From assembly GCF_009753675.1 (NCBI RefSeq), contig NZ_WQLV01000001.1:186001-250000 (forward strand): DNA of 64,000 nucleotides, in the 5' to 3' direction. Within the stretch, counting starts at the first letter, position 1; each line of letters begins with the position of its first letter. Shown piece after piece: positions 1 to 64,000 of the stretch. Position numbers and translations under genes: made by a program. This stretch comes from Parasedimentitalea huanghaiensis (lineage in GTDB: Bacteria; Pseudomonadota; Alphaproteobacteria; Rhodobacterales; Rhodobacteraceae). The notes below the pieces were generated by a model. The model searched no databases. It had not been told where the DNA came from and saw nothing but the letters and a program-made list of their open reading frames with translations.

Positions 1-389
1 TAACCCTGTCACATAAAGCACCGGATGTGGCGGTGATTGCAGCTGAACCCGAGCAAGCTGATGATGCGTATCGTAGTTTCAAGGCTGGACAAATCATCGC
101 TGATGATGCGCCCGTGACTGTGGCTGACGGGCTGAAAGTGCCCCTAAAGGACCTGACATGGCATTTTGTCTCCAACCACGTCAGCGACATTCTGACTGCG
201 GGCGAACAAGAAATCATTGATGCGATGCGGTTGATCTGGGCGCGGATGAAAATTGTGGTTGAGCCCTCCAGTGCTGTACCGCTGGCAACCATTTTGAAGA
301 ACAAGGACCGCTTTGCAGGCAAACGTCTGGGCGTCATTATCACAGGCGGCAATGTCGATTTAGACAAGCTGCCCTGGATGAACAGCTGA
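1..389 (+). CDS. bhcB: Beta-hydroxyaspartate dehydratase, C-terminal fragment (cut by window edge)
   Basis: This is the last 128 codons of a PLP-dependent type II serine/threonine dehydratase; the reading frame is open from base 3 and the start lies outside the window. Visible family features are an EPSSAVPLAT segment and the GGNVDLDKLPW end, which matches the glycine-rich segment near the cofactor in serine racemase and threonine dehydratase relatives. The family alone would not fix the substrate. The two following genes are a D-threonine-aldolase-like enzyme and an ornithine-cyclodeaminase-like reductase, which is the bhcABCD order of the beta-hydroxyaspartate cycle. In that pathway BhcB deaminates erythro-3-hydroxyaspartate to iminosuccinate. 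The assignment therefore rests on context plus family. The gap to bhcC is only 16 bases, so the genes are probably co-transcribed. Confidence 0.8.
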   Translation, partial: TLSHKAPDVAVIAAEPEQADDAYRSFKAGQIIADDAPVTVADGLKVPLKDLTWHFVSNHVSDILTAGEQEIIDAMRLIWARMKIVVEPSSAVPLATILKNKDRFAGKRLGVIITGGNVDLDKLPWMNS

Positions 390-405
390 TCTGGGAGATT
401 CACAA

Positions 406-1569
406 ATGAACATACAAACAAACATCAATGACCTCGTTGTCGGCTATGACGTACCAGCGCTGCCGGGAATGGATGAAGCAGATATCCAGACGCCCTGTCT
501 GGTTCTGGATTTGGATGCGTTGGAGCGTAATATTAAGAAGATGGGTGATTATGCTGCTGCACATGGCATGCGACACCGGGTGCATGGCAAGATGCACAAA
601 TCTGTGGATGTGGCTAAGCTTCAGGAGCAATTGGGGGGTGCTGTTGGTGTCTGCTGTCAAAAGGTTTCCGAGGCGGAAGTCTTTGTTCGCGGTGGGATCA
701 AAGATGTCTTGGTCTCCAACCAGGTTCGCGATCCGTTGAAAATAGACCGTTTGGCACAGCTGCCTAAACTGGGCTCTCGGATTCTTGTCTGTGTTGATGA
801 TTTGGCCAATGTCGACGGGTTGTCAGCGGCTGTTCAAAAACATGGAACCAAATTGGATTGCTTGATCGAGATCGACTGTGGTGCAGGTCGCTGTGGCGTA
901 AATTCGACCAAAGATGTTGTTGTCATTGCCAAGGCTATTCAAGCCGCTGAGGGGCTGAATTTCACTGGTATTCAGGCTTACCAGGGGGCAATGCAGCATA
1001 TGGACAGCTATGATGATCGCAAAGCAAAACTAGATATTGCAATCGATTTGGTCGAAGACGCCGTTGCTGGGTTGAAAGCTGAAGGGATAACCTGCGAACT
1101 GGTTTCTGGTGGCGGGACCGGGTCTTACTATTTCGAGAGCAACTCCGGCGTGTATAATGAACTCCAGTGTGGCTCTTATGCCTTTATGGATGCTGATTAT
1201 GGGCGGATCCTTGATCGAAATGGTACGCGCATTGACCAGGGCGAGTGGGAGAACGCCCTGTTTATCCTGACCTCGGTGATGTCACATACCAAAGCAGACA
1301 AGGCGATTTGTGATGCGGGCCTTAAAGCGCAGTCAATGGACTCGGGGCTGCCGTTTATCTACGGCCGTGACGACGTAGAGTACCTTAAATGCTCTGATGA
1401 GCATGGTGTAATCGGTGATCCTGATGGCGTTTTGAAAGTGAACGACAAATTGCGTCTGGTCCCAGGTCACTGCGATCCAACCTGCAACGTGCACGATTGG
1501 TACGTTGGTGTGCGCGATGGCAAGGTTGAAACTCTTTGGCCAGTATCCGCACGCGGTAAAGCTTACTAA
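406..1569 (+). CDS. bhcC: 3-hydroxy-D-aspartate aldolase (BhcC)
   Basis: The 387-residue product belongs to the D-threonine aldolase / DSD1 family of fold-III PLP enzymes. Residues 58-65 read RVHGKMHK, matching the family motif in which the first lysine (about K62) carries PLP. Near the end, PGHCDPTC around residues 353-360 supplies the His-x-Asp pair (H355, D357) that binds the divalent metal in this family. In the beta-hydroxyaspartate cycle the enzyme condenses glycine and glyoxylate to erythro-3-hydroxyaspartate. A GGGAG ribosome-binding site precedes the ATG. The neighbours bhcB upstream and bhcD downstream support this role over a generic D-threonine aldolase. The enzyme is cytoplasmic. 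Confidence 0.88.
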   Translation: MNIQTNINDLVVGYDVPALPGMDEADIQTPCLVLDLDALERNIKKMGDYAAAHGMRHRVHGKMHKSVDVAKLQEQLGGAVGVCCQKVSEAEVFVRGGIKDVLVSNQVRDPLKIDRLAQLPKLGSRILVCVDDLANVDGLSAAVQKHGTKLDCLIEIDCGAGRCGVNSTKDVVVIAKAIQAAEGLNFTGIQAYQGAMQHMDSYDDRKAKLDIAIDLVEDAVAGLKAEGITCELVSGGGTGSYYFESNSGVYNELQCGSYAFMDADYGRILDRNGTRIDQGEWENALFILTSVMSHTKADKAICDAGLKAQSMDSGLPFIYGRDDVEYLKCSDEHGVIGDPDGVLKVNDKLRLVPGHCDPTCNVHDWYVGVRDGKVETLWPVSARGKAY

Positions 1570-1647
1570 CACCTCCCCGGAAGGTTAGCGGGGCTGGCTA
1601 GGCGTTTACGGCTGTTGGCCCCAATTTTCTGATCAAAGGATACATCT

Positions 1648-2613
1648 ATGATAATCGTTCCTGAACGAGAAATTGCCGGGCTTATAACCCGTGAAGACAG
1701 TTTCGACGCGGTTGAAAAGGTTTTTGCGTCGATGGCCAATGACGCGGCTTACAATTTCCCTGTGATCCGTGAGTCGATTGGCCATGCAGATGCGCTATAT
1801 GGATTTAAATCGGGCTTTGACCGCGCAGGTTTGAATTTGGGCTTAAAATCGGGTGGGTATTGGCCCGGCAATGCCGACAAAGGTCTTACAAACCACCAGT
1901 CGACGGTCTTTTTGTTTGATGCAGATACCGGACAATGTCGCGCAGTAGTCGGGGGTAACGTCTTGACCGCCTTGCGTACTGCGGCTGCCAGCGCTGTATC
2001 GATTAAGCACCTTGCGCCAAAAAACTCAAAGGTATTGGGCATGATTGGAGCCGGGCACCAGTCAGCGTTTCAAGTACGTGCAGCTGTGGAGCAACGAGAG
2101 TTTGAAAAGATCATTGGTTGGAATCTACATCCAGAATATCTGGTCAATCTGGAAGCCGTCGCACGAGAGGTCGGCCTGCCGTTTGAAGTGGTTGAACTGG
2201 ACCGACTGGGTGACGAGTCGGATGTAATCATCACAATCACTTCGTCCTTTGACCCCATTCTAATGGATTCGCAGGTCACTGGCGGCACCCATATTGCCTG
2301 CATGGGAACGGACACAATAGGCAAACAAGAAGTCGATGCGGCTTTGGTTGCGCGGGCGACAGTCTTTACGGATGAGATTGCACAATCCATTTCACTAGGT
2401 GAGTGCCAGCACGCCGTTGCCAATGGTCGTATGCTAGAAACGGAAATCACTCAAATAGGGTCGGTCATCAACGGTAAACATGTAGGTCGAAGTACAGATG
2501 AAGAAGTGACGCTATTCGATGGCACAGGAGTGGGTTTGCAAGATCTTGCGGTAGCAGCGGCAGTTGTCGATCTGGCGGTGGCAAAAGGCGTCGCTTTAGA
2601 CGTGGATTTCTAG
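1648..2613 (+). CDS. bhcD: Iminosuccinate reductase (BhcD), ornithine cyclodeaminase/mu-crystallin family
   Basis: The 321-residue product is an ornithine cyclodeaminase/mu-crystallin family protein with an intact Rossmann motif, MIGAGHQ around residue 132. In the bhc operon this family member reduces iminosuccinate to L-aspartate with NADH, closing the beta-hydroxyaspartate cycle that assimilates glyoxylate. The position after bhcB and bhcC is the main reason for choosing this activity over ornithine cyclodeaminase or a ketimine reductase. The start follows an AAAGGA site. The 78-base gap after bhcC holds short complementary GC-rich segments (GGGGC and GGCCCC) that could form an intercistronic hairpin. 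A strong terminator follows 22 bases after the stop. Confidence 0.87.
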   Translation: MIIVPEREIAGLITREDSFDAVEKVFASMANDAAYNFPVIRESIGHADALYGFKSGFDRAGLNLGLKSGGYWPGNADKGLTNHQSTVFLFDADTGQCRAVVGGNVLTALRTAAASAVSIKHLAPKNSKVLGMIGAGHQSAFQVRAAVEQREFEKIIGWNLHPEYLVNLEAVAREVGLPFEVVELDRLGDESDVIITITSSFDPILMDSQVTGGTHIACMGTDTIGKQEVDAALVARATVFTDEIAQSISLGECQHAVANGRMLETEITQIGSVINGKHVGRSTDEEVTLFDGTGVGLQDLAVAAAVVDLAVAKGVALDVDF

Positions 2614-2634
2614 CCAATATCCCCTTGGACAAAC

Positions 2635-2663
2635 AAGGCCTCCATTCGCGTGGGGGCCTTTTT
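2635..2663 (+). terminator. Intrinsic terminator of the bhc operon
   Basis: AAGGCCTCC at 2635-2643 pairs with GGGGGCCTT at 2652-2660, nine pairs including one G-U, around an 8-base loop, followed by a T run to 2663. It sits 22 bases after the bhcD stop codon, so it most likely ends the operon. Confidence 0.88.
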
Positions 2664-3381
2664 ACGTTTTGGAACACATGCGGTTGGTAAGTGGGATGTT
2701 GTTTGAAAAGCCGCTTCGATTCGAGTTGAAATAGAGGATCTACGCTACATATCTATCTACAATTAGCCGCGTTCAGGGGGATTGGTTCCAAAAACAGCCA
2801 GTGGAGCGCGAAATTGAGGGGTGATGGATCTGACTGAATTTTCGTTGAAGTGCCTTTATGATTGTATCTCTTATGGAAACAATTTTCGGTCTCAATAGTG
2901 AAATTTATGCTGGAAAGGGGTATTTTTCGGTGTTGATGGCAAGTTCGGCAAAGTGTTCTTGTATAGGTAGGAAACAATTCACCTTGAGTTTGGTTGAATT
3001 TAGCGTGCTAATTTCAGGTGTTCGGGCTGTCGACTGCAAAATACGTCAATTTTTTTCATTGTTGGGTTGCTGGCATGGGGTATTGATAGAGCAGCCCATT
3101 TTGGGGGGAGAAGTCTGCTGGTCGTGGGGGCGACTGCACTTTTTGCATCAGGACGATGCCTGAGAACTGTTTGGTTACAGAGTGGCTGCCGCTGCATGGT
3201 TACCAAAAATAGACGCACTGGTGCTAACAAGCACTCGTGTTGCCGGGTTTGAAATACTTGGCGTTCTCACTTTGTCCTAATTGCAAGTGCTAGTTTCCGA
3301 TCGCGCCATGCTTTTCTGATGGAATGGAATTTTTCCGCAGTTCGCGGTGTGGTGCGTGGGTGTGCCGAAAAGGAGAGTGTG
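2664..3381. other. Long intergenic stretch with no supported gene
   Basis: About 720 bases between the bhc terminator and the RTX/Hint gene. Open frames exist on both strands, up to about 100 codons, but none has a convincing ribosome-binding site, domain or composition. The stretch is visibly richer in A and T than its flanks. It probably contains the promoter and upstream control region of the RTX gene. A decayed gene is possible: the frame around 3067-3252 encodes a short hydrophobic run, but I cannot name a parent. A small GTGCT/AGCAC hairpin lies near 3220-3235. Confidence 0.5.
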
Positions 3382-5850
3382 ATGGCGAATAACTTTGACA
3401 ACCCGTTTTCGGCCAATGTCGTTGGTTTGTGGGATTTCCGCGACGGATATGAGAACGATGATAGTGGTCTGGGTGATGGGATTGCCCAGGATGGTACGCC
3501 GGCAAATGGACCAGGTTTCGCTGGTGGCTGGATGCTTGGAAACGGCGATGACTCTCGCATGGACGTTGATGACGGCGATGACGCTGCATTCGACCTGAGC
3601 GAAGGAACGATTATTACAACGTTCCGGCCCTATGAACTTCCTACTGGTGATCCTCAAACAGTTATGAGCCGTGGGCTCGCTGGTGCCGAAGATCAGGATC
3701 CGGACACTGATTTTATGGAAGTCCGGGTTACCAGTGACGGTTCAGTTGTAGTTTATCACGTTGATGGCGCAAACTCGGCGTTGTTGACGACCGACCCAAG
3801 TTTCTTTTCCAGCGGCGATATCATTAAAGTCTCCTACGCTTGGAGCGCGGATGGCGTGGTCATGAGCGTTGAAAACACCACTCAAGGCACCTCCACCGTA
3901 GTAGGTAGTGATGTAAACAATCTAACACTCGATCTGACTGCTGATGATGAACAGAGCTTTGCCATTGGTGGTCGTGAGACTGTTGAAGGTGAATTTGACC
4001 AGAACTTCAACGGTGCCATCGACTATTTGGCCGTTTTGGATGAGGACGTGGTTACACCTGAAAATGGCCTGGACGGTATCGTCGAAGGCAGCGAGGGTGA
4101 TGACCTTATCGACGTGGCCTATACGGGCGATCCAGAAGGCGACATGATCGACAACGACGATGCGATCAATCCGGCTGATGGGCCGAATGATGATCTGGTA
4201 AATGCGGGTGCTGGCGATGACACGGTCGAGGCTGGTGCTGGCGATGACACTATCCACGGCGGATCCGGCTCTGACGTGTTGAACGGCGGAGAAGGCAATG
4301 ATGTCATCGAAGCTGATACCGATGCTCCGGGTGTACAGCCAAGCAGCCGTCAAGTGTTTGAATGGGATCGCGCACCTGATCCAGATGATGGTGGTGAAGT
4401 TGACGATGAAGATGACTTGAGCGGTGGGTTCAGTCAAGACACTGGCTCGGTAACCGTCGATTTCTCAGTTTTAAACGAGGACCCGGGGGTAGAGACCGAG
4501 TTTACGGATACCACCCAATTTGTCGGTAATGTTGACGACGACGGCAACCCGGTAGAAGACAGTAGTGGTTTGTCTTCTTTGACCAACGGCGATGGCAATG
4601 GCGCAGGCTATCAACTGGATTTCTCTGCTCCAGTAGAAAATGTTTCGTTCCGGATCAATGACATCGACGGCGACGGCGTCGTTCAGGTTACTGCTTTTGA
4701 TGCAAGCGGCGATCCCGTTGTCGTGAATCTGGCAGGCGGCCCGGCCGTAACACTGTCCGATACGGATGGCGTTGCTGGAAATGACACCGCCACAGCAAAT
4801 GGCGGATACGCCAGCGCCGATAACGCCGATATTTCAGTCTTGGTAACGATTCCTGGTCCGATTTCGCGATTGGTCATTGACCATGAACAGGTTGGCCACG
4901 GGAATTCCGGCACGTTGATCTCGGATGTTTATTTCGATGCAACCAGTGAGGCGCCCGAGATCGTTCCCGGTGATGATACAATCGATGGGGGCGATGGCGA
5001 TGACATCATTATTGCTGGCGATGGCAATGACGACGTTACCGGTGGCGAAGGCTCCGACAATGTTGATGGTGGTGATGGAGATGACGTCATCGATACGTCA
5101 GGTGGTGGCGCAATTCCGTTGCCTGATCGCGGCTTCCCTGGTTACGTCAGCTCTTCGGTAACTATTCCGCCGATCCCAGCTGATAGTGATACCACTGACG
5201 ATATGGACACCGTGGACGGTGGTGCGGGTAATGACACCATCACGACTGGCGACGATGCAGATTACATCACTGGCGGTACGGGTGATGACAGCATCGACGG
5301 TGGCATTGACGACGATACGATTTCCGGTGGAGCAGATAACGACTATATCGTTGGCGGCGAAGGCGCTGACAGTATCCAAGGGGATGCCGGGAATGACACC
5401 ATTTATGGTGGCCTCGACCCTGCTTATCCAGATGTTCTGAACATCCTTGACGATGGCTCGGGCGGAGATCCCGTTGATCCAGATCAGACCAACGGTATGG
5501 ATGTGATCGACGGCGGTGAAGGTAATGATCTGATCTACGGTCAGGATGATGATGACACACTTAGCGGTGGCGCAGGCGACGACACCCTGTTTGGCGGCAT
5601 TGACGAAGATGAATTATCTGGTGGTACCGGCGATGACGTTTTGCTGGGTGGTCAGGGTGCCGACCTAGTGATGGGTGGCGACGATGCGGACATCATTGGT
5701 GTTGGTATCGGTGACACAATTGTTGGTGGCGAAGGCGGCGATGACAATGACGCCGCAATTGCAACCGGCTTGGCAACGGTGAACTATGATGGCGGCGATC
5801 CGTCCTCTGAATCCGGAACCATTACATTACTTACTACAACGACGATCTGA
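3382..5850 (+). CDS. LamG-like / RTX calcium-binding secreted protein, N-terminal part (frameshifted)
   Basis: ATG 3382 has an AGGAG site six bases upstream and is preferred over the ATG at 3319. The 822-residue product is very acidic. Residues 1 to about 230 look like a LamG/concanavalin-type beta domain (NPFSANVVGLWDFRD at the front). RTX nonapeptides of the GGxGxDxxx type occur at about residues 272-313 and again at 528-780, with a beta-rich segment of unknown type between them. Such proteins bind calcium and usually leave by type I secretion; no Sec signal is visible. The frame ends early at TGA 5848-5850 because ATTAC is doubled at 5821-5830. Without the extra five bases the frame continues into the Hint-domain fragment at 5889, giving about 1256 residues in all from this ATG. 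The split may be a real mutation, a phase-variable site or a sequence error. Confidence 0.8.
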   Translation: MANNFDNPFSANVVGLWDFRDGYENDDSGLGDGIAQDGTPANGPGFAGGWMLGNGDDSRMDVDDGDDAAFDLSEGTIITTFRPYELPTGDPQTVMSRGLAGAEDQDPDTDFMEVRVTSDGSVVVYHVDGANSALLTTDPSFFSSGDIIKVSYAWSADGVVMSVENTTQGTSTVVGSDVNNLTLDLTADDEQSFAIGGRETVEGEFDQNFNGAIDYLAVLDEDVVTPENGLDGIVEGSEGDDLIDVAYTGDPEGDMIDNDDAINPADGPNDDLVNAGAGDDTVEAGAGDDTIHGGSGSDVLNGGEGNDVIEADTDAPGVQPSSRQVFEWDRAPDPDDGGEVDDEDDLSGGFSQDTGSVTVDFSVLNEDPGVETEFTDTTQFVGNVDDDGNPVEDSSGLSSLTNGDGNGAGYQLDFSAPVENVSFRINDIDGDGVVQVTAFDASGDPVVVNLAGGPAVTLSDTDGVAGNDTATANGGYASADNADISVLVTIPGPISRLVIDHEQVGHGNSGTLISDVYFDATSEAPEIVPGDDTIDGGDGDDIIIAGDGNDDVTGGEGSDNVDGGDGDDVIDTSGGGAIPLPDRGFPGYVSSSVTIPPIPADSDTTDDMDTVDGGAGNDTITTGDDADYITGGTGDDSIDGGIDDDTISGGADNDYIVGGEGADSIQGDAGNDTIYGGLDPAYPDVLNILDDGSGGDPVDPDQTNGMDVIDGGEGNDLIYGQDDDDTLSGGAGDDTLFGGIDEDELSGGTGDDVLLGGQGADLVMGGDDADIIGVGIGDTIVGGEGGDDNDAAIATGLATVNYDGGDPSSESGTITLLTTTTI
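4966..5745 (+). repeat. RTX glycine/aspartate nonapeptide repeat tract
   Basis: Inside the LamG/RTX gene, degenerate DNA repeats encode many GGxGxDxxx units (for example GGDGDDII, GGTGDDSI, GGEGNDLI, GGAGDDTL). Such units form calcium-binding parallel beta-rolls. A shorter tract of the same kind lies at about 4195-4320, and a third at about 6080-6400 in the downstream fragment. Confidence 0.85.
5821..5839 (+). other. ATTAC tandem duplication causing a frameshift
   Basis: The bases read ATTAC ATTAC TTAC TAC. Removing one ATTAC unit joins the upstream frame, ending in SESGTIT, to YYNDDLTEAGTAEFSEIENV in the downstream frame. This matches a second copy of the same module later in the protein (SGVVTFFNSDGDETGTTEF), so the fused reading is the ancestral one. 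Confidence 0.85.
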
Positions 5851-5888
5851 CAGAAGCCGGTACTGCTGAGTTCTCTGAAATTGAGAAT

Positions 5889-7157
5889 GTGTATGTTGTC
5901 GGAACTGCAAGTACCAATGCGGTGCTGGAAGATCCGTCTTCAGGTCCGGGCGCGCTAAGCATAGATGGCGTTGTTGAAGGTACCACAGGCGATGATCTGA
6001 TCGACCTTGATTATCTGGGTGATCCCGAAGGTGACCGTGTCGATTTTGACGATGCAGTCCCACCGCTGGTAGGTTCGCAAGATGTCATAGTAGCCGGTGC
6101 CGGGAACGACACTGTTGAGGGCCATTTCGGTACGGATGTCATTTTTGGTGGCGCCGATGACGATGATCTCTATGGCATGCAGGGCAACGATGCCATTGAC
6201 GGTGGTACCGGAGACGATTGGTTGGATGGTGGCGCTGGTCGCGACATTCTGGCCGGTGGGGACGGTAATGATACCATCTCAGGTAGCAGTGATGACGCCG
6301 AAGATGGCGGCGACCTTATGTTTGGTCAGGATGGCGACGACAGTTTTGTCAATATTGGCCAAGGGGAAGTCATCTATGGTGGTGAAGACGATGACGGTCT
6401 GGACGTAGATGTTCTGGACCTGACCGGAGCCGCAGAAGCAGTGAATCCGGGCGGCTCACTCACAGTTACCTACGATGTGGGTGATCCTGAAAGTGGTGTT
6501 GTTACATTCTTCAACTCTGATGGTGATGAAACTGGGACAACTGAGTTCCATGAAATCGAAACCGTGGTTCTTCCTTGTTTCACCCCGGGAACTTTGATTG
6601 CGACACCCAAGGGTGAGCGCAAAGTTGAAGATCTGAAAGCGGGTGACCGGGTGATTACACGCGACAACGGCATTCAGGAAATCCGTTGGTTGGGTCGACG
6701 GGATTTGTCGAGCGACGAGCTTTCTGGTGGGGCACATCTTCAGCCTGTATTGATCCGTCAGGGCGCCTTGGGCAACGGTCTGCCAGAACGTGATATGATG
6801 GTCAGCCCAAACCACCGTGTTCTGGTCGCGAACAACAAAACTGCACTCTACTTTGAAGACCGCGAGGTTTTGGTTGCTGCCAAACACCTGACAGGTTTGG
6901 CTGGTGTGGATGCCGTTGAAACGTCGGAAGTGTCATATATCCACTTCATGTTCGATCAGCATGAAGTTGTGTTGTCGGATGGCGCTTGGACCGAAAGCTT
7001 CCAGCCTGGTGATCTGACCCTGCGTGGGTTGGACAAGTCCCAGCGCGATGAATTGCTTGAACTGTTCCCTGAGCTGAAGACGCAAAAAGGCAAAGCGGCC
7101 TACCCAGCTGCGCGCCGGTCACTGAAAAAGCACGAGGCGCGCCTGTTGGTGCACTGA
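5889..7157 (+). CDS. RTX / Hint-domain secreted protein, C-terminal part (frameshifted fragment)
   Basis: This is the downstream half of the split RTX gene. It is open in frame from the ATTAC duplication; the nominal GTG start at 5889 lacks a good ribosome-binding site, so it may not be translated alone. It carries a second copy of the module VEGxxGDDLIDxxYxGDPEGD seen in the first half, further RTX repeats, then a Hint_2-type domain. That domain begins at LPCFTPGTLIATPKGE, whose cysteine is the expected nucleophile of Hint self-processing domains, and includes MVSPNHRVLV. Proteins with LamG or RTX repeats followed by Hint_2 are common in Rhodobacteraceae and are thought to be secreted; their function is poorly known. 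A bidirectional terminator follows. Confidence 0.78.
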   Translation: MYVVGTASTNAVLEDPSSGPGALSIDGVVEGTTGDDLIDLDYLGDPEGDRVDFDDAVPPLVGSQDVIVAGAGNDTVEGHFGTDVIFGGADDDDLYGMQGNDAIDGGTGDDWLDGGAGRDILAGGDGNDTISGSSDDAEDGGDLMFGQDGDDSFVNIGQGEVIYGGEDDDGLDVDVLDLTGAAEAVNPGGSLTVTYDVGDPESGVVTFFNSDGDETGTTEFHEIETVVLPCFTPGTLIATPKGERKVEDLKAGDRVITRDNGIQEIRWLGRRDLSSDELSGGAHLQPVLIRQGALGNGLPERDMMVSPNHRVLVANNKTALYFEDREVLVAAKHLTGLAGVDAVETSEVSYIHFMFDQHEVVLSDGAWTESFQPGDLTLRGLDKSQRDELLELFPELKTQKGKAAYPAARRSLKKHEARLLVH

Positions 7158-7179
7158 TCACTGTGTTGATATAGAAATG

Positions 7180-7211
7180 AAAAGGCAGGGCTGTTTTGGC
7201 CCTGCCTTTTT
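7180..7211. terminator. Bidirectional intrinsic terminator
   Basis: AAAAGGCAGGGC at 7180-7191 pairs perfectly with GCCCTGCCTTTT at 7199-7210 around a 7-base loop. It has a T run on the plus strand and an A run on the other side, and lies between convergent genes, so it can serve both. Confidence 0.92.
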
Positions 7212-7232
7212 CATTTGAGAGACATCTGAGAA

Positions 7233-7817
7233 CTAGTTCTTGTTGGCGCGCCAGATTGCCCAGGCTTCGGGGGTGTCAAGATCCGTAACTGCGCGCATTC
7301 CGGGTAAGGTCACCAGTTTTACAGGTTGGTTTTTTAGGACCGCGCGGGCACCAGAGTCGCCGCTGAGCGTTAGCAATTCTTCAAAATAGCTGCGAGGGAA
7401 GAGGACCGGATGACCGGGGGTGCCATCAATGGTACAGGCGCGCAGAATTTGTGGATCATCGCTACTGTACTGTTTTGCCATGTGTAAAAGGTCTTGAGTT
7501 TCAATTTCGGGCATATCTGCGGGCTGGATCAACACTGCCTCGATCGTCGCCGGAAGAGCGGCGACACCTGAACGTATTGAGACCCCCATACCCTCGGCAG
7601 CGTCGGGAACTACAATTGGTGTGGCGCTGCCAACATATGCGGCGCGTGGATGGCTGTATGATGGGATAGTCACAAAACTGGACAACCCTGTTTGCACTGC
7701 GCGATGGCTCATCAAGCCCAACAACGGTTGCCCGTTCACCTTCTCCATTAACTTGTCACGAGGGGCCATTCGGCTGGAGGATCCCGCGGCCAGCAATAGG
7801 ATGGCAAGTTGGCTCAT
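7233..7817 (-). CDS. MobA/MocA-like nucleotidyltransferase
   Basis: The 194-residue product begins MSQLAILLLAAGSSSRM, the nucleotide-binding signature of the MobA-like NTP-transferase family, followed by a downstream DKL lysine. The start at 7817 is chosen because GGAG lies seven bases upstream and the glycine-rich motif then sits at the N terminus; a longer frame to 7958 exists. Family members attach CMP or GMP to molybdopterin (MocA/MobA) or act as sugar nucleotidyltransferases. The specific substrate is not decided by the sequence. No molybdoenzyme gene is seen nearby. It may be co-transcribed with the flavoenzyme gene upstream, across a 163-base gap. Confidence 0.75.
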   Translation of the reverse strand: MSQLAILLLAAGSSSRMAPRDKLMEKVNGQPLLGLMSHRAVQTGLSSFVTIPSYSHPRAAYVGSATPIVVPDAAEGMGVSIRSGVAALPATIEAVLIQPADMPEIETQDLLHMAKQYSSDDPQILRACTIDGTPGHPVLFPRSYFEELLTLSGDSGARAVLKNQPVKLVTLPGMRAVTDLDTPEAWAIWRANKN

Positions 7818-7980
7818 GATTTGTCTCCAGTAAGGGCAGGGCGCAGAGATTGGATTACCCCGGCATAGGCATCTAGGGCAACCAATTGCCTTTGAGCCAG
7901 AGCTTATCGGAATTTGGAGGTGTGAATCGAGTAAGCGCCTTTTCTGGAACATAAGCACTTACTCATTTTTGTCTTCAGTA

Positions 7981-10398
7981 CTAACCTCGCATTCGCGACC
8001 CATCTGCATCGAACAGTGGGGCGGAGATCAATACCGCAGGATGCATTTTCCCGAGAATTTCAATTTCAACCTTCAGCCCTTCGACTACGTTCCCAACCGG
8101 AACAAAACCAAGCGCGATCGATTTTTCTGCGTGATGTGAATATCCGCCAGACGTACAGAACCCAACAACCTTGCCGTCCAGCCAGATCGGTTCATAAGCC
8201 ACAACGTCAGCATTATCCACACTAACTTCAAACGCGCAAAGCTTACGAGCAGGGCCCGCATCTCGCTCGGCCTCAGCCGCCGCGCGGCCGATGAATGGAG
8301 TGTCTTTTTTGAACGAAATAAAACGGTCTAATCCAGTCTCAGCAGCTGTGTAGTCTGGTGAGTACTCTCGGAGCCAAGAGCCAAAAAACTTGTCCAAACG
8401 AAGGCTCATCATCGCCCGCATGCCAAAGGGTTTCATTCCCAGTGGTTGTCCTTCCCTCCACAACACCGACCAAAGCGCGCGCAGGCTGGGTAGGTCGCAG
8501 AATATTTCATATCCCAAGTCCCCGGTGTAACTGACACGTTGTACGATACAGTCCGCCATGCCGACGCTAAGCTGGCGCACATCCATAAATTTCATATCCG
8601 AGATGTCCTGACGGGTGCAGGCCTGTAAGACGTCGCGCGCGTTTGGACCTGCAATTTGAAATCCGCTGCGGGTATCCGATATATTTTCGATGTTCACCCC
8701 GTCATCAAGGTTCTTCAAGAACCAGCGCCAGTGATAGGCCTGAGATCCGTAAGACGCTGTCAGTTGGAATTCTTCCTCATTCAGGCAAGAGATCGTGAAA
8801 TCGCCTATCAACCGACCTCTGGCTGAGAGCATAGGCGTCAGAGACAGGCGGCCAACTTTGGGCACCCGACCAGCCATGATCCGATCAAGCCACGTCCGGG
8901 CATTTGCGCCAGTTACGCGATATTTTCCAAAATTGTGCAGTTCGTTAATACCTACTGCATTTCGGACAGCTGCAACTTCACGGGCGGCGGCGTCAAATGC
9001 ATTAGAGCGACGGAAGCTGGGCGTCTCGTAGCGTGGTTCGTCTCCAGCTGCGAAATAGTTGGCGACCTCAAGCCCATACTGTGCCCCCCAAACGGCCCCC
9101 ATGCCTTCAAAGATGTCGTACATAGGTGTGGTGCGAAATGGACGCGCCGCTGGCAGTTCTTCGTTTGGATAAGACACGGAGAAGCGTGTCTGGTAGTTTT
9201 CAATCACCTTGGGACGGGTATAGCCGGGGGTAATCCAGTCACCAAAACGTGCACAGTCCATCGCAAATGTGTCACGTTCCGTTTCGCCTTCGACCATCCA
9301 TTGCGCCAGCATCAGACCAACACCACCGCCTTGGCTAAAGCCGGCCATTACAGCGCAGGCGGACCAATAGTTTCGCATTCCGGGAACAGGGCCAACCAAT
9401 GGGTTTCCGTCAGGTGCAAAAGTGAAAGGGCCGTGGATCACAGATTTTACCCCAGCCGTTTCCAGCGCAGGAAACCGTTTGTAAGCAAAGGCAATTGAGT
9501 CTTCAATCTTATCAAAATCATCCTGCAGTAGTTCATGCCCGAAATCCCAAGGTGTGCCATCCACAGCCCAGGGTTTACAGGGTTGTTCATAAAACCCGAT
9601 ACACAGACCACGCCCCTCTTGTCGTAGGTAACTTTCTCCGGCCGGGTCCATCACATGTGGATGTTCGCCTCCAGCGTCGATGATATCTGCAATCATTGGC
9701 ACCTCGTCGGTGACGATGTACTGGTGCTCCATTGGGTGAAGAGGGAAATAGACCCCGGCCATTGCGCCAACTTCACGCGCCCAAAGCCCACCTGCGTTGA
9801 CCACGTGTTCGGCGTGAATTGTCCCTTTGTCAGTGACCACATCCCAAGTCCCATCTGCACGTTGGTTGGTCTCGATCACTTTGCAATGCGTTTCGATTGT
9901 TGCTCCGCCGAGGCGTGCAGCTTTGGCATAGGCATGGGTGGTGCCCGAAGGGTCTAGGTGGCCATCCAATGGATCGTAGAGGCCACCAAGAATGCCATCT
10001 GTGTTTGTGACTGGTGCGAACTTCTTAATCTCTTCGGGGGTGACAATTTCAGTTTCCAACCCCATGAACCGATGTTTGGCACGTTCTGCCTTGAGCATGT
10101 CAAAGCGTTCCTGATTGTCTGCTAGTGTGATGCCGCCCACATGATGTAAACCACAGGACATGCCGGTGATCTCCTCCAGCTCGCGGTATAGTTTGATCGT
10201 ATACCCCTGCAGCGCCGCCATGTTGGTGTCACCGTTCAATGTGTGAAAACCACCAGCTGCATGCCATGTTGATCCGGAGGTCAGCTCCGACCGTTCAAGC
10301 AGCACGACATCTGACCAGCCCAGTTTTGTCAGGTGGTAAAGAACCGAACAGCCGACAACTCCACCGCCAATGACGGCCACTCGCGTGGTGGTTTTCAT
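7981..10398 (-). CDS. FAD-dependent oxidoreductase with GcvT domain (dimethylglycine/sarcosine dehydrogenase type)
   Basis: The 805-residue product has an N-terminal DAO-type FAD domain (AVIGGGVVGCSVLYHL at about residues 8-23) and the STWHAAG motif, whose histidine carries covalently bound FAD in dimethylglycine and sarcosine dehydrogenases. The second half, from about residue 400, is a GcvT/aminomethyltransferase-like folate domain. Enzymes of this build oxidatively demethylate N-methylglycines and pass the one-carbon unit to tetrahydrofolate. The exact substrate cannot be read; Roseobacter genomes carry many paralogues. Glycine from such a reaction could feed the nearby bhc pathway, but this is inference. 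The start at 10398 places the FAD motif at the N terminus and has a GGGAG site; the frame is open to 10476. Confidence 0.82.
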   Translation of the reverse strand: MKTTTRVAVIGGGVVGCSVLYHLTKLGWSDVVLLERSELTSGSTWHAAGGFHTLNGDTNMAALQGYTIKLYRELEEITGMSCGLHHVGGITLADNQERFDMLKAERAKHRFMGLETEIVTPEEIKKFAPVTNTDGILGGLYDPLDGHLDPSGTTHAYAKAARLGGATIETHCKVIETNQRADGTWDVVTDKGTIHAEHVVNAGGLWAREVGAMAGVYFPLHPMEHQYIVTDEVPMIADIIDAGGEHPHVMDPAGESYLRQEGRGLCIGFYEQPCKPWAVDGTPWDFGHELLQDDFDKIEDSIAFAYKRFPALETAGVKSVIHGPFTFAPDGNPLVGPVPGMRNYWSACAVMAGFSQGGGVGLMLAQWMVEGETERDTFAMDCARFGDWITPGYTRPKVIENYQTRFSVSYPNEELPAARPFRTTPMYDIFEGMGAVWGAQYGLEVANYFAAGDEPRYETPSFRRSNAFDAAAREVAAVRNAVGINELHNFGKYRVTGANARTWLDRIMAGRVPKVGRLSLTPMLSARGRLIGDFTISCLNEEEFQLTASYGSQAYHWRWFLKNLDDGVNIENISDTRSGFQIAGPNARDVLQACTRQDISDMKFMDVRQLSVGMADCIVQRVSYTGDLGYEIFCDLPSLRALWSVLWREGQPLGMKPFGMRAMMSLRLDKFFGSWLREYSPDYTAAETGLDRFISFKKDTPFIGRAAAEAERDAGPARKLCAFEVSVDNADVVAYEPIWLDGKVVGFCTSGGYSHHAEKSIALGFVPVGNVVEGLKVEIEILGKMHPAVLISAPLFDADGSRMRG

Positions 10399-10702
10399 CC
10401 CTAATCTCCCAAAATATCTCCTTTGGATATTCTGGACATATGTGAACAGTAATCCAATCAAAAAACGACCACCCATGTCGCCAAAGGATCTAAAGCGAAA
10501 ACTGTAGTTCGGTCAGGAGTGTGAAAAGGTATGTGTGGATCAGGAGCAACATTACTTGTAGGGCAGCCATCGAAGTTGGGAAGGCTACCAATTTGTATTG
10601 ATGATAGCCTTCTTAGCGCGAACCATAACAGGTGGCGCAAGTGGCCAGCACAGCTAATGCACTCAATTTACGAGCAGCTTCTCGAAGTAGGTCGGGCCCC
10701 TG
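10399..10702. other. Intergenic region with no supported gene
   Basis: About 300 bases between the flavoenzyme gene and the end of the CBS-domain gene, both read leftward. It should hold the promoter of the flavoenzyme gene. Short open frames on both strands lack ribosome-binding sites and recognisable protein features. I see no strong terminator hairpin. Confidence 0.45.
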
Positions 10703-12013
10703 TCACAACAGGGGACGAATTTTAATTCCAGTAACCCTATTTCCGGCCCGGTCGGTCACTTCGAAACGAAACCCATGAAACGAAAAGACCTGACCTATGG
10801 TGGGAATCATCTGCGCCTCGTGAATGACCAGACCCGCTACGGTGTTCGCTTCGTCGTCCGGGAGAGTCCATTCGGTTGCGCGGTTCAGGTCCCGGATAGT
10901 CATGGCACCATCTACCAGAAAATTGCCATCTGCAGTTTTCTCAACAGGCGTTTCGGTTGCCGTGTCAAATTCGTCGGTGATCTCACCAACGATTTCTTCC
11001 AATATGTCCTCTAGGGTTATTAACCCCTGCAACGATCCGTATTCATCTACGACCAACGCAAAATGCGCTCTTTGTCGTAGGAACTGGCGCATTTGGTCGT
11101 CTAGCGTCGTTGTTTCAGGAATAAAGTAAGGAGGCTTGGCGACACCAGAAATCTGAAAATCGCGAAGGGCAGCTGCGTCCCCTTCCGGGCCGCCAATCTT
11201 GGTGTACATCTCGCGCAATAGGTCTTTGGCGTGGACAACTCCAATAATGTTTTCAGGCTCGTCCCGGAATAACGGCAAACGTGTATAGGGGGAATTAAGG
11301 CATTGTTCCAATATTGCATGGGGGTCATTTGCCGCATCGATCATTTCGATCTTGGAGCGGTGTAACATGATTTCGTCCACCGCCCGTTCAGATAGGTCTA
11401 ATGCGCCCAGAATTCGGTCACGGTCTTCCTTTTCGACAACACCTTCAGAGTGACCAAGTTGCAAAGCTCCTGCGATCTCTTCCCGAACCGCAAGAACGTT
11501 GCTGTTGGGGTCAATTTTGACTCCAAAAAGCTGAAGGACACCACGAACAAGCAACCTTACTGCACTGACAAATGGCGCCAGCACTGTAACCAACACAGCT
11601 ATTATTGGTGCAACCCGCGCTGCTGCCTTTTCTGCGTTTGATATAGCATAGGTTTTGGGCAGGACTTCGGCAAACACCAGCACCAGCAATGTCATCACCA
11701 AAGTGGCCACTGCGACACCGCTTTCACCAAATGCACGGGTGAACATGGCGGTCGCCAGGGAGGCTGCCAAAATGTTGACGAGGTTATTGCCCAGTAGCAC
11801 TGAACCGATCAAACGCTCAGTGTCGTCGGTAACATTCAGCGCTCTTTGTGCCCCACGGGACCCTTTGTCTGCCTGCGATCGTAACTTACCCCGTGAAGCC
11901 GCCGTCAAAGCGGTTTCGGAGCCCGAGAAGAAGGCAGAAAGAACCAACAGCAAAAGAATGATGCTAGCGCTAATCCAGAAAGCGCTGTCCAGAACGGTCG
12001 ATGGGGTGTCCAT
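10703..12013 (-). CDS. CNNM/CorC-HlyC family membrane protein with CBS domains
   Basis: The 436-residue product has the full layout of the HlyC/CorC (CNNM) family. An N-terminal DUF21 membrane domain comes first, with about four hydrophobic segments in residues 10-165 and the conserved FSGSETALTA. A tandem CBS pair follows (about residues 205-340, including YGSLQGLITLEDILEEIVGEI). The CorC_HlyC C-terminal domain ends the protein. Relatives act in magnesium or cobalt efflux and in membrane damage resistance; older names such as hemolysin are misleading. The gene lies just beyond the 5'-to-3' end of xerD with a 64-base gap. The transport substrate is not shown by sequence. Confidence 0.85.
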   Translation of the reverse strand: MDTPSTVLDSAFWISASIILLLLVLSAFFSGSETALTAASRGKLRSQADKGSRGAQRALNVTDDTERLIGSVLLGNNLVNILAASLATAMFTRAFGESGVAVATLVMTLLVLVFAEVLPKTYAISNAEKAAARVAPIIAVLVTVLAPFVSAVRLLVRGVLQLFGVKIDPNSNVLAVREEIAGALQLGHSEGVVEKEDRDRILGALDLSERAVDEIMLHRSKIEMIDAANDPHAILEQCLNSPYTRLPLFRDEPENIIGVVHAKDLLREMYTKIGGPEGDAAALRDFQISGVAKPPYFIPETTTLDDQMRQFLRQRAHFALVVDEYGSLQGLITLEDILEEIVGEITDEFDTATETPVEKTADGNFLVDGAMTIRDLNRATEWTLPDDEANTVAGLVIHEAQMIPTIGQVFSFHGFRFEVTDRAGNRVTGIKIRPLL

Positions 12014-12077
12014 GTAAGATCCAAGTTTATTCGATACAGGATAAGGTTATGGTGGGCGGTAAGAGAGTATTCAAGCG

Positions 12078-13034
12078 CTATGGATCTGTATCATCGTCTT
12101 CGTTTTGCGCTAGTGGGTGATGTTGAAGCACCAGCTCGCTAAGCCGGGCATCTAACACGTGGGTGTAAATTTCGGTTGTCGCAATATCAGAATGCCCCAA
12201 CAAGGTCTGAATCGCTCTCAAATCAGCGCCATTGGCCAGTAGGTGAGTGGCAAAGGCATGGCGCAGCGTATGTGGTGTAACCTTTTCTGGAGCGATGCCT
12301 CCAGTCACGGCCAGTTCCTTGATCAGCTGGTAGAACCAGTGTCGGGTGAAGTGGCCAGCCTTGCCCCGTGATGGGAACAAAAAGGGAGAGCTGGCTTGTC
12401 CTAAAGTTGTCCGTTCATCATTTGTGTCATCCCGTTCAACCAACCAAGCGGCCAGTGCTTCACGAGCAGGGGGAGATAACGGTACCATGCGCTCTTTTCC
12501 ACCTTTGCCGCTGATCAACAGCATACGTGGATCACCGCGCGCGGCTGAGACGGGCAAGGAGACAAGTTCGGTTACCCGCATACCTGTGGCGTAGAGAAGT
12601 TCCATCAGGCAAGTGTTGCGCAATCTGTCTGCTGGGGTGCGGCCGGTTTGGCGCGCCGCATTTAAGAGCCGGTCTACTTCGAGCACTTCCAGCGTTTTTG
12701 GCAGACGTTTTTCCCGGCCAGGACCGCGGATCTGAACTGCGGGATTATCACTGCGCCAGCCCTCTTCAAATGCAAACCGATAGATTTGTTTGACCGCCGA
12801 CAACCGCCGGGCGCGGGTAGATTTTGCTAACCCTTGTGCATCGCAGTCAATTAAATAGGCCTCGATGTCTTCACGTGTGGTTGTTGCAACATCAACGTTC
12901 GTGCGGTCCATCCATGCGGCAAAATCTTTGAGATCCCGACCGTAGGCTAACAGTGTATTGCGTGACGCCCCCAGTTCGGCTGCCTGAGCATCCAGAAAAG
13001 TGGATATCCATTGATAAACATCTCGTGGAGCCAT
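12078..13034 (-). CDS. xerD: Site-specific tyrosine recombinase XerD
   Basis: The 318-residue product has an N-terminal SAM-like DNA-binding domain (to about residue 105) and a tyrosine-recombinase catalytic domain. All catalytic residues are visible: R153 in ATGMRVTEL, K177 in SGKGGKER, H255 and R258 in HTLRH, H281 in LLGHSD and the nucleophile Y290. Length and residues fit XerD, which with XerC resolves chromosome dimers at dif. It starts one base after the stop of the secreted-protein gene upstream, so the two are co-transcribed. The conserved place beside aroK argues for the housekeeping recombinase, not a mobile-element integrase. Confidence 0.9.
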   Translation of the reverse strand: MAPRDVYQWISTFLDAQAAELGASRNTLLAYGRDLKDFAAWMDRTNVDVATTTREDIEAYLIDCDAQGLAKSTRARRLSAVKQIYRFAFEEGWRSDNPAVQIRGPGREKRLPKTLEVLEVDRLLNAARQTGRTPADRLRNTCLMELLYATGMRVTELVSLPVSAARGDPRMLLISGKGGKERMVPLSPPAREALAAWLVERDDTNDERTTLGQASSPFLFPSRGKAGHFTRHWFYQLIKELAVTGGIAPEKVTPHTLRHAFATHLLANGADLRAIQTLLGHSDIATTEIYTHVLDARLSELVLQHHPLAQNEDDDTDP

Positions 13035-13035
13035 T

Positions 13036-14565
13036 TTAGCCTCGATCCAACAGCATCAACTGTAAGGCGGCGCGCCGTGCGGTGTCTTCCAGCCCGATGG
13101 CCCTAAAGGTGGTAAGGGCTGCGCTTAGATCTGACAGATTTCCAGCTGCGCCTTGTTCAAACAAAAACATACTGTTCAAAATGGCTTCGCCCAACTGGCC
13201 GCTTTCCAACAAACGTTGCAGGTCGTCAGGTGGAGAAGCTTCTTCGGAAAATCCGTCTTCAATGGCCTGTTCTAGCGCAGAAGTGGCAGCAACACGATTT
13301 GGCGTTCCCTTTGCCAAGGCAGAAAGAAACCTATTTTTGCGGCTGTCTTGTGGCAGAGTCAAAGCTGCCGTCTCATATGACGGTGATAGCAATCGAACGC
13401 GCCAAGCCAAGTCGGCGACGTCACCGCTAAGTTGGACCTTGGAAAGTTGCTCTGAGAACAGATCAGCAAAGGCAACTTCGATGCGGGCTTCTGACATCGC
13501 TTGCCAGACGCCGGGCAAGGTTTTTGCCACGGCATCTGGGCTGGTTGTATTTAAAGCTGTTTCAAAACGCTGTAAGGCAGCAACCCGGTCCCAAATACCA
13601 CCGGATGCGGCAGGTAGTCGATCCGTGTAGAGTCCCAACAGTTGATTCGGATTCAACGCGCTGATGCGTGTAAGTCGTTCTGCGGCCTCTAATTGAGCCT
13701 TCCAACCTGCAACATCTCGTAGATCTGCAGCCGAAAAAGCGCGAGGTAAGGGCGCAGTGGGCAGTCGCTCACCTATGGTTTCAAACAGGCGGAATGTAAG
13801 AGGATCTGGATGTTGCGGACGAGGTAGGGGCGGGGCCAGTTCAAAAACGTCTGGGCTCAAAAAGCGATCTAATAAGTCCATTTTGGCTTTGGGCAGCAAA
13901 TCTAGCGCATGAACGGCCTCTAGCGTAAGCGCTGCAGTTTGCCAGTCACCGCGGCGCGCAGCACAGAAAATACGAGCTTCATACTTTGGCGACAAATAGG
14001 GCTTTGCAGTTAGGGCTGCGCAGGCGCGATCCTCGTCGCCAGTCAGCAGAGTAGCATCAAACCAGCGCTGAAAACGGGCGATGCTTTGGGCTGGACCTGC
14101 TTGTTCGGCAAGTGCCTGGGCTGGGTCGGTTGCTCCCAATTGCATCAGCCGGTCGAGCCGTGCCAGCAAGAGCTGATCCCCAGTCCCACTGGGGGGGCGG
14201 GTTTCTGACAACAGCAACGTAAACAAGAGCGATTGCATTGCCGGGTTGTCTTGCACAGAAATTTGGCTAATCAGTCGGGAGAGGGTGCTGGGTCTGCTTC
14301 CACGCCATAGATCAACCGGCAACCCTGTTGCGGAGGGTGACACCAGTCCGATAGGTGTCACCAGTGCTTCCAGCGGGGTCACAATGATCTGTGGCTGCAA
14401 GGCTGAACCGGTGACCGGAGGCTCCAGCAACACTGTACCCGGCAGATTGTTGGTTGTCGTGGTCTGCTGCAGCCAACCGATAGCCGACAGTGGATCAGCA
14501 ACAACCGCACCGGTGGCAAGGCAAAACACTGCAGCCAGTGGCAGGAGGGCCTGCTTAATTGGCAT
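13036..14565 (-). CDS. Secreted protein of unknown function (conserved beside xerD and aroK)
   Basis: I do not recognise a named family. The 509-residue product starts with a clear Sec signal peptide (ALLPLAAVFCLATGAVVA, cleavage probably before DP at about residue 24) and is then mainly alpha-helical and rich in leucine and alanine, with a look of helical repeats. Two cysteine-containing segments (about residues 185-205) could form a disulfide. It is probably periplasmic. It overlaps by 11 bases the 49-codon gene upstream and is followed after one base by xerD, so the three form a tightly packed operon. This placement recurs in Rhodobacterales to my knowledge. Confidence 0.7.
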   Translation of the reverse strand: MPIKQALLPLAAVFCLATGAVVADPLSAIGWLQQTTTTNNLPGTVLLEPPVTGSALQPQIIVTPLEALVTPIGLVSPSATGLPVDLWRGSRPSTLSRLISQISVQDNPAMQSLLFTLLLSETRPPSGTGDQLLLARLDRLMQLGATDPAQALAEQAGPAQSIARFQRWFDATLLTGDEDRACAALTAKPYLSPKYEARIFCAARRGDWQTAALTLEAVHALDLLPKAKMDLLDRFLSPDVFELAPPLPRPQHPDPLTFRLFETIGERLPTAPLPRAFSAADLRDVAGWKAQLEAAERLTRISALNPNQLLGLYTDRLPAASGGIWDRVAALQRFETALNTTSPDAVAKTLPGVWQAMSEARIEVAFADLFSEQLSKVQLSGDVADLAWRVRLLSPSYETAALTLPQDSRKNRFLSALAKGTPNRVAATSALEQAIEDGFSEEASPPDDLQRLLESGQLGEAILNSMFLFEQGAAGNLSDLSAALTTFRAIGLEDTARRAALQLMLLDRG

Positions 14566-14704
14566 CCAAAATCACCGGTTTTCGTACTTCTGCAGTGGGC
14601 GCACTAAAATCTGCCCCAAACCAAGGCCCAACATATGCATAGGCAATTAGCCCAATTCCGCATAAAATAATTATAATAAACAGGTACTTGAGTATTCGAC
14701 CCAT
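14555..14704 (-). CDS. Small single-span membrane protein (49 residues)
   Basis: This short gene starts at ATG 14704 and ends with TAA at 14555-14557, overlapping the start of the next gene by 11 bases, which suggests translational coupling. The product has one hydrophobic segment at about residues 7-25 (YLFIIIILCGIGLIAYAY) followed by a short polar tail ending in VILDAN. It has no domain I can name. It is the first gene of the run leading into the secreted protein and xerD and is divergent from aroK, with about 80 bases between the two starts. A structural or accessory role for the secreted protein is possible but only inferred. Confidence 0.65.
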   Translation of the reverse strand: MGRILKYLFIIIILCGIGLIAYAYVGPWFGADFSAPTAEVRKPVILDAN

Positions 14705-14786
14705 AGCAATCTCTCTGCCCCTCTTCTTGGTGTTTTGCTCAAGTTATATATGGCCTTTTCAACAAGATCACGTCATTCACTAGAGA

Positions 14787-15377
14787 ATGAGCGAAAATGA
14801 GCAAAAACCTAGATCTGAGATAGCGGACCTCGTTCCCGGACAGCTGAAAAAAACCATTGTAATGGTAGGCATGATGGGGGCAGGGAAGACTGCTGTGGGC
14901 CGGGCATTGGCCGCACGGTTGAATGTGCCGTTCCTGGACAGTGACCACGAAATCGAATCTGCCGCCAATCTGACGATTCCCGAGATATTTGCGCGCGATG
15001 GTGAACCCTTTTTTCGCCAAAAAGAACGCCAAGTTATCAACAGATTGTTAGAAAAAGAACGCGGTGTTCTGTCTACTGGTGGCGGCGCCTTTTTGTCGGA
15101 AGAAAATCGACGGATCATAACCAGCGGCGGTGTTTCTGTCTGGCTTCAAGCCGACCTTCAAGTGCTTTGGAACCGGGTGAAACACCGCGATACTCGTCCA
15201 TTGCTGCGTACTGAGAACCCCTACGCAACGCTGCGATCGCTTTATGATGCGCGGGTGCCGCTTTACGCCTTAGCCGATCTGCAAGTGGTTTCCGATGGAC
15301 GCGCTTCAATTGAAACCATGGTTGACCGGGTGTTGCAGTCTTTGCGAGCTCGACCCGATGTATTGGAATGGAAATGA
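14787..15377 (+). CDS. aroK: Shikimate kinase
   Basis: The 196-residue product carries the P-loop GMMGAGKTAVG (about residues 28-38), the shikimate-binding SDHEIE aspartate and the GGGAF motif, and the lid arginine region DTRPLL. It phosphorylates shikimate at the 3-hydroxyl with ATP in the chorismate pathway. The roughly 20-residue N-terminal extension before the P-loop is typical of alphaproteobacterial AroK. aroB follows with overlapping reading frames, as in most bacteria of the group. Confidence 0.93.
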   Translation: MSENEQKPRSEIADLVPGQLKKTIVMVGMMGAGKTAVGRALAARLNVPFLDSDHEIESAANLTIPEIFARDGEPFFRQKERQVINRLLEKERGVLSTGGGAFLSEENRRIITSGGVSVWLQADLQVLWNRVKHRDTRPLLRTENPYATLRSLYDARVPLYALADLQVVSDGRASIETMVDRVLQSLRARPDVLEWK

Positions 15378-16486
15378 TGGAAAAGACAGTACACGTTGAT
15401 CTGGGAGACCGCTCTTATGACGTCGTTATTGGTCCGGGACTGTTGGAGCAGGTCGGAGAAAGGGTCACCCCATTTCTGACGCGCCAACGGGTTGTCGTGG
15501 TCAGTGACGAAAATGTTGCAGGGTTGCATCTGGAAACATTGCGCACAGGATTTGCAAGTGCTGGGATCGAAATGGAAATCCTGGCCTTGCCTCCAGGAGA
15601 AGCCACAAAGGGCTGGCCGCAATTCAGTCGTACCGTTGAATGGTTATTGGAGCAAAAAGTCGAACGTGGAGATATCGTCGTTGCATTTGGCGGTGGTGTG
15701 ATCGGTGATCTGGTCGGTTTTGCGGCGGCTGTACTGCGCCGAGGTGTGCGCTTTGTCCAGATCCCGACATCCCTGCTGGCTCAGGTCGACAGCTCAGTTG
15801 GGGGGAAGACTGGTATCAATGCGCCGCAGGGCAAAAACCTTATTGGCGCGTTTCATCAACCGTCGTTGGTGTTGGCTGATACGAGTGTTTTGGGCTCTTT
15901 GACGCAACGTGATTTTCTGGCCGGATACGGCGAGGTGGTTAAATATGGAATGCTTGGGGACTCTGGGTTCTTTCAGTGGTTGGAACAAAATGGCCCAGTA
16001 TTGGCTGCAGGTGATATGGCCACACGGGTTGAGGCAGTAACGCGCTCGGTTCAGATGAAGGCCGATATCGTATCGCGAGACGAAACCGAGCAGGGGGACC
16101 GGGCGCTGTTGAACCTGGGTCACACATTCTGTCACGCACTGGAAGCTGCTACCGGGTATTCAGACCGACTTTTGCACGGTGAAGGCGTGGCCATTGGCTG
16201 TGCGCTGGCTTTTGAATTGTCAGCGCGAATGGGACTGTGCAGTCAGGAAGACCCAAGTCGCGTACGTGCCCACCTTAAAGCAATGGGGATGAAGACTGAT
16301 CTAGGCGATATTTCTGGCGAATTGCCTGATGCGGCGACGCTTGTCGAGCTCATGGCACAGGACAAGAAAGTTGTCGCCGGGAAGTTGAACTTCATTCTCG
16401 CCAGAGGGATTGGCGAAGCGTTTGTTACTGCAAATGTGCCACCCGAGGCCGTTCTGGCCGTTTTGCAGGATGCCCTGGAAAGGTAA
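15368..16486 (+). CDS. aroB: 3-dehydroquinate synthase
   Basis: The product, up to 372 residues, is a standard AroB. It shows the NAD-binding GGGVIGDLVGFAA segment, the QIPTSLLAQVDSSVGGKTG block and metal ligands in GHTFCHALE. It converts DAHP to 3-dehydroquinate, the second step of the shikimate pathway, two steps before aroK acts. Three ATG codons (15368, 15374, 15377) compete; the second overlaps the aroK stop as ATGA and the third has GGAA upstream, so the true N terminus may be two or three residues shorter. It converges on the chemoreceptor gene with 12 bases between stops and no clear terminator. Confidence 0.93.
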   Translation: MEMMEKTVHVDLGDRSYDVVIGPGLLEQVGERVTPFLTRQRVVVVSDENVAGLHLETLRTGFASAGIEMEILALPPGEATKGWPQFSRTVEWLLEQKVERGDIVVAFGGGVIGDLVGFAAAVLRRGVRFVQIPTSLLAQVDSSVGGKTGINAPQGKNLIGAFHQPSLVLADTSVLGSLTQRDFLAGYGEVVKYGMLGDSGFFQWLEQNGPVLAAGDMATRVEAVTRSVQMKADIVSRDETEQGDRALLNLGHTFCHALEAATGYSDRLLHGEGVAIGCALAFELSARMGLCSQEDPSRVRAHLKAMGMKTDLGDISGELPDAATLVELMAQDKKVVAGKLNFILARGIGEAFVTANVPPEAVLAVLQDALER

Positions 16487-16498
16487 CGTACCGGGTTA

Positions 16499-18640
16499 CT
16501 AAGCGACCTGAGACCAATCATCATCTGATGAGAAGGCCGTTTCCTCCGAAACCGAAAATTGAGATATTAGTTGGTTCAGCTCTCCGGCTTGATGTGACAA
16601 CTGAACGGACGCTGCAGTTGTTTCTTCGACCATACTCGCATTTTTCTGGGTAACTTGTTCTAGTTCGCCAACGGCGCCGTTGATGTCTGACAACTGGAGA
16701 GCCTGCTCTTTGACCACCTGCGCAATTTCCTCCATCAAACCAGAGATCTTGCTCACCTGATCGTTGACGTTGTCCATCGCGTTGCCTGCTTGGCCAACAA
16801 GATCAGCACCTCTGTCTACCAGCCCAGAGCTGCGGTTCGTCAGTTCGTCGATCTGCCCGACAGCATCTGTGCATCGCTGCGCAAGGACACGGACTTCGCT
16901 GGCTACAACTGCAAAACCACGCCCAGCTTCGCCTGCTCGAGCTGCTTCGACACCGGCATTGAGTGCAAGAAGGTTGGTTTGGAAAGCGATGTCCTCAATC
17001 ACTTTGGTAATCGCTGAAATGTCGCTAGAGGAAGTCCGTATTTCCTCCATGGCTTCCACTGTATCGTTCACAACTGTGTTGCACTTGGCCACATCTGCAC
17101 GAGCATTTTGGGCAATTTTTTCCACTTCATCGGCATTCTCAGCTGATTGGCGAACGCTTTGCGTCAGCTCATTCATAGCAGACGTGGTTTGCTCCAGCGC
17201 GTTGGCCTGAGACTCTGTTCGCTGTGCAAGACTGGTTGTGTTGGTCGAGATGGCTTGAGTGCCCTTACCAACAGTGGTTGCCAGTTGGCTGACCGACATG
17301 ACGGCCGTTTCTAAGGCTTGAGCAGAATCATTGAAATCCAACCGAAGCGTTTTGAAATCTTCGGGGAAGTCTTCCTCAATCCGATATGTCAGCATCTTTC
17401 TGTTCAAACTGGATAGCGCTTTGCCCACTTGCTGCGCCATCCAAGTTTGATCACGACGCGTTTTTTCCATTTCAGCGTCGGCAGTACGTTTCTCCAAGGC
17501 ACCTTCGCGCAGGACCACAACGCTGCGCGCCATCGAACCCAACTGGTCTTTACGGTTGGCGCCTGGAATTTCGATATCTAAGTTTGAATCGCCAAGTTCT
17601 TTGAGCGCTTTGTTCAGTCCTGATAGGCCCTGACTGATATCTCGGGCGACCAATATGGAGAGGGTTAGGATGATCGCTACAAGCGCGCTCAACCCAGTAA
17701 GGTTATGAATGAAGCCATTTCGATTGCCATCATCAAAGGCTTGCATGTCTGTGCGCATTTGCAAGATCAACGCGTTTTCCATCTCTTTCATTGCAGCAAG
17801 GGCCGCGGTCGCTGTTTCGAACCAGATTTCTTGTGTGATCGATTTGATTTCTGATTTGTTGCGAGCCAGAATATTGTTTCTGATTGTCATCATGTTCTGG
17901 TAGTCTTCATTTTCCAGAAGGATCTTTAATTGTTCATAGGCTTGTCCCGATGCAATGCTCTGGAAACTGCGGAAACGTTCCTGGGTGCGTTGTGCCGCAA
18001 TAGCCAGCTTTCGCACTCTTTTCGGGGTCCAAACTGCGGAAAAGCCGAGCGATCCAACAGCGCGTTCCAGCCCAATTGAGTCTTTTGAAAGTACGAATAT
18101 CGACATCGCCATTCCTTGCTCAGCGATGTTTTTGTCGTCAATGGTCAAGGCTGCTGCCAGTCCGATATCCACAAGATTGCTGTTGAGATTGGTATAGAAG
18201 CTCACCATGTCAGGGACGGTAACATCTTGCTCGTCAACGCTTTGTCGAACCACGTCCAATTGACCAATGGAGGCAACTACTTGGTCGACTTTGCCAAGTG
18301 TTTCGTCATGTAGTGTGCTTGTATCTACTTCCGATAGGACACTCTTGAACGATTGCGCCAGTTCGGTGTTTGCCGCTCGGATCTCTGACAATTCGGGAGA
18401 AGCGCTGGTGTCGTCGTTGGCGATGTAGGTCGCACTCATCCCACGCTCAGTTTGCAATCCATGAACAAGGTTACTCATGGTTTCAACAAGTTCACCCGTT
18501 ACCTCAGTGTTGATCTGGGCACGTTCATACAGGTCAAGAAGTCTGGAAACTGCAAACACAACGATCAGTATCATCGGGATAGCAACAAGCATCGCTATTC
18601 GAGTGCTAATCGGAAGCCTATGTAGAATATAGGTTGCCAT
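16499..18640 (-). CDS. Methyl-accepting chemotaxis protein with NIT-type sensor domain
   Basis: The 713-residue product has a transmembrane helix at about residues 14-34 and a large alpha-helical periplasmic region. That region resembles the nitrate/nitrite-sensing NIT domain ([18 protein letters not shown]). A second membrane helix lies near 314-335, followed by HAMP, a second linker helix and a C-terminal MCP signalling domain with the hairpin tip [20 protein letters not shown]. It should signal through CheA and CheW. No other chemotaxis gene is in the window, so it is an orphan receptor. A GAGGAG site precedes the start. The ligand may be nitrate or nitrite but this is not proved by the fold. 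Confidence 0.85.
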
Positions 18641-18931
18641 GAAACTGATCTCCTCACTTCAGACGTTAGCTCTGGTATGAAATTCCATATTTAAGATCAG
18701 GTTTATTTTTGGAGATTTGACTTGGCCTTTGCATTGAGTTCACGAACAAAGAAGATCGAAATTGATACAGTGTCTGCATATGCGGCGTGCTGGCGCAATT
18801 TGAGATTGCAGTTTTTGTTCAGATAAACAGGGAGGGGTTGAACTAGCCCCAAGCTCAGCATCGCTGGTTGTGGGTTACAGAATTCCTGACTTGTGTGGTC
18901 TGTCGGTAAGCGTCCCAATGTAGACCACAGC
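18641..18931. other. Intergenic region upstream of the chemoreceptor gene
   Basis: About 290 bases between the ssb terminator and the chemoreceptor start. It presumably holds the chemoreceptor promoter. No open frame with a ribosome-binding site, repeat or strong hairpin is evident. Confidence 0.4.
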
Positions 18932-18959
18932 AAAAAGGGCCGACAAATGCCAGCCCTTT
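18932..18959 (-). terminator. Intrinsic terminator of ssb
   Basis: On the minus strand AAAGGGC (18959-18953) pairs with GCCCTTT (18940-18934) and is followed by a T run to 18932. It lies about 50 bases after the ssb stop codon. Confidence 0.8.
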
Positions 18960-19009
18960 GTATTTATTGGTAAAGTCGAACAGATTTTACCGATGTTATT
19001 TGGTCAATT

Positions 19010-19537
19010 TCAGAACGGGATCTCGTCGTCATCTATGCTGTGAGACGGCCCAGATTGCTGGCCACCGCCAAACCCACCACCGCCACTCTTTGGTCCACTA
19101 TCGTAGCCGCCGCCCTGGGGGCCGCTGTCATAGTTGCCACCGCCGCCGCCATAATTGCCGCCGCCTTCGCCACCACCGCCTTCGCCACGTCCATCAAGCA
19201 TGGTCAGAGTTGAACCAAACCCTTGCAGCACGACTTCGGTCGAGTATCGGTCCTGACCAGATTGGTCCTGCCACTTACGCGTTTGCAGCTGACCTTCGAT
19301 ATAAACTTTCGAACCTTTGCGCAGAAACTGTTCTGCAACACGAACAAGCCCTTCGCTGAAAATCGCTACGGAGTGCCATTCGGTTTTTTCACGACGCTCG
19401 CCAGTATTTCGGTCTTTCCAGTTTTCCGATGTAGCAATGCGCAGGTTGCAAACCTTGCCGCCGTTTTGAAAGCTGCGCACTTCAGGGTCGCGGCCCAGGT
19501 TGCCGATGAGAATGACTTTGTTGACTGAGCCGGCCAT
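19010..19537 (-). CDS. ssb: Single-stranded DNA-binding protein
   Basis: The 175-residue product starts [19 protein letters not shown], the standard SSB opening. It has an OB-fold to about residue 112 and a glycine-rich flexible linker with NYGGGG and YDSGP repeats. It ends with the acidic tip DDDEIPF, which binds partner proteins such as RecG, PriA and Pol III chi. The start at 19537 is chosen over an open extension to 19588. SSB coats single-stranded DNA in replication, repair and recombination. I looked for an SOS box upstream and saw none. Confidence 0.94.
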
Positions 19538-19778
19538 GAGAGACGTGTCCTTGTTGCTGTATACTTGTTTGCGCGAATCTGGTCGCACCTCTTGTTGGCC
19601 ACAGTATAGGCCGAGTGTCGGTGATAAAAGCAGACATCTGTGGATGAACGCCCCAAAACTTACGGTGCCAGGACCACGGTGTACGTTGGCACAAGCGAGG
19701 ATTTGCCGGTGCGCTTTTCATTTAAGGTGAATTCTATATATTGCGCTCAAGAAACGTGGGCGGGGCAGGTAGAGATTA

Positions 19779-20363
19779 ATGCGCAAACTGGCTGTTGGTA
19801 TGGTGATCGCGTCTTTGTCGGTTGGACAAGGCGCCAGTGCTGATATTTTTAGTACCAAGAGCCAAAGAAATCTCTTTGCCTCCCATGCGAGAGTTCTCGA
19901 TGGTCGTGCAGCAAGCCAATATAGCAACTCGGTACGCCTGCAACCTCCCAGCATCAACACTCCGACCAAATGGGGTAGCTTGCCATATGAGGGGAAATAC
20001 CGGGGGGAATACTTGGAAATGGCTCGGGAGGCGGCGCGCCAGCACGACATACCCGAAGACTTGTTTCTGCGGCTGGTTCAACAAGAGAGCAATTGGAACC
20101 CCAATGCGAAGTCCCATAAAGGTGCAATTGGACTTGCGCAGTTGATGCCGGCGACGGCGCGTGCACTTGGGGTCGATCCTGAAAAGCCAAAACAAAACCT
20201 CGAAGGAGGTGCGCGCTACTTGGCGCGCCAGTATCAGAAATTTGGGTCATGGAAGTTGGCATTGGCGGCTTACAACGCAGGCCCAAAAGCGGTTGAAAAA
20301 TATGGCGGAATCCCCCCTTATCGAGAGACCCAGAACTACGTGAAAAAAATCTGGGGCAGCTGA
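19779..20363 (+). CDS. Periplasmic lytic transglycosylase (SLT domain)
   Basis: The 194-residue product has an N-terminal signal-like segment ([18 protein letters not shown]) and a C-terminal SLT domain from about residue 75. The catalytic glutamate is E103 in QQESNWNP, and the family signatures [10 protein letters not shown] and [10 protein letters not shown] follow. It should cleave peptidoglycan glycan strands to anhydro-muropeptides in the periplasm. It is short, so it is a stand-alone SLT domain and not a full Slt70. It faces the ssb gene divergently across about 240 bases. No operon partner is obvious; the next gene starts 130 bases on, behind its own control region. Confidence 0.86.
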
Positions 20364-20387
20364 GAGGCCTGCTTGCTCCGATTTACT

Positions 20388-20425
20388 TTAACTTTGCCTT
20401 AAGCTTGCCTTAATGCTTCGTTAAC
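20388..20425 (+). promoter_or_regulatory. Array of four CtrA half-sites (TTAA-N7-TTAA-N7-TTAA-N7-TTAAC)
   Basis: TTAA occurs at 20388, 20399, 20410 and 20421, each exactly 11 bases apart, the last followed by C. Each neighbouring pair matches the alphaproteobacterial CtrA box TTAA-N7-TTAA(C). The array ends 68 bases before the TTG start at 20493, a normal position for promoter control. CtrA itself is encoded in this window at 46822. Confidence 0.75.
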
Positions 20426-20492
20426 ACCGCCTGGAAGTCTTTAGCCCACCTTATTTTCGGTTGAGATTGCCACGAGTTTTGGAGGAAGTGCC

Positions 20493-20867
20493 TTGATTAC
20501 CAATAATTTTGATCGACGTTTGAATCGTATTCAGTGGCAGCCCAGCGCGGTTCCAACACCTGAGATTGTGGATGGCATTCTCAATGTGCGACCGATGCCG
20601 GACCTGCGAGGAGCCGCACTCACATTGTTTGGCGCTATTTTGGGTATTTTGATCGGTGTTGGATTAAAGGGCATGGTAATACCTGATACTACTTGGGGAC
20701 CAAACAGCGGCCTAATAGGAGCGATTGTTGGAACGCTCTCGCTCGCCGGACTTGGCTTATCGGTGCCGTTGGCAGCTTTAGGCGCCTACTGGCATAAGCG
20801 CCGCCCCAGGCTGCTACAATTTTCGTCGATGAATCTCCTGATGATCGTGGTGATTCTTCTAAGCTAG
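20493..20867 (+). CDS. Small membrane protein of unknown function, possible CtrA target
   Basis: I do not recognise the family. The 124-residue product begins at a TTG codon with a strong GGAGGAAG site six bases upstream. A soluble N-terminal stretch of about 40 residues is followed by three hydrophobic segments, at about 42-62, 72-97 and 110-124, separated by a YWHKRRPR basic turn. It is probably an inner-membrane protein. The upstream array of four TTAA half-sites suggests control by CtrA. In Rhodobacterales CtrA governs motility, gene transfer agent and cyclic-di-GMP genes, but nothing in the sequence ties this protein to one of them. Confidence 0.7.
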   Translation: MITNNFDRRLNRIQWQPSAVPTPEIVDGILNVRPMPDLRGAALTLFGAILGILIGVGLKGMVIPDTTWGPNSGLIGAIVGTLSLAGLGLSVPLAALGAYWHKRRPRLLQFSSMNLLMIVVILLS

Positions 20868-20998
20868 GTGGGCGCTGGACGTCGGGGTGTAGGTACCGGT
20901 GAAATTACCTGAGAGATTTAATCAGGAATTGCGCTAGATCAATGTCTATCATATGTGTTCACGGCAATGGGATGTAGCCCCCAAGGACACGGATTAAA

Positions 20999-22123
20999 AT
21001 GAAGATATTCCCCCTCGTTTTTGGCCTGAGTACTACGCTTTGTAGTGGCGCTTTGGCCGAGCCGATGAACACTTTGACCGAACTAGGTCAGGCGTTGTTT
21101 TTTGATGAGAACCTATCACTAAATCGAACCCAGTCCTGCGCTAGCTGTCATGATCCTGAAAATGGATTTGCGGATCCGAGACGCAGCGCCAATGGGGCTT
21201 ACTCGCTAGGCGGTGATGGAATTTCATTAGGTGACCGGAATGCGCCAAGTGCAGCTTATGCTGCATTTGTTCCAGATTTCCATCAAACCGCCGAGGGAAA
21301 CTGGGCAGGGGGTATGTTCTGGGATGGCCGTGCAGATGGATTGGAAGAACAAGCCGGCGGGCCACCTCTCAACCCAATTGAAATGGGGATGCCTGATAAG
21401 CGCTCTGTGGTTGGTCGCTTGACTGAAAATTCGGACTATGTGGCGGCCTTCCATTCGTTGTTTGGAGCGGAGATCTTTGAGCAAACAGATGTTGCATTCG
21501 ACGCTATGACGCAGGCAATCGCCAGTTTTGAACGAAGTGATGTATTTTCCCCTTTCGACAGTAAGTACGACCGTTTTTTGCGGGGAGAGGTGGAGCTAAC
21601 CAATCAGGAAGAGCTAGGTCGGTTGCTATTTTTTTCACAGCAGTTCACCAACTGTAATTTGTGTCATCAATTGAAGAGCAGCCCAATCGACCCGGCTGAA
21701 ACATTCAGCAACTACGAGTATCATAATATAGGCGTGCCGACGAATACTGCTGGGCGTGCTACCAACGGTGTTGAGCCTGGGACTATAGATCAGGGTTTGG
21801 GCAATAACCCGTTGGTGACAGAGCTTGCACACCAGGGTAAATTCAAGACCCCAACCCTTCGCAATGTTGCTGTGACGGGGCCTTACATGCATAACGGCGT
21901 GTTTCAGGATTTACGCACCGTTGTGTTGTTCTACAATCGCTACAACTCCCTTTCCGAGGCGCGTCAAGTTAACCCGGAAACTGGCCAGCCGTTTGCCATG
22001 CCTGAGGTTCCCCATAGTCTGTCGGTGAAAGAGCTGACCCACGGGCCGGCTTTGGATGACAAAAGAATAGATGCCTTGGTCGCTTTTTTGGAGACACTGA
22101 CTGATCGACGATCTGAACCCTAG
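20999..22123 (+). CDS. Periplasmic dihaem cytochrome c peroxidase (MauG/CcpA family)
   Basis: The 374-residue product has a Sec signal peptide (about residues 1-20, ending GALA) and two haem c attachment motifs, CASCH at C47-H51 and CNLCH at C219-H223. This is the build of bacterial dihaem peroxidases. CcpA members reduce hydrogen peroxide with electrons from cytochrome c; MauG members oxidise protein substrates. The sequence alone does not settle which. KTPTLRNVAVTGPYMHNG is typical of the CCP/MauG family. It needs periplasmic haem attachment. It stands alone, with 130 bases before it and 200 after. Confidence 0.85.
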   Translation: MKIFPLVFGLSTTLCSGALAEPMNTLTELGQALFFDENLSLNRTQSCASCHDPENGFADPRRSANGAYSLGGDGISLGDRNAPSAAYAAFVPDFHQTAEGNWAGGMFWDGRADGLEEQAGGPPLNPIEMGMPDKRSVVGRLTENSDYVAAFHSLFGAEIFEQTDVAFDAMTQAIASFERSDVFSPFDSKYDRFLRGEVELTNQEELGRLLFFSQQFTNCNLCHQLKSSPIDPAETFSNYEYHNIGVPTNTAGRATNGVEPGTIDQGLGNNPLVTELAHQGKFKTPTLRNVAVTGPYMHNGVFQDLRTVVLFYNRYNSLSEARQVNPETGQPFAMPEVPHSLSVKELTHGPALDDKRIDALVAFLETLTDRRSEP

Positions 22124-22286
22124 TTGGTGTGTGGTGAATTTGTGCGGCTGGAAACGTATTTTATCGTTTCGGGAAGCTGTCTATGCCCTGAAAGAGGCGA
22201 CATTTTGTGTCTTGGGGACGGGCTGCGTCAAGAGATTACAGTTTACCAACAATTCACCTTAACTATCTAAATTGACCGTTATCACT

Positions 22287-22300
22287 GGTTCGTTCGAACC
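22287..22300. promoter_or_regulatory. Perfect short palindrome upstream of the sulfotransferase gene
   Basis: GGTTCG and CGAACC flank two T bases, 24 bases before the ATG at 22324. The position fits an operator or a small RNA hairpin in the leader; no regulator can be named. Confidence 0.35.
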
Positions 22301-22323
22301 TTCAACGTCGGTTTGGATATCCT

Positions 22324-23760
22324 ATGTCACTCATGCAGAACATTCAGCTTCCTAACGTTTCCGAGATCGCACCCAGCGGAATAGAGCGCTTTGCAAAAAT
22401 AGATGAACTAATCGCGGAACGTGAGTTCCCTCTTGCACTTCCGATGTTGCTAAAGATGTTGCAAATTGACGCCAAATGCGTTGATACGCTGAACCGCGCT
22501 GCGATTTGTTATTTCGAACTTGGGGATGCCGCGACAGCACTGGCCTTGCTTCAGTTTATTACCGAAAACTGGCCGAAAAAGTCAATTTATTGGGGTAAAC
22601 TGGCGGAAATGCGTCAGTTTACTGGTGACATCGATGGGGCAATTGCCAACTACAAGCAGGCGATCAAAGTTGATTCCAACAACGTTTTGGCTATTTTCAA
22701 GCTAAATCACTTGGAACCGTTTAAACGGGAGTCCAAGCAGGTTTCCAGGCTTCGCAAACTGGACAAGGCAGGAAAACTTACTGGACGGGGGCAGGCGTTA
22801 GTATCCAGTACACTCGGACAGATTGAAGCCAAAAATGGTCGTCATCGCGCAGCATTTCGTCATTTTGCTCGCTCCAAAGCCGCCAAGACTGGTGAGTTTC
22901 CTTTGGAGGATCTAAATAACCAAATTGACGCGCAAATTTCGGACTTTCAACCTAGCAATGGAAAGCCTGTCACTGAGGGTGAACCTCGGATGATTTTTGT
23001 CTGTGGTCTCCCACGTTCAGGAACAACCTTGGTGGAGAATATTCTAAGCAGCCACTCGGATGTCGGCTCCATTGGAGAAAGCTTTGCATTGTCGCAAACT
23101 GTGACTGCAATTGGTAAGCGGCTGACCCCCGGTCAAAACAGGTGGCAGTGGTTGAAAAGTCGGACCGACGATGAAATTGCTATTCTAAGAGAATACTTCC
23201 ATCGGGTCGCGCTCAAGGGATTGCCAAATGAGCACGGGGTGATCGTCGACAAGATGCCGCTCAACTGCCTCGATATTGGGGTTGCACAGATGTTGCTGCC
23301 GGATGCCAAGTTCATTTTCATGGTTCGTCATCCATTGGACGTAGGATTGTCTAACTTCATTACCAACTTTCAGGATGGAAACGCATTTTCCCAAAAGTTG
23401 TCTTGGATCGCCCAAATGACACATGAAGTGTACCGATCGGCTGATGATTATAGCGCAAAACTGGCTGGGGCCATGCGTATGCAATCCTTTCGTGCACTCG
23501 TTGAAAACCCCGAAGAGCAAATTCGCAGAATGCTCGAACATACGGGGCTGCCTTGGCAGGATTCCTGCATGCACCCTGAACGGGGGGAGTCTGTTGTCCG
23601 CACCGCTTCATCCCTGCAAATCCGCAAGGGTATAAACTCCAAGGGCCTTGGTAAGTGGAAGACCTACGAAGATCAGCTGCAACCACTGTTGACGGCTCTG
23701 GGAGGACAGGAGTGGCTTTCGCATTGGCAGACTATAGATGAAGCAGCTGCTTTCAGCTGA
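22324..23760 (+). CDS. TPR-repeat sulfotransferase
   Basis: The 478-residue product has an N-terminal half of helical TPR-like repeats (about residues 20-200, with AAICYFELGDAATAL and GDIDGAIANYKQAIKVD). A C-terminal sulfotransferase domain follows, opening with the PAPS 5'-phosphosulfate loop FVCGLPRSGTTLVE at about residue 224. A second motif, MVRHPLDVGLSNF, fits the 3'-phosphate-binding strand. It would move sulfate from PAPS to an unknown acceptor. TPR-sulfotransferases of this kind are frequent in marine alphaproteobacteria and resemble protein-tyrosine sulfotransferases. No signal peptide is visible. It converges on the ABC transporter operon with 27 bases between. Confidence 0.83.
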   Translation: MSLMQNIQLPNVSEIAPSGIERFAKIDELIAEREFPLALPMLLKMLQIDAKCVDTLNRAAICYFELGDAATALALLQFITENWPKKSIYWGKLAEMRQFTGDIDGAIANYKQAIKVDSNNVLAIFKLNHLEPFKRESKQVSRLRKLDKAGKLTGRGQALVSSTLGQIEAKNGRHRAAFRHFARSKAAKTGEFPLEDLNNQIDAQISDFQPSNGKPVTEGEPRMIFVCGLPRSGTTLVENILSSHSDVGSIGESFALSQTVTAIGKRLTPGQNRWQWLKSRTDDEIAILREYFHRVALKGLPNEHGVIVDKMPLNCLDIGVAQMLLPDAKFIFMVRHPLDVGLSNFITNFQDGNAFSQKLSWIAQMTHEVYRSADDYSAKLAGAMRMQSFRALVENPEEQIRRMLEHTGLPWQDSCMHPERGESVVRTASSLQIRKGINSKGLGKWKTYEDQLQPLLTALGGQEWLSHWQTIDEAAAFS

Positions 23761-23787
23761 TCAACCATACCCTGCCTCTTGCGCTGA

Positions 23788-25875
23788 CTACTCCGCTGCG
23801 ATTTTGATCACTGGTTCCATTCGGGCCAGTATCTCTTCGGTCAGATGGCATTTGATTTGATGCCCATTGGTCAGTTGCCTTACTGGCGGCACGTCTTGGT
23901 CACACAGTCCGTTTGGAACCTCATTCTTCCAACGACACCGGGTTTGAAATGGGCAACCTGATGGTGGGCTCATTGCAGATGGAATATCGCCTTCTAATAC
24001 AATGTGTCGTTTCTCGACTGATGTGTCCGCAATTGGCACTGCTGATAGTAGCGCTTCTGTATAAGGGTGATAGGGCGGAGAAAACACTTGGTCTGTATCA
24101 CCAATCTCAACAACATGTCCGAGATACATGACCATAACCCGGTCAGACAGATAGCGCACAATCGACAAGTCATGGCTGATGAACAGCAATGTGGTTTTCT
24201 CATTGCGCTGGATTTCCATCAGAAGATCAGTGACGGCGGCCTGCACTGATACATCCAGAGCAGAGACTGGCTCGTCCGCAACCACAATTCGTGCTCCACC
24301 AGCAAAGGCGCGCGCAATGCCAACTCGTTGCTTTTGGCCGCCAGAAAGTTGTCGAGGCATCCTGTCGGCAAAAGCACGCGGCAGTTTTACGAGATCCAGC
24401 AGCTCAAGCATACGTTGCTTGCGTGACGCGTCAGATTCTCCAATGCCAAAAATTTCCAGCGCACGGACAATTTGCCGCCCAACGCTCATGGATGGATTCA
24501 AAGTGTCAAAAGGGTTCTGGAACACCATTTGAATATCCGACACGGTGCCAGTGTTGCGCTGATCAATTGGGGTTTGTTCGATGTTGTTGCCATCCAGCAG
24601 AATTTCACCCTCTGTGGCTGTTTCCAAGCCCATCAGCACCTTGGCGAAGGTGGATTTGCCACAACCACTTTCTCCGACAATGGCGAGTGTTTCGGATTCT
24701 CGTGCTTCGAAACTCAAGGTTTCGTTCGCTTTTACAACTTTCTTATCACCACTACTAAACAGGGCGTTGGCGGAGACTTCGTAGTATTTTTTTAAGTTGT
24801 CGATTTTTAGAACGACTTTACCGATCTCGGCTTTTTCCTTTTTCTCGGGGACCGAAATCGGAGCTGACCAGTCGATTTCCTGAAACTTTACACAGCGGCT
24901 ATGGTGACGTTCATTTCCAGGGACTTCGCGCATCTGGATTTCCTGCGCATCACACCGGCCTTCTTCGAAGTAATCGCAGCGGGGGCCAAAGTTGCATCCA
25001 GTTGGTCGCTCGTGAGGTAAGGGAAAATTGCCCGGTATTGCAACAAGAGGATGAGCATTTTTGTCAGCGCCTGGAAGCGGAATAGAACGGAACAGCGCTT
25101 GGGTATACGGGTGCTGCATCTCATCGAACACCTCTTCAATCGACCCTCGTTCCACAGCCTCGCCAGAGTACATCACACAAAGCCGGTCACAGGTTTCTAG
25201 AATTAGGCCAAGGTTGTGACTGATGAAAAGCATCGAAGTGCCATACTTTTTGCCCAGATCACGAACTAGCTCAACCACCGCAGCTTCAACGGTTACATCT
25301 AGCGCTGTTGTTGGTTCATCAAGAATAAGCAGTGAGGGCTTGGACATAAGCGCCATAGCAATCACAATGCGCTGTTGTTGGCCTCCGGAAAGTTGATGTG
25401 GAAAGGAATTGAGCATCCGCTCCGGGTCAGGCAGGCGCACATCTGTCACAACTTCCAGCGCCCGTGCGTAAGCGACACTGCTACTTACTCCTTCATGAAT
25501 CATGGGCACTTCCATCAGCTGTTTGCCGATTTTCATGGCCGGGTTTAGCGATGCCATCGGCTCTTGATAGATCATTGCGATTTCGTTGCCACGGATGTCA
25601 CGCAGCTCGTCAGGGCTCATTTCGGCCAGGTCCTGACCTTTGAATTTAATTGAACCGCCTACAACCCGACCATTCTTGCCAAGATCCTGCATTACGCCCA
25701 GCGCCACTGTTGACTTGCCGCAGCCCGATTCCCCCACCAACCCCACTGCTTCGCCTGGCATGACGGAGACTGAAAAGTCCATTACCGCAGGAATTTCACG
25801 CAGTCGGGTAAAGAATGAAATCGAAAGTTTGTCGATCTCCAGAATGGGGCCGTCGTAGTCTGCCATCTTGTTCAT
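23788..25875 (-). CDS. Peptide-type ABC transporter, fused double ATPase
   Basis: The 695-residue product is two ABC ATPases in one chain, equivalent to DppD plus DppF. The first half has GESGCGKST and LSGGQQQR, the second GESGCGKST and LSGGQKQR, and each half ends with the cysteine-bearing oligopeptide-transporter C-terminal segment (GCNFGPRCDY, GCPFQTRCRW). It powers import with the two permeases and the binding protein encoded just upstream in the same direction. The start at 25875 has GGGAGAAG upstream; an ATG three codons later is also possible. The substrate could be peptides, opines or other small cations; it is not readable here. Confidence 0.88.
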   Translation of the reverse strand: MNKMADYDGPILEIDKLSISFFTRLREIPAVMDFSVSVMPGEAVGLVGESGCGKSTVALGVMQDLGKNGRVVGGSIKFKGQDLAEMSPDELRDIRGNEIAMIYQEPMASLNPAMKIGKQLMEVPMIHEGVSSSVAYARALEVVTDVRLPDPERMLNSFPHQLSGGQQQRIVIAMALMSKPSLLILDEPTTALDVTVEAAVVELVRDLGKKYGTSMLFISHNLGLILETCDRLCVMYSGEAVERGSIEEVFDEMQHPYTQALFRSIPLPGADKNAHPLVAIPGNFPLPHERPTGCNFGPRCDYFEEGRCDAQEIQMREVPGNERHHSRCVKFQEIDWSAPISVPEKKEKAEIGKVVLKIDNLKKYYEVSANALFSSGDKKVVKANETLSFEARESETLAIVGESGCGKSTFAKVLMGLETATEGEILLDGNNIEQTPIDQRNTGTVSDIQMVFQNPFDTLNPSMSVGRQIVRALEIFGIGESDASRKQRMLELLDLVKLPRAFADRMPRQLSGGQKQRVGIARAFAGGARIVVADEPVSALDVSVQAAVTDLLMEIQRNEKTTLLFISHDLSIVRYLSDRVMVMYLGHVVEIGDTDQVFSPPYHPYTEALLSAVPIADTSVEKRHIVLEGDIPSAMSPPSGCPFQTRCRWKNEVPNGLCDQDVPPVRQLTNGHQIKCHLTEEILARMEPVIKIAAE

Positions 25876-25962
25876 TTGTCTTCTCCCTGCCGATGTCTGG
25901 GAATATTGCATCCCCTCATCAGGCCAAAATAGTTTGGGGGTCTGGGGCTGTGGCCCCAGACA

Positions 25963-27177
25963 TCAGTCCTTCAGGCTTTCTTCACGCAGGCCGTCAGCCA
26001 GCAGGTTCAACCCAAGGACCAGGCTCAACAATGCCAGTGCTGGCGGCAGGGCAGGGTGCAGATAGATCGACAGCAGTTTTCGACCATCGTTAATGGTGCT
26101 GCCCCAATCCGGACTTTCCGGTGCCAGCCCCAGTCCAAAGAAGCCCAAGGTGCCAAGAAGGATGGTTGTATACCCAATGCGCAGACAGAAATCGACGATT
26201 AGCGGGCCACGGGCATTGGGCAGGATCTCCCATAACATGATGTACCACGGACCTTCGCCACGGGTCTGGGCCGCGGCCACGTAGTCACGTGTTTTGATGT
26301 CCATAGTCAGCCCGCGTACGATACGAAAGACCGTTGGTGAATTTACAAAAACAACCGAGACAAACACCACCAACAGACCTGGGTCGATATCAAAAAAGTC
26401 GAGTACCCTCGGGAGGCCATAGATGCTGTAGTCCGCTGTGCGGATAAGGTAGCCGCCGTTTGACACCAATTGCAGGTAGAGCCAGATGGCCAATCCAAGA
26501 ACCCCAATCAGCAATGGTGTTCGCAGGCTTGGTCGGGTGTGAAACCGCGAGTTCAACAACACTGCCAAGAAAATGATAGGAAACACAAACAGTACCATCG
26601 CCATATAGTTCGGAACGCCGGACTGAACGATCTCTGGTGTCACCAGAAGGTAGAACAACAAGATCACAGGGAAGGCCAGGATCAAGTTTGCCAGGAACGA
26701 CAAGAACGTGTCCAATTTTCCGCCGTAATACCCGGCTGGGAGGCCCAATGTGATCCCAACCATAAAGGCAAATACGGCTGCCATTGGAGCAATTTTGATA
26801 ACTTCCCATGCGCCTTTGATCAGTCGTGAGAACACATCACGCGCCAGATTGTCACCCCCAAGCAAATACCATTGGTATTCTCCCTCTTCGGGACTGCGGA
26901 GCGGGGTTCCGGGGATTTTGTTTTTCATGCCTGACACCTGTGACAGTTCGTCGTGGGTGACAATCATGTCCATAGCGCCATAAATACCAGCAAATACCCA
27001 GAACATGACCAGCGCAAAGCCAATCATGCCGATTGGGCTATCAAACAGTTTACCGTACAATCCCAGTCGCCGCTTAAATGCGATAGACAGCGCGTAAAGG
27101 AAAATTAGTGAAGTCCAGACTGGTGAAAGCTGTACCAGAATGCGGATGATAATCTCAACTGTGCTGAGAGGGTCCAT
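25963..27177 (-). CDS. Peptide-type ABC transporter permease (DppC-like, enlarged)
   Basis: The 404-residue inner-membrane protein is a BPD_transp_1 permease of the DppC type, about 100 residues longer than usual. Extra hydrophobic segments lie in the middle (about residues 225-245), between the first core helices and the EAA loop. The EAA-like ATPase contact is AAAQTRGEGPWYIMLW at about 305-320, and the C terminus GLNLLADGLREESLKD is typical. It lies 12 bases after the DppB-like gene and 87 bases before the ATPase gene in the same operon. Similar long permeases occur in a marine subgroup of peptide importers. Confidence 0.86.
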   Translation of the reverse strand: MDPLSTVEIIIRILVQLSPVWTSLIFLYALSIAFKRRLGLYGKLFDSPIGMIGFALVMFWVFAGIYGAMDMIVTHDELSQVSGMKNKIPGTPLRSPEEGEYQWYLLGGDNLARDVFSRLIKGAWEVIKIAPMAAVFAFMVGITLGLPAGYYGGKLDTFLSFLANLILAFPVILLFYLLVTPEIVQSGVPNYMAMVLFVFPIIFLAVLLNSRFHTRPSLRTPLLIGVLGLAIWLYLQLVSNGGYLIRTADYSIYGLPRVLDFFDIDPGLLVVFVSVVFVNSPTVFRIVRGLTMDIKTRDYVAAAQTRGEGPWYIMLWEILPNARGPLIVDFCLRIGYTTILLGTLGFFGLGLAPESPDWGSTINDGRKLLSIYLHPALPPALALLSLVLGLNLLADGLREESLKD

Positions 27178-27189
27178 TTTCCTCCTCCC

Positions 27190-28242
27190 TTATGAGATAC
27201 GAATGCGTGGATTGAGGTAAACATAGCCGATGTCTGAAATCAGCTGTGTCAATAAGACGACCACAACGGAAACCACGGAAACCGCTAGTAGCAGTTCGAT
27301 GTCGTTGTTGCCTGCGGCTTGTACCAACACCCAACCAAAGCCTTTGTAATTGAACAAAGTCTCTACGATAACCACGCCATTCAAGAGCCAAGGGAACTGC
27401 AACATGATGACGGTAAAAGGCGCGATTAGGGCGTTACGCAGCGCGTGTTTCACGACGATGTTGTAAAAGCTGACGCCTTTAAGCCGAGCGGTGCGGATAT
27501 ATTGTGCCGTCATGACTTCGGTCATGCTGGCGCGGGTCATACGGGCAATATAGCCCATGCCGTATAGCGCGATGGTTAGCACCGGCAAAAAGAAGTTTTC
27601 GAATGTTGGGTTATCCATTGCCGAGGTCGCGGTACCTTTGAACCATTTTAGCCCCACAGCAGAAGAGGTGAAAATGGCGATGAATATCACGCCAGAAACA
27701 TATTCAGGTGTTGCTGTGGTCAGGATTGAAACCGTTGACAACGATCTGTCGGTAAGGGTGCCTTCACGCATTCCGGCAAGAACTCCGATTAACAGCGCCG
27801 AAGGCACCATGAGAACCAGAACCCAAAACATCAGCCGCCCGGTCAATGACAAGCGCTTACCTACAATAGTAGAGACCTCATCCCTAAAGACTGTCGAATA
27901 CCCCCAGTCGCCTTGGATAATGCCACAGAATGTTGGTGCCATAGCTGCATCTTCAGGGCTTACCGGTCCCGATATGCAACGACCCGTTACTTCATTTTCC
28001 ACAGTACGGGTCCAACCCGGAAATACGCCAAGCCATTGGCCATATTTAATCACTGTAGGTTGGGAATAGCCATTTTTGTCCAACCAGCTCGTAACCTCAG
28101 CGTCGGACATACGCATATTGCCCTGCGTCTTGGCCAGTTTTTCGAGGTTAGCGTCAAGGTTGGTCAGAAAGAAAACGATAAACGTCAGGCACAGTGCGGT
28201 GAAAATCATCACACTTAGTCTGCGAAGGATGAACAGTCCCAT
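27190..28242 (-). CDS. Peptide-type ABC transporter permease (DppB-like)
   Basis: The 350-residue permease starts MGLFILRRLSVMIFTALCLTF, the usual DppB opening. The EAA-like loop is ARLKGVSFYNIVVKHALRNA. Between the first and second helices lies a periplasmic insertion of some 70 residues with two cysteines about 17 residues apart (RCISGP and FCGIIQGDWG), which could be disulfide-linked. It follows the binding-protein gene after 125 bases that include a stem-loop, and is followed closely by the DppC-like gene. Confidence 0.87.
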   Translation of the reverse strand: MGLFILRRLSVMIFTALCLTFIVFFLTNLDANLEKLAKTQGNMRMSDAEVTSWLDKNGYSQPTVIKYGQWLGVFPGWTRTVENEVTGRCISGPVSPEDAAMAPTFCGIIQGDWGYSTVFRDEVSTIVGKRLSLTGRLMFWVLVLMVPSALLIGVLAGMREGTLTDRSLSTVSILTTATPEYVSGVIFIAIFTSSAVGLKWFKGTATSAMDNPTFENFFLPVLTIALYGMGYIARMTRASMTEVMTAQYIRTARLKGVSFYNIVVKHALRNALIAPFTVIMLQFPWLLNGVVIVETLFNYKGFGWVLVQAAGNNDIELLLAVSVVSVVVVLLTQLISDIGYVYLNPRIRIS

Positions 28243-28314
28243 AGGGTCCCCTGTTGCTCAGGCAGCGCCTGGACCTGTCTGGTGCAGGTCTTGCTGTTTT
28301 TGGCGGGTGCCGGG

Positions 28315-28342
28315 AAAAGTCGCCCCTTTTTCGGGACGACTT
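28315..28342 (-). terminator. Stem-loop between binding-protein and permease genes
   Basis: On the minus strand AAGTCGTCCC (28342-28333) pairs with GGGCGACTT around a short loop, with one mismatch and then four T bases. It lies about 25 bases after the binding-protein stop. Such partial terminators commonly keep binding-protein transcript above permease transcript in ABC operons. Confidence 0.65.
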
Positions 28343-28367
28343 CATATTACTTCGAAATACGCTTGGC

Positions 28368-30032
28368 TTAAGCTGACCAGCCCCACTTGTAGTGATGGTG
28401 CTCAAATGAAACGTGCATGTCCGCTCCAACTACACCGGCACGTGTGTGGCGATACAGGGCGCGCCAGTAGGGTTGAACCGTCACAGCTTCGTCCTGAATC
28501 AGAGCTTCCATTTTGGCCATCACGTCGCGCCGTTTGTCAGCATCTGCCAAGGATAACGCTTCGGTTAGCAAGGCGTCGAACTCTGCATTTGACCAGCCAA
28601 ATTCGTTCCAGGCTTCACCGGTGCGATAGGCAAGTGCGTGGATTTGGACACCCAGTGGACGATGGTTCCAGTTGGTTGAGCTGTAGGGGTATTTGACCCA
28701 GTCGTTCCAGAAGGTTGAGCCGGGCAAGACTGTCCGCTTCACCTTGAAACCAGCATCGCGCAATTGAGCCGCTACCGCATCAGTGGTGTTCTTACGCCAA
28801 TCGTCATCGATGGAAATGATTTCATGCTCGAAATCCATCATTCCGGCTTCTTCCATTAGAGCCCGCGCACCTTCGGCATCCACCTCTTGTTTGGGGAGTT
28901 GGGCATACTCGGGATGGATCGCACCAACGTGATGGTTCTCTGCCACCTGGCCACGTGAGCTATAGCCAAGTTCAAGGCAAACAGCGTTATCAACAGCCAT
29001 CTGCAGCGCCTTTCGTACACGCTTGTCGGCATAGACTTTCTTGCCATCGAACTCAGCCAGCTGATTGGGTCGGATAACAATTGTACCCATCGTTACCACT
29101 TCAGATTTTGGATAGTCCAGTGAATCCAGGACATCGATAAACTCACCCACAGTTTCATGCAGCATGTCAACTTCGTCAGATTCTATTGCGGCCATCCATG
29201 ACGCAGGGTCAGTGCCAAAATCAATGTATTCAATGCGGTCCAGTGCAGCTGCACCATAGACTTCTTCACCCCACCAGGTGTGGTTCTCATTTTTCACCAA
29301 AGTGGCTTTGATACCGACTTCAAGTTCGTCCAACATATAGGGGCCGGTGCCTACATTCGCAGTGAAATCGTTTGACTGGAAACTAGAGTGCGTTACAGCG
29401 GCTGGATAGTCCGACATGCCGGCGATCAACGAGATGTCCGAATTGGGAAGGGTCAGGCGCACCGTATGGCTGTCAACCACTTCAATCGAACCAGCAATGG
29501 CCTTGCCGCTTGCTTCATCAACGATAGTGGCAAAACGACCAGTCATGGAATTGCCTTCAAGGCCCTTATCGCACCAGCCTTCAATGTTGCGGGCAACGTC
29601 TTCGGCAGTAAAATCGTCGCCATTGTTCCACTTCACGCCTTTACGCACATTCAGGGTGTAGACGGTGGCGTCTTCGTTGATTTCCCAACTTTCCAGCAAC
29701 ATACCGCGGAATGTACCGTCAGAGTTGTATTCAACCAGATATTCAAGTGTGCCGCGTGTTTGGTTGCCCATTTCGGACCAGGCATAAACACGTGGGTCTT
29801 TGAGCTCGCGAACACTCATCTGTACACGTAACGTGCCACCTGCTTTTGCATGGCTCATTGCTTGTGCTGGCGCCTGCAGGCCGATCATTCCGTAGGCAGC
29901 GGCAGATGTCACACCCAAAGCCGTGGCGCGGGTCAGGAATTCACGGCGGTCCAATTTGCCGTCAAATACTTCCTGGGCGTGCATACTTGCCGCCCAATGT
30001 GCAGGCGCACCATTGATTGTGTCTATTGTCAT
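28368..30032 (-). CDS. Peptide-type ABC transporter substrate-binding protein with Tat signal
   Basis: The 554-residue product is an SBP_bac_5 family periplasmic binding protein. Its N terminus has a twin-arginine signal (DRREFLTR at about residues 28-35, followed by a mild hydrophobic run ending QAPAQA), so it is probably exported folded by Tat, not Sec. [22 protein letters not shown] matches the family signature region. It binds peptides or similar ligands for the permeases and fused ATPase downstream. The AraC gene upstream, same strand, may control it. Confidence 0.88.
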
Positions 30033-30315
30033 GAAAACTCTCCCTGTCGCACCAATGGGATTAATTGAAATGTAACCGGCACCTTTGCTAGGAGCCAGTC
30101 AGGCCAAAGAAGGTGCGGTATATAGATTTGGTTTCCCCATTTGCTTATTCCGCCTCAGATATGGCCGTAGGTCAATGCACTGTTTCGACGGTTTGGTGGA
30201 TAATTGCGACATTTTACCGTCGTTTATAGCATTTGCATGGCATGCTCTAGTCAGATGTGTCCATTACTGTTGTGTCCAACAGTGCGACAACGAAGTTTTT
30301 GCTCTGTGTGGAGAA

Positions 30316-31122
30316 TCAGGTGCGGGATTGCTTACGAAGGGCGCTTGGGGTTCGTTTTGTATGCATGGTAATGAACCGCGTAAAATAAGCCGCACTGCGA
30401 AAATTCAGCTCAGCGGCAACATTTTGTATTGGCATATCGCTTTCGATCAACAAACGGTGAGCGGCGTAAAGCTGGCGTTCAGTCAGTAGGCTTGCTGCCG
30501 TTGTGCCGGTTTCAGCTTTGACAACTCTGGTGAGGTGGGTTGCCGTCACTCCCAGAGCCGTTGCGTGATCTGCCATGCTAATATTCTCTCGATGAAACTG
30601 AGAAATACGTGAACAGTAAGCCAGTGAAAGTCGCTTTGCAGCGCTACGTCGAGCGGGTTGGGGCGTGATGCGCGATGTTTGGCGTTGCAACAGTATTCCG
30701 ACCAATTCGCCGTAGGCTTGCATTGCGCGATGCCAAAGGGCTTCATTTTTGCTTTGTTCACGTCGCATAACCTCAAGCAGAGATGTCAGGCTGGCCTGTT
30801 CAGTTGGGTCACTGATGCGAAGGTGTTGCGCCTGGTGTGGTAACGAAATTGCGTTTGACGCTGGAACCAACATGACTTGCCCTAGGGTTCCTCGTCCAAC
30901 GTCTAACGCAAACAGGTTCCCGGCGGGGATAAACAGAGCATTGTGGGAACTAAATCCCCGGCGAGCCCCATTCAATAAGACCCTGCCTTGGCCCCGAGTT
31001 ATCCAGACTAAAAGATGCCTGTCTCGATCATGTGCAAGCTCGGTTTGCCAAGGACCGCTCGAATACAGTCCCGACAATGGCATAACTTCAATTTCATCAA
31101 TTGGACTAGGATCATAGGGCAT
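30316..31122 (-). CDS. AraC-family transcriptional regulator
   Basis: The 268-residue product has an N-terminal cupin-type sensor domain (residues to about 100) and a C-terminal pair of helix-turn-helix motifs. The first HTH is MADHATALGVTATHLTRVVKAET and the second IQNVAAELNFRSAAYFTRFI, followed by the family ending with a conserved proline (RTPSALR). It binds DNA as an activator or repressor depending on a small ligand. It lies upstream of and in the same direction as the ABC transporter operon, separated by 283 bases, so control of that operon is likely but inferred. Confidence 0.85.
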   Translation of the reverse strand: MPYDPSPIDEIEVMPLSGLYSSGPWQTELAHDRDRHLLVWITRGQGRVLLNGARRGFSSHNALFIPAGNLFALDVGRGTLGQVMLVPASNAISLPHQAQHLRISDPTEQASLTSLLEVMRREQSKNEALWHRAMQAYGELVGILLQRQTSRITPQPARRSAAKRLSLAYCSRISQFHRENISMADHATALGVTATHLTRVVKAETGTTAASLLTERQLYAAHRLLIESDMPIQNVAAELNFRSAAYFTRFITMHTKRTPSALRKQSRT

Positions 31123-31204
31123 TTAGAGCGAATTTCACATTTTCAATGGTTCAGAAAAATGCACATGAATAATTGATTCTGACAAGATGCGCCTAGATTT
31201 GAAG

Positions 31205-32068
31205 CTAAATGCTAGGCGAATATGGGGTCCAGCTCCGCATTTTAGACCGAAACCATGTGCGCTGTCGTTTGGCAAACTGACGGGTTGCGACCGAGGCTTG
31301 CTCGCGCGCCTGTTCCAGAGTCAATTGACCTTTCAAGTATCCCATCAATTCAGGCACGCCTATGGCTCGGCACGACGGTAGAACAGGATCGTAACGGTCC
31401 ATCATTGCTCTGGCTTCATCCAGTGCACCCTGGTCCAGCATTAAATCAAACCGCTTTCGGATACGTTTTTCCAGCCAATCTTTTTCGACATCAAATACCA
31501 GAGGAACGCAGGTGTTCAGTGGCAACATTGGTGGCGGGGTCTCATCTTGCCAATCGGACAGAGATTTTCCGGTGGTTTGAAAGACTTCCCAAGCCCGTTG
31601 AACTCGCGCTCGGTTTTTAACGTCGATTCGCGCCTGCGTTTTAGCGTCTAATGCTGCCAACATCTCATCGAGCGCCATCTGATCACCCGCTGCTCGAACT
31701 TCAGTTGGCGTTGGCGGGATTTCAGCCAGTCCAACCGTCAACGCCGCAAAATATAACCCTGTGCCGCCGATGATGATTGGCCTGTGTGGTCCTTTCAGCA
31801 GTGGTGCGACTTCTCGCAACCAGTGGCCAGTAGAATAGGAGGCATCATACGGCATATGACCATACAACGCATGGTTGGCTTGGGCTTCTTCAGTCATTGA
31901 CGGGCGCGCGGTTATCACTTGCCAGCAATCATAAACCTGGCTGGCATCGGCGTTGATGATAACACCACCTTGACGCTGCGCAATCTCAAGTGCCAAAGCA
32001 GACTTCCCCGATGCTGTGGGGCCAGCAATTAGAACGGGTTGATCAGGTGAAATATGGGGCAACGTCAT
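31205..32068 (-). CDS. miaA: tRNA dimethylallyltransferase
   Basis: The 287-residue product carries the P-loop GPTASGKS at about residues 16-23, the DASQVYD motif and the GGTGLY motif. MiaA attaches dimethylallyl from DMAPP to N6 of A37 in tRNAs that read codons starting with U. The isoprenoid donor depends on the DXP pathway, whose dxr gene lies about 3 kb away. It is divergent from pyrH with 130 bases between, which must hold both promoters. Length is slightly below that of enterobacterial MiaA, as usual in the group. Confidence 0.93.
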
Positions 32069-32198
32069 GGTATTTGTCCTGGCCTGCTAAAGAAACGTCA
32101 CGAATTTGCGCTTATACTGCGTTGCATCGCATTGAACATGGCGTCGTTTTGAGTCATTTTGCGCGGCAGATTAACCCCGTCACATTCCGGAGCGCAAC

Positions 32199-32948
32199 AT
32201 GCCCCTTTCCACCGATCAGTCGAGCGGCCAACCCGCTGCAACCTATAAACGCGTGATGCTGAAGATTTCCGGCGAAGCGCTGATGGGGGATCAAGGGTTT
32301 GGGTTGCACCCGCCGACCGTACAGCGCATCGCCGAAGAGGTGAAATCGGTTCACGATATGGGCGTCGAAATCTGCATGGTTATCGGCGGAGGTAATATTT
32401 TCCGCGGGCTGTCTGGGTCTGCTCAGGGAATGGAACGGACCACCGCAGATTACATGGGTATGCTGGCCACTGTGATGAATGCTCTTGCAATGCAAAGCGC
32501 GCTTGAAGAATTAGAGGTTTTTACCCGGGTTATTTCTGCCATCCCGATGGACCAAGTTTGTGAGCCCTACATACGTCGTCGCGCTGTGCGCCACCTCGAG
32601 AAAAAGCGGGTTTGCATTTTTGCAGCGGGAACGGGCAACCCCTACTTTACCACAGATACAGCGGCAACGCTGCGCGCAAACGAAATGTCATGCCAAGCAA
32701 TCTTCATGGGCAAAAACGGTGTCGATGGCGTTTACGACAAAGACCCTAAAGAACATGCCGACGCGGTGCGTTATGACACTGTCAGCTATGACGATGTTCT
32801 GGCCAAGCGCCTGCGCGTAATGGATGCCTCGGCGATTGCGCTGGCGCGAGATAATAATCTTCCGCTAATCGTATTTAGCTTGGATGAGCCCGGTGGATTC
32901 CGTGGAATTCTGGCGGGGCAGGGGACCTACACGCGCGTACAGGGATAA
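32199..32948 (+). CDS. pyrH: UMP kinase
   Basis: The 249-residue product is a bacterial UMP kinase of the amino-acid-kinase fold. Typical segments are [14 protein letters not shown], the GGGNIFRG loop, and [12 protein letters not shown]. It makes UDP from UMP for RNA, DNA and sugar-nucleotide synthesis. A CGGAG site precedes the ATG. It heads the run frr-uppS-cdsA-dxr-rseP, with 210 bases before frr. Confidence 0.95.
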
Positions 32949-33158
32949 GCATGTCTTAAGAAGGGGTGGTTGGGGGCCTGTGTCTCCCGACCCATCGTTT
33001 TGCAGAAAATATTTTTCCAACCAAATATTGGACATTGGCTTTAGAACCGCTGATTTCATTTGGCGTTGTTCTAATTCCACGCCATGATTGCTATACAACA
33101 CTTGGCCAATGGCTTATGAGCCTAGAAAACATCACTTAAAAGATGGGGAGAGAGCAGC

Positions 33159-33722
33159 ATGTCTGACGATTTCATTCTCGACACAGATGACCTGCAGCGC
33201 CGTATGGATGGTGCAATGGCCAACTTGAAAACAGAATTTGCCAGCCTGCGCACGGGCCGGGCCTCTGGTTCGATGCTCGAACCGATCATGGTTGACGCCT
33301 ATGGGACTAAGACACCAATCAACCAGGTTGGTACCGTCAACGTACCCGAACCTCGAATGGTTACAATCAACGTTTGGGATAAGGGTCTTGTTGGTAAAGT
33401 TGAAAAAGCAATCCGTGAAAGCGGACTTGGCATCAACCCCCAGCTGAACGGCACAATTATCATGCTGCCGATTCCTGAACTGAACGAAGAACGCCGCCGT
33501 GAGTTGACCAAAGTTGCGGGTCAATACGCTGAACACGGGCGAGTTTCGATCCGTAACATTCGACGTGATGGTATGGATCAGATCAAAAAGGCCAAGTCTG
33601 ACGGTATGTCTGAGGATGACCAGAAATTTTGGGAGTCTGAAGTGCAGGAAATGACTGACAAAATGATCAAGGTTGTGGATGCCAGCCTGGAGACGAAGCA
33701 AGAAGAAATCATGCAGGTCTGA
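33159..33722 (+). CDS. frr: Ribosome recycling factor
   Basis: The 187-residue product has the length and sequence of RRF: a three-helix bundle with [20 protein letters not shown] near the front and [21 protein letters not shown], in which the conserved arginine region contacts 23S rRNA. With EF-G it splits the post-termination ribosome. A GGGGAGAGAG site precedes the ATG. uppS begins nine bases after the stop. Confidence 0.96.
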
Positions 33723-33731
33723 CGCCACACA

Positions 33732-34490
33732 ATGCCAAAAGACCCTGATACCATGGCTGGAGGCACCAGTTCTCCGTCTTTAGGGGGGGCTGGGCCCCGT
33801 CACATCGCAATCATAATGGACGGCAATGGCCGCTGGGCTCAGGCGCGTGGTCGTCCTAGATTGTTCGGCCACCATGCTGGTGCGAAACGCGTACGTGAAG
33901 TGGTCGAAGCCTGCCCGGGTTTGGGCGTTGAGTATCTGACGATATTTGCATTTTCCACAGAAAACTGGAAGCGGACTCAGGTTGAAGTGGCCGGCCTGAT
34001 GAGCCTGTTCAGACGGTATATCTCGAAAGAGATGAAAGCCCTGGCAACCCGCAATGTGCGTGTTCGTTTCATTGGCGATCGCTTGCGGTTGGATTCTAAA
34101 TTGGTCAAGTTGATGGACCAGCTTGAGCTGGAAACCTCAGCCAATGTCGGGACTCATCTGACGATCGCACTGAATTACGGTGGGCGGGACGAGGTTGCGA
34201 GGGCGACCAAGCGACTGGCGCGAGACGTCGCCGAAGGAACGCTGAATCCCGAAGATATCGACGAAGAAACTCTGCCGCGATATCTGGATACCCATGTTCT
34301 GCCAGATCCTGATCTGGTGATCCGTACCAGCGGCGAAGCTCGAATATCAAACTTTCTTCTGTGGCAGTCAGCCTATGCAGAATACGAATTCATCGATACA
34401 CTATGGCCCGATTTCACCGCAACTGAGTTGGCAAGACTGTGTGATCGCTATGGTCGCCGCGAACGGCGTTTTGGAGCAGTAAACACATGA
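33732..34490 (+). CDS. uppS: Undecaprenyl diphosphate synthase
   Basis: The 252-residue product is a cis-prenyltransferase. The catalytic aspartate is D30 in IIMDGNGRWAQARG, and FSTENWKR and the C-terminal RTSGEARISNF segment bind substrate. It extends FPP with IPP to the C55 carrier for peptidoglycan and lipopolysaccharide. It overlaps the start of cdsA by four bases (ATGA), indicating coupled translation. Confidence 0.95.
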   Translation: MPKDPDTMAGGTSSPSLGGAGPRHIAIIMDGNGRWAQARGRPRLFGHHAGAKRVREVVEACPGLGVEYLTIFAFSTENWKRTQVEVAGLMSLFRRYISKEMKALATRNVRVRFIGDRLRLDSKLVKLMDQLELETSANVGTHLTIALNYGGRDEVARATKRLARDVAEGTLNPEDIDEETLPRYLDTHVLPDPDLVIRTSGEARISNFLLWQSAYAEYEFIDTLWPDFTATELARLCDRYGRRERRFGAVNT

Positions 34491-35275
34491 GCACCAAGGA
34501 TCGCTGGGCTGACCTGGCCCCCCGTCTAATTTCAGCCGTTGTAATGCTGTTTCTGGGTGGAGTTGCCGTTGTAGCTGGTGGCTTAGTGTTTGATGTTTTG
34601 ATTGCTCTGTGTTGTGGAGGGCTAGTCTGGGAACTGGTGCGCATGTTGGGCCCGGATCAGCGCGCTGTTGCGCTGCAACTAGGCCTGCTGGGAGCTGCTG
34701 CGACGCTCGCAGCAGCTTTGTGGCCCCAGATGTGGATGCCTTTATTGGTGGCTCCGGCGCTTGTTGGGTTGTCACAGTTGTCTCAACGCCGCTTTTACTA
34801 TTTCGGCTTTTCCTTGTGGATTTTGATCGCGGGGTTTGGCTTTTTCTGGTTGCGGAACGTTTTTGGCATGCAGTGGATGCTGTGGCTGATTGGCGTTGTG
34901 GTCGTGACTGATGTTGCTGGGTATTTCGCGGGAAAAATTTTTGGCGGGCCGAAATTTTGGCCGCGGGTCAGTCCCAAGAAAACCTGGTCCGGTACGTCAG
35001 CAGGCTGGCTTGCTGCGGCTTTGGTTGGGATTTGGTTTGGGCAAGCCCAAGGGGTTGGCCTTGGTCTTGTCGTACTATCGGTTCTTGTGTCGATGGCCAG
35101 CCAAGCTGGGGATGTTGCCGAAAGTGCGCTGAAGCGAAAAATGGGCGTCAAAGATTCCAGTGCACTTATACCTGGTCATGGTGGGCTGTTTGACCGTTTT
35201 GACGGAATGCTTGGGGCATCTGTTATGGTTCTGATCTTTCTTACTTTTTGGGGCCTGCCTAGCGGGACACTGTAA
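34487..35275 (+). CDS. cdsA: Phosphatidate cytidylyltransferase
   Basis: The 262-residue polytopic membrane protein ends with the CdsA signature: SQAGDVAESALKRKMGVKDS followed by PGHGGLFDRFDG. It makes CDP-diacylglycerol from phosphatidate and CTP for all phospholipid synthesis. It overlaps uppS by four bases and shares a base with the dxr start, so the genes are translationally coupled. Confidence 0.94.
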   Translation: MSTKDRWADLAPRLISAVVMLFLGGVAVVAGGLVFDVLIALCCGGLVWELVRMLGPDQRAVALQLGLLGAAATLAAALWPQMWMPLLVAPALVGLSQLSQRRFYYFGFSLWILIAGFGFFWLRNVFGMQWMLWLIGVVVVTDVAGYFAGKIFGGPKFWPRVSPKKTWSGTSAGWLAAALVGIWFGQAQGVGLGLVVLSVLVSMASQAGDVAESALKRKMGVKDSSALIPGHGGLFDRFDGMLGASVMVLIFLTFWGLPSGTL

Positions 35276-36447
35276 TGCGTAAAATATCTATACTTGGCGC
35301 AACCGGGTCGATTGGTCAAAATACCATCGACTTGATCCGGCGGGATTCAGGTGCCTACGACGTTGTAGCACTAACCGGTGGAGCAAATATTGCTAGACTG
35401 GCAGAAGATGCCATTTCACTGAGTGCTGATTTGGCCGTTACCGCCTATCCCAACCGTCTTGAGGAATTGCGCACGGCACTGGCAGGAACCAATGTCGAGG
35501 TTGCTGCGGGACAGCAGGCTTTGATTGAGGCCGCAGAGAGACCGGCTGATTGGATAATGTCCGCCATTGTTGGTGCTGCAGGGTTGGCGCCGGGGCTGGC
35601 CGCGTTGAGGCAAGGTACAACTCTGGCTTTGGCCAATAAGGAATCATTGGTCTGCGCTGGGGCATTGCTGTTGGACACCGCTCGCGAACACAACGCACGT
35701 ATCTTACCTGTTGACAGTGAACATTCAGCTATTTTTCAAGGGCTAGTTGGGGAGGATATGAGCGCAGTAGAGCGGATTATCATTACCGCCTCTGGCGGAG
35801 CCTTTCGGGATTGGCCGTTAGAAAAGTTGGCCGACGCGACACTTGAACAGGCCTTGCACCATCCGAATTGGGAAATGGGGCAAAGGATTACGATTGATAG
35901 TGCTTCGATGTTCAACAAGGCGATGGAAGTCATAGAAACCCGAGAGTACTTTGGTGTCTCCCCTGAGCAAATTGAAGTATTGGTTCATCCTGAATCCATG
36001 GTTCATGCGCTGGTTGGGTTCTGTGATGGGGCGATAATGGCGCATTTGGGCGCTCCCGATATGCGCCATGCTATCGGCTATGCGTTACACTGGCCTGATC
36101 GACGCGATTTGCCCGTTGAACGGCTGGATTTGGCCCGGATCGGTCAGTTGAATTTCACCACTCCGGACCCCGCGCGGTTTCCAGCACTGGGTTTGGCCTA
36201 TCGTGTAATGTCACGTGGCGGCATGATGGGGGCAGTGTTCAACGGCGCCAAAGAGCGAGCGCTAGACCACTTCATTGCTGGTAAAATTGGTTTTTTGGAG
36301 ATGGCAAGTATTGTAGAGCATGTGCTCGACCATTTTGAAGACCAATCTGGCCTCATTGATGACGCAATGACACTTGATAACGTGCTGCGCATCGACCATC
36401 TGGCACGTCAAAGGGCCGACATGGTCATGACAAAACAAGCAGGGTAA
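35275..36447 (+). CDS. dxr: 1-deoxy-D-xylulose-5-phosphate reductoisomerase
   Basis: The 390-residue product has the NADPH-binding opening ISILGATGSIGQNT, the LANKESLV motif and metal ligands in LPVDSEHSAIFQ. It converts DXP to MEP, the committed step toward IPP and DMAPP, which supply uppS and miaA in this window. The start overlaps the cdsA stop by one base. Confidence 0.95.
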   Translation: MRKISILGATGSIGQNTIDLIRRDSGAYDVVALTGGANIARLAEDAISLSADLAVTAYPNRLEELRTALAGTNVEVAAGQQALIEAAERPADWIMSAIVGAAGLAPGLAALRQGTTLALANKESLVCAGALLLDTAREHNARILPVDSEHSAIFQGLVGEDMSAVERIIITASGGAFRDWPLEKLADATLEQALHHPNWEMGQRITIDSASMFNKAMEVIETREYFGVSPEQIEVLVHPESMVHALVGFCDGAIMAHLGAPDMRHAIGYALHWPDRRDLPVERLDLARIGQLNFTTPDPARFPALGLAYRVMSRGGMMGAVFNGAKERALDHFIAGKIGFLEMASIVEHVLDHFEDQSGLIDDAMTLDNVLRIDHLARQRADMVMTKQAG

Positions 36448-36451
36448 TATT

Positions 36452-37801
36452 TTGGACGTAGTTTCGCTCATTCCGCAGTTTGGCGGCTTCTTGTACACGC
36501 TCACCAGCTTTGTGGTGGCCCTGTCAGTTATTGTTGCTGTGCACGAGTACGGTCACTACATCATTGGCCGCTGGTCTGGCATTCATGCCGAAGTGTTTTC
36601 GCTCGGTTTTGGACCGGTGTTGTGGAGCAGGGTAGATCGGCACGGTACGCGCTGGCAAGTCGCGCTACTGCCGTTTGGTGGTTTCGTGAAATTTCTGGGT
36701 GATGCCAATGCCGCCTCCGGTAAGGATGAAGAGGCGATGGCCGACGCTGAAGGGGATGAAGCTCTGCTACGTCGCACCATGCATGGTGCACCGTTGTGGG
36801 CGCGCTCCGCAACTGTTGCTGCGGGGCCTATTTTTAATTTTGTGCTGTCGACTCTGATTTTTGCCGGGATCTTTATGGCGCAGGGCACGCCACGGGACAC
36901 TTTAACCGTTGGGGAGTTGTTGCCGATACCTGGACTGGTGAATGAACTGCAAGAAGGCGACGAGGTCGTTTCGATCGCTGGTTTAGAAGTGCCGAGCCTT
37001 GCGGATGGGGCCAGATGGGCAGCATTTCGAAACCAAATTCCGTCCGAGCAGCCTCTAGACTATGGGGTGCGACGTGATGGGGTCGAAGTGACGGTCAGCG
37101 GACCAAACTTAGCGCCTCCATATGTGCATTCGGTTGCGCCACGAAGCGCGGCTGCTGACATCGAATTGGAACCTGGCGATATTATCACTGCAGTAGATGG
37201 AGAACCTATCGTTGCCTTTGACCAACTCAAAGTGATTGTTGAAAATGCAGAGGGACGTGTTCTGTTGCTACAGGTTTGGCGCACAGGCCAGACGATTGAA
37301 CTGGCATTAGCGCCGCGTCGGATTGATGAGCCACAACCTGATGGCAGTTTTGCTACCAAATGGCGAATTGGCATTTCCGGTGGTTTGGCATTTAGCCCAG
37401 CCACCAAATCTGTTGCTCCTCTGGATGCTTTGACAGCTGGTTCATCACAGGTTTGGATGGTTGTGGAAACCTCACTCTCTGGCTTGAAACACATGATCAC
37501 CGGCGCAATCGACACCTGCAATCTGTCGGGCCCATTGGGAATCGCTGAAACGTCGGGTGCAATGGCCAGCCAGGGAGCAAAAAGCTTTATCTGGTTTATC
37601 GCGGTTCTTTCCACGGCGGTTGGGTTGCTGAACCTCTTCCCAATCCCGGCACTTGATGGAGGCCACTTGGTGTTCTATGCTTACGAAGCCGTGGTTGGAA
37701 AACCGCCTAGCGACTTAGCTATGAGAGTTCTGATGACGCTCGGATTCGGTGCAATTCTGGCATTGATGGTTTTTGCACTGGGCAATGATATTTTCTGCTG
37801 A
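36452..37801 (+). CDS. rseP: Site-2 intramembrane zinc protease RseP
   Basis: The 449-residue product has the zinc motif HEYGH at residues 31-35 inside the first membrane helix, a central PDZ region (about 125-290) and the C-terminal NLFPIPALDGGH segment that supplies the third ligand. RseP cleaves membrane-bound anti-sigma factors and remnant signal peptides. It starts at a TTG codon with AGGG eight bases upstream, four bases after the dxr stop. A perfect 12-base-pair inverted repeat follows its stop codon. Confidence 0.92.
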   Translation: MDVVSLIPQFGGFLYTLTSFVVALSVIVAVHEYGHYIIGRWSGIHAEVFSLGFGPVLWSRVDRHGTRWQVALLPFGGFVKFLGDANAASGKDEEAMADAEGDEALLRRTMHGAPLWARSATVAAGPIFNFVLSTLIFAGIFMAQGTPRDTLTVGELLPIPGLVNELQEGDEVVSIAGLEVPSLADGARWAAFRNQIPSEQPLDYGVRRDGVEVTVSGPNLAPPYVHSVAPRSAAADIELEPGDIITAVDGEPIVAFDQLKVIVENAEGRVLLLQVWRTGQTIELALAPRRIDEPQPDGSFATKWRIGISGGLAFSPATKSVAPLDALTAGSSQVWMVVETSLSGLKHMITGAIDTCNLSGPLGIAETSGAMASQGAKSFIWFIAVLSTAVGLLNLFPIPALDGGHLVFYAYEAVVGKPPSDLAMRVLMTLGFGAILALMVFALGNDIFC

Positions 37802-37809
37802 ACAGAAAT

Positions 37810-37845
37810 AATGGGACAACTTCTAAACGAGATAGTTGTCCCATT
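37810..37845. terminator. Perfect 12-base inverted repeat after rseP
   Basis: AATGGGACAACT at 37810-37821 is exactly complementary to AGTTGTCCCATT at 37834-37845, with a 12-base loop. It lies nine bases after the rseP stop. There is no strong T run, so it may be a weak terminator, a 3'-end stabiliser or an operator for the next small gene. Confidence 0.55.
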
Positions 37846-37926
37846 GTAGCCACATTCTCTTGTTAACGTTTGATCAAGGCATTGCTCCAGCGTGGGGCAG
37901 CTACAGTTGTTTCAAGAGGACTGATC

Positions 37927-38052
37927 ATGCATACAATTCAGCATTCTTATCGTGGATTGGGTCTATTGATGCGCTTGAATTGGGACCGCGCACTTTCGAC
38001 TGGTTTGATTTTTCTTGCGCTGATTGCAGGGGCCTGGATGGCCAATTTCTAA
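37927..38052 (+). CDS. Small single-span membrane protein (41 residues) between rseP and bamA
   Basis: The ATG at 37927 has AGAGGA six bases upstream, a good ribosome-binding site. The product has a positively charged N-terminal part (YRGLGLLMRLNWDR) and one hydrophobic span at about residues 22-40 (LSTGLIFLALIAGAWMANF) that runs to the C terminus. I cannot name a family. It sits in the envelope-biogenesis block, after a strong dyad and 126 bases before the first possible bamA start, so it could be expressed on its own. Membrane location is inferred from hydrophobicity. Confidence 0.65.
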   Translation: MHTIQHSYRGLGLLMRLNWDRALSTGLIFLALIAGAWMANF

Positions 38053-38235
38053 GCTTTCACTGCCAAACGCGTAATAGTTGCGCGCAGCTTCTGGCCTGTC
38101 CGCCTTTTCTTGGTTTTGACAAGCGGCGGTAAACCCGATACGCAGTTTTAAAGCTGCTTAATAATCGGGTTATTTGATATGCTCTGGGGGAAACGCGTAG
38201 GTAAATCCTGCGTTGAGTGCAATCCACGCACCAAT

Positions 38236-40575
38236 ATGTTGTATCGGCAGGCATCAGCGATTTCATTCGCTGTTGCTTTGGGGTTTGCCATAACCCCTTC
38301 ACTGGCTGAGGCTCAAAACTATAGGTTCAATACAGTTCAGGTCGAGGGCAATCAGCGTATCCAGACCTCAACCATTATTGCCTATACTGGGATTGAGCGT
38401 GGCGAATCTGTAAGTGCAGGGCAGTTGAATGATGCCTACCAGCACATTTTAGACAGTGGCGTTTTTGAAACTGTCGAACTGGTTCCTCGTGGCGGTACTT
38501 TGGTTATCAAAGTGACTGAGTTTCCGACAATTAGTCGAATCAGTTTTGAAGGAAACCGCCGGATCAAGGATGATGCGCTATTGGCGCTGGTTGAATCGTC
38601 CCCTCGGAGGGTGTTCAACCCATCCCAAGCTGAGCGTGACGCTGCAAACATTGCCGAAGCTTATGGAGCGCAGGGACGGTTGGCGTCGCGTGTGACACCA
38701 AAGATCATTCGCCGAAGTGACAATCGTGTCGACTTGGTTTTCGAAATCCGTGAAGGCACGACAACTGAAGTTGAACGCGTTTCCTTTGTTGGTAACCGCG
38801 TGTATTCCGACCGCAGGCTGCGCCGCGTCTTGGAAACCAAACAAGCTGGATTTTTACGGACGTTTATTCGTGCAGATACACTGATCGAAGATCGTATCGA
38901 ATTCGACAAACAAGTGTTGCGTGATTTTTATCTGTCTCGCGGATATGTAGATTTTCGGGTTAACAGCTCGAATGCTGAAGTGACCAGCGAACGGGACGCT
39001 TTCTTCTTGGTAGTGGACGTCACTGAAGGGCAGCAATTCAATTTTGGCCAAATCTCGGTCTCCAGTGAGGTTAGCGAAGCAGATTCTGATGTGTTTTTTG
39101 ACGCACTCAAAGTGAAACCTGGATCTACTTATTCACCTTTGGTGGTTGAGAACTCGATTTCACGGTTAGAAACGCTCGCCATTCGTCAGGGTATTGATTT
39201 TTTGCGGGTTGAACCTCGTATTACCCGTAATGATCGCGACCTGACTCTCGATGTCGAATTTGTTCTGACGCGCGGACCAAGGGTTTTTGTTGAACGTATT
39301 GATATTGAAGGTAACACAACAACGTTAGACCGGGTTATTCGACAGCAATTCCGTACGGTCGAGGGGGATCCCTTTAATCCGCGCGAGATTCGCGAAAGTG
39401 CAGAACGTATTCGTGCGCTAGGTTTCTTTGCTACAGCTGGCGTTGATGTTCGTGAGGGCAGCTCACCCAGTCAGGTTGTAGTTGATGTAGATGTAGAAGA
39501 ACAGCCAACGGGTTCTTTGAACTTGGGTGGAGCCTATTCTATTGAAGACGGTTTTGGTCTCACTATCGGTCTTACAGAAAATAACTTCTTGGGTCGTGGT
39601 CAGAGATTTTCTTTTAACATTTCAACAGCGCAGGAATCTGAAGAGTACATTATTGGCTTTACCGAGCCTCACCTCTTAGGTCGGGATTTACGGTTTGATC
39701 TTGATTTGGGGGTTTCGGAAACGGATTCAAGCTTCTCCGAATACGATACCAAACGTGCCTTTATCGTTCCTTCTCTGTCATTCAAAACAGGTGAAAATAC
39801 GATTCTGCAAATGCGCTATGTTTGGGATCGGGATGAAATGATTTCCCGGGGCAATGACTCTAATGGAGATGCATTTGCAGGACCGGTTGTACTCACCGAG
39901 ATTAACCAGGGTGAGCTGACTTCTAGTGGAATTGGTTTCACCTATACCTATGACAGCCGATTAACTGGACTGGACACTACGTCAGGCTTCTTGGTGCAAG
40001 TTGGAGCAGATTATGCTGGCTTGGGGGGCGACAATGAGTATCTGAAGTCGACTACCAAAATTGTTGCACAAAGACTTGTTTTCAATGAGGAAGTTACTCT
40101 CCGGGCAACATTCGAAGCTGGCGCTTTCAGCTGGCTTGGCGATGATAAGAGCCGATCCATTGATCGCTTTATCTTGTCGCCAAGTATTATGCGCGGATTT
40201 GAGCCTGGTGGGATCGGTCCTCGCGATCTGTCTGCCCGGGCTACACCAGGGGCTGGTAGTTACGATGACTTCCTAGGCGGAAACTACTATGCTGTGGCGC
40301 GTTTTGATGCTGAATTTCCACTAGGACTGCCAGAAGAAATTGGTTTGCGTGGGGGGTTGTTCTTTGACGTAGGAAACCTTTGGGATCTGTCTAACGTGAA
40401 CACCACAGGTGGTACTATTGTTGGTGATACAGGCTCGTTCCGACAGGTGGTTGGTTTCTCCTTGCTTTGGACTACGGGTTTTGGACCATTGCGGTTCAAT
40501 TTCTCAAAGGCTCTGAAAAAAGAGAGCTTTGACAAAGAACAGAGCTTTGACTTGACGCTTCAGGCCAGGTTCTAA
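38236..40575 (+). CDS. bamA: Outer-membrane protein assembly factor BamA
   Basis: The product, about 779 residues from ATG 38236, has a signal peptide (AISFAVALGFAITPSLAEA), five POTRA domains (about residues 25-400) and a C-terminal 16-strand Omp85 barrel. IMRGFEPGGIGPRD is the conserved loop-6 motif that sits in the barrel, and the last residue is phenylalanine, the usual outer-membrane signal. BamA folds and inserts outer-membrane proteins. The frame is open to ATG 38179, but the later start gives a normal signal peptide; neither has a strong ribosome-binding site. Confidence 0.93.
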   Translation: MLYRQASAISFAVALGFAITPSLAEAQNYRFNTVQVEGNQRIQTSTIIAYTGIERGESVSAGQLNDAYQHILDSGVFETVELVPRGGTLVIKVTEFPTISRISFEGNRRIKDDALLALVESSPRRVFNPSQAERDAANIAEAYGAQGRLASRVTPKIIRRSDNRVDLVFEIREGTTTEVERVSFVGNRVYSDRRLRRVLETKQAGFLRTFIRADTLIEDRIEFDKQVLRDFYLSRGYVDFRVNSSNAEVTSERDAFFLVVDVTEGQQFNFGQISVSSEVSEADSDVFFDALKVKPGSTYSPLVVENSISRLETLAIRQGIDFLRVEPRITRNDRDLTLDVEFVLTRGPRVFVERIDIEGNTTTLDRVIRQQFRTVEGDPFNPREIRESAERIRALGFFATAGVDVREGSSPSQVVVDVDVEEQPTGSLNLGGAYSIEDGFGLTIGLTENNFLGRGQRFSFNISTAQESEEYIIGFTEPHLLGRDLRFDLDLGVSETDSSFSEYDTKRAFIVPSLSFKTGENTILQMRYVWDRDEMISRGNDSNGDAFAGPVVLTEINQGELTSSGIGFTYTYDSRLTGLDTTSGFLVQVGADYAGLGGDNEYLKSTTKIVAQRLVFNEEVTLRATFEAGAFSWLGDDKSRSIDRFILSPSIMRGFEPGGIGPRDLSARATPGAGSYDDFLGGNYYAVARFDAEFPLGLPEEIGLRGGLFFDVGNLWDLSNVNTTGGTIVGDTGSFRQVVGFSLLWTTGFGPLRFNFSKALKKESFDKEQSFDLTLQARF

Positions 40576-40579
40576 TTCG

Positions 40580-41200
40580 GTGCCGTGTCACGGCGCTCAA
40601 GTTCTACGCAGATCATTGACCTCGGTGTCGATGGTCTGCGGTCTAATGCTAGTTCCCTTGAACCTTAATGCGCAGACGGCCTTACAATTTCCGCCGAATT
40701 TCGCAATGCAGTTGGGCGCTCCGCAGAGCTCCATTCTGACCATCCAATCGGATCGTTTATTTTCCGAAAGCGCTTACGGTCGTCGTATTGCACATGAAAT
40801 TGAGGCAGAAGGCGCTGTTTTAACTGCGGAAAATCGTCGAATAGAAGCGGAACTGCGAAGCGAGGAACAGCAGCTAACAGAACGGCGCAGTTCCATGGAT
40901 CCGGCTGTTTTTCGAACCTTGGCAGATTCCTTTGATGAAAAGGTTCAAGAAACCCGGCGTCTGCAGGAAGAAAAGCTTCGTGAGATTAACCAGACCGGCG
41001 AAACGGCCCGGCGAGAGTTTTTTTCGGTTTCTCTGCCTATCCTGCAACAATTGATGCGGGAAACAGGTGCAGGGGCTATTCTCGAGCATTCGACAGTTTT
41101 CTTAAGTGCAGATGCTGCTGATATCACGGATATTGCAATTTCGCACATCGATGCAGTTCTAGGCGACGGGTCGGTTCTTGACGACGAACCTCAGCAATAG
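40580..41200 (+). CDS. OmpH/Skp-family periplasmic chaperone
   Basis: The 206-residue product has a signal-like segment ending NLNAQ and then a long, charged alpha-helical coiled region (about residues 65-150, with RIAHEIEAEGAVLTAENRRIEAELR), the build of Skp/OmpH. Skp holds unfolded outer-membrane proteins in the periplasm on their way to BamA. The start is uncertain: GTG 40580 is used, but ATG 40631 would still leave a short signal peptide; neither shows a good ribosome-binding site. It follows bamA after four bases. Confidence 0.8.
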   Translation: MPCHGAQVLRRSLTSVSMVCGLMLVPLNLNAQTALQFPPNFAMQLGAPQSSILTIQSDRLFSESAYGRRIAHEIEAEGAVLTAENRRIEAELRSEEQQLTERRSSMDPAVFRTLADSFDEKVQETRRLQEEKLREINQTGETARREFFSVSLPILQQLMRETGAGAILEHSTVFLSADAADITDIAISHIDAVLGDGSVLDDEPQQ

Positions 41201-41272
41201 CCATTGCTTGCCCAATCAGTACCGTCTTGCTAGTCACAACATCAACACAATACCAAAAACAGGATTACCGTC

Positions 41273-41737
41273 ATGACCGCCGAGTTGAAAAGCGCTGACA
41301 TTCAAATGATTCAACGGATCCTGCCTCATCGCTATCCGTTCCTTCTTGTCGACAAAGTTGTCGATATTGATGGCTATAAATCAGCCCGTGGCATTAAGAA
41401 TGTTACGATGAATGAACCGCATTTCCAGGGGCATTTCCCTGGAACACCGATCATGCCTGGGGTCACTATTGTTGAAGCAATGGCGCAGACAGCTGGCGTC
41501 ATGATCGGAACGGCTTTCGATATGATGGACAGCGATATGCTGATCTACTTTATGAATATCGACAAATGCAAATTCCGCCGCAAGGTTGGGCCGGGCGATG
41601 TGCTTGAAATGAACATTGAAACGGTGCGCGGTAAACCTGGCGGCAAAATCTGGAAGTTCTCTGGTAAAGCCACTGTGGATGGCGAGGCGGCGGCCGAGGC
41701 CGAATTCACCGCCATGGTTGATTTGCAAAAGGATTGA
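41273..41737 (+). CDS. fabZ: 3-hydroxyacyl-[acyl-carrier-protein] dehydratase FabZ
   Basis: The 154-residue hotdog-fold protein has the FabZ signatures [11 protein letters not shown] and [12 protein letters not shown], with catalytic H54 and E68 by position. It dehydrates 3-hydroxyacyl-ACP in fatty acid synthesis and competes with lipid A synthesis for the same acyl-ACP pool. It is followed at once by lpxA. In many Gram-negative genomes lpxD lies between ompH and fabZ; it is not here. Confidence 0.95.
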
Positions 41738-41742
41738 ATAGC

Positions 41743-42528
41743 ATGAGCCTGATCCACCCCAGTGCGGTGATTGAAGAAGGTGCTACCATTGGCGAGGGCT
41801 GCGAAATCGGCCCGTTCTGTGTCATTGGGGCCGAGGTCGTCCTGGGGCAACGTGTGGTTTTGAAAAGCCATGTGGTGGTAGCTGGCCAAACAAACATTGG
41901 CGATGATACTGTAGTTTTCTCCTTTGCGGTGCTGGGTGAGGTCCCGCAGGATCTTAAGTTCATGGGAGAACAAAGTCGTACTGTAATTGGTAAGCGTAAT
42001 CGCATCCGTGAACATGTGACGGTAAATGCAGGTACGGATGGTGGTGGTGGTGTCACTCAAATTGGTGACGACGGCCTTTTCATGGCTGGTTGCCATATTG
42101 CCCATGACGCCCAAATTGGTGATCGCGTGATTGTTGTGAATTCTGCAGCTGTGGCCGGGCATTGTGTGTTGGAAGACGATGTTATTATTGGCGGGTTGTC
42201 TGGTATTCATCAGTGGGTACGTATCGGCAAAGGTGCAATAATTGGTGCTGTTACGATGGTAACAAATGATGTCATTCCATATGGCTTGGTTCAGGCCCCG
42301 CGCGGTGATCTTGATGGGTTGAACCTAGTAGGTCTCAAACGCCGCGGTGTAACCCGTTCAGATATCACAGCTCTTCGCGCCGCCTTTCAGATGCTGGCAC
42401 AAGGAGAGGGCACGTTTCAGGAACGTGCTCGCCGTCTGGGCGCTGAAAGCGATAGTGAATACGTACAAGAGATTGTAGCTTTTATCACTGGTGACAGTGA
42501 TCGTTCGTTTTTAACGCCGGGGCGCTAA
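41743..42528 (+). CDS. lpxA: Acyl-[ACP]-UDP-N-acetylglucosamine O-acyltransferase
   Basis: The 261-residue product is a left-handed beta-helix acyltransferase built of hexapeptide repeats (IHPSAVIEEGATIGEGCEIG), with the catalytic histidine in GCHIAHDAQIGD and a helical C-terminal part. It adds the 3-hydroxyacyl chain to UDP-GlcNAc, the first step of lipid A synthesis. ATG 41743 gives the family-typical start MSLIHPSAV; a TTG nine bases upstream overlaps the fabZ stop. Confidence 0.94.
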   Translation: MSLIHPSAVIEEGATIGEGCEIGPFCVIGAEVVLGQRVVLKSHVVVAGQTNIGDDTVVFSFAVLGEVPQDLKFMGEQSRTVIGKRNRIREHVTVNAGTDGGGGVTQIGDDGLFMAGCHIAHDAQIGDRVIVVNSAAVAGHCVLEDDVIIGGLSGIHQWVRIGKGAIIGAVTMVTNDVIPYGLVQAPRGDLDGLNLVGLKRRGVTRSDITALRAAFQMLAQGEGTFQERARRLGAESDSEYVQEIVAFITGDSDRSFLTPGR

Positions 42529-42531
42529 GAC

Positions 42532-43320
42532 ATGTTAGCATTGATTGCAGGAACTGGAGCCTTGCCGGGGGAAGTTGCGCAGCGGTTGGCTGATAAGCCG
42601 TTGATTTGTTCTATGGCAGGTTTCGCCCCTACGTCAGTTCGTACCGAATGCAGCTTTCGGTTGGAGCATCTGGGTAGCTTCCTTGAAGATTTGTCAGTCC
42701 GGGGTGTTACCGAAATTTGCATGGTCGGCGCTGTTGGACGCCCATCTATAGATCCATCTGCAATCGACGCTGCCACAATGCCATTGGTTCCCGTGATACA
42801 GGCTGCACTTGGAGCTGGTGACGATGGTGCATTAAAGGCGGTTATCAAAATATTTGAACAGGCTGGGTTTACCGTTCGATCTGCGCAGGAAGTCGTTCCT
42901 GAATTGCTGATGGAGGCCGGGGTGCCAACTCGGGTACAGCCTGGTGAACTGGACAAGGCGGATGCACTGCGTGGGGCTGAAATAGTTGAGGCGATGAGTG
43001 CGGCCGACATTGGTCAGTCTTGCGCAGTCAGAGCACGGCAGGCGATTGCGGTAGAAAATGCATTTGGCACCGATTGGATGCTTGACGCTTTGCAAAAACG
43101 TCCCGATGGACAAGGTGGAATTCTGTTCAAGGCCCCAAAATCCACGCAGGATCGTCGGGCGGATCTTCCTACCATTGGTCCTGCCACAGTCACGATGGCA
43201 GCCCGTGCAGGGCTATCTGGTATTGTGCTTGAAGCCGGGGGCGTGATTGTGTTGTCGCAGGACGATGTCATAGAGGCATGTAATCACCACGGTCTGTATC
43301 TGTGGTTGCGCCCGGTATGA
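42532..43320 (+). CDS. lpxI: UDP-2,3-diacylglucosamine pyrophosphatase LpxI
   Basis: The 262-residue product belongs to the LpxI (DUF1009) family, which replaces LpxH in alphaproteobacteria. It starts MLALIAGTGALPGEVAQ and carries the family C-terminal MAARAGLSGIVLEAGGVIV segment. It hydrolyses UDP-2,3-diacylglucosamine to lipid X. It lies three bases after lpxA and overlaps lpxB by four bases. Confidence 0.92.
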   Translation: MLALIAGTGALPGEVAQRLADKPLICSMAGFAPTSVRTECSFRLEHLGSFLEDLSVRGVTEICMVGAVGRPSIDPSAIDAATMPLVPVIQAALGAGDDGALKAVIKIFEQAGFTVRSAQEVVPELLMEAGVPTRVQPGELDKADALRGAEIVEAMSAADIGQSCAVRARQAIAVENAFGTDWMLDALQKRPDGQGGILFKAPKSTQDRRADLPTIGPATVTMAARAGLSGIVLEAGGVIVLSQDDVIEACNHHGLYLWLRPV

Positions 43321-44477
43321 GCCTGCGGGTCTTTATTCTAGCTGGTGAGCCTTCAGGCGACCGGCTAGGAGGGGCTTTGATGGCGGGACTAAAGCAACTA
43401 TCGCCCGAAATCTCCTTTGACGGGGTCGGCGGGCAAATGATGTCCGACCAAGGACTCGTCTCTCAGTTTCCGATGGATGAGTTGTCGGTTATGGGGCTGG
43501 CAGAGGTCTTGCCAAAGTATCAGCATTTGAAGCGCCGTATTCGTGAAGTGGCAGAAGCGGTGATCACCTCAAAGCCTGACGTCCTGATCACCATTGACGC
43601 CCCTGATTTTTCGTTGCGGGTGGCTAAGCTGGTCAAAAAATCCAGCTCCATCCGAACGGTACACTATGTGGCGCCATCTGTCTGGGCTTGGCGTCCTGGA
43701 CGGGCAAAACGGATGGCTCGGGTCATTGACCAGGTCTTGGCATTGCTTCCATTTGAGCCACGATTTATGCAGGCGGCAGGGATGGAATGTGACTTTGTGG
43801 GTCATCCAGTTGTAGCTGAACCGCAAGCAACACCTAATGAGATTTCACAGTTCCGGGCTGAGATGGGTTTGGGGGATACGCCATTTGTGCTTGCGCTACC
43901 GGGGTCTCGCCGTTCTGAGGTCGAGCGCTTGGCCCCCGTGTTTGGGGAGGCATTGGCGGCATTTTGCAAGTCCCACCCAAACATGCGTGTCATCGTTCCT
44001 GCTGCGGCACCGGTGGCCGATTTGGTACGTGACAAGTTACAGTCATGGCCAGGCGATGCGCTGGTTCTGGATCCCCGTGATTATGAGCCAGCGACAGCGC
44101 AATCCCATAAACGTGCAGCCTTTGCAGCCGCTGACCTGGCTCTGGCCGCGTCGGGAACTGTGTCGCTAGAACTGGCGGCGGCGAATACCCCAATGGTAAT
44201 TGCTTATAAATTCCAGTGGTTAACCTGGCAGATAATGAAGCGCATGGCCTTGATCGACACAGTGACTTTGGTCAATTTGGTAACTTGCAGCCGGGTTGTG
44301 CCTGAGTGTCTTGGGCCGGAGTGTACTGCAGACAATATTTCGACTGCTTTGTCGCAAGTGGCCTCAAACCCACAAACGCAACATCAGGCCATGGCGCTTA
44401 CAATGTCACAGTTAGGTCTGGATGGCGAAGCTCCGGGGCTTCGTGCTGCCCGTGCGGTACTGGAACGTCTGGGGTAA
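43317..44477 (+). CDS. lpxB: Lipid-A-disaccharide synthase
   Basis: The 386-residue GT19 glycosyltransferase starts MSLRVFILAGEPSGDRLGG and has the characteristic YVAPSVWAWRPGRAKRM segment and the C-terminal ASGTVSLELA donor-binding motif. It joins lipid X to UDP-diacylglucosamine to form the lipid A disaccharide at the inner membrane. The ATG overlaps the lpxI stop (ATGA); a GTG 15 bases upstream is less likely. Confidence 0.94.
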   Translation: MSLRVFILAGEPSGDRLGGALMAGLKQLSPEISFDGVGGQMMSDQGLVSQFPMDELSVMGLAEVLPKYQHLKRRIREVAEAVITSKPDVLITIDAPDFSLRVAKLVKKSSSIRTVHYVAPSVWAWRPGRAKRMARVIDQVLALLPFEPRFMQAAGMECDFVGHPVVAEPQATPNEISQFRAEMGLGDTPFVLALPGSRRSEVERLAPVFGEALAAFCKSHPNMRVIVPAAAPVADLVRDKLQSWPGDALVLDPRDYEPATAQSHKRAAFAAADLALAASGTVSLELAAANTPMVIAYKFQWLTWQIMKRMALIDTVTLVNLVTCSRVVPECLGPECTADNISTALSQVASNPQTQHQAMALTMSQLGLDGEAPGLRAARAVLERLG

Positions 44478-44482
44478 ACTTG

Positions 44483-45064
44483 ATGTGGGATGAAGTAGCC
44501 TTTGCCGCCTCTGCCGCTCTGGCACAAATTGTGACAAACCTCGATAACCTAGCAGTGCTTTTGGTTTTGTTGGTAACAATGGGAGCCATGCGCCCTCTGA
44601 CTGGATATGCTCTCTCGCAGGGCCTTGTGTTAGGCGCAGCGATGGTGCTGGCTTTTGGGACCGATCAAGCTGCGCCTGAATGGACCGGATATTTGGGAAC
44701 TGTCCCAATTCTGTTGGGAGTTCACGGGTTGTGGCATCAGTGGTGGCACTCAGAAACCAATACACAACCACGCTTGTCGAGCAGTTCTGGGATTCTCGGG
44801 GTGACGGCGCTGTTCCTCGCGTTGTCATTGGATAGCTTTGCGGTGATGGCACCTTTGCTGGCTGATAGCGCACCAGGTTATCGTCTATGGGCATTGGCCG
44901 GGGCATCTAGTGCTGTGGCCGTGCTCTGTGCTGGGGCTGTTTTGCTGTCTGATGCCACCGCGTTCTCAGGGGCATGGGCGGTACGTCTTGAGAGACTTGG
45001 GCCGGTAGTGATGATACTGATTGGTGCTTATGTCTTGATCAACAGCGGTACAGATCTGGTCTGA
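44483..45064 (+). CDS. CadD-like (LysE superfamily) membrane transporter
   Basis: The 193-residue product is a membrane protein with about six hydrophobic segments. The front half has TNLDNLAVLLVLL, and the middle has SLDSFAVMAPLL, a repeated Asp-Asn/Asp-Ser pattern typical of CadD-type cation exporters in the LysE superfamily. Cadmium export is known for staphylococcal members; here the substrate is open. The start at ATG 44483 lies five bases after the lpxB stop; the frame continues upstream inside lpxB but without family sequence. It converges with mnmA. Confidence 0.7.
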   Translation: MWDEVAFAASAALAQIVTNLDNLAVLLVLLVTMGAMRPLTGYALSQGLVLGAAMVLAFGTDQAAPEWTGYLGTVPILLGVHGLWHQWWHSETNTQPRLSSSSGILGVTALFLALSLDSFAVMAPLLADSAPGYRLWALAGASSAVAVLCAGAVLLSDATAFSGAWAVRLERLGPVVMILIGAYVLINSGTDLV

Positions 45065-45161
45065 CACTTATAGCGCGCTTTTTTGTTCAGCTTAAACTCG
45101 CCCAGCCGTATCGCCAGGCAAGTTTGTTTTCGATCTGCGCCTAACCGAGCAGGCCTTGATT

Positions 45162-46307
45162 TTAGTATCCGCGCCAGATCCAGCCACCACCAAAAATACG
45201 ACTGCCTTCGTTGGCGTAGAACACACAGGCCTGACCTGGTGACACGCCTTCCTCAGCTGTCAGCAATTCGACCTCAGCCTCAGTATCCGAGATAGGTCGA
45301 ATGATCGCATCGCGCGGTGGTCTGGTGGAACGAACCTTGACCGACAGATGCCATTCTTTGCGACTGGTGAAAGGTTCATCCCCAAGCCAGTTGATCTCAC
45401 GAACTGGGATCTTGCGTGTTGCCAGCAGCTCTTTGGGGCCAACAACAACCTGTTTGGTGTCAACGTCCAGCTTGACCACATACAAAGGTTCGCTCAACCC
45501 GCCGATCCCCAGCCCCCGGCGTTGACCGATGGTGTAATGGATGACCCCTGTGTGGGTCCCCAGCACGCGACCGTCATGATGCACAATCTCACCGGCTTCG
45601 GCGGCACCAGGGCGAAGTTTTTCGATCAGACCGGCGTAATCACCATCTGGGACAAAGCAGATGTCCTGACTGTCGGGTTTGTCCGCTACTGCCAATCCAT
45701 ACTGTGCAGCCATTTTGCGGGTCGCATCCTTACTGGGGAGGTGTCCCAGTGGGAAACGCAGAAAATCGAGCTGCTCAGGTGTAGTTGGGAAGAGGAAATA
45801 GCTCTGGTCGCGGTTGGCATCAGTCGCTGAATGAAGTTCAGCACCGTGTGTCCCCATCTTGCGCTGAATATAGTGACCTGTCGCCATGCAGTCTGCTTCC
45901 AGATCTTTGGCGGTTTGCAGCAGGTCTTTGAACTTGATCCGCTCATTGCAACGAATGCAGGGGACAGGTGTTGCGCCGGCCAAATAGCTATCAGCAAACT
46001 CGTCAATCACTGCATCTTTAAAAATGTTCTCATAATCTAGAACGTAATGCGGAAAGCCTCGTTCCTCGGCAACGCGGCGCGCATCGTGGATATCAATCCC
46101 CGCACAGCAAGCGCCTTTCTTTGCCAGGGCAGCGCCATGATCATATAGCTGAAGGGTTACTCCAACCACGTCATATCCTTGATCTGCAAGGTATGCAGCC
46201 ACAACTGAGCTGTCGACGCCGCCTGACATAGCCACCACAACGCGGGTTTGAGAAGGCGGTTTGGCGAAGCCAAGCGAGTTTAGCGGGGTGTCATTATCCA
46301 GCGCCAT
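45162..46307 (-). CDS. mnmA: tRNA-specific 2-thiouridylase MnmA
   Basis: The 381-residue product has the PP-loop [10 protein letters not shown] at about residues 26-35, the catalytic cysteine C117 in TPVPCIRCN and the second active cysteine C217 in [10 protein letters not shown]. MnmA places sulfur on C2 of the wobble uridine in tRNAs for Lys, Glu and Gln. It is divergent from sciP with 133 bases between the starts. The extended N terminus before the PP-loop is usual in the group. Confidence 0.94.
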
Positions 46308-46440
46308 GTTGGCGTCTCCTTGGATTTTGAGGAAGGCGTCGAAGAATATAAGAAAATCCTACAGACTCTCAAGGGGCATGGTTCACATCTCGTTAAGCCG
46401 TATAGGCCAAATCTGTGTCAGCACAATAAGGGATACGGTG

Positions 46441-46719
46441 ATGTTTTTGAAGAAAGTGGATGGGCCGCGTGCTGTGACGCTGCCAGATGGGACAACTATG
46501 ACCCGCGCCGATCTACCGCCGGAGACCACGCGCCGCTGGGTAGCATCGCGTAAGGCCGCGGTGGTTCGTGGCGTCCTGTATGGCTTGTTGCCAGAAAAGG
46601 AAGCGATGCAGCGCTACGGGTTAAGTGAAGAAGAATTTCGCAGTTGGGTGGCTGCAATCGCGGATCATGGGGTCGACGCGTTAAAGGCAACAGCCTTGAA
46701 AAAATATCGACAACCCTAG
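46441..46719 (+). CDS. sciP: SciP-type CtrA inhibitor (DUF1153)
   Basis: The 92-residue helix-turn-helix protein matches DUF1153/SciP: MFLKKVDGPRAVTLPDGTTMTR at the front and a HTH centred on AMQRYGLSEEEFRSWV. In Caulobacter SciP binds CtrA and blocks transcription of CtrA-activated genes late in the cell cycle. ATG 46441 fits the family start; the frame is open further upstream into the mnmA leader. Its place directly before ctrA, same strand, supports the assignment. Confidence 0.88.
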   Translation: MFLKKVDGPRAVTLPDGTTMTRADLPPETTRRWVASRKAAVVRGVLYGLLPEKEAMQRYGLSEEEFRSWVAAIADHGVDALKATALKKYRQP

Positions 46720-46744
46720 TCAACGAAGCATATTAACCATTATG

Positions 46745-46760
46745 GTAACTGTGCGTTAAC
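46745..46760 (+). promoter_or_regulatory. Candidate CtrA box upstream of ctrA
   Basis: GTAA-N7-TTAAC at 46745-46760 matches the CtrA consensus TTAA-N7-TTAAC except for one base and lies 62 bases before the ctrA start. Further TTAAC elements at 46734 and 46776 make the whole 102-base gap unusually rich in half-sites. This suggests autoregulation of ctrA. Confidence 0.6.
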
Positions 46761-46821
46761 CTTTTTCCATCAAGGTTAACGCAACTTGAGAAAATGAGCA
46801 TACAGGCGGAGACTTGAGAGC

Positions 46822-47541
46822 ATGCGTATACTTCTGGTGGAAGACGATCCAACAACTGCAAAAAGCATCGAGCTAATGTTGACCCACGCGAACCTGAACG
46901 TCTATGTGACGGATCTGGGTGAAGAGGGCATCGATCTGGCTAAGCTTTACGATTACGATCTGATCCTGCTTGACCTGAATTTGCCAGACATGAATGGCCA
47001 CGAAGTGCTGCGTCAGCTGCGTTTGTCGCGCATAGAAACACCCATTTTGATCCTGTCGGGTGAAGACGATACTGAGAACAAAATCAAGGGCTTCGGCTTC
47101 GGCGCTGACGACTATATGACCAAACCATTCCACCGGGAAGAACTGGTTGCACGTATCCACGCCATTATCCGTCGCTCCAAAGGTCACTCACAGTCGATCA
47201 TCAAGACCGGTAAGATCGCTGTTAATCTGGATGCGAAAACTGTCGATGTTGACGGCAAGTCCGTGCACCTGACCGGCAAAGAGTACCAGATGCTGGAGCT
47301 TCTGAGCCTTCGTAAGGGAACAACTCTGACGAAAGAAATGTTCCTGAACCATCTATATGGTGGCATGGATGAACCTGAGTTGAAAATCATCGACGTATTC
47401 ATCTGCAAGCTGCGCAAAAAATTGAGCACGGCAACCGATGGTGAAAACTACATCGAAACTGTGTGGGGCCGTGGCTATGTACTACGTGATCCACAAGAGG
47501 ACGTGATGTCCGGTGGCCCACGTTTGGCCGTTGGTGCATAA
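46822..47541 (+). CDS. ctrA: Cell-cycle response regulator CtrA
   Basis: The 239-residue OmpR-type response regulator has an N-terminal receiver with phospho-acceptor D51 in [14 protein letters not shown] and a C-terminal winged helix DNA-binding domain ([22 protein letters not shown] and [15 protein letters not shown]). The sequence is that of CtrA, the global regulator that in Rhodobacterales controls motility, gene transfer agent and related genes and is often non-essential. sciP, its inhibitor, lies directly upstream. Confidence 0.95.
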
Positions 47542-52025
<4,484 letters not shown>

Positions 52026-52050
52026 CCGCGTCAGATCTCCTGTGACTCTT

Positions 52051-52080
52051 TTTGTTCTCTTTTGTTCTCTTTTGTTCTTT
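52051..52080 (+). repeat. Three tandem copies of a 10-base unit TTTGTTCTCT
   Basis: TTTGTTCTCT occurs at 52051 and 52061 and as TTTGTTCTTT at 52071. The GTTC cores are exactly ten bases apart. The repeat lies about 90 bases before the 40-codon gene at 52169, so it may be an operator or a slippage-prone spacer. Confidence 0.7.
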
Positions 52081-52168
52081 ACAAGATGGGGCGGAATGTG
52101 AGAACAAAGGGTCAACAAGCGCCGAAGAGCGTGATCAACAGACCCAAGACAGCCCGGAGGCGCACGTT

Positions 52169-52291
52169 ATGTTTGAACAAATCAAGAACACACTGCAGGT
52201 TTCTTCTGCCACATTGTTACAGGATGCGGTTGGTGCGGCTTCTCTTGTTGTCATGTTGGTTGTGGCTCTGCACATGCCCGGGCTTGTCTAA
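52169..52291 (+). CDS. Small single-span membrane peptide (40 residues)
   Basis: ATG 52169 has a perfect GGAGG eight bases upstream. The product has a short polar N-terminal half (MFEQIKNTLQVSSATLLQDA) and one hydrophobic span, VGAASLVVMLVVALHMPGL, reaching the C terminus. I do not know a named family. It lies 143 bases after recG behind a tandem repeat and is followed by a structured RNA segment and an intrinsic terminator, so it may be an independent transcript. Whether it acts as a regulator, a toxin-like peptide or a structural subunit cannot be told from sequence. Confidence 0.62.
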   Translation: MFEQIKNTLQVSSATLLQDAVGAASLVVMLVVALHMPGLV

Positions 52292-52307
52292 ATACCTATT
52301 TCCTGAT

Positions 52308-52435
52308 TGCACTCTTATGCCGGTTGCGCCTGCATCCTGTCCCAAAATGATGTTGGGGATCTCTGCCTGTCCTGATCCCACACTGGATCTACCTCATGAT
52401 CCGCCGGTCGCACCCGGATCCCGCATAAGAGTGTA
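52308..52435 (+). ncRNA. Candidate structured RNA or 3' untranslated region
   Basis: TGCACTCTTATGC at 52308-52320 pairs with GCATAAGAGTGTA at 52423-52435 (13 pairs, one G-U). After a one-sided bulge, 52321-52332 pairs with 52405-52416 (ten of twelve positions). Inside are hairpins: GGGATC 52356-52361 with GATCCC 52374-52379, and GGATC 52385-52389 with GATCC 52398-52402; CCCAA 52341-52345 with TTGGG 52353-52357 is an alternative. An intrinsic terminator follows five bases later on the same strand. The multi-branched shape looks like a real RNA, but I recognise no known family. Confidence 0.55.
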
Positions 52436-52440
52436 CCCTA

Positions 52441-52476
52441 CCGCCGCCATCTGCCCAGATGTGCGGCGGTTTTTTT
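52441..52476 (+). terminator. Strong intrinsic terminator
   Basis: CCGCCGC (52441-52447) pairs with GCGGCGG (52463-52469), and CATCT pairs with AGATG inside it, with one bulged T and a GCCC loop. Seven T bases follow at 52470-52476. It ends the transcript carrying the 40-codon gene and the RNA structure, and perhaps recG. Confidence 0.93.
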
Positions 52477-52661
52477 CGTTTGCGCGATTAGACTTGAACA
52501 ATCTTGCTGCCCATCTTGCGACAGCAATTGGGGTCGATAGATTTTACTTCGTCAACCTATTGGGACGGAAGGCAGAATTATGGCATGGAAGGCCACGTTG
52601 AAACCGTCGCTTTTTGGTCCAACATATTGTTAATGCGTAAAAACAGATTTGAGATGTCAAA
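52477..52661. other. Gap between terminator and NifU-like gene
   Basis: About 185 bases between the terminator and the end of the leftward NifU-like gene. One tiny frame, ATG 52578 to TAA 52631 (17 codons, MAWKATLKPSLFGPTYC), has GGAAGG upstream, but there is no other support for it. Confidence 0.35.
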
Positions 52662-53114
52662 TTATGCGCAATTTTCTCTCGAAATCTGTTCAATAGCCTC
52701 AACGGTGGCCTCAAGTGACAACATGATTGATGCATGCCGATTTTTAAAAGCACGTGCTGGAATCAAAACTTCAAAGTCCTCAAAAGGCGCATCAGGAACA
52801 GCACCTTCTTGGGTTAGCATCTGTTTTAGCTGGTTACGGGCGGTCACAATTTCATCTTTTGTTCGGCCAAGAACAGCCGCACCAAAAACCGAAGCTGAAG
52901 CCTGACCAAGGGCGCATGCTTTAACATCCTGGCCAAACTCAGAAATCTTCCCGTCCAACATTCGCAAGTCAACTGTAACAGTTGATCCACAAAGCGGTGC
53001 ACGCTTTTTAACCGTGGCATCGGGCGCACTCAAGCGTTCCAGATTGGGGATATCAGCTGCCAACGCCAAAATACGCGTGGAGTAGAGTTTGATCAGATCA
53101 TTTTCACCGGACAT
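52662..53114 (-). CDS. NifU/IscU-like iron-sulfur cluster scaffold protein
   Basis: The 150-residue product belongs to the NifU N-terminal (IscU-like) family. Two of the three expected cysteines are seen: C42 in APLCGSTV and C67 in DVKACALGQASASV. At the place of the third cysteine the sequence reads FKNRHASIML, without cysteine; another cysteine lies at residue 149. Alphaproteobacterial paralogues next to hisI commonly lack the third site, so it may be a carrier or a divergent scaffold and not the main IscU/SufU. It is divergent from hisI across about 80 bases. Confidence 0.8.
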   Translation of the reverse strand: MSGENDLIKLYSTRILALAADIPNLERLSAPDATVKKRAPLCGSTVTVDLRMLDGKISEFGQDVKACALGQASASVFGAAVLGRTKDEIVTARNQLKQMLTQEGAVPDAPFEDFEVLIPARAFKNRHASIMLSLEATVEAIEQISRENCA

Positions 53115-53192
53115 GCGTGTTCCTTGGGCTTTCCCTAGCTAGTCGTTCTCAATACATAGGGTGCCAATATCCAGATGCAAAAGGTTTTTAGC

Positions 53193-53552
53193 ATGTCGTT
53201 TGATCCCAGCAGTTTAACTTATAATGAAGTCGGCCTGATCCCCTGCATTGCACAGGACGAAGAGAGCGGAGAGATCTTGATGATGGCCTGGATGAATGCG
53301 GAGTCGGTGTCTCGAACTCTACAAACGAACAAGGTTACTTATTGGTCACGTTCTAGACAGTCTTTTTGGATCAAAGGAGAAAGTTCAGGCCATGTCCAAC
53401 AGCTGATTGATCTACGCGTCGACTGCGACCGGGATTGTTTGTTGGCAATCGTTCGCCAGACCGGCCCTGCCTGTCACACAAACCGGCGGAGCTGTTTTTA
53501 CACTTCGATTCAAGGGGATGAAGAGGTTGAGCTAATGCAGCCAATGGTGTGA
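53193..53552 (+). CDS. hisI: Phosphoribosyl-AMP cyclohydrolase
   Basis: The 119-residue product has the HisI motifs MMAWMNAESV, the metal-binding DCDRDCLL and the HTNRRSCFY ending, with the cysteines and aspartates that hold zinc and magnesium. It opens the ring of phosphoribosyl-AMP in histidine synthesis. There is no fused HisE domain. ATG 53193 follows AAGG at a normal distance; an ATG six codons earlier is less likely. Confidence 0.92.
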   Translation: MSFDPSSLTYNEVGLIPCIAQDEESGEILMMAWMNAESVSRTLQTNKVTYWSRSRQSFWIKGESSGHVQQLIDLRVDCDRDCLLAIVRQTGPACHTNRRSCFYTSIQGDEEVELMQPMV

Positions 53553-53605
53553 ATCTTTTCCTGCCAGCTTTGGAAGAAGAAACGTGGACCTGATTTCAGG
53601 TGGAC

Positions 53606-54544
53606 TTAGTCAAGGCCAACCATTTTGCGGATGTCCTGTGGGCTGGCGCCTTCGGAGCGATATTTGGATATCGCGCGGGCGTCATCACGTTTTGCCAAGC
53701 GCTTACCAACGTCATCACGGACTAGGGGATGGTGATAATAATTCGGAGGTGAGTAGCTAAGATCGACGTCGTTTCCGATCAAGTGACCAAGAATCCGGTG
53801 GATCATCGTCGCTTCTAATAGGTCGTCGCCTCTAACTACATGGTTTACCTTTTGAGCCGTGTCATCAACCACAACCGCCAGATGATAAGCCGCTCCCATG
53901 TCTTTACGGCAAACTACAACGTCACCAATCGTGGCGAGCATTTGTTCACGCGTAAATTCATATGTTTGGGCCCGCGTATTTGCCAGAGGCCCCATTTCAA
54001 TGAAGCAGGCCAGCTCTTCCGGCATTGCGGTACGCTTGGTGAACAGTTTTGATGACCAAGTAGGGTGACTTAGCGCTTTGCTTAGATTGAGACGTAGTGT
54101 CACATTTTTTGGTCTGGAATTGGTCGGGACTTCGTCAACGCCACTATGGGCTCGACAGGTGCCTGGGTAGATTAAACCATCAGGACCCAAAAGCGGTGCG
54201 CCCTCTTGAGGCGCTGATTGGGCATCACGTATGTCGCGCCGAGAGCATGTACATTCATAGAGCAATCCTTTGTCCCATAGCGCGGTTAGTGCACGATCGT
54301 ATTGGGATTGGCACTCAGACTGTTTCCGACAAGGGGTGGCCCATGATAAGCCGAGCCAACTAAGATCCTCGTAAATCTGCTCTTCCCAATGTTCACGCGC
54401 GCGCGACTGGTCAAGATCATCTATCCGCAGCAGAAAATCACCGCCTTCTGCAACAGACATATCATGAGCGAGCATAGCTGAGTAAGCATGGCCCAAATGT
54501 AAAGGGCCGGTGGGGGACGGCGCAAATCGAGTGATTAACTTCAT
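53606..54544 (-). CDS. gluQRS: Glutamyl-queuosine tRNA(Asp) synthetase
   Basis: The 312-residue product is a truncated GluRS-like synthetase: RFAPSPTGPLHLGHAYS at the front (HLGH as the HIGH box), a CTCSR zinc-binding region at about residues 98-103, and a KRLAKRD box near the end, with no anticodon-binding domain. It charges glutamate onto queuosine 34 of tRNA-Asp. The start at 54544 fits the family. The leader contains a run of ten G bases at the ribosome-binding position. It follows trmFO after 25 bases. Confidence 0.9.
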   Translation of the reverse strand: MKLITRFAPSPTGPLHLGHAYSAMLAHDMSVAEGGDFLLRIDDLDQSRAREHWEEQIYEDLSWLGLSWATPCRKQSECQSQYDRALTALWDKGLLYECTCSRRDIRDAQSAPQEGAPLLGPDGLIYPGTCRAHSGVDEVPTNSRPKNVTLRLNLSKALSHPTWSSKLFTKRTAMPEELACFIEMGPLANTRAQTYEFTREQMLATIGDVVVCRKDMGAAYHLAVVVDDTAQKVNHVVRGDDLLEATMIHRILGHLIGNDVDLSYSPPNYYHHPLVRDDVGKRLAKRDDARAISKYRSEGASPQDIRKMVGLD

Positions 54545-54549
54545 AGAAT

Positions 54550-54559
54550 CCCCCCCCCC
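54550..54559 (-). promoter_or_regulatory. Ten-base G run in the gluQRS ribosome-binding region
   Basis: The plus strand has C at every position 54550-54559, giving G10 on the coding strand six to fifteen bases before the gluQRS start. It takes the place of the Shine-Dalgarno sequence, so slippage in its length could change translation. Sequencing error in length is also possible. Confidence 0.6.
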
Positions 54560-54569
54560 GGTTTCAAGT

Positions 54570-55913
54570 TCAGGAAAAGTTTCCAAGCCATTCCGACCAA
54601 ACAATTTTTGCTCGATCTGTATATGCTTTGTAACGATCTTTACGGCCTCGGCGACCACCTTTCAAACCTTCGACGGGTTGGAACAATCCAAAGTTCACGT
54701 TCATTGGCTGAAAGGTCTTTGCCTCCGCGCCACCGGTGATGTGGTGGATAAGTGCGCCCATGGCGCTATTTTGCGGAACAGTTGGTATGTCATGGTCAAG
54801 GATTTCTGCGGCGGCCATGCGGCCGGCCAAGAGCCCCATTGCAGCGCTCTCGACATAGCCCTCAACTCCAGTGATCTGCCCGGCAAACCGAATATTAGGT
54901 TTTGATTTCAGGCGCATCTGCTGGTCAAGCAATGTAGGGGAGTTCAGGAACGTGTTGCGATGGATTCCTCCAAGGCGGGCAAACTGTGCCTCCTGCAGCC
55001 CAGGGATCATCCGCAACACCCGCGTTTGAGCGCCGTACTTCATTTTTGTCTGAAAACCTACAATATTGTACAATGTTGCCAGCTTGTTATCCCGCCGCAA
55101 CTGCACCACCGCATATGCCTTCTCGTCGGGTTTGTGACTGTTGGTAAGGCCAACTGGTTTCATTGGCCCAAAGCGAAGTGTCTCTCGGCCGCGTTCCGCC
55201 ATGACCTCAATTGGCAAGCAGCCATCGAAATAGCCCGCTGTTTCACCTTCATGAAATTCTGTTTTTTCAGCGACAAGCAGGGCGTCGATAAATGCCTCAT
55301 ACTGATCTTTGGTCATCGGACAGTTGAGGTAAGCGGTGCGCTCTTCTTCTGTCTCACCTTTGTCATAGCGCGATTGCATCCATGCCTGCGACATGTCGAT
55401 GCTGTCCGCATATAAAATTGGGGCGATTGCATCAAAAAACGCCAGTGCTTCGGCACCGGTCTCAGCTTGAATCGCCTGTCCTAAAGCGGAGGATGTCAGT
55501 GGCCCAGTAGCAAAGATCCAGTGGCCATCATCTGGAAGTTCGGTGACTTCGTCGTAGGATACAGAAATATTGGCGTGGCTAGTTAACTTGTCAGTTACGG
55601 TCTGAGCAAAAGGCTCGCGGTCAACGGCAAGCGCACCACCGGCCGGCAGGCGGTGTTGATCTGCGGTGGCCATGATCAACCCGTTTGCAGCGCGCATTTC
55701 CCAATGTAACAGGCCAACAGCGTTTTGTTCGTCATCATCCGAGCGGAAGGAGTTCGAGCAAACCATTTCGCCCAGGTTTCCGGTCTGGTGTGCAAAGGTT
55801 TCAACTTTGGGCCGCATTTCGTGGATTACCACTGAAACGCCCATATTTGCAGCCTGCCAGGCTGCTTCGGACCCGGCCATGCCGCCGCCCACGATATGCA
55901 ATGTCTGTGTCAT
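54570..55913 (-). CDS. trmFO: Folate-dependent tRNA m5U54 methyltransferase TrmFO
   Basis: The 447-residue flavoprotein has the FAD-binding [13 protein letters not shown] at about residues 7-19 and the GLLHWEMR and CSNSFRSD segments typical of TrmFO. It methylates U54 in the T loop of tRNA using 5,10-methylene-THF and FADH2. Occurrence in Rhodobacterales is normal. The gene is followed by gluQRS after 25 bases, so two tRNA-modifying enzymes share a transcript. A long hairpin lies 118 bases upstream of its start. Confidence 0.94.
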
Positions 55914-56226
55914 GAACTCGACATAGGGCAGGGGGCGATCCAGCGCAATATGGCCCGCGTGGATAAGAGGTGGTCGGGATCAAGTAGACCAAACCCAAGG
56001 CTGTAGGTTCTGCAATTTGGGGAAGGGAACATTTGGGGTCGCTGCTGCAGGAATGTCGAACCGGGGAGAGACCGGTTTGGAGGGACCTTCCACAGGCAGC
56101 GACCCAAATTGTGACCGGACGATGTGCCCTGCCCAATCATTGCCATGTTCTTGCCTTTATTAAAAGGCCCGATATGGAAACAATACGCACCGAAACGTAA
56201 ACAAAGACTAAAATTTTACAAAAACT
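55914..56226. other. Intergenic region upstream of trmFO
   Basis: About 310 bases between trmFO and the end of the enoyl-CoA hydratase gene. Apart from the long hairpin at 56031-56109 it holds no open frame with a ribosome-binding site. Confidence 0.5.
56031..56109. ncRNA. Long imperfect hairpin, candidate RNA element
   Basis: ATTTGGGGTCGCTGC at 56031-56045 pairs with GCAGCGACCCAAAT at 56096-56109 (14 pairs, one bulged G). Further in, GGAA pairs with TTCC and GTC with GAC. The tip is AACCGG 56059-56064 with CCGGTT 56072-56077 and a 7-base loop. The whole folds into one 79-base arm. There is no T run on either strand. It could be a leader element of trmFO, a 3' end of the hydratase transcript or a separate small RNA; no known family is recognised. 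Confidence 0.5.
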
Positions 56227-57015
56227 TTAATCCACCTGCCAGTTGGGGGGTCTTTTTTCTGCAAAAGCCTCCATCCCTTCGACCGTGTCTTGGTCGAGCA
56301 GGTTCTCAACGATGACTTCGCTTGTATAGGCATAGGCCTGATCCAATGGCATTTGAAGTTGTTGATAAAAGGCTCGCTTGCCTATTTTGACTGCTGTTCT
56401 CAACTTACTAGCAATGGTCGTTGCAAGTTTTAGTGCCTCGCTTTCTAGCTCCTCGACGGGGACGGCGCGGTTGATCAGGCCCAGATCTGCTGCACGGGAT
56501 GCAGAGATAAAATCACCAGTTGTTAATAGTTCAAAGGCCTGTTTTCTGGGAATGTTCCGTGACAGGGCGACCATAGGGGTCGAGCAGAACAGGCCAATAT
56601 TGACGCCGTTGACGCCAAATTTTGTGTCTTCTGCTGCGACGGCCAGATCACAGGAGGCAACCAATTGACAGCCCGCTGCGGTGGCAATTCCGTGAACTTG
56701 TGCGATGACGACCTGTGGAAGCGATTGAAGTCCCATCATCACGGCGGTGCAGCGTGCAAACAGATCCCGATAGTAGGCTTTACCACCATCTTCTTCGCCT
56801 CGGGCGGCGTTCATCTGTTTGATATCATGTCCGGCGCAAAAACCTTTGCCGACCCCAGATAAAATGACCACTTTGATTGTGCTTTCCTTGTGCAGCGAAT
56901 CAATTTGCATCTGCAGGGCTGCCAACATTTCGTCAGATAGGGCGTTTAGTTTTTGCGGTGTATTCATAACTAGATGGGCAATTGAGCCCGTGTCGTGACG
57001 TCGTAAAATTGTCAT
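56227..57015 (-). CDS. Enoyl-CoA hydratase/isomerase family protein
   Basis: The 262-residue crotonase-fold protein starts MTILRRHDTGSIAHLVMN after a GAGGAG site. The oxyanion-hole segments are FCAGHDIKQM and HGIATAAGCQLVASCDLA. The second of the usual glutamates of true enoyl-CoA hydratases is not obvious (FGVNGVNIGLFCST), so the reaction could be isomerisation or another CoA chemistry; similar proteins resemble ECHDC3. It is divergent from a PaaI-type thioesterase gene with 57 bases between, suggesting a joint role in acyl-CoA metabolism. Confidence 0.83.
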   Translation of the reverse strand: MTILRRHDTGSIAHLVMNTPQKLNALSDEMLAALQMQIDSLHKESTIKVVILSGVGKGFCAGHDIKQMNAARGEEDGGKAYYRDLFARCTAVMMGLQSLPQVVIAQVHGIATAAGCQLVASCDLAVAAEDTKFGVNGVNIGLFCSTPMVALSRNIPRKQAFELLTTGDFISASRAADLGLINRAVPVEELESEALKLATTIASKLRTAVKIGKRAFYQQLQMPLDQAYAYTSEVIVENLLDQDTVEGMEAFAEKRPPNWQVD

Positions 57016-57072
57016 CTTGCTCTCCTCGTCGTGCCTGTCCAACCTTAGGTGGCGCATGACCGGGAGGATAGT

Positions 57073-57501
57073 ATGGGCTTGCAAATGGATGCAGCGGAGT
57101 TGGCGAAATTTCTGGACCAAGTGTTTCCACAGGTGCGGGGGGAGTTTCTTGTTGAGGCGCTGGAGGAAGAAAAAATCCTCATGCGGCTTTGTGTACAAGA
57201 TAAGCATCTACGCCCTGGAGGTACGGTTTCTGGTCCATCGATGTTTGCATTGGCGGATTGTGCGGCTTACGCCATGACATTGGCTCGAATTGGCGAACAG
57301 GCGCTGGCGGTTACCACGGGCTGTTCAATGGACTTTATGCGTAAACCCGCAGCCGGTTCCGACTTGTTGGCTACCTGTTCGTTGCTGAAGTTGGGTCGAA
57401 CTTTGGCGGTCTGTGACATTTTGATACATTCCGTCGGAATGCAGGCGCCAGTGGCGCGTGCCAGCATGACATATTCAATTCCTCCAAACCGATCAGTCTA
57501 A
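57073..57501 (+). CDS. PaaI-type hotdog thioesterase
   Basis: The 142-residue hotdog-fold protein shows LRPGGTVSGPSMFALADCAAYAM, the helix and loop that carry the active site in PaaI/YiiD-like acyl-CoA thioesterases, and the CSMDFMRKPAAG strand. It likely hydrolyses an acyl- or aryl-CoA. ATG 57073 has GGGAGGA upstream and is chosen over 57049. It faces an enoyl-CoA hydratase gene. Confidence 0.82.
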   Translation: MGLQMDAAELAKFLDQVFPQVRGEFLVEALEEEKILMRLCVQDKHLRPGGTVSGPSMFALADCAAYAMTLARIGEQALAVTTGCSMDFMRKPAAGSDLLATCSLLKLGRTLAVCDILIHSVGMQAPVARASMTYSIPPNRSV

Positions 57502-57611
57502 TTGGTGCAGATCGGTGCACTGTTACTTCATCTCAAAATGTTTAGCCTTAAACGATAATGGTATTAAGGTGAGCGATTTTCAAAAAAGGCTTGCACTTCC
57601 CTTACCGAGAT

Positions 57612-57638
57612 AAAAAAGGGCCGGGGTTTCCCCCGGCC
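57612..57638 (-). terminator. Intrinsic terminator of the DUF1127 gene
   Basis: On the minus strand GGCCGGGG and CCCCGGCC form an 8-pair stem with a GAAA tetraloop, followed by a C and six T bases (57617-57612). It lies 28 bases after the DUF1127 stop. Confidence 0.93.
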
Positions 57639-57665
57639 ATGTAGTGGTTCTGGTGTCCCTGGGGA

Positions 57666-57899
57666 TCAAGGGCGCCAGAACGGAAGAGTGGCTTGATAAT
57701 GGGCTTCGGCGCGGCTGAGGCCGATGTCATCCAGTTGTGTTTGAGTTAGACGGCGCAGATGTTTTCGTGTTCTCTTACGCAGGCTCCACTTGGTAATGAG
57801 CACAGCAAAGGTGACGGCCAGCTGCGCTAACACCGGTAAAGCCGGGCGGCTAACCAGAAAGGACATGTTAGACTGAGTCATGTGAGCGTGCTGTACCAT
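57666..57899 (-). CDS. DUF1127 small basic protein
   Basis: The 77-residue product has a hydrophobic middle (PVLAQLAVTFAVLITKW) and the arginine-rich DUF1127 ending RKRTRKHLRRLTQTQLDDIGLSRAEA. DUF1127 proteins are widespread in Rhodobacterales; in relatives they bind RNA or affect phosphate, carbon and sRNA metabolism. ATG 57899 has GGAG upstream. It is divergent from a MocR-type regulator with TTGATACAA repeats between them, and has its own terminator. Confidence 0.83.
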   Translation of the reverse strand: MVQHAHMTQSNMSFLVSRPALPVLAQLAVTFAVLITKWSLRKRTRKHLRRLTQTQLDDIGLSRAEAHYQATLPFWRP

Positions 57900-57918
57900 G
57901 GTGTGCTCCAATATTGTG

Positions 57919-57959
57919 TTGATACAATCCTGCGAGTGTGTTACTTGTTTTTGATACAA
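57919..57959. promoter_or_regulatory. Two TTGATACAA repeats in a divergent promoter
   Basis: TTGATACAA occurs at 57919-57927 and 57951-57959, 32 bases apart in the same orientation, about three helix turns. MocR regulators typically bind spaced direct repeats, so these are likely operator copies for the adjacent MocR gene. Confidence 0.55.
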
Positions 57960-57992
57960 AGCGGAAAATGTATTGTCCATGGAAGGATTGTA

Positions 57993-59396
57993 ATGAGTAC
58001 AATTTGGCCTCATGACCTTGGTGATACCAAAGGTCCGAAGTATAAGAAGCTGGCTGATACAATCCGTTCGGCTGTTGGTTCAGGGACCTTGTCGATCGGT
58101 GCAAAGCTGCCGCCGGTGCGCGAATTGTCATATCAACTGGGTATTACCCCTGGGACGGTAGCGCGCGCATATTCAATTTTAACCGAAGAAGGCCTTTTGC
58201 AAGCCGAAGTTGGCCGTGGAACGTTTGTTGCAGCCGCCAAAAAGCCTGTGCTTGATGATGTATGGGCAAGGCAATTGCATATTCACGAGATCAAAAATCC
58301 TGGACACATCAGCCTGTTTAGTCCTCGAATTCCAGATGTTGGGCAGGTTGCAGCGATGCGGGATGCGTTGAGGTTGGTTGCGCAAGGGCCTGATTTGGCC
58401 TTTCTAAGCTATCCAACACGAGACGCCTATACCCCATTGCGTGAGGCGGTGGTGAATTGGTTGTCGGAGCTTCCATTGGGAAGCTTGAGTGAACAGGAGG
58501 TTGTGTTGACCCATGGTGGGCAAAGTGGCCTGATGGTCGTCATGCAGGCTTTGTTGCGGGGGCCGCAACCAACCATTTTGGTCGAAGATTTATCATATGC
58601 TGGTTTTCGACGTGCCGCAGAACTTCTTCGTGCGCAAGTGGTTGGGGTTGAAATGGACGAATGTGGCATTCTGCCCGATGCACTGGAAAAAGCAGCCCGT
58701 AAAACTGGAGCACTGGTCCTTTGTACCAGTCCAGAAGTGCACAATCCGACCGGATTGTACACACCTTTAGAAAGACGGCAGGAGATTGTACGGATCGCAC
58801 GTCGTCATGGCATTCAGATTATCGAAGATGACTGTTATCGTATGGGCGATCCAAGAGCGCCAAGTTACCGTGCTCTGGCACCTGAGCTGGGGTGGCATGT
58901 CAGTTCAATCTCAAAATCCTTGACCCCAGCCTTACGAATTGGCTTTGCTCTGGCGCCCCAAGGGCGAGGCCCAGACCTGCGCAGGGTGGCTGAGCATGGC
59001 TATTTTGGCCTGGCACAGCCACTTGCGGCGCTAAGTTGCATTCTTTTAGGCGACCCAAAAACCAAAGATCTGGTGCGGGCAGTTCAAAAAGAGATGGCGC
59101 GCTATATACGTGTCGCTGTGAACGCGCTGGGTGGGTTTGATCTGACTTGGGATGATCAGGTACCATTTGTATGGTTGAGGCTGCCTGCTGGTTGGCGTTC
59201 GGCTGCCTTTAGCCGCGCGGCTGCGGCGCAGGGGGTGCAGATCCGATCAGCGGATGAATTTGCACTTCGTGATGGCCGTGCACCCAATGCCGTACGTATT
59301 GCGATAAATGCTCACGTGTCTTTAGCAGAGTTTGAAAGTGCAATGCTGCGGTTGAGGGCACTCTTGGATAGCCCTCTTGAGCAAATTAGCGTTTAG
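57993..59396 (+). CDS. MocR-type GntR regulator with aminotransferase domain
   Basis: The 467-residue product has an N-terminal GntR winged helix (residues to about 85, with LPPVRELSYQLGITPGTVARAYS) and a C-terminal fold-I aminotransferase-like domain with the PLP lysine K308 in SSISKSLTPALRIGF. MocR regulators sense PLP or amino-acid-like ligands and often control vitamin B6, GABA or taurine genes. ATG 57993 has GGAAGGA upstream. No metabolic gene is adjacent; the divergent DUF1127 gene and its own promoter are the nearest targets. Confidence 0.88.
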   Translation: MSTIWPHDLGDTKGPKYKKLADTIRSAVGSGTLSIGAKLPPVRELSYQLGITPGTVARAYSILTEEGLLQAEVGRGTFVAAAKKPVLDDVWARQLHIHEIKNPGHISLFSPRIPDVGQVAAMRDALRLVAQGPDLAFLSYPTRDAYTPLREAVVNWLSELPLGSLSEQEVVLTHGGQSGLMVVMQALLRGPQPTILVEDLSYAGFRRAAELLRAQVVGVEMDECGILPDALEKAARKTGALVLCTSPEVHNPTGLYTPLERRQEIVRIARRHGIQIIEDDCYRMGDPRAPSYRALAPELGWHVSSISKSLTPALRIGFALAPQGRGPDLRRVAEHGYFGLAQPLAALSCILLGDPKTKDLVRAVQKEMARYIRVAVNALGGFDLTWDDQVPFVWLRLPAGWRSAAFSRAAAAQGVQIRSADEFALRDGRAPNAVRIAINAHVSLAEFESAMLRLRALLDSPLEQISV

Positions 59397-59559
59397 GGGT
59401 GGGGTAGTATAATACCTATTTTGTAACATATTGAAAACACGTGGTTTAATATCAATTAGTGTGGTTGACTGGTGTGCAGGATAGCCGTAAACCCCGGTAA
59501 TCGAATTCGAATGACGGACTTGCTCTGTTGTTTCTAACGTCAAACAGGATTTACCTGCC

Positions 59560-60018
59560 ATGAAAACCTTTTCTGCTACCCCAGCAGACATCGAGAAGAA
59601 ATGGATCATCATCGACGCCGAAGGCGTGGTGCTGGGCCGTCTTGCCTCGATTGTAGCCATGCGTCTGCGTGGCAAGCACAAGCCGTCCTTCACTCCTCAC
59701 ATGGATTGTGGTGACAATGTCATCGTCATCAATGCTGATAAAGTGCAGATGACTGGCAAAAAACGCGAAGAAAACTTCTATTGGCACACCGGTCACCCGG
59801 GTGGCATCAAGTCGCGCACCAAGCAGCAGATCCTCGAGGGTAAGCACCCCGAGCGCGTCATGATCCAAGCGGTCAAGCGCATGTTGCCGGGCAATAAGCT
59901 CAGCCGCCAGCTGATGACAAACCTGCGTGTGTACGCTGGTGCCGAGCATCCCCATGAGGCGCAAAGCCCCGACGTTCTGGACGTAAAGTCCATGAACAAG
60001 AAAAACACCCGGAGCTAA
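59560..60018 (+). CDS. rplM: 50S ribosomal protein L13
   Basis: The 152-residue product is L13, with [18 protein letters not shown] at the front and [10 protein letters not shown] in the middle. It binds 23S rRNA early in 50S assembly. It forms the conserved rplM-rpsI operon, with five bases before rpsI. Confidence 0.96.
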
Positions 60019-60023
60019 TGTAG

Positions 60024-60509
60024 ATGTCTGATCAGATCAACACTCTCGAAGAGCTGAGCGCCGTTGCTGGCGTTGAAGCCGTCGCCGAAGACATCATCGC
60101 ACGTGAGCCTGTGCGTGATGAACTGGGCCGTTCCTATGCAACCGGTAAGCGTAAAGACGCTGTTGCCCGCGTATGGATCAAGCCGGGTTCCGGCAAGGTC
60201 ACCGTTAACGGCCGTGAAATCAATGTGTATTTTGCACGCCCGGTTCTGCAGATGATCCTGCGTCAGCCGTTCCAGATTTCTGGCACAGAAGACCAGTTTG
60301 ATGTCTATGCTACCGTTAAAGGTGGCGGTCTGTCCGGCCAGGCCGGCGCAGTCAAGCACGGCATTTCTAAAGCTTTGCAGCTGTACGATCCCAGCCTGCG
60401 TGGCGCACTGAAGGCTGCTGGCTTCCTGACCCGTGACTCGCGCGTTGTAGAACGTAAGAAATACGGTAAAGCCAAAGCCCGGAAGAGTTTCCAGTTCTCC
60501 AAGCGTTAA
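60024..60509 (+). CDS. rpsI: 30S ribosomal protein S9
   Basis: The 161-residue product is S9 with an acidic N-terminal extension usual in alphaproteobacteria and the ending [11 protein letters not shown], whose basic tail reaches toward the P-site t[17 protein letters not shown] is the family opening. It ends the rplM-rpsI operon, followed by a terminator. Confidence 0.96.
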
Positions 60510-60529
60510 GTTTAGAACATATCTTATTG

Positions 60530-60559
60530 AAAAGGCCACGCAATTTGCGTGGCCTTTTT
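60530..60559 (+). terminator. Intrinsic terminator of rplM-rpsI
   Basis: AAAAGGCCACGC at 60530-60541 pairs perfectly with GCGTGGCCTTTT at 60547-60558 around a five-base loop, with a T run to 60559. It lies 20 bases after the rpsI stop and can also act on the facing gene. Confidence 0.94.
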
Positions 60560-60617
60560 GTTTGGTGCAACAGTAATGTTTGGATTTTTTGATGGGGTCC
60601 ACTGACATCCGGGTGGA

Positions 60618-61877
60618 TTAGTAGGCTGTTAGCCCAGACTTTAGGCGTTGGGGGTAGTCGGTTGGGAACTGCCATACCGCACTGTCTTGCACCCGTGCTA
60701 AGCCTCGTGCCGCTGGAGAAAGCCCTTTGAGGAGAGACACAAAAATGTCGCTGCTGGCCCAAGGGGAGGATCGAAAATACCAATGACCGTTGCCCAAATC
60801 AGCCCCCAACGCATTGCTGGCATCAATGAGCGACAATCGTGGCTCTGCCTTCAGGAGATCTTCAATTCCAGAGGGGACTTCATCCTTGGCCGCGACTTGA
60901 CCTAATCGATTTCGCCCAAACATGATTCGGCTGAGGTTTAATGCGGCATCGCTACTAGACATATAGATCGTTAAGTGGTCCATGCCCTCCAGCAACCCAT
61001 CCGCAAGTGCTTGTGTGAAATAAGTACGGTCTAGGTCACTGCCAATTAGGATCACTTGGCCCAACTTTGCCTGTCGTTTTCCGGAAGCTTGATTTTGCAG
61101 TGCAATTTGGTAGGCAACTTCAAACACCAATCTGGAACCAGCGCTATAGCCGATCAGATGAATCCGTTGGGCTTGGGTTTTGTCTGATAAGAGTTCAACC
61201 AGCTTTCGCAAATTCCGGCGTGTGGCCCCTGCGGTTTCCAGATCTCTAATGTATGCCAGCCGACTTGGTGTCGCTGGCCAGTTGTAGCTGATAAAAGCCC
61301 CCTGATAGCCTAGAAAATGCTGCAGCTCCTTGGACACCAAAGTTGGGTATTCAAAGTCGACATTATAGCCGTGAACGTAGATAAACACGTCCTGGTTTCC
61401 GGACTGTGCTAGCTGCCGATCTATGCTTTGTGTGAAGTTCCTGGCTGCTTCACGTGTGGCTTGTTCGGGCAGCGGGTGTCCCTGTTCATCTGCCGATGAA
61501 AATGGCATTGGCCCGAATTCATGCACTGCAGATACGCGAAGGGTCCGCGCAATGTCACGTTCTGCCGTTTGGGAGATCTGCTGTAAATCCTGCCAACTTG
61601 TTGCCGGTGGCGTCATTTTCACATCTACAAGCCCAGTTCGTAGCGCAATACCTCGGTCATTGGCGTAATAGGTCTGTTTGTCGCTTGTTCCGGCTACCCG
61701 GCGATCAGTGGCATAAAACAGTTGAGTATGAGACAGAACTTGCCGTGCTGCTTGGTTGTTAAACGGATCCAAATCGCCTTCTACATAAACTGTGGGCGAA
61801 GGCATAAGCTCTAGTTCGTTATACACATTTTCGCCGCATCCAGACAAAAGCAGGCCCATTGCAACCCAACGGGTCAT
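60618..61877 (-). CDS. DUF900 alpha/beta-hydrolase lipoprotein
   Basis: The product, about 419 residues from ATG 61877, has a short lipoprotein signal (RWVAMGLLLSGC, lipobox LSGC) and an alpha/beta-hydrolase fold of the DUF900 type: FIYVHGYNVDFEYP holds the HG oxyanion motif and IGYSAGSRLVFE the nucleophile serine. It should be lipid-anchored and face the periplasm; the substrate is unknown, as for the family. A GTG 18 codons upstream (61931) is another possible start; neither has a good ribosome-binding site. It converges with rpsI. Confidence 0.78.
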   Translation of the reverse strand: MTRWVAMGLLLSGCGENVYNELELMPSPTVYVEGDLDPFNNQAARQVLSHTQLFYATDRRVAGTSDKQTYYANDRGIALRTGLVDVKMTPPATSWQDLQQISQTAERDIARTLRVSAVHEFGPMPFSSADEQGHPLPEQATREAARNFTQSIDRQLAQSGNQDVFIYVHGYNVDFEYPTLVSKELQHFLGYQGAFISYNWPATPSRLAYIRDLETAGATRRNLRKLVELLSDKTQAQRIHLIGYSAGSRLVFEVAYQIALQNQASGKRQAKLGQVILIGSDLDRTYFTQALADGLLEGMDHLTIYMSSSDAALNLSRIMFGRNRLGQVAAKDEVPSGIEDLLKAEPRLSLIDASNALGADLGNGHWYFRSSPWASSDIFVSLLKGLSPAARGLARVQDSAVWQFPTDYPQRLKSGLTAY

Positions 61878-61957
61878 TCGCGAAACCGCTGTTGGACAGG
61901 AGGAGGGCAAGCGGTACAAAATCTGAATCACAGGGTGCTCGTCTAATTAAATGAGTA

Positions 61958-62575
61958 CTAAGTATCGGGGTCTATCAGCCCTAAGCCACGCAAATAAATG
62001 CCGATACCTGACTCCAACAAATCTTCTGGTGAGAATGGCGACGCGGTACCTGGTGTGTTTCGGGCATATAGCTCCACCACCCCATGGCTAAGTGCCAAGA
62101 TATGGGCAGAAAACATCGAAGCTGGTGGTCGCTTATGCAATGGAATATGTTCGCATAGCTCAGTGGCAGCGCGTTCTAATATACCTCGGGCACGGGCTGC
62201 GGCATCAGCGAGTTCCGGTGTTCTGTTGACGGAAATACCACTTTCAAACATAGAAATGTAGTGACCGGGGTGTTTGCGGGCAAATGCAAGATAGGCACGG
62301 CCAGTGGATTCGAAAGCCGCCAATGCCGAAGGCTGGCCTTTATCATATGCATATTGCATTAGATCGGCGAACATCGAAAAACCTTGGCGTGCAGCTTCCG
62401 CAATCAAGTCTTCGCGGCCTTCAAAATGCCGGTAAACTGCTGCGGGCGTTACACCTGCTTGCTTAGCTGCTTCGGACAGGGTGAACCCGGTTGGTCCCTT
62501 GATCTCAATTAGTCGCAAAGCGGCCTCGACCAGGGCTTGGCGCAAGTTTCCGTGATGATAACCTCTCTTAGGCAT
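61958..62575 (-). CDS. TetR-family transcriptional regulator
   Basis: The 205-residue product starts [22 protein letters not shown] and has the TetR helix-turn-helix [21 protein letters not shown] (residues 30-50). The C-terminal ligand domain is not diagnostic. Its start overlaps the end of ppk2 by eight bases, so the two are probably translated from one message; regulation of ppk2 or of an acyl-CoA gene is possible. ATG 62575 matches the family start; the frame is open further inside ppk2. Confidence 0.84.
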
Positions 62576-63437
62576 TCCAGATATCCAACCCTCCACAGAT
62601 TGTTTTATCAACCGTTCCAAGGGCTTTATCGTCTTTGTTATCGTAATCAAGTTCGGAAAGCACGTGCCGTATAGCCGCAAGACGAGCCCGTTTTTTGTCC
62701 TCGGACTTGATCACCGTCCATGGTGCTTCCTGGCTATGTGTGCGCTCTAACGTTTCTGTAATTGCCACGGTATAGTCGTCCCAGCGTTCCAGCCCATTGA
62801 TGTCGATCGGGCTGAGTTTCCATTGCTTCAGGGGATCTTTCTCACGTTTCAAAAATCGCTGTAACTGTTCGGCACGCCCAACATTCAGCCAAATTTTGAA
62901 CAGCTTGATCCCGTCATCTACCAGTGCTCGCTCAAATCCGTCGACCTGACGAAAGAAACGCTCTCGCTGATCATCACTGCAAAAGCCAAACACCTTTTCA
63001 ACAACACCGCGATTATACCAGCTTCGATCGAAAAAGGTGATTTCGCCCCCTGACGGAAGGTGGTCTATGTAACGTTGGAAATACCATTGCGTTTGTTCGG
63101 CTTCTGAGGGCTTAGCAAGGGCGACTACACGAGCTCCTCGAGGGTTAAGGTTCTCTCGAAACCGCTTGATTGTACTGCCTTTACCAGCAGCATCACGACC
63201 TTCAAACAGCACTGCAACGCGTTGACCTGATTGTTTGATCCAAGCCTGCATTTTAACAAGTTCAATTTGCAAACTGGCCATGTCACGCTCGTAATTTTTT
63301 CGGTTTAGCCTGACAGAGTGCGGATAGTTCTGGTCCAATATTTTGCCTTTACCCGCAGTCCGGATAGCATCTCGAACTTCAATTGGAGCAGCGTCTTCGT
63401 AGTAGGCACTGATGGCACCGTTGAATGGCAATTGCAT
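62568..63437 (-). CDS. ppk2: Polyphosphate kinase 2
   Basis: The 289-residue product is a PPK2 family enzyme with Walker [13 protein letters not shown] at about residues 78-89 and Walker B/lid [13 protein letters not shown] from residue 137. Single-domain members like this one phosphorylate GDP or ADP with polyphosphate. A preference cannot be read from sequence. The TetR gene follows with an eight-base overlap. No ppk1 or ppx is in the window. Confidence 0.92.
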
Positions 63438-63637
63438 GTTGAAAACCTTCCTGACCTCAATCCCTTATATGGTAACCGCTGGGAAAATGTGAATCGCTTT
63501 GACGTAATTGTGCATGTCATCATCTGGCCAGGACATGGCTGAGATCATTTTGTTCAGTCTGCCCGTGTGAATTCAGCGAGACAACTGGAAGATGAAGTTG
63601 GGCACGTAACTATCTTGTTCCTGCTGAAAAATTCGAC

Positions 63638-64000
63638 TTACTTACCAATATTGGCCATGTCATATGGAGTGGTTTGATAGATCTCATTGATCCAGTTTCC
63701 ATACAGCAGATGCGCATTGCTGCGCCAACGATTCAGAGGTTTTTGATTGGGGTCATCATCTGGGTAATAGTTGACTGGCACATTGATTGCAGAGCCCTCA
63801 GCTATATCTCGATCGTATTCTTGTTTCAGGCTATCACTGTCATATTCAAAATGGTTGAATATGAATAACGCGCGGTGGTCTGGATCCTGGATCAAGCAGG
63901 GGCCTACCTCTGCGCTTCCAAGCAAGGTGTGTAGCCCAGGGCAGGCATCAACTTCCTGTTGGCGAATTTCGGTCCATCTGGACACCGGAACAACGAAATC
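63638..64000 (-). CDS. metA: Homoserine O-acyltransferase MetA, C-terminal fragment (cut by window edge)
   Basis: This is the last 120 codons of a MetA-type homoserine trans-acylase; the start lies outside the window and the frame is open to base 64000 (reading [12 protein letters not shown]). [18 protein letters not shown] and [12 protein letters not shown] are classic MetA segments and [15 protein letters not shown] ends the family core; the glutamate in HFEYD is part of the catalytic set. It acylates homoserine with succinyl- or acetyl-CoA in methionine synthesis; which donor is used depends on a residue outside the window. Confidence 0.93.

Follow-up and report, generated by a model that had tools for sequence, protein, structure and literature searches.

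CtrA is a cell-cycle and motility regulator of the OmpR family whose head-to-tail dimer would read adjacent TTAA half-sites at steps of one helical turn, and it is usually described as binding single dyads. The full site TTAA-N7-TTAA(C), its variants with a 6-bp gap and the logic by which sites are placed at -35 or -10 have been set out in several accounts (PMC6180460, PMC7200025, PMC3692519, PMC11264516). In Caulobacter, CtrA sites near -35 activate transcription and half-sites at -10 repress it (PMC6180460). Promoters with several sites are also in print. The pilA promoter of Caulobacter crescentus carries four CtrA sites, of which the -35 site drives expression and the upstream ones raise affinity but lower and delay output, and Agrobacterium ctp has six CtrA half-sites (PMC11264516). 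The same source describes hemE Ps of Caulobacter, where CtrA at both -35 and -10 represses cooperatively. A phage region of 1,312 bp holds 30 TTAA, and a CtrA gel shift has been carried out with an 81-bp probe from this region (PMC9437464). CtrA sites, their 10- and 11-bp variants and multi-site promoters are thus already known, and the premise of the original prediction, that such sites normally come as one or two boxes, needs correction in the light of these reports.

We analysed a window of 64,000 nucleotides from Parasedimentitalea huanghaiensis. Its positions 20388-20425 read as four TTAA parted by the spacers CTTTGCC, GCTTGCC and TGCTTCG and closed by a C. Re-reading the letters returned exactly the coordinates first proposed: the half-sites start at 20388, 20399, 20410 and 20421 and give three overlapping TTAA-N7-TTAA boxes (20388-20402, 20399-20413 and 20410-20424), with the final C at 20425. 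Half-sites 3 and 4 together with this C form the core full CtrA-type box, TTAATGCTTCGTTAAC (20410-20425, forward strand). Half-site 2 (20399-20402) lies 11 bp upstream of this box and half-site 1 (20388-20391) 22 bp upstream, the latter being equivalent to the -21/-22 element of relatives; neither is assigned a strand. The gene that begins at 20493 is preceded by more than one CtrA-type site, with four exact half-sites in the window. Downstream of the core, and absent from the original prediction, three half-sites with one mismatch each, TTAG at 20441, TTAT at 20451 and TTGA at 20461 (20441-20464, no strand), continue the phase of the array, and several relatives have an exact TTAA at at least one of the equivalent positions.

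The core agrees with the alphaproteobacterial full site known from Caulobacter, Hyphomonas, Rhodobacter, Ruegeria and Dinoroseobacter: the same TTAA-N7-TTAAC, upstream of a gene, in a genome where ctrA is present. In contrast to the usual single pair, four contiguous half-sites share one register here, further ones follow in phase downstream in relatives, and CtrA binding is putative. The 10-bp steps found in relatives resemble the 6-bp gaps of flgB2p and fliI2p in R. sphaeroides (PMC6180460). With pilA the locus shares several CtrA sites per promoter, a mixture of 6- and 7-bp gaps between half-sites (here among relatives) and one site that is probably at -35; the pilA sites, however, stand apart, with distances of 31, 3 and 78 bp between them (PMC11264516), whereas the present half-sites follow one another without interruption, one per turn, and their gene does not encode a pilin. 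A likeness to hemE Ps exists in those relatives whose half-sites cover both -35-like and -10-like elements, but the window has only degenerate half-sites downstream, and repression is putative. Dense TTAA before a gene is common to our locus and the phage region, which differs in its phage origin and its length and whose helical phase is not described in the available part of that report (PMC9437464).

Since TTAA is itself AT-rich and the stretch is intergenic, an origin by chance or drift in an AT-rich run deserves consideration. The window contains three TTAA-N7-TTAA, all within the array, against a mean of 0.60 in shuffled sequence, where one of 100 shuffles reached three; four TTAA at exact 11-bp steps would be expected 5e-7 times by a naive calculation. 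Throughout the organism's own genome (4.86 Mb in 40 contigs), TTAA-N7-TTAA-N7-TTAA occurs exclusively at the array, as two overlapping matches, and the reversed-pattern control does not occur. The same pattern is found in five of the eight genomes of the genus, and in none of them outside the orthologous locus (the reversed control has one match in each of two genomes). Allowing steps of 10 or 11 bp yields 19 forward matches in these eight genomes, 17 of them at the array locus and 2 elsewhere, with 14 for the reversed-pattern control. Uniqueness in the genome and recurrence of the phased motif upstream of relatives in several genera lead us to reject chance, to which we attach next to no probability.

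The presumed target gene (20493-20867, forward strand) is an open reading frame with a TTG start behind a ribosome-binding site GGAGG (20481-20485, forward strand), and encodes a putative three-helix membrane protein of 124 residues. The open reading frame itself was confirmed; the three membrane spans originally assigned to its product correspond to three long helices (residues 38-62, 74-99 and 105-123) that come only from a low-confidence structure model (mean pLDDT 66.5, pTM 0.43). The description of the product as one of unknown function stands, as no Pfam or NCBIfam family matches the protein at E<=0.001 (a weak BatA match has E 0.038), one of 24 members of the protein family matches PlsY (E 0.00077), and a sequence search of the PDB gave no name. 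Homologues of the gene were detected in 7 of 61 genomes (own and relatives), all of them Parasedimentitalea and comprising seven of the eight genus genomes; the eighth assembly is 85% complete. A scan of named genomes returned 21 loci with the gene, including Zongyanglinia marina, Parasedimentitalea denitrificans, Leisingera, Phaeobacter, Pseudophaeobacter and Roseobacter, and a profile search detected it in 12 of the 395 genomes of the family and in 10 of the 351 genera, three of these detections being weak. One record among these loci (L051, JAHVJD010000001.1) bears the title Nocardioides marinus, which seems mistaken given that the locus is of the roseobacter type.

The gene order in the window is ssb (reverse strand), an SLT transglycosylase gene, the 124-residue gene and a MauG-type peroxidase gene (all three forward), and a similar order was often seen in seven further loci whose open reading frames were read by eye. 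This arrangement raises the question of whether the array belongs to the transglycosylase gene that precedes it. A search with the transglycosylase found matches in 32 of the 61 genomes, and loci were obtained for 30 of these matches, of which seven belong to the genus. We fetched 23 loci from genomes in which the 124-residue gene had no detected homologue; 22 were readable (L122, with a short flank, was misread), and in none of these 22 did a phased TTAA pair follow the transglycosylase gene. We thus reject an attachment to the transglycosylase gene; the array goes with the 124-residue gene.

Conservation was assessed in the 150 bp upstream of 29 members of the gene family. This set excludes duplicate copies of genomes already represented (e.g., L004, L005, L007, L009, L067, L069, L070 and L071) and was counted after L076 and L078, remote homologues whose starts are unclear, had been set aside; upstream of these two the array is absent. 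In two of the 29, L048 and L057, the end of the region misses the start codon by a few bases. An exact TTAA-N7-TTAA is present in 26 of the 29 regions, against 3 for the control AATT-N7-AATT, and TTAA-N7-TTAAC in 24; L052, L056 and L077 have neither form. The array expected upstream of orthologues is thus found in its basic unit, but the fourfold 11-bp spacing is not shared to the same extent: the strict form occurs in five of seven Parasedimentitalea promoters, the exceptions being L047 and L049, the latter of which has lost the upstream arm, and in none of the 22 others. We therefore reject strict 11-bp spacing, present in 5 of 29 regions, as the conserved feature. An exact TTAA at the half-site 2 position (-11) is found in five of the seven Parasedimentitalea promoters and in L075; the other regions mostly have GTAA or a like tetramer there. 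Beyond the genus, the typical upstream part consists of a TTAA at -21, with GTAA or a similar tetramer between it and the core. The confinement of the fourfold form to the genus and the commoner arrangement elsewhere indicate that conservation centres on one full box (20410-20425), the core, within a looser phased array, the more frequent form being a full TTAA-N7-TTAAC box with further in-phase half-sites.

The phase of these half-sites is pronounced. The 29 regions hold 129 TTAA, compared with a mean of 20.6 and a maximum of 38 in 500 shuffles, and among 199 TTAA pairs no more than 45 bp apart, 194 are separated by whole helical turns. The preset classes of 10-11, 20-22 and 30-33 bp account for 167 of the 199 pairs (shuffle mean 0.8, largest 4), and the 40-43 bp class, which brings in 27 more, was added after the table had been seen. 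Because the shuffles keep base composition only and ignore kinship, and the 29 regions are related, these counts describe a conserved geometry and not a probability. In the 26 regions that could be anchored on the core box, exact TTAA stand at -21/-22 in 22, at -11/-10 in 7, at 0 in 24 and at +11 in 25, occupancy at 0 and +11 being partly a product of the anchoring itself; downstream they occur at +21 in 2, +31 in 11, +41 in 17, +51 in 5 and +61/62 in 5. L074 was anchored on a different pair, and L050, L061 and L077 were not anchored. In L050, L061 and L074 the half-sites occupy other turns, at steps of 9-11 or 21 bp with one 25-bp step in L074. L006 and L008 have eight in-phase TTAA over 84 bp, at 10.5 bp per turn and with one turn vacant. 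These eight, more than the window has, reach the ribosome-binding site in both relatives (positions 1393-1480 in L006).

It could be argued that the core box alone is functional and that half-sites 1 and 2 and those downstream are neutral or mere local AT-rich sequence. The core is indeed the most conserved part, and the upstream arm, missing from L049, differs in most genera. Neutral flanks, however, fit poorly with the helical phase of nearly all TTAA pairs and with the half-site at -21/-22 retained in most anchored regions, and in the five genus promoters with the strict form the TTAA columns are invariant (16 of 16) where 8 of 21 spacer columns are, in a comparison of five genomes of which two have the same sequence over the array stretch. 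We regard a core acting alone as unlikely, yet as the most serious of the competing explanations. A different use of the phase would be structural: DNA bending might be favoured by TpA steps that keep phase with the helix, such that the array would act through bending or through an AT-binding nucleoid protein of the MucR or H-NS type instead of a response regulator. Bending by itself would not lead one to expect a conserved TTAA-N7-TTAAC core with G+C spacer positions (GCC after TTAAT, G before TTAAC), and we hold this explanation to be very improbable.

A CtrA-type control region remains our preferred reading, and the position of the core is compatible with it. Read by eye, the inferred promoter (20420-20447, forward strand) consists of a -35-like GTTAAC (20420-20425) overlapped by the core box, 16 bp, and a degenerate -10-like TAGCCC (20442-20447). 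The latter hexamer is poor, and a scan for sigma-70 promoters found none; several relatives, also read by eye, carry TAATTT or TAATCT 16 bp from GTTAAC. With a probability of roughly 0.8, we consider the stretch to be the control region of the 20493 gene, a run of direct-repeat CtrA half-sites with a presumably activating core, putatively cooperative upstream half-sites and possibly repressing downstream ones. The full box, lying over the probable -35, would be the main site for CtrA~P, which is the arrangement of CtrA promoters that are activated. The contiguous half-sites 2 and 1, placed one turn and two turns upstream, would allow a second CtrA dimer to dock on the same face of the helix, which may raise affinity and sharpen the response to CtrA~P. 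Where the probable -10 and the start region lie, at least two turns downstream, further half-sites might cause repression at high CtrA~P; they are exact in many relatives and degenerate in the window, and repression would be expected where they are intact. The likeliest arrangement appears to be an activating box at -35 as the main site, assisted by an accessory dimer that would bind cooperatively upstream, with conditional repression downstream.

The presumed ligand is encoded within the same window. The ctrA gene (46822-47541, forward strand, its end placed from locus L035) matches NF045991 with 430.9 bits at a cut-off of 350. Its upstream region (46733-46822) contains TTAACCAT at 46733, a sequence given as a CtrA half-site in PMC3692519, followed by TTAA 23 and 20 bp further on, at 46756 and 46776. 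These half-sites (46733-46779, no strand) are possible autoregulatory sites of ctrA. The wider genome also favours the 7-bp gap: among TTAA pairs with gaps of N4 to N10, N7 accounts for 29 of 107 (27%), whereas in the reversed AATT control it has 83 of 572 (15%, or about one in seven), and 29 against a mean of 13 for the six other gaps, derived from the total of 107, corresponds to a Poisson tail of 9e-5, or 1e-3 without the three pairs of the array. Of the 26 other TTAA-N7-TTAA sites (loci L018-L022, L026-L032 and L079-L091), three lie inside an open reading frame of at least 90 residues, as judged from open reading frames and not from a gene caller.

Twenty proteins neighbouring these other sites were scanned, and several are of a type known to be CtrA targets. 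MotB and flagellin exceed their Pfam cut-offs; a PAS-HisKA kinase fragment has CckA as its best NCBIfam match (172.5 bits, below the whole-protein cut-off of 1000, in a locus that ends inside the gene), and a PAS_5 protein matches MopJ weakly (39.4 bits, cut-off 200). A PAS_7 protein adjoins another of the sites, and several sites are near genes with no evident CtrA link, such as a PALP enzyme, a tRNA synthetase and glutamate dehydrogenase. Within 100 bp of the 26 sites, further TTAA are in excess 19-23 bp outward (9 of 27, where about 1.4 would be expected if uniform, in a class chosen after the spacing had been looked at), for example at motB and flagellin, so that several sites share a further half-site at a distance of about two turns. 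Among the sites seen in this genome, the array at 20388-20425 is the extreme case. One of the other sites, TTAATGTCTCGTTAAC at L030:1501, is identical to the core box of L008 and lies 42 bp from a 177-residue open reading frame on the other strand that has no Pfam match.

Related bacteria offer parallels as well as a caution. In D. shibae, CtrA sites are predicted before cckA, divL, flagellar genes and ctrA (PMC4046655). The motility genes of Ruegeria KLH11 depend on CtrA yet show no clear motif and none of high similarity (PMC3692519); motif and regulon thus need not coincide. Transcriptomes of ctrA mutants have been published for P. inhibens and D. shibae (PMC12363192, PMC4046655).

The genome has 13 Trans_reg_C matches, 12 of them over the cut-off and one of them a PhoB over its own cut-off, which makes other regulators conceivable. 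Tandem direct repeats at one-turn spacing are a geometry common to the whole OmpR/PhoB family, and another member of it could bind repeats of 10-11 bp in place of CtrA. PhoB boxes, however, differ from TTAA-N7-TTAA in their core, TTAA-N7-TTAAC is the published CtrA site, and the same TTAA-N7-TTAA stands before motB, flagellin and the CckA-like kinase gene of this genome. We consider a different response regulator quite improbable. The assignment of the array as a CtrA-type site made at the outset is borne out by the exact TTAA-N7-TTAAC at 20410-20425 and its conservation upstream of orthologues, and CtrA is very probably the ligand.

What appears to be new at this locus is the continuous array on one face of the helix with turnover of its half-sites, together with the presumed target gene. 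In the literature searched, mostly outside subscription journals and in part as partial texts, we found no report of a continuous helically phased array with half-site turnover or of a target gene of the 20493 type. We speculate, tentatively and as a possibility that we would not favour, that CtrA molecules join head to tail at this locus into a long oligomer along one face of the helix. In relatives such an oligomer might occupy as many as eight half-sites, a span of 84 bp that starts upstream of -35 and reaches the ribosome-binding site. The phase and number of half-sites, and not fixed sites, would then be under selection, and the promoter of this clade-specific membrane protein could act as a steep CtrA~P sensor.

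Altogether, half-sites that differ between species and yet stay in phase amount to a natural series, with four strict half-sites, three plus degenerate ones, or up to eight. Such a series could be used to test the cooperative binding of CtrA oligomers and to ask how the number of half-sites sets the output of a promoter. The locus would moreover link an unstudied, clade-specific membrane protein to the probable motility and cell-cycle regulon of marine roseobacters.
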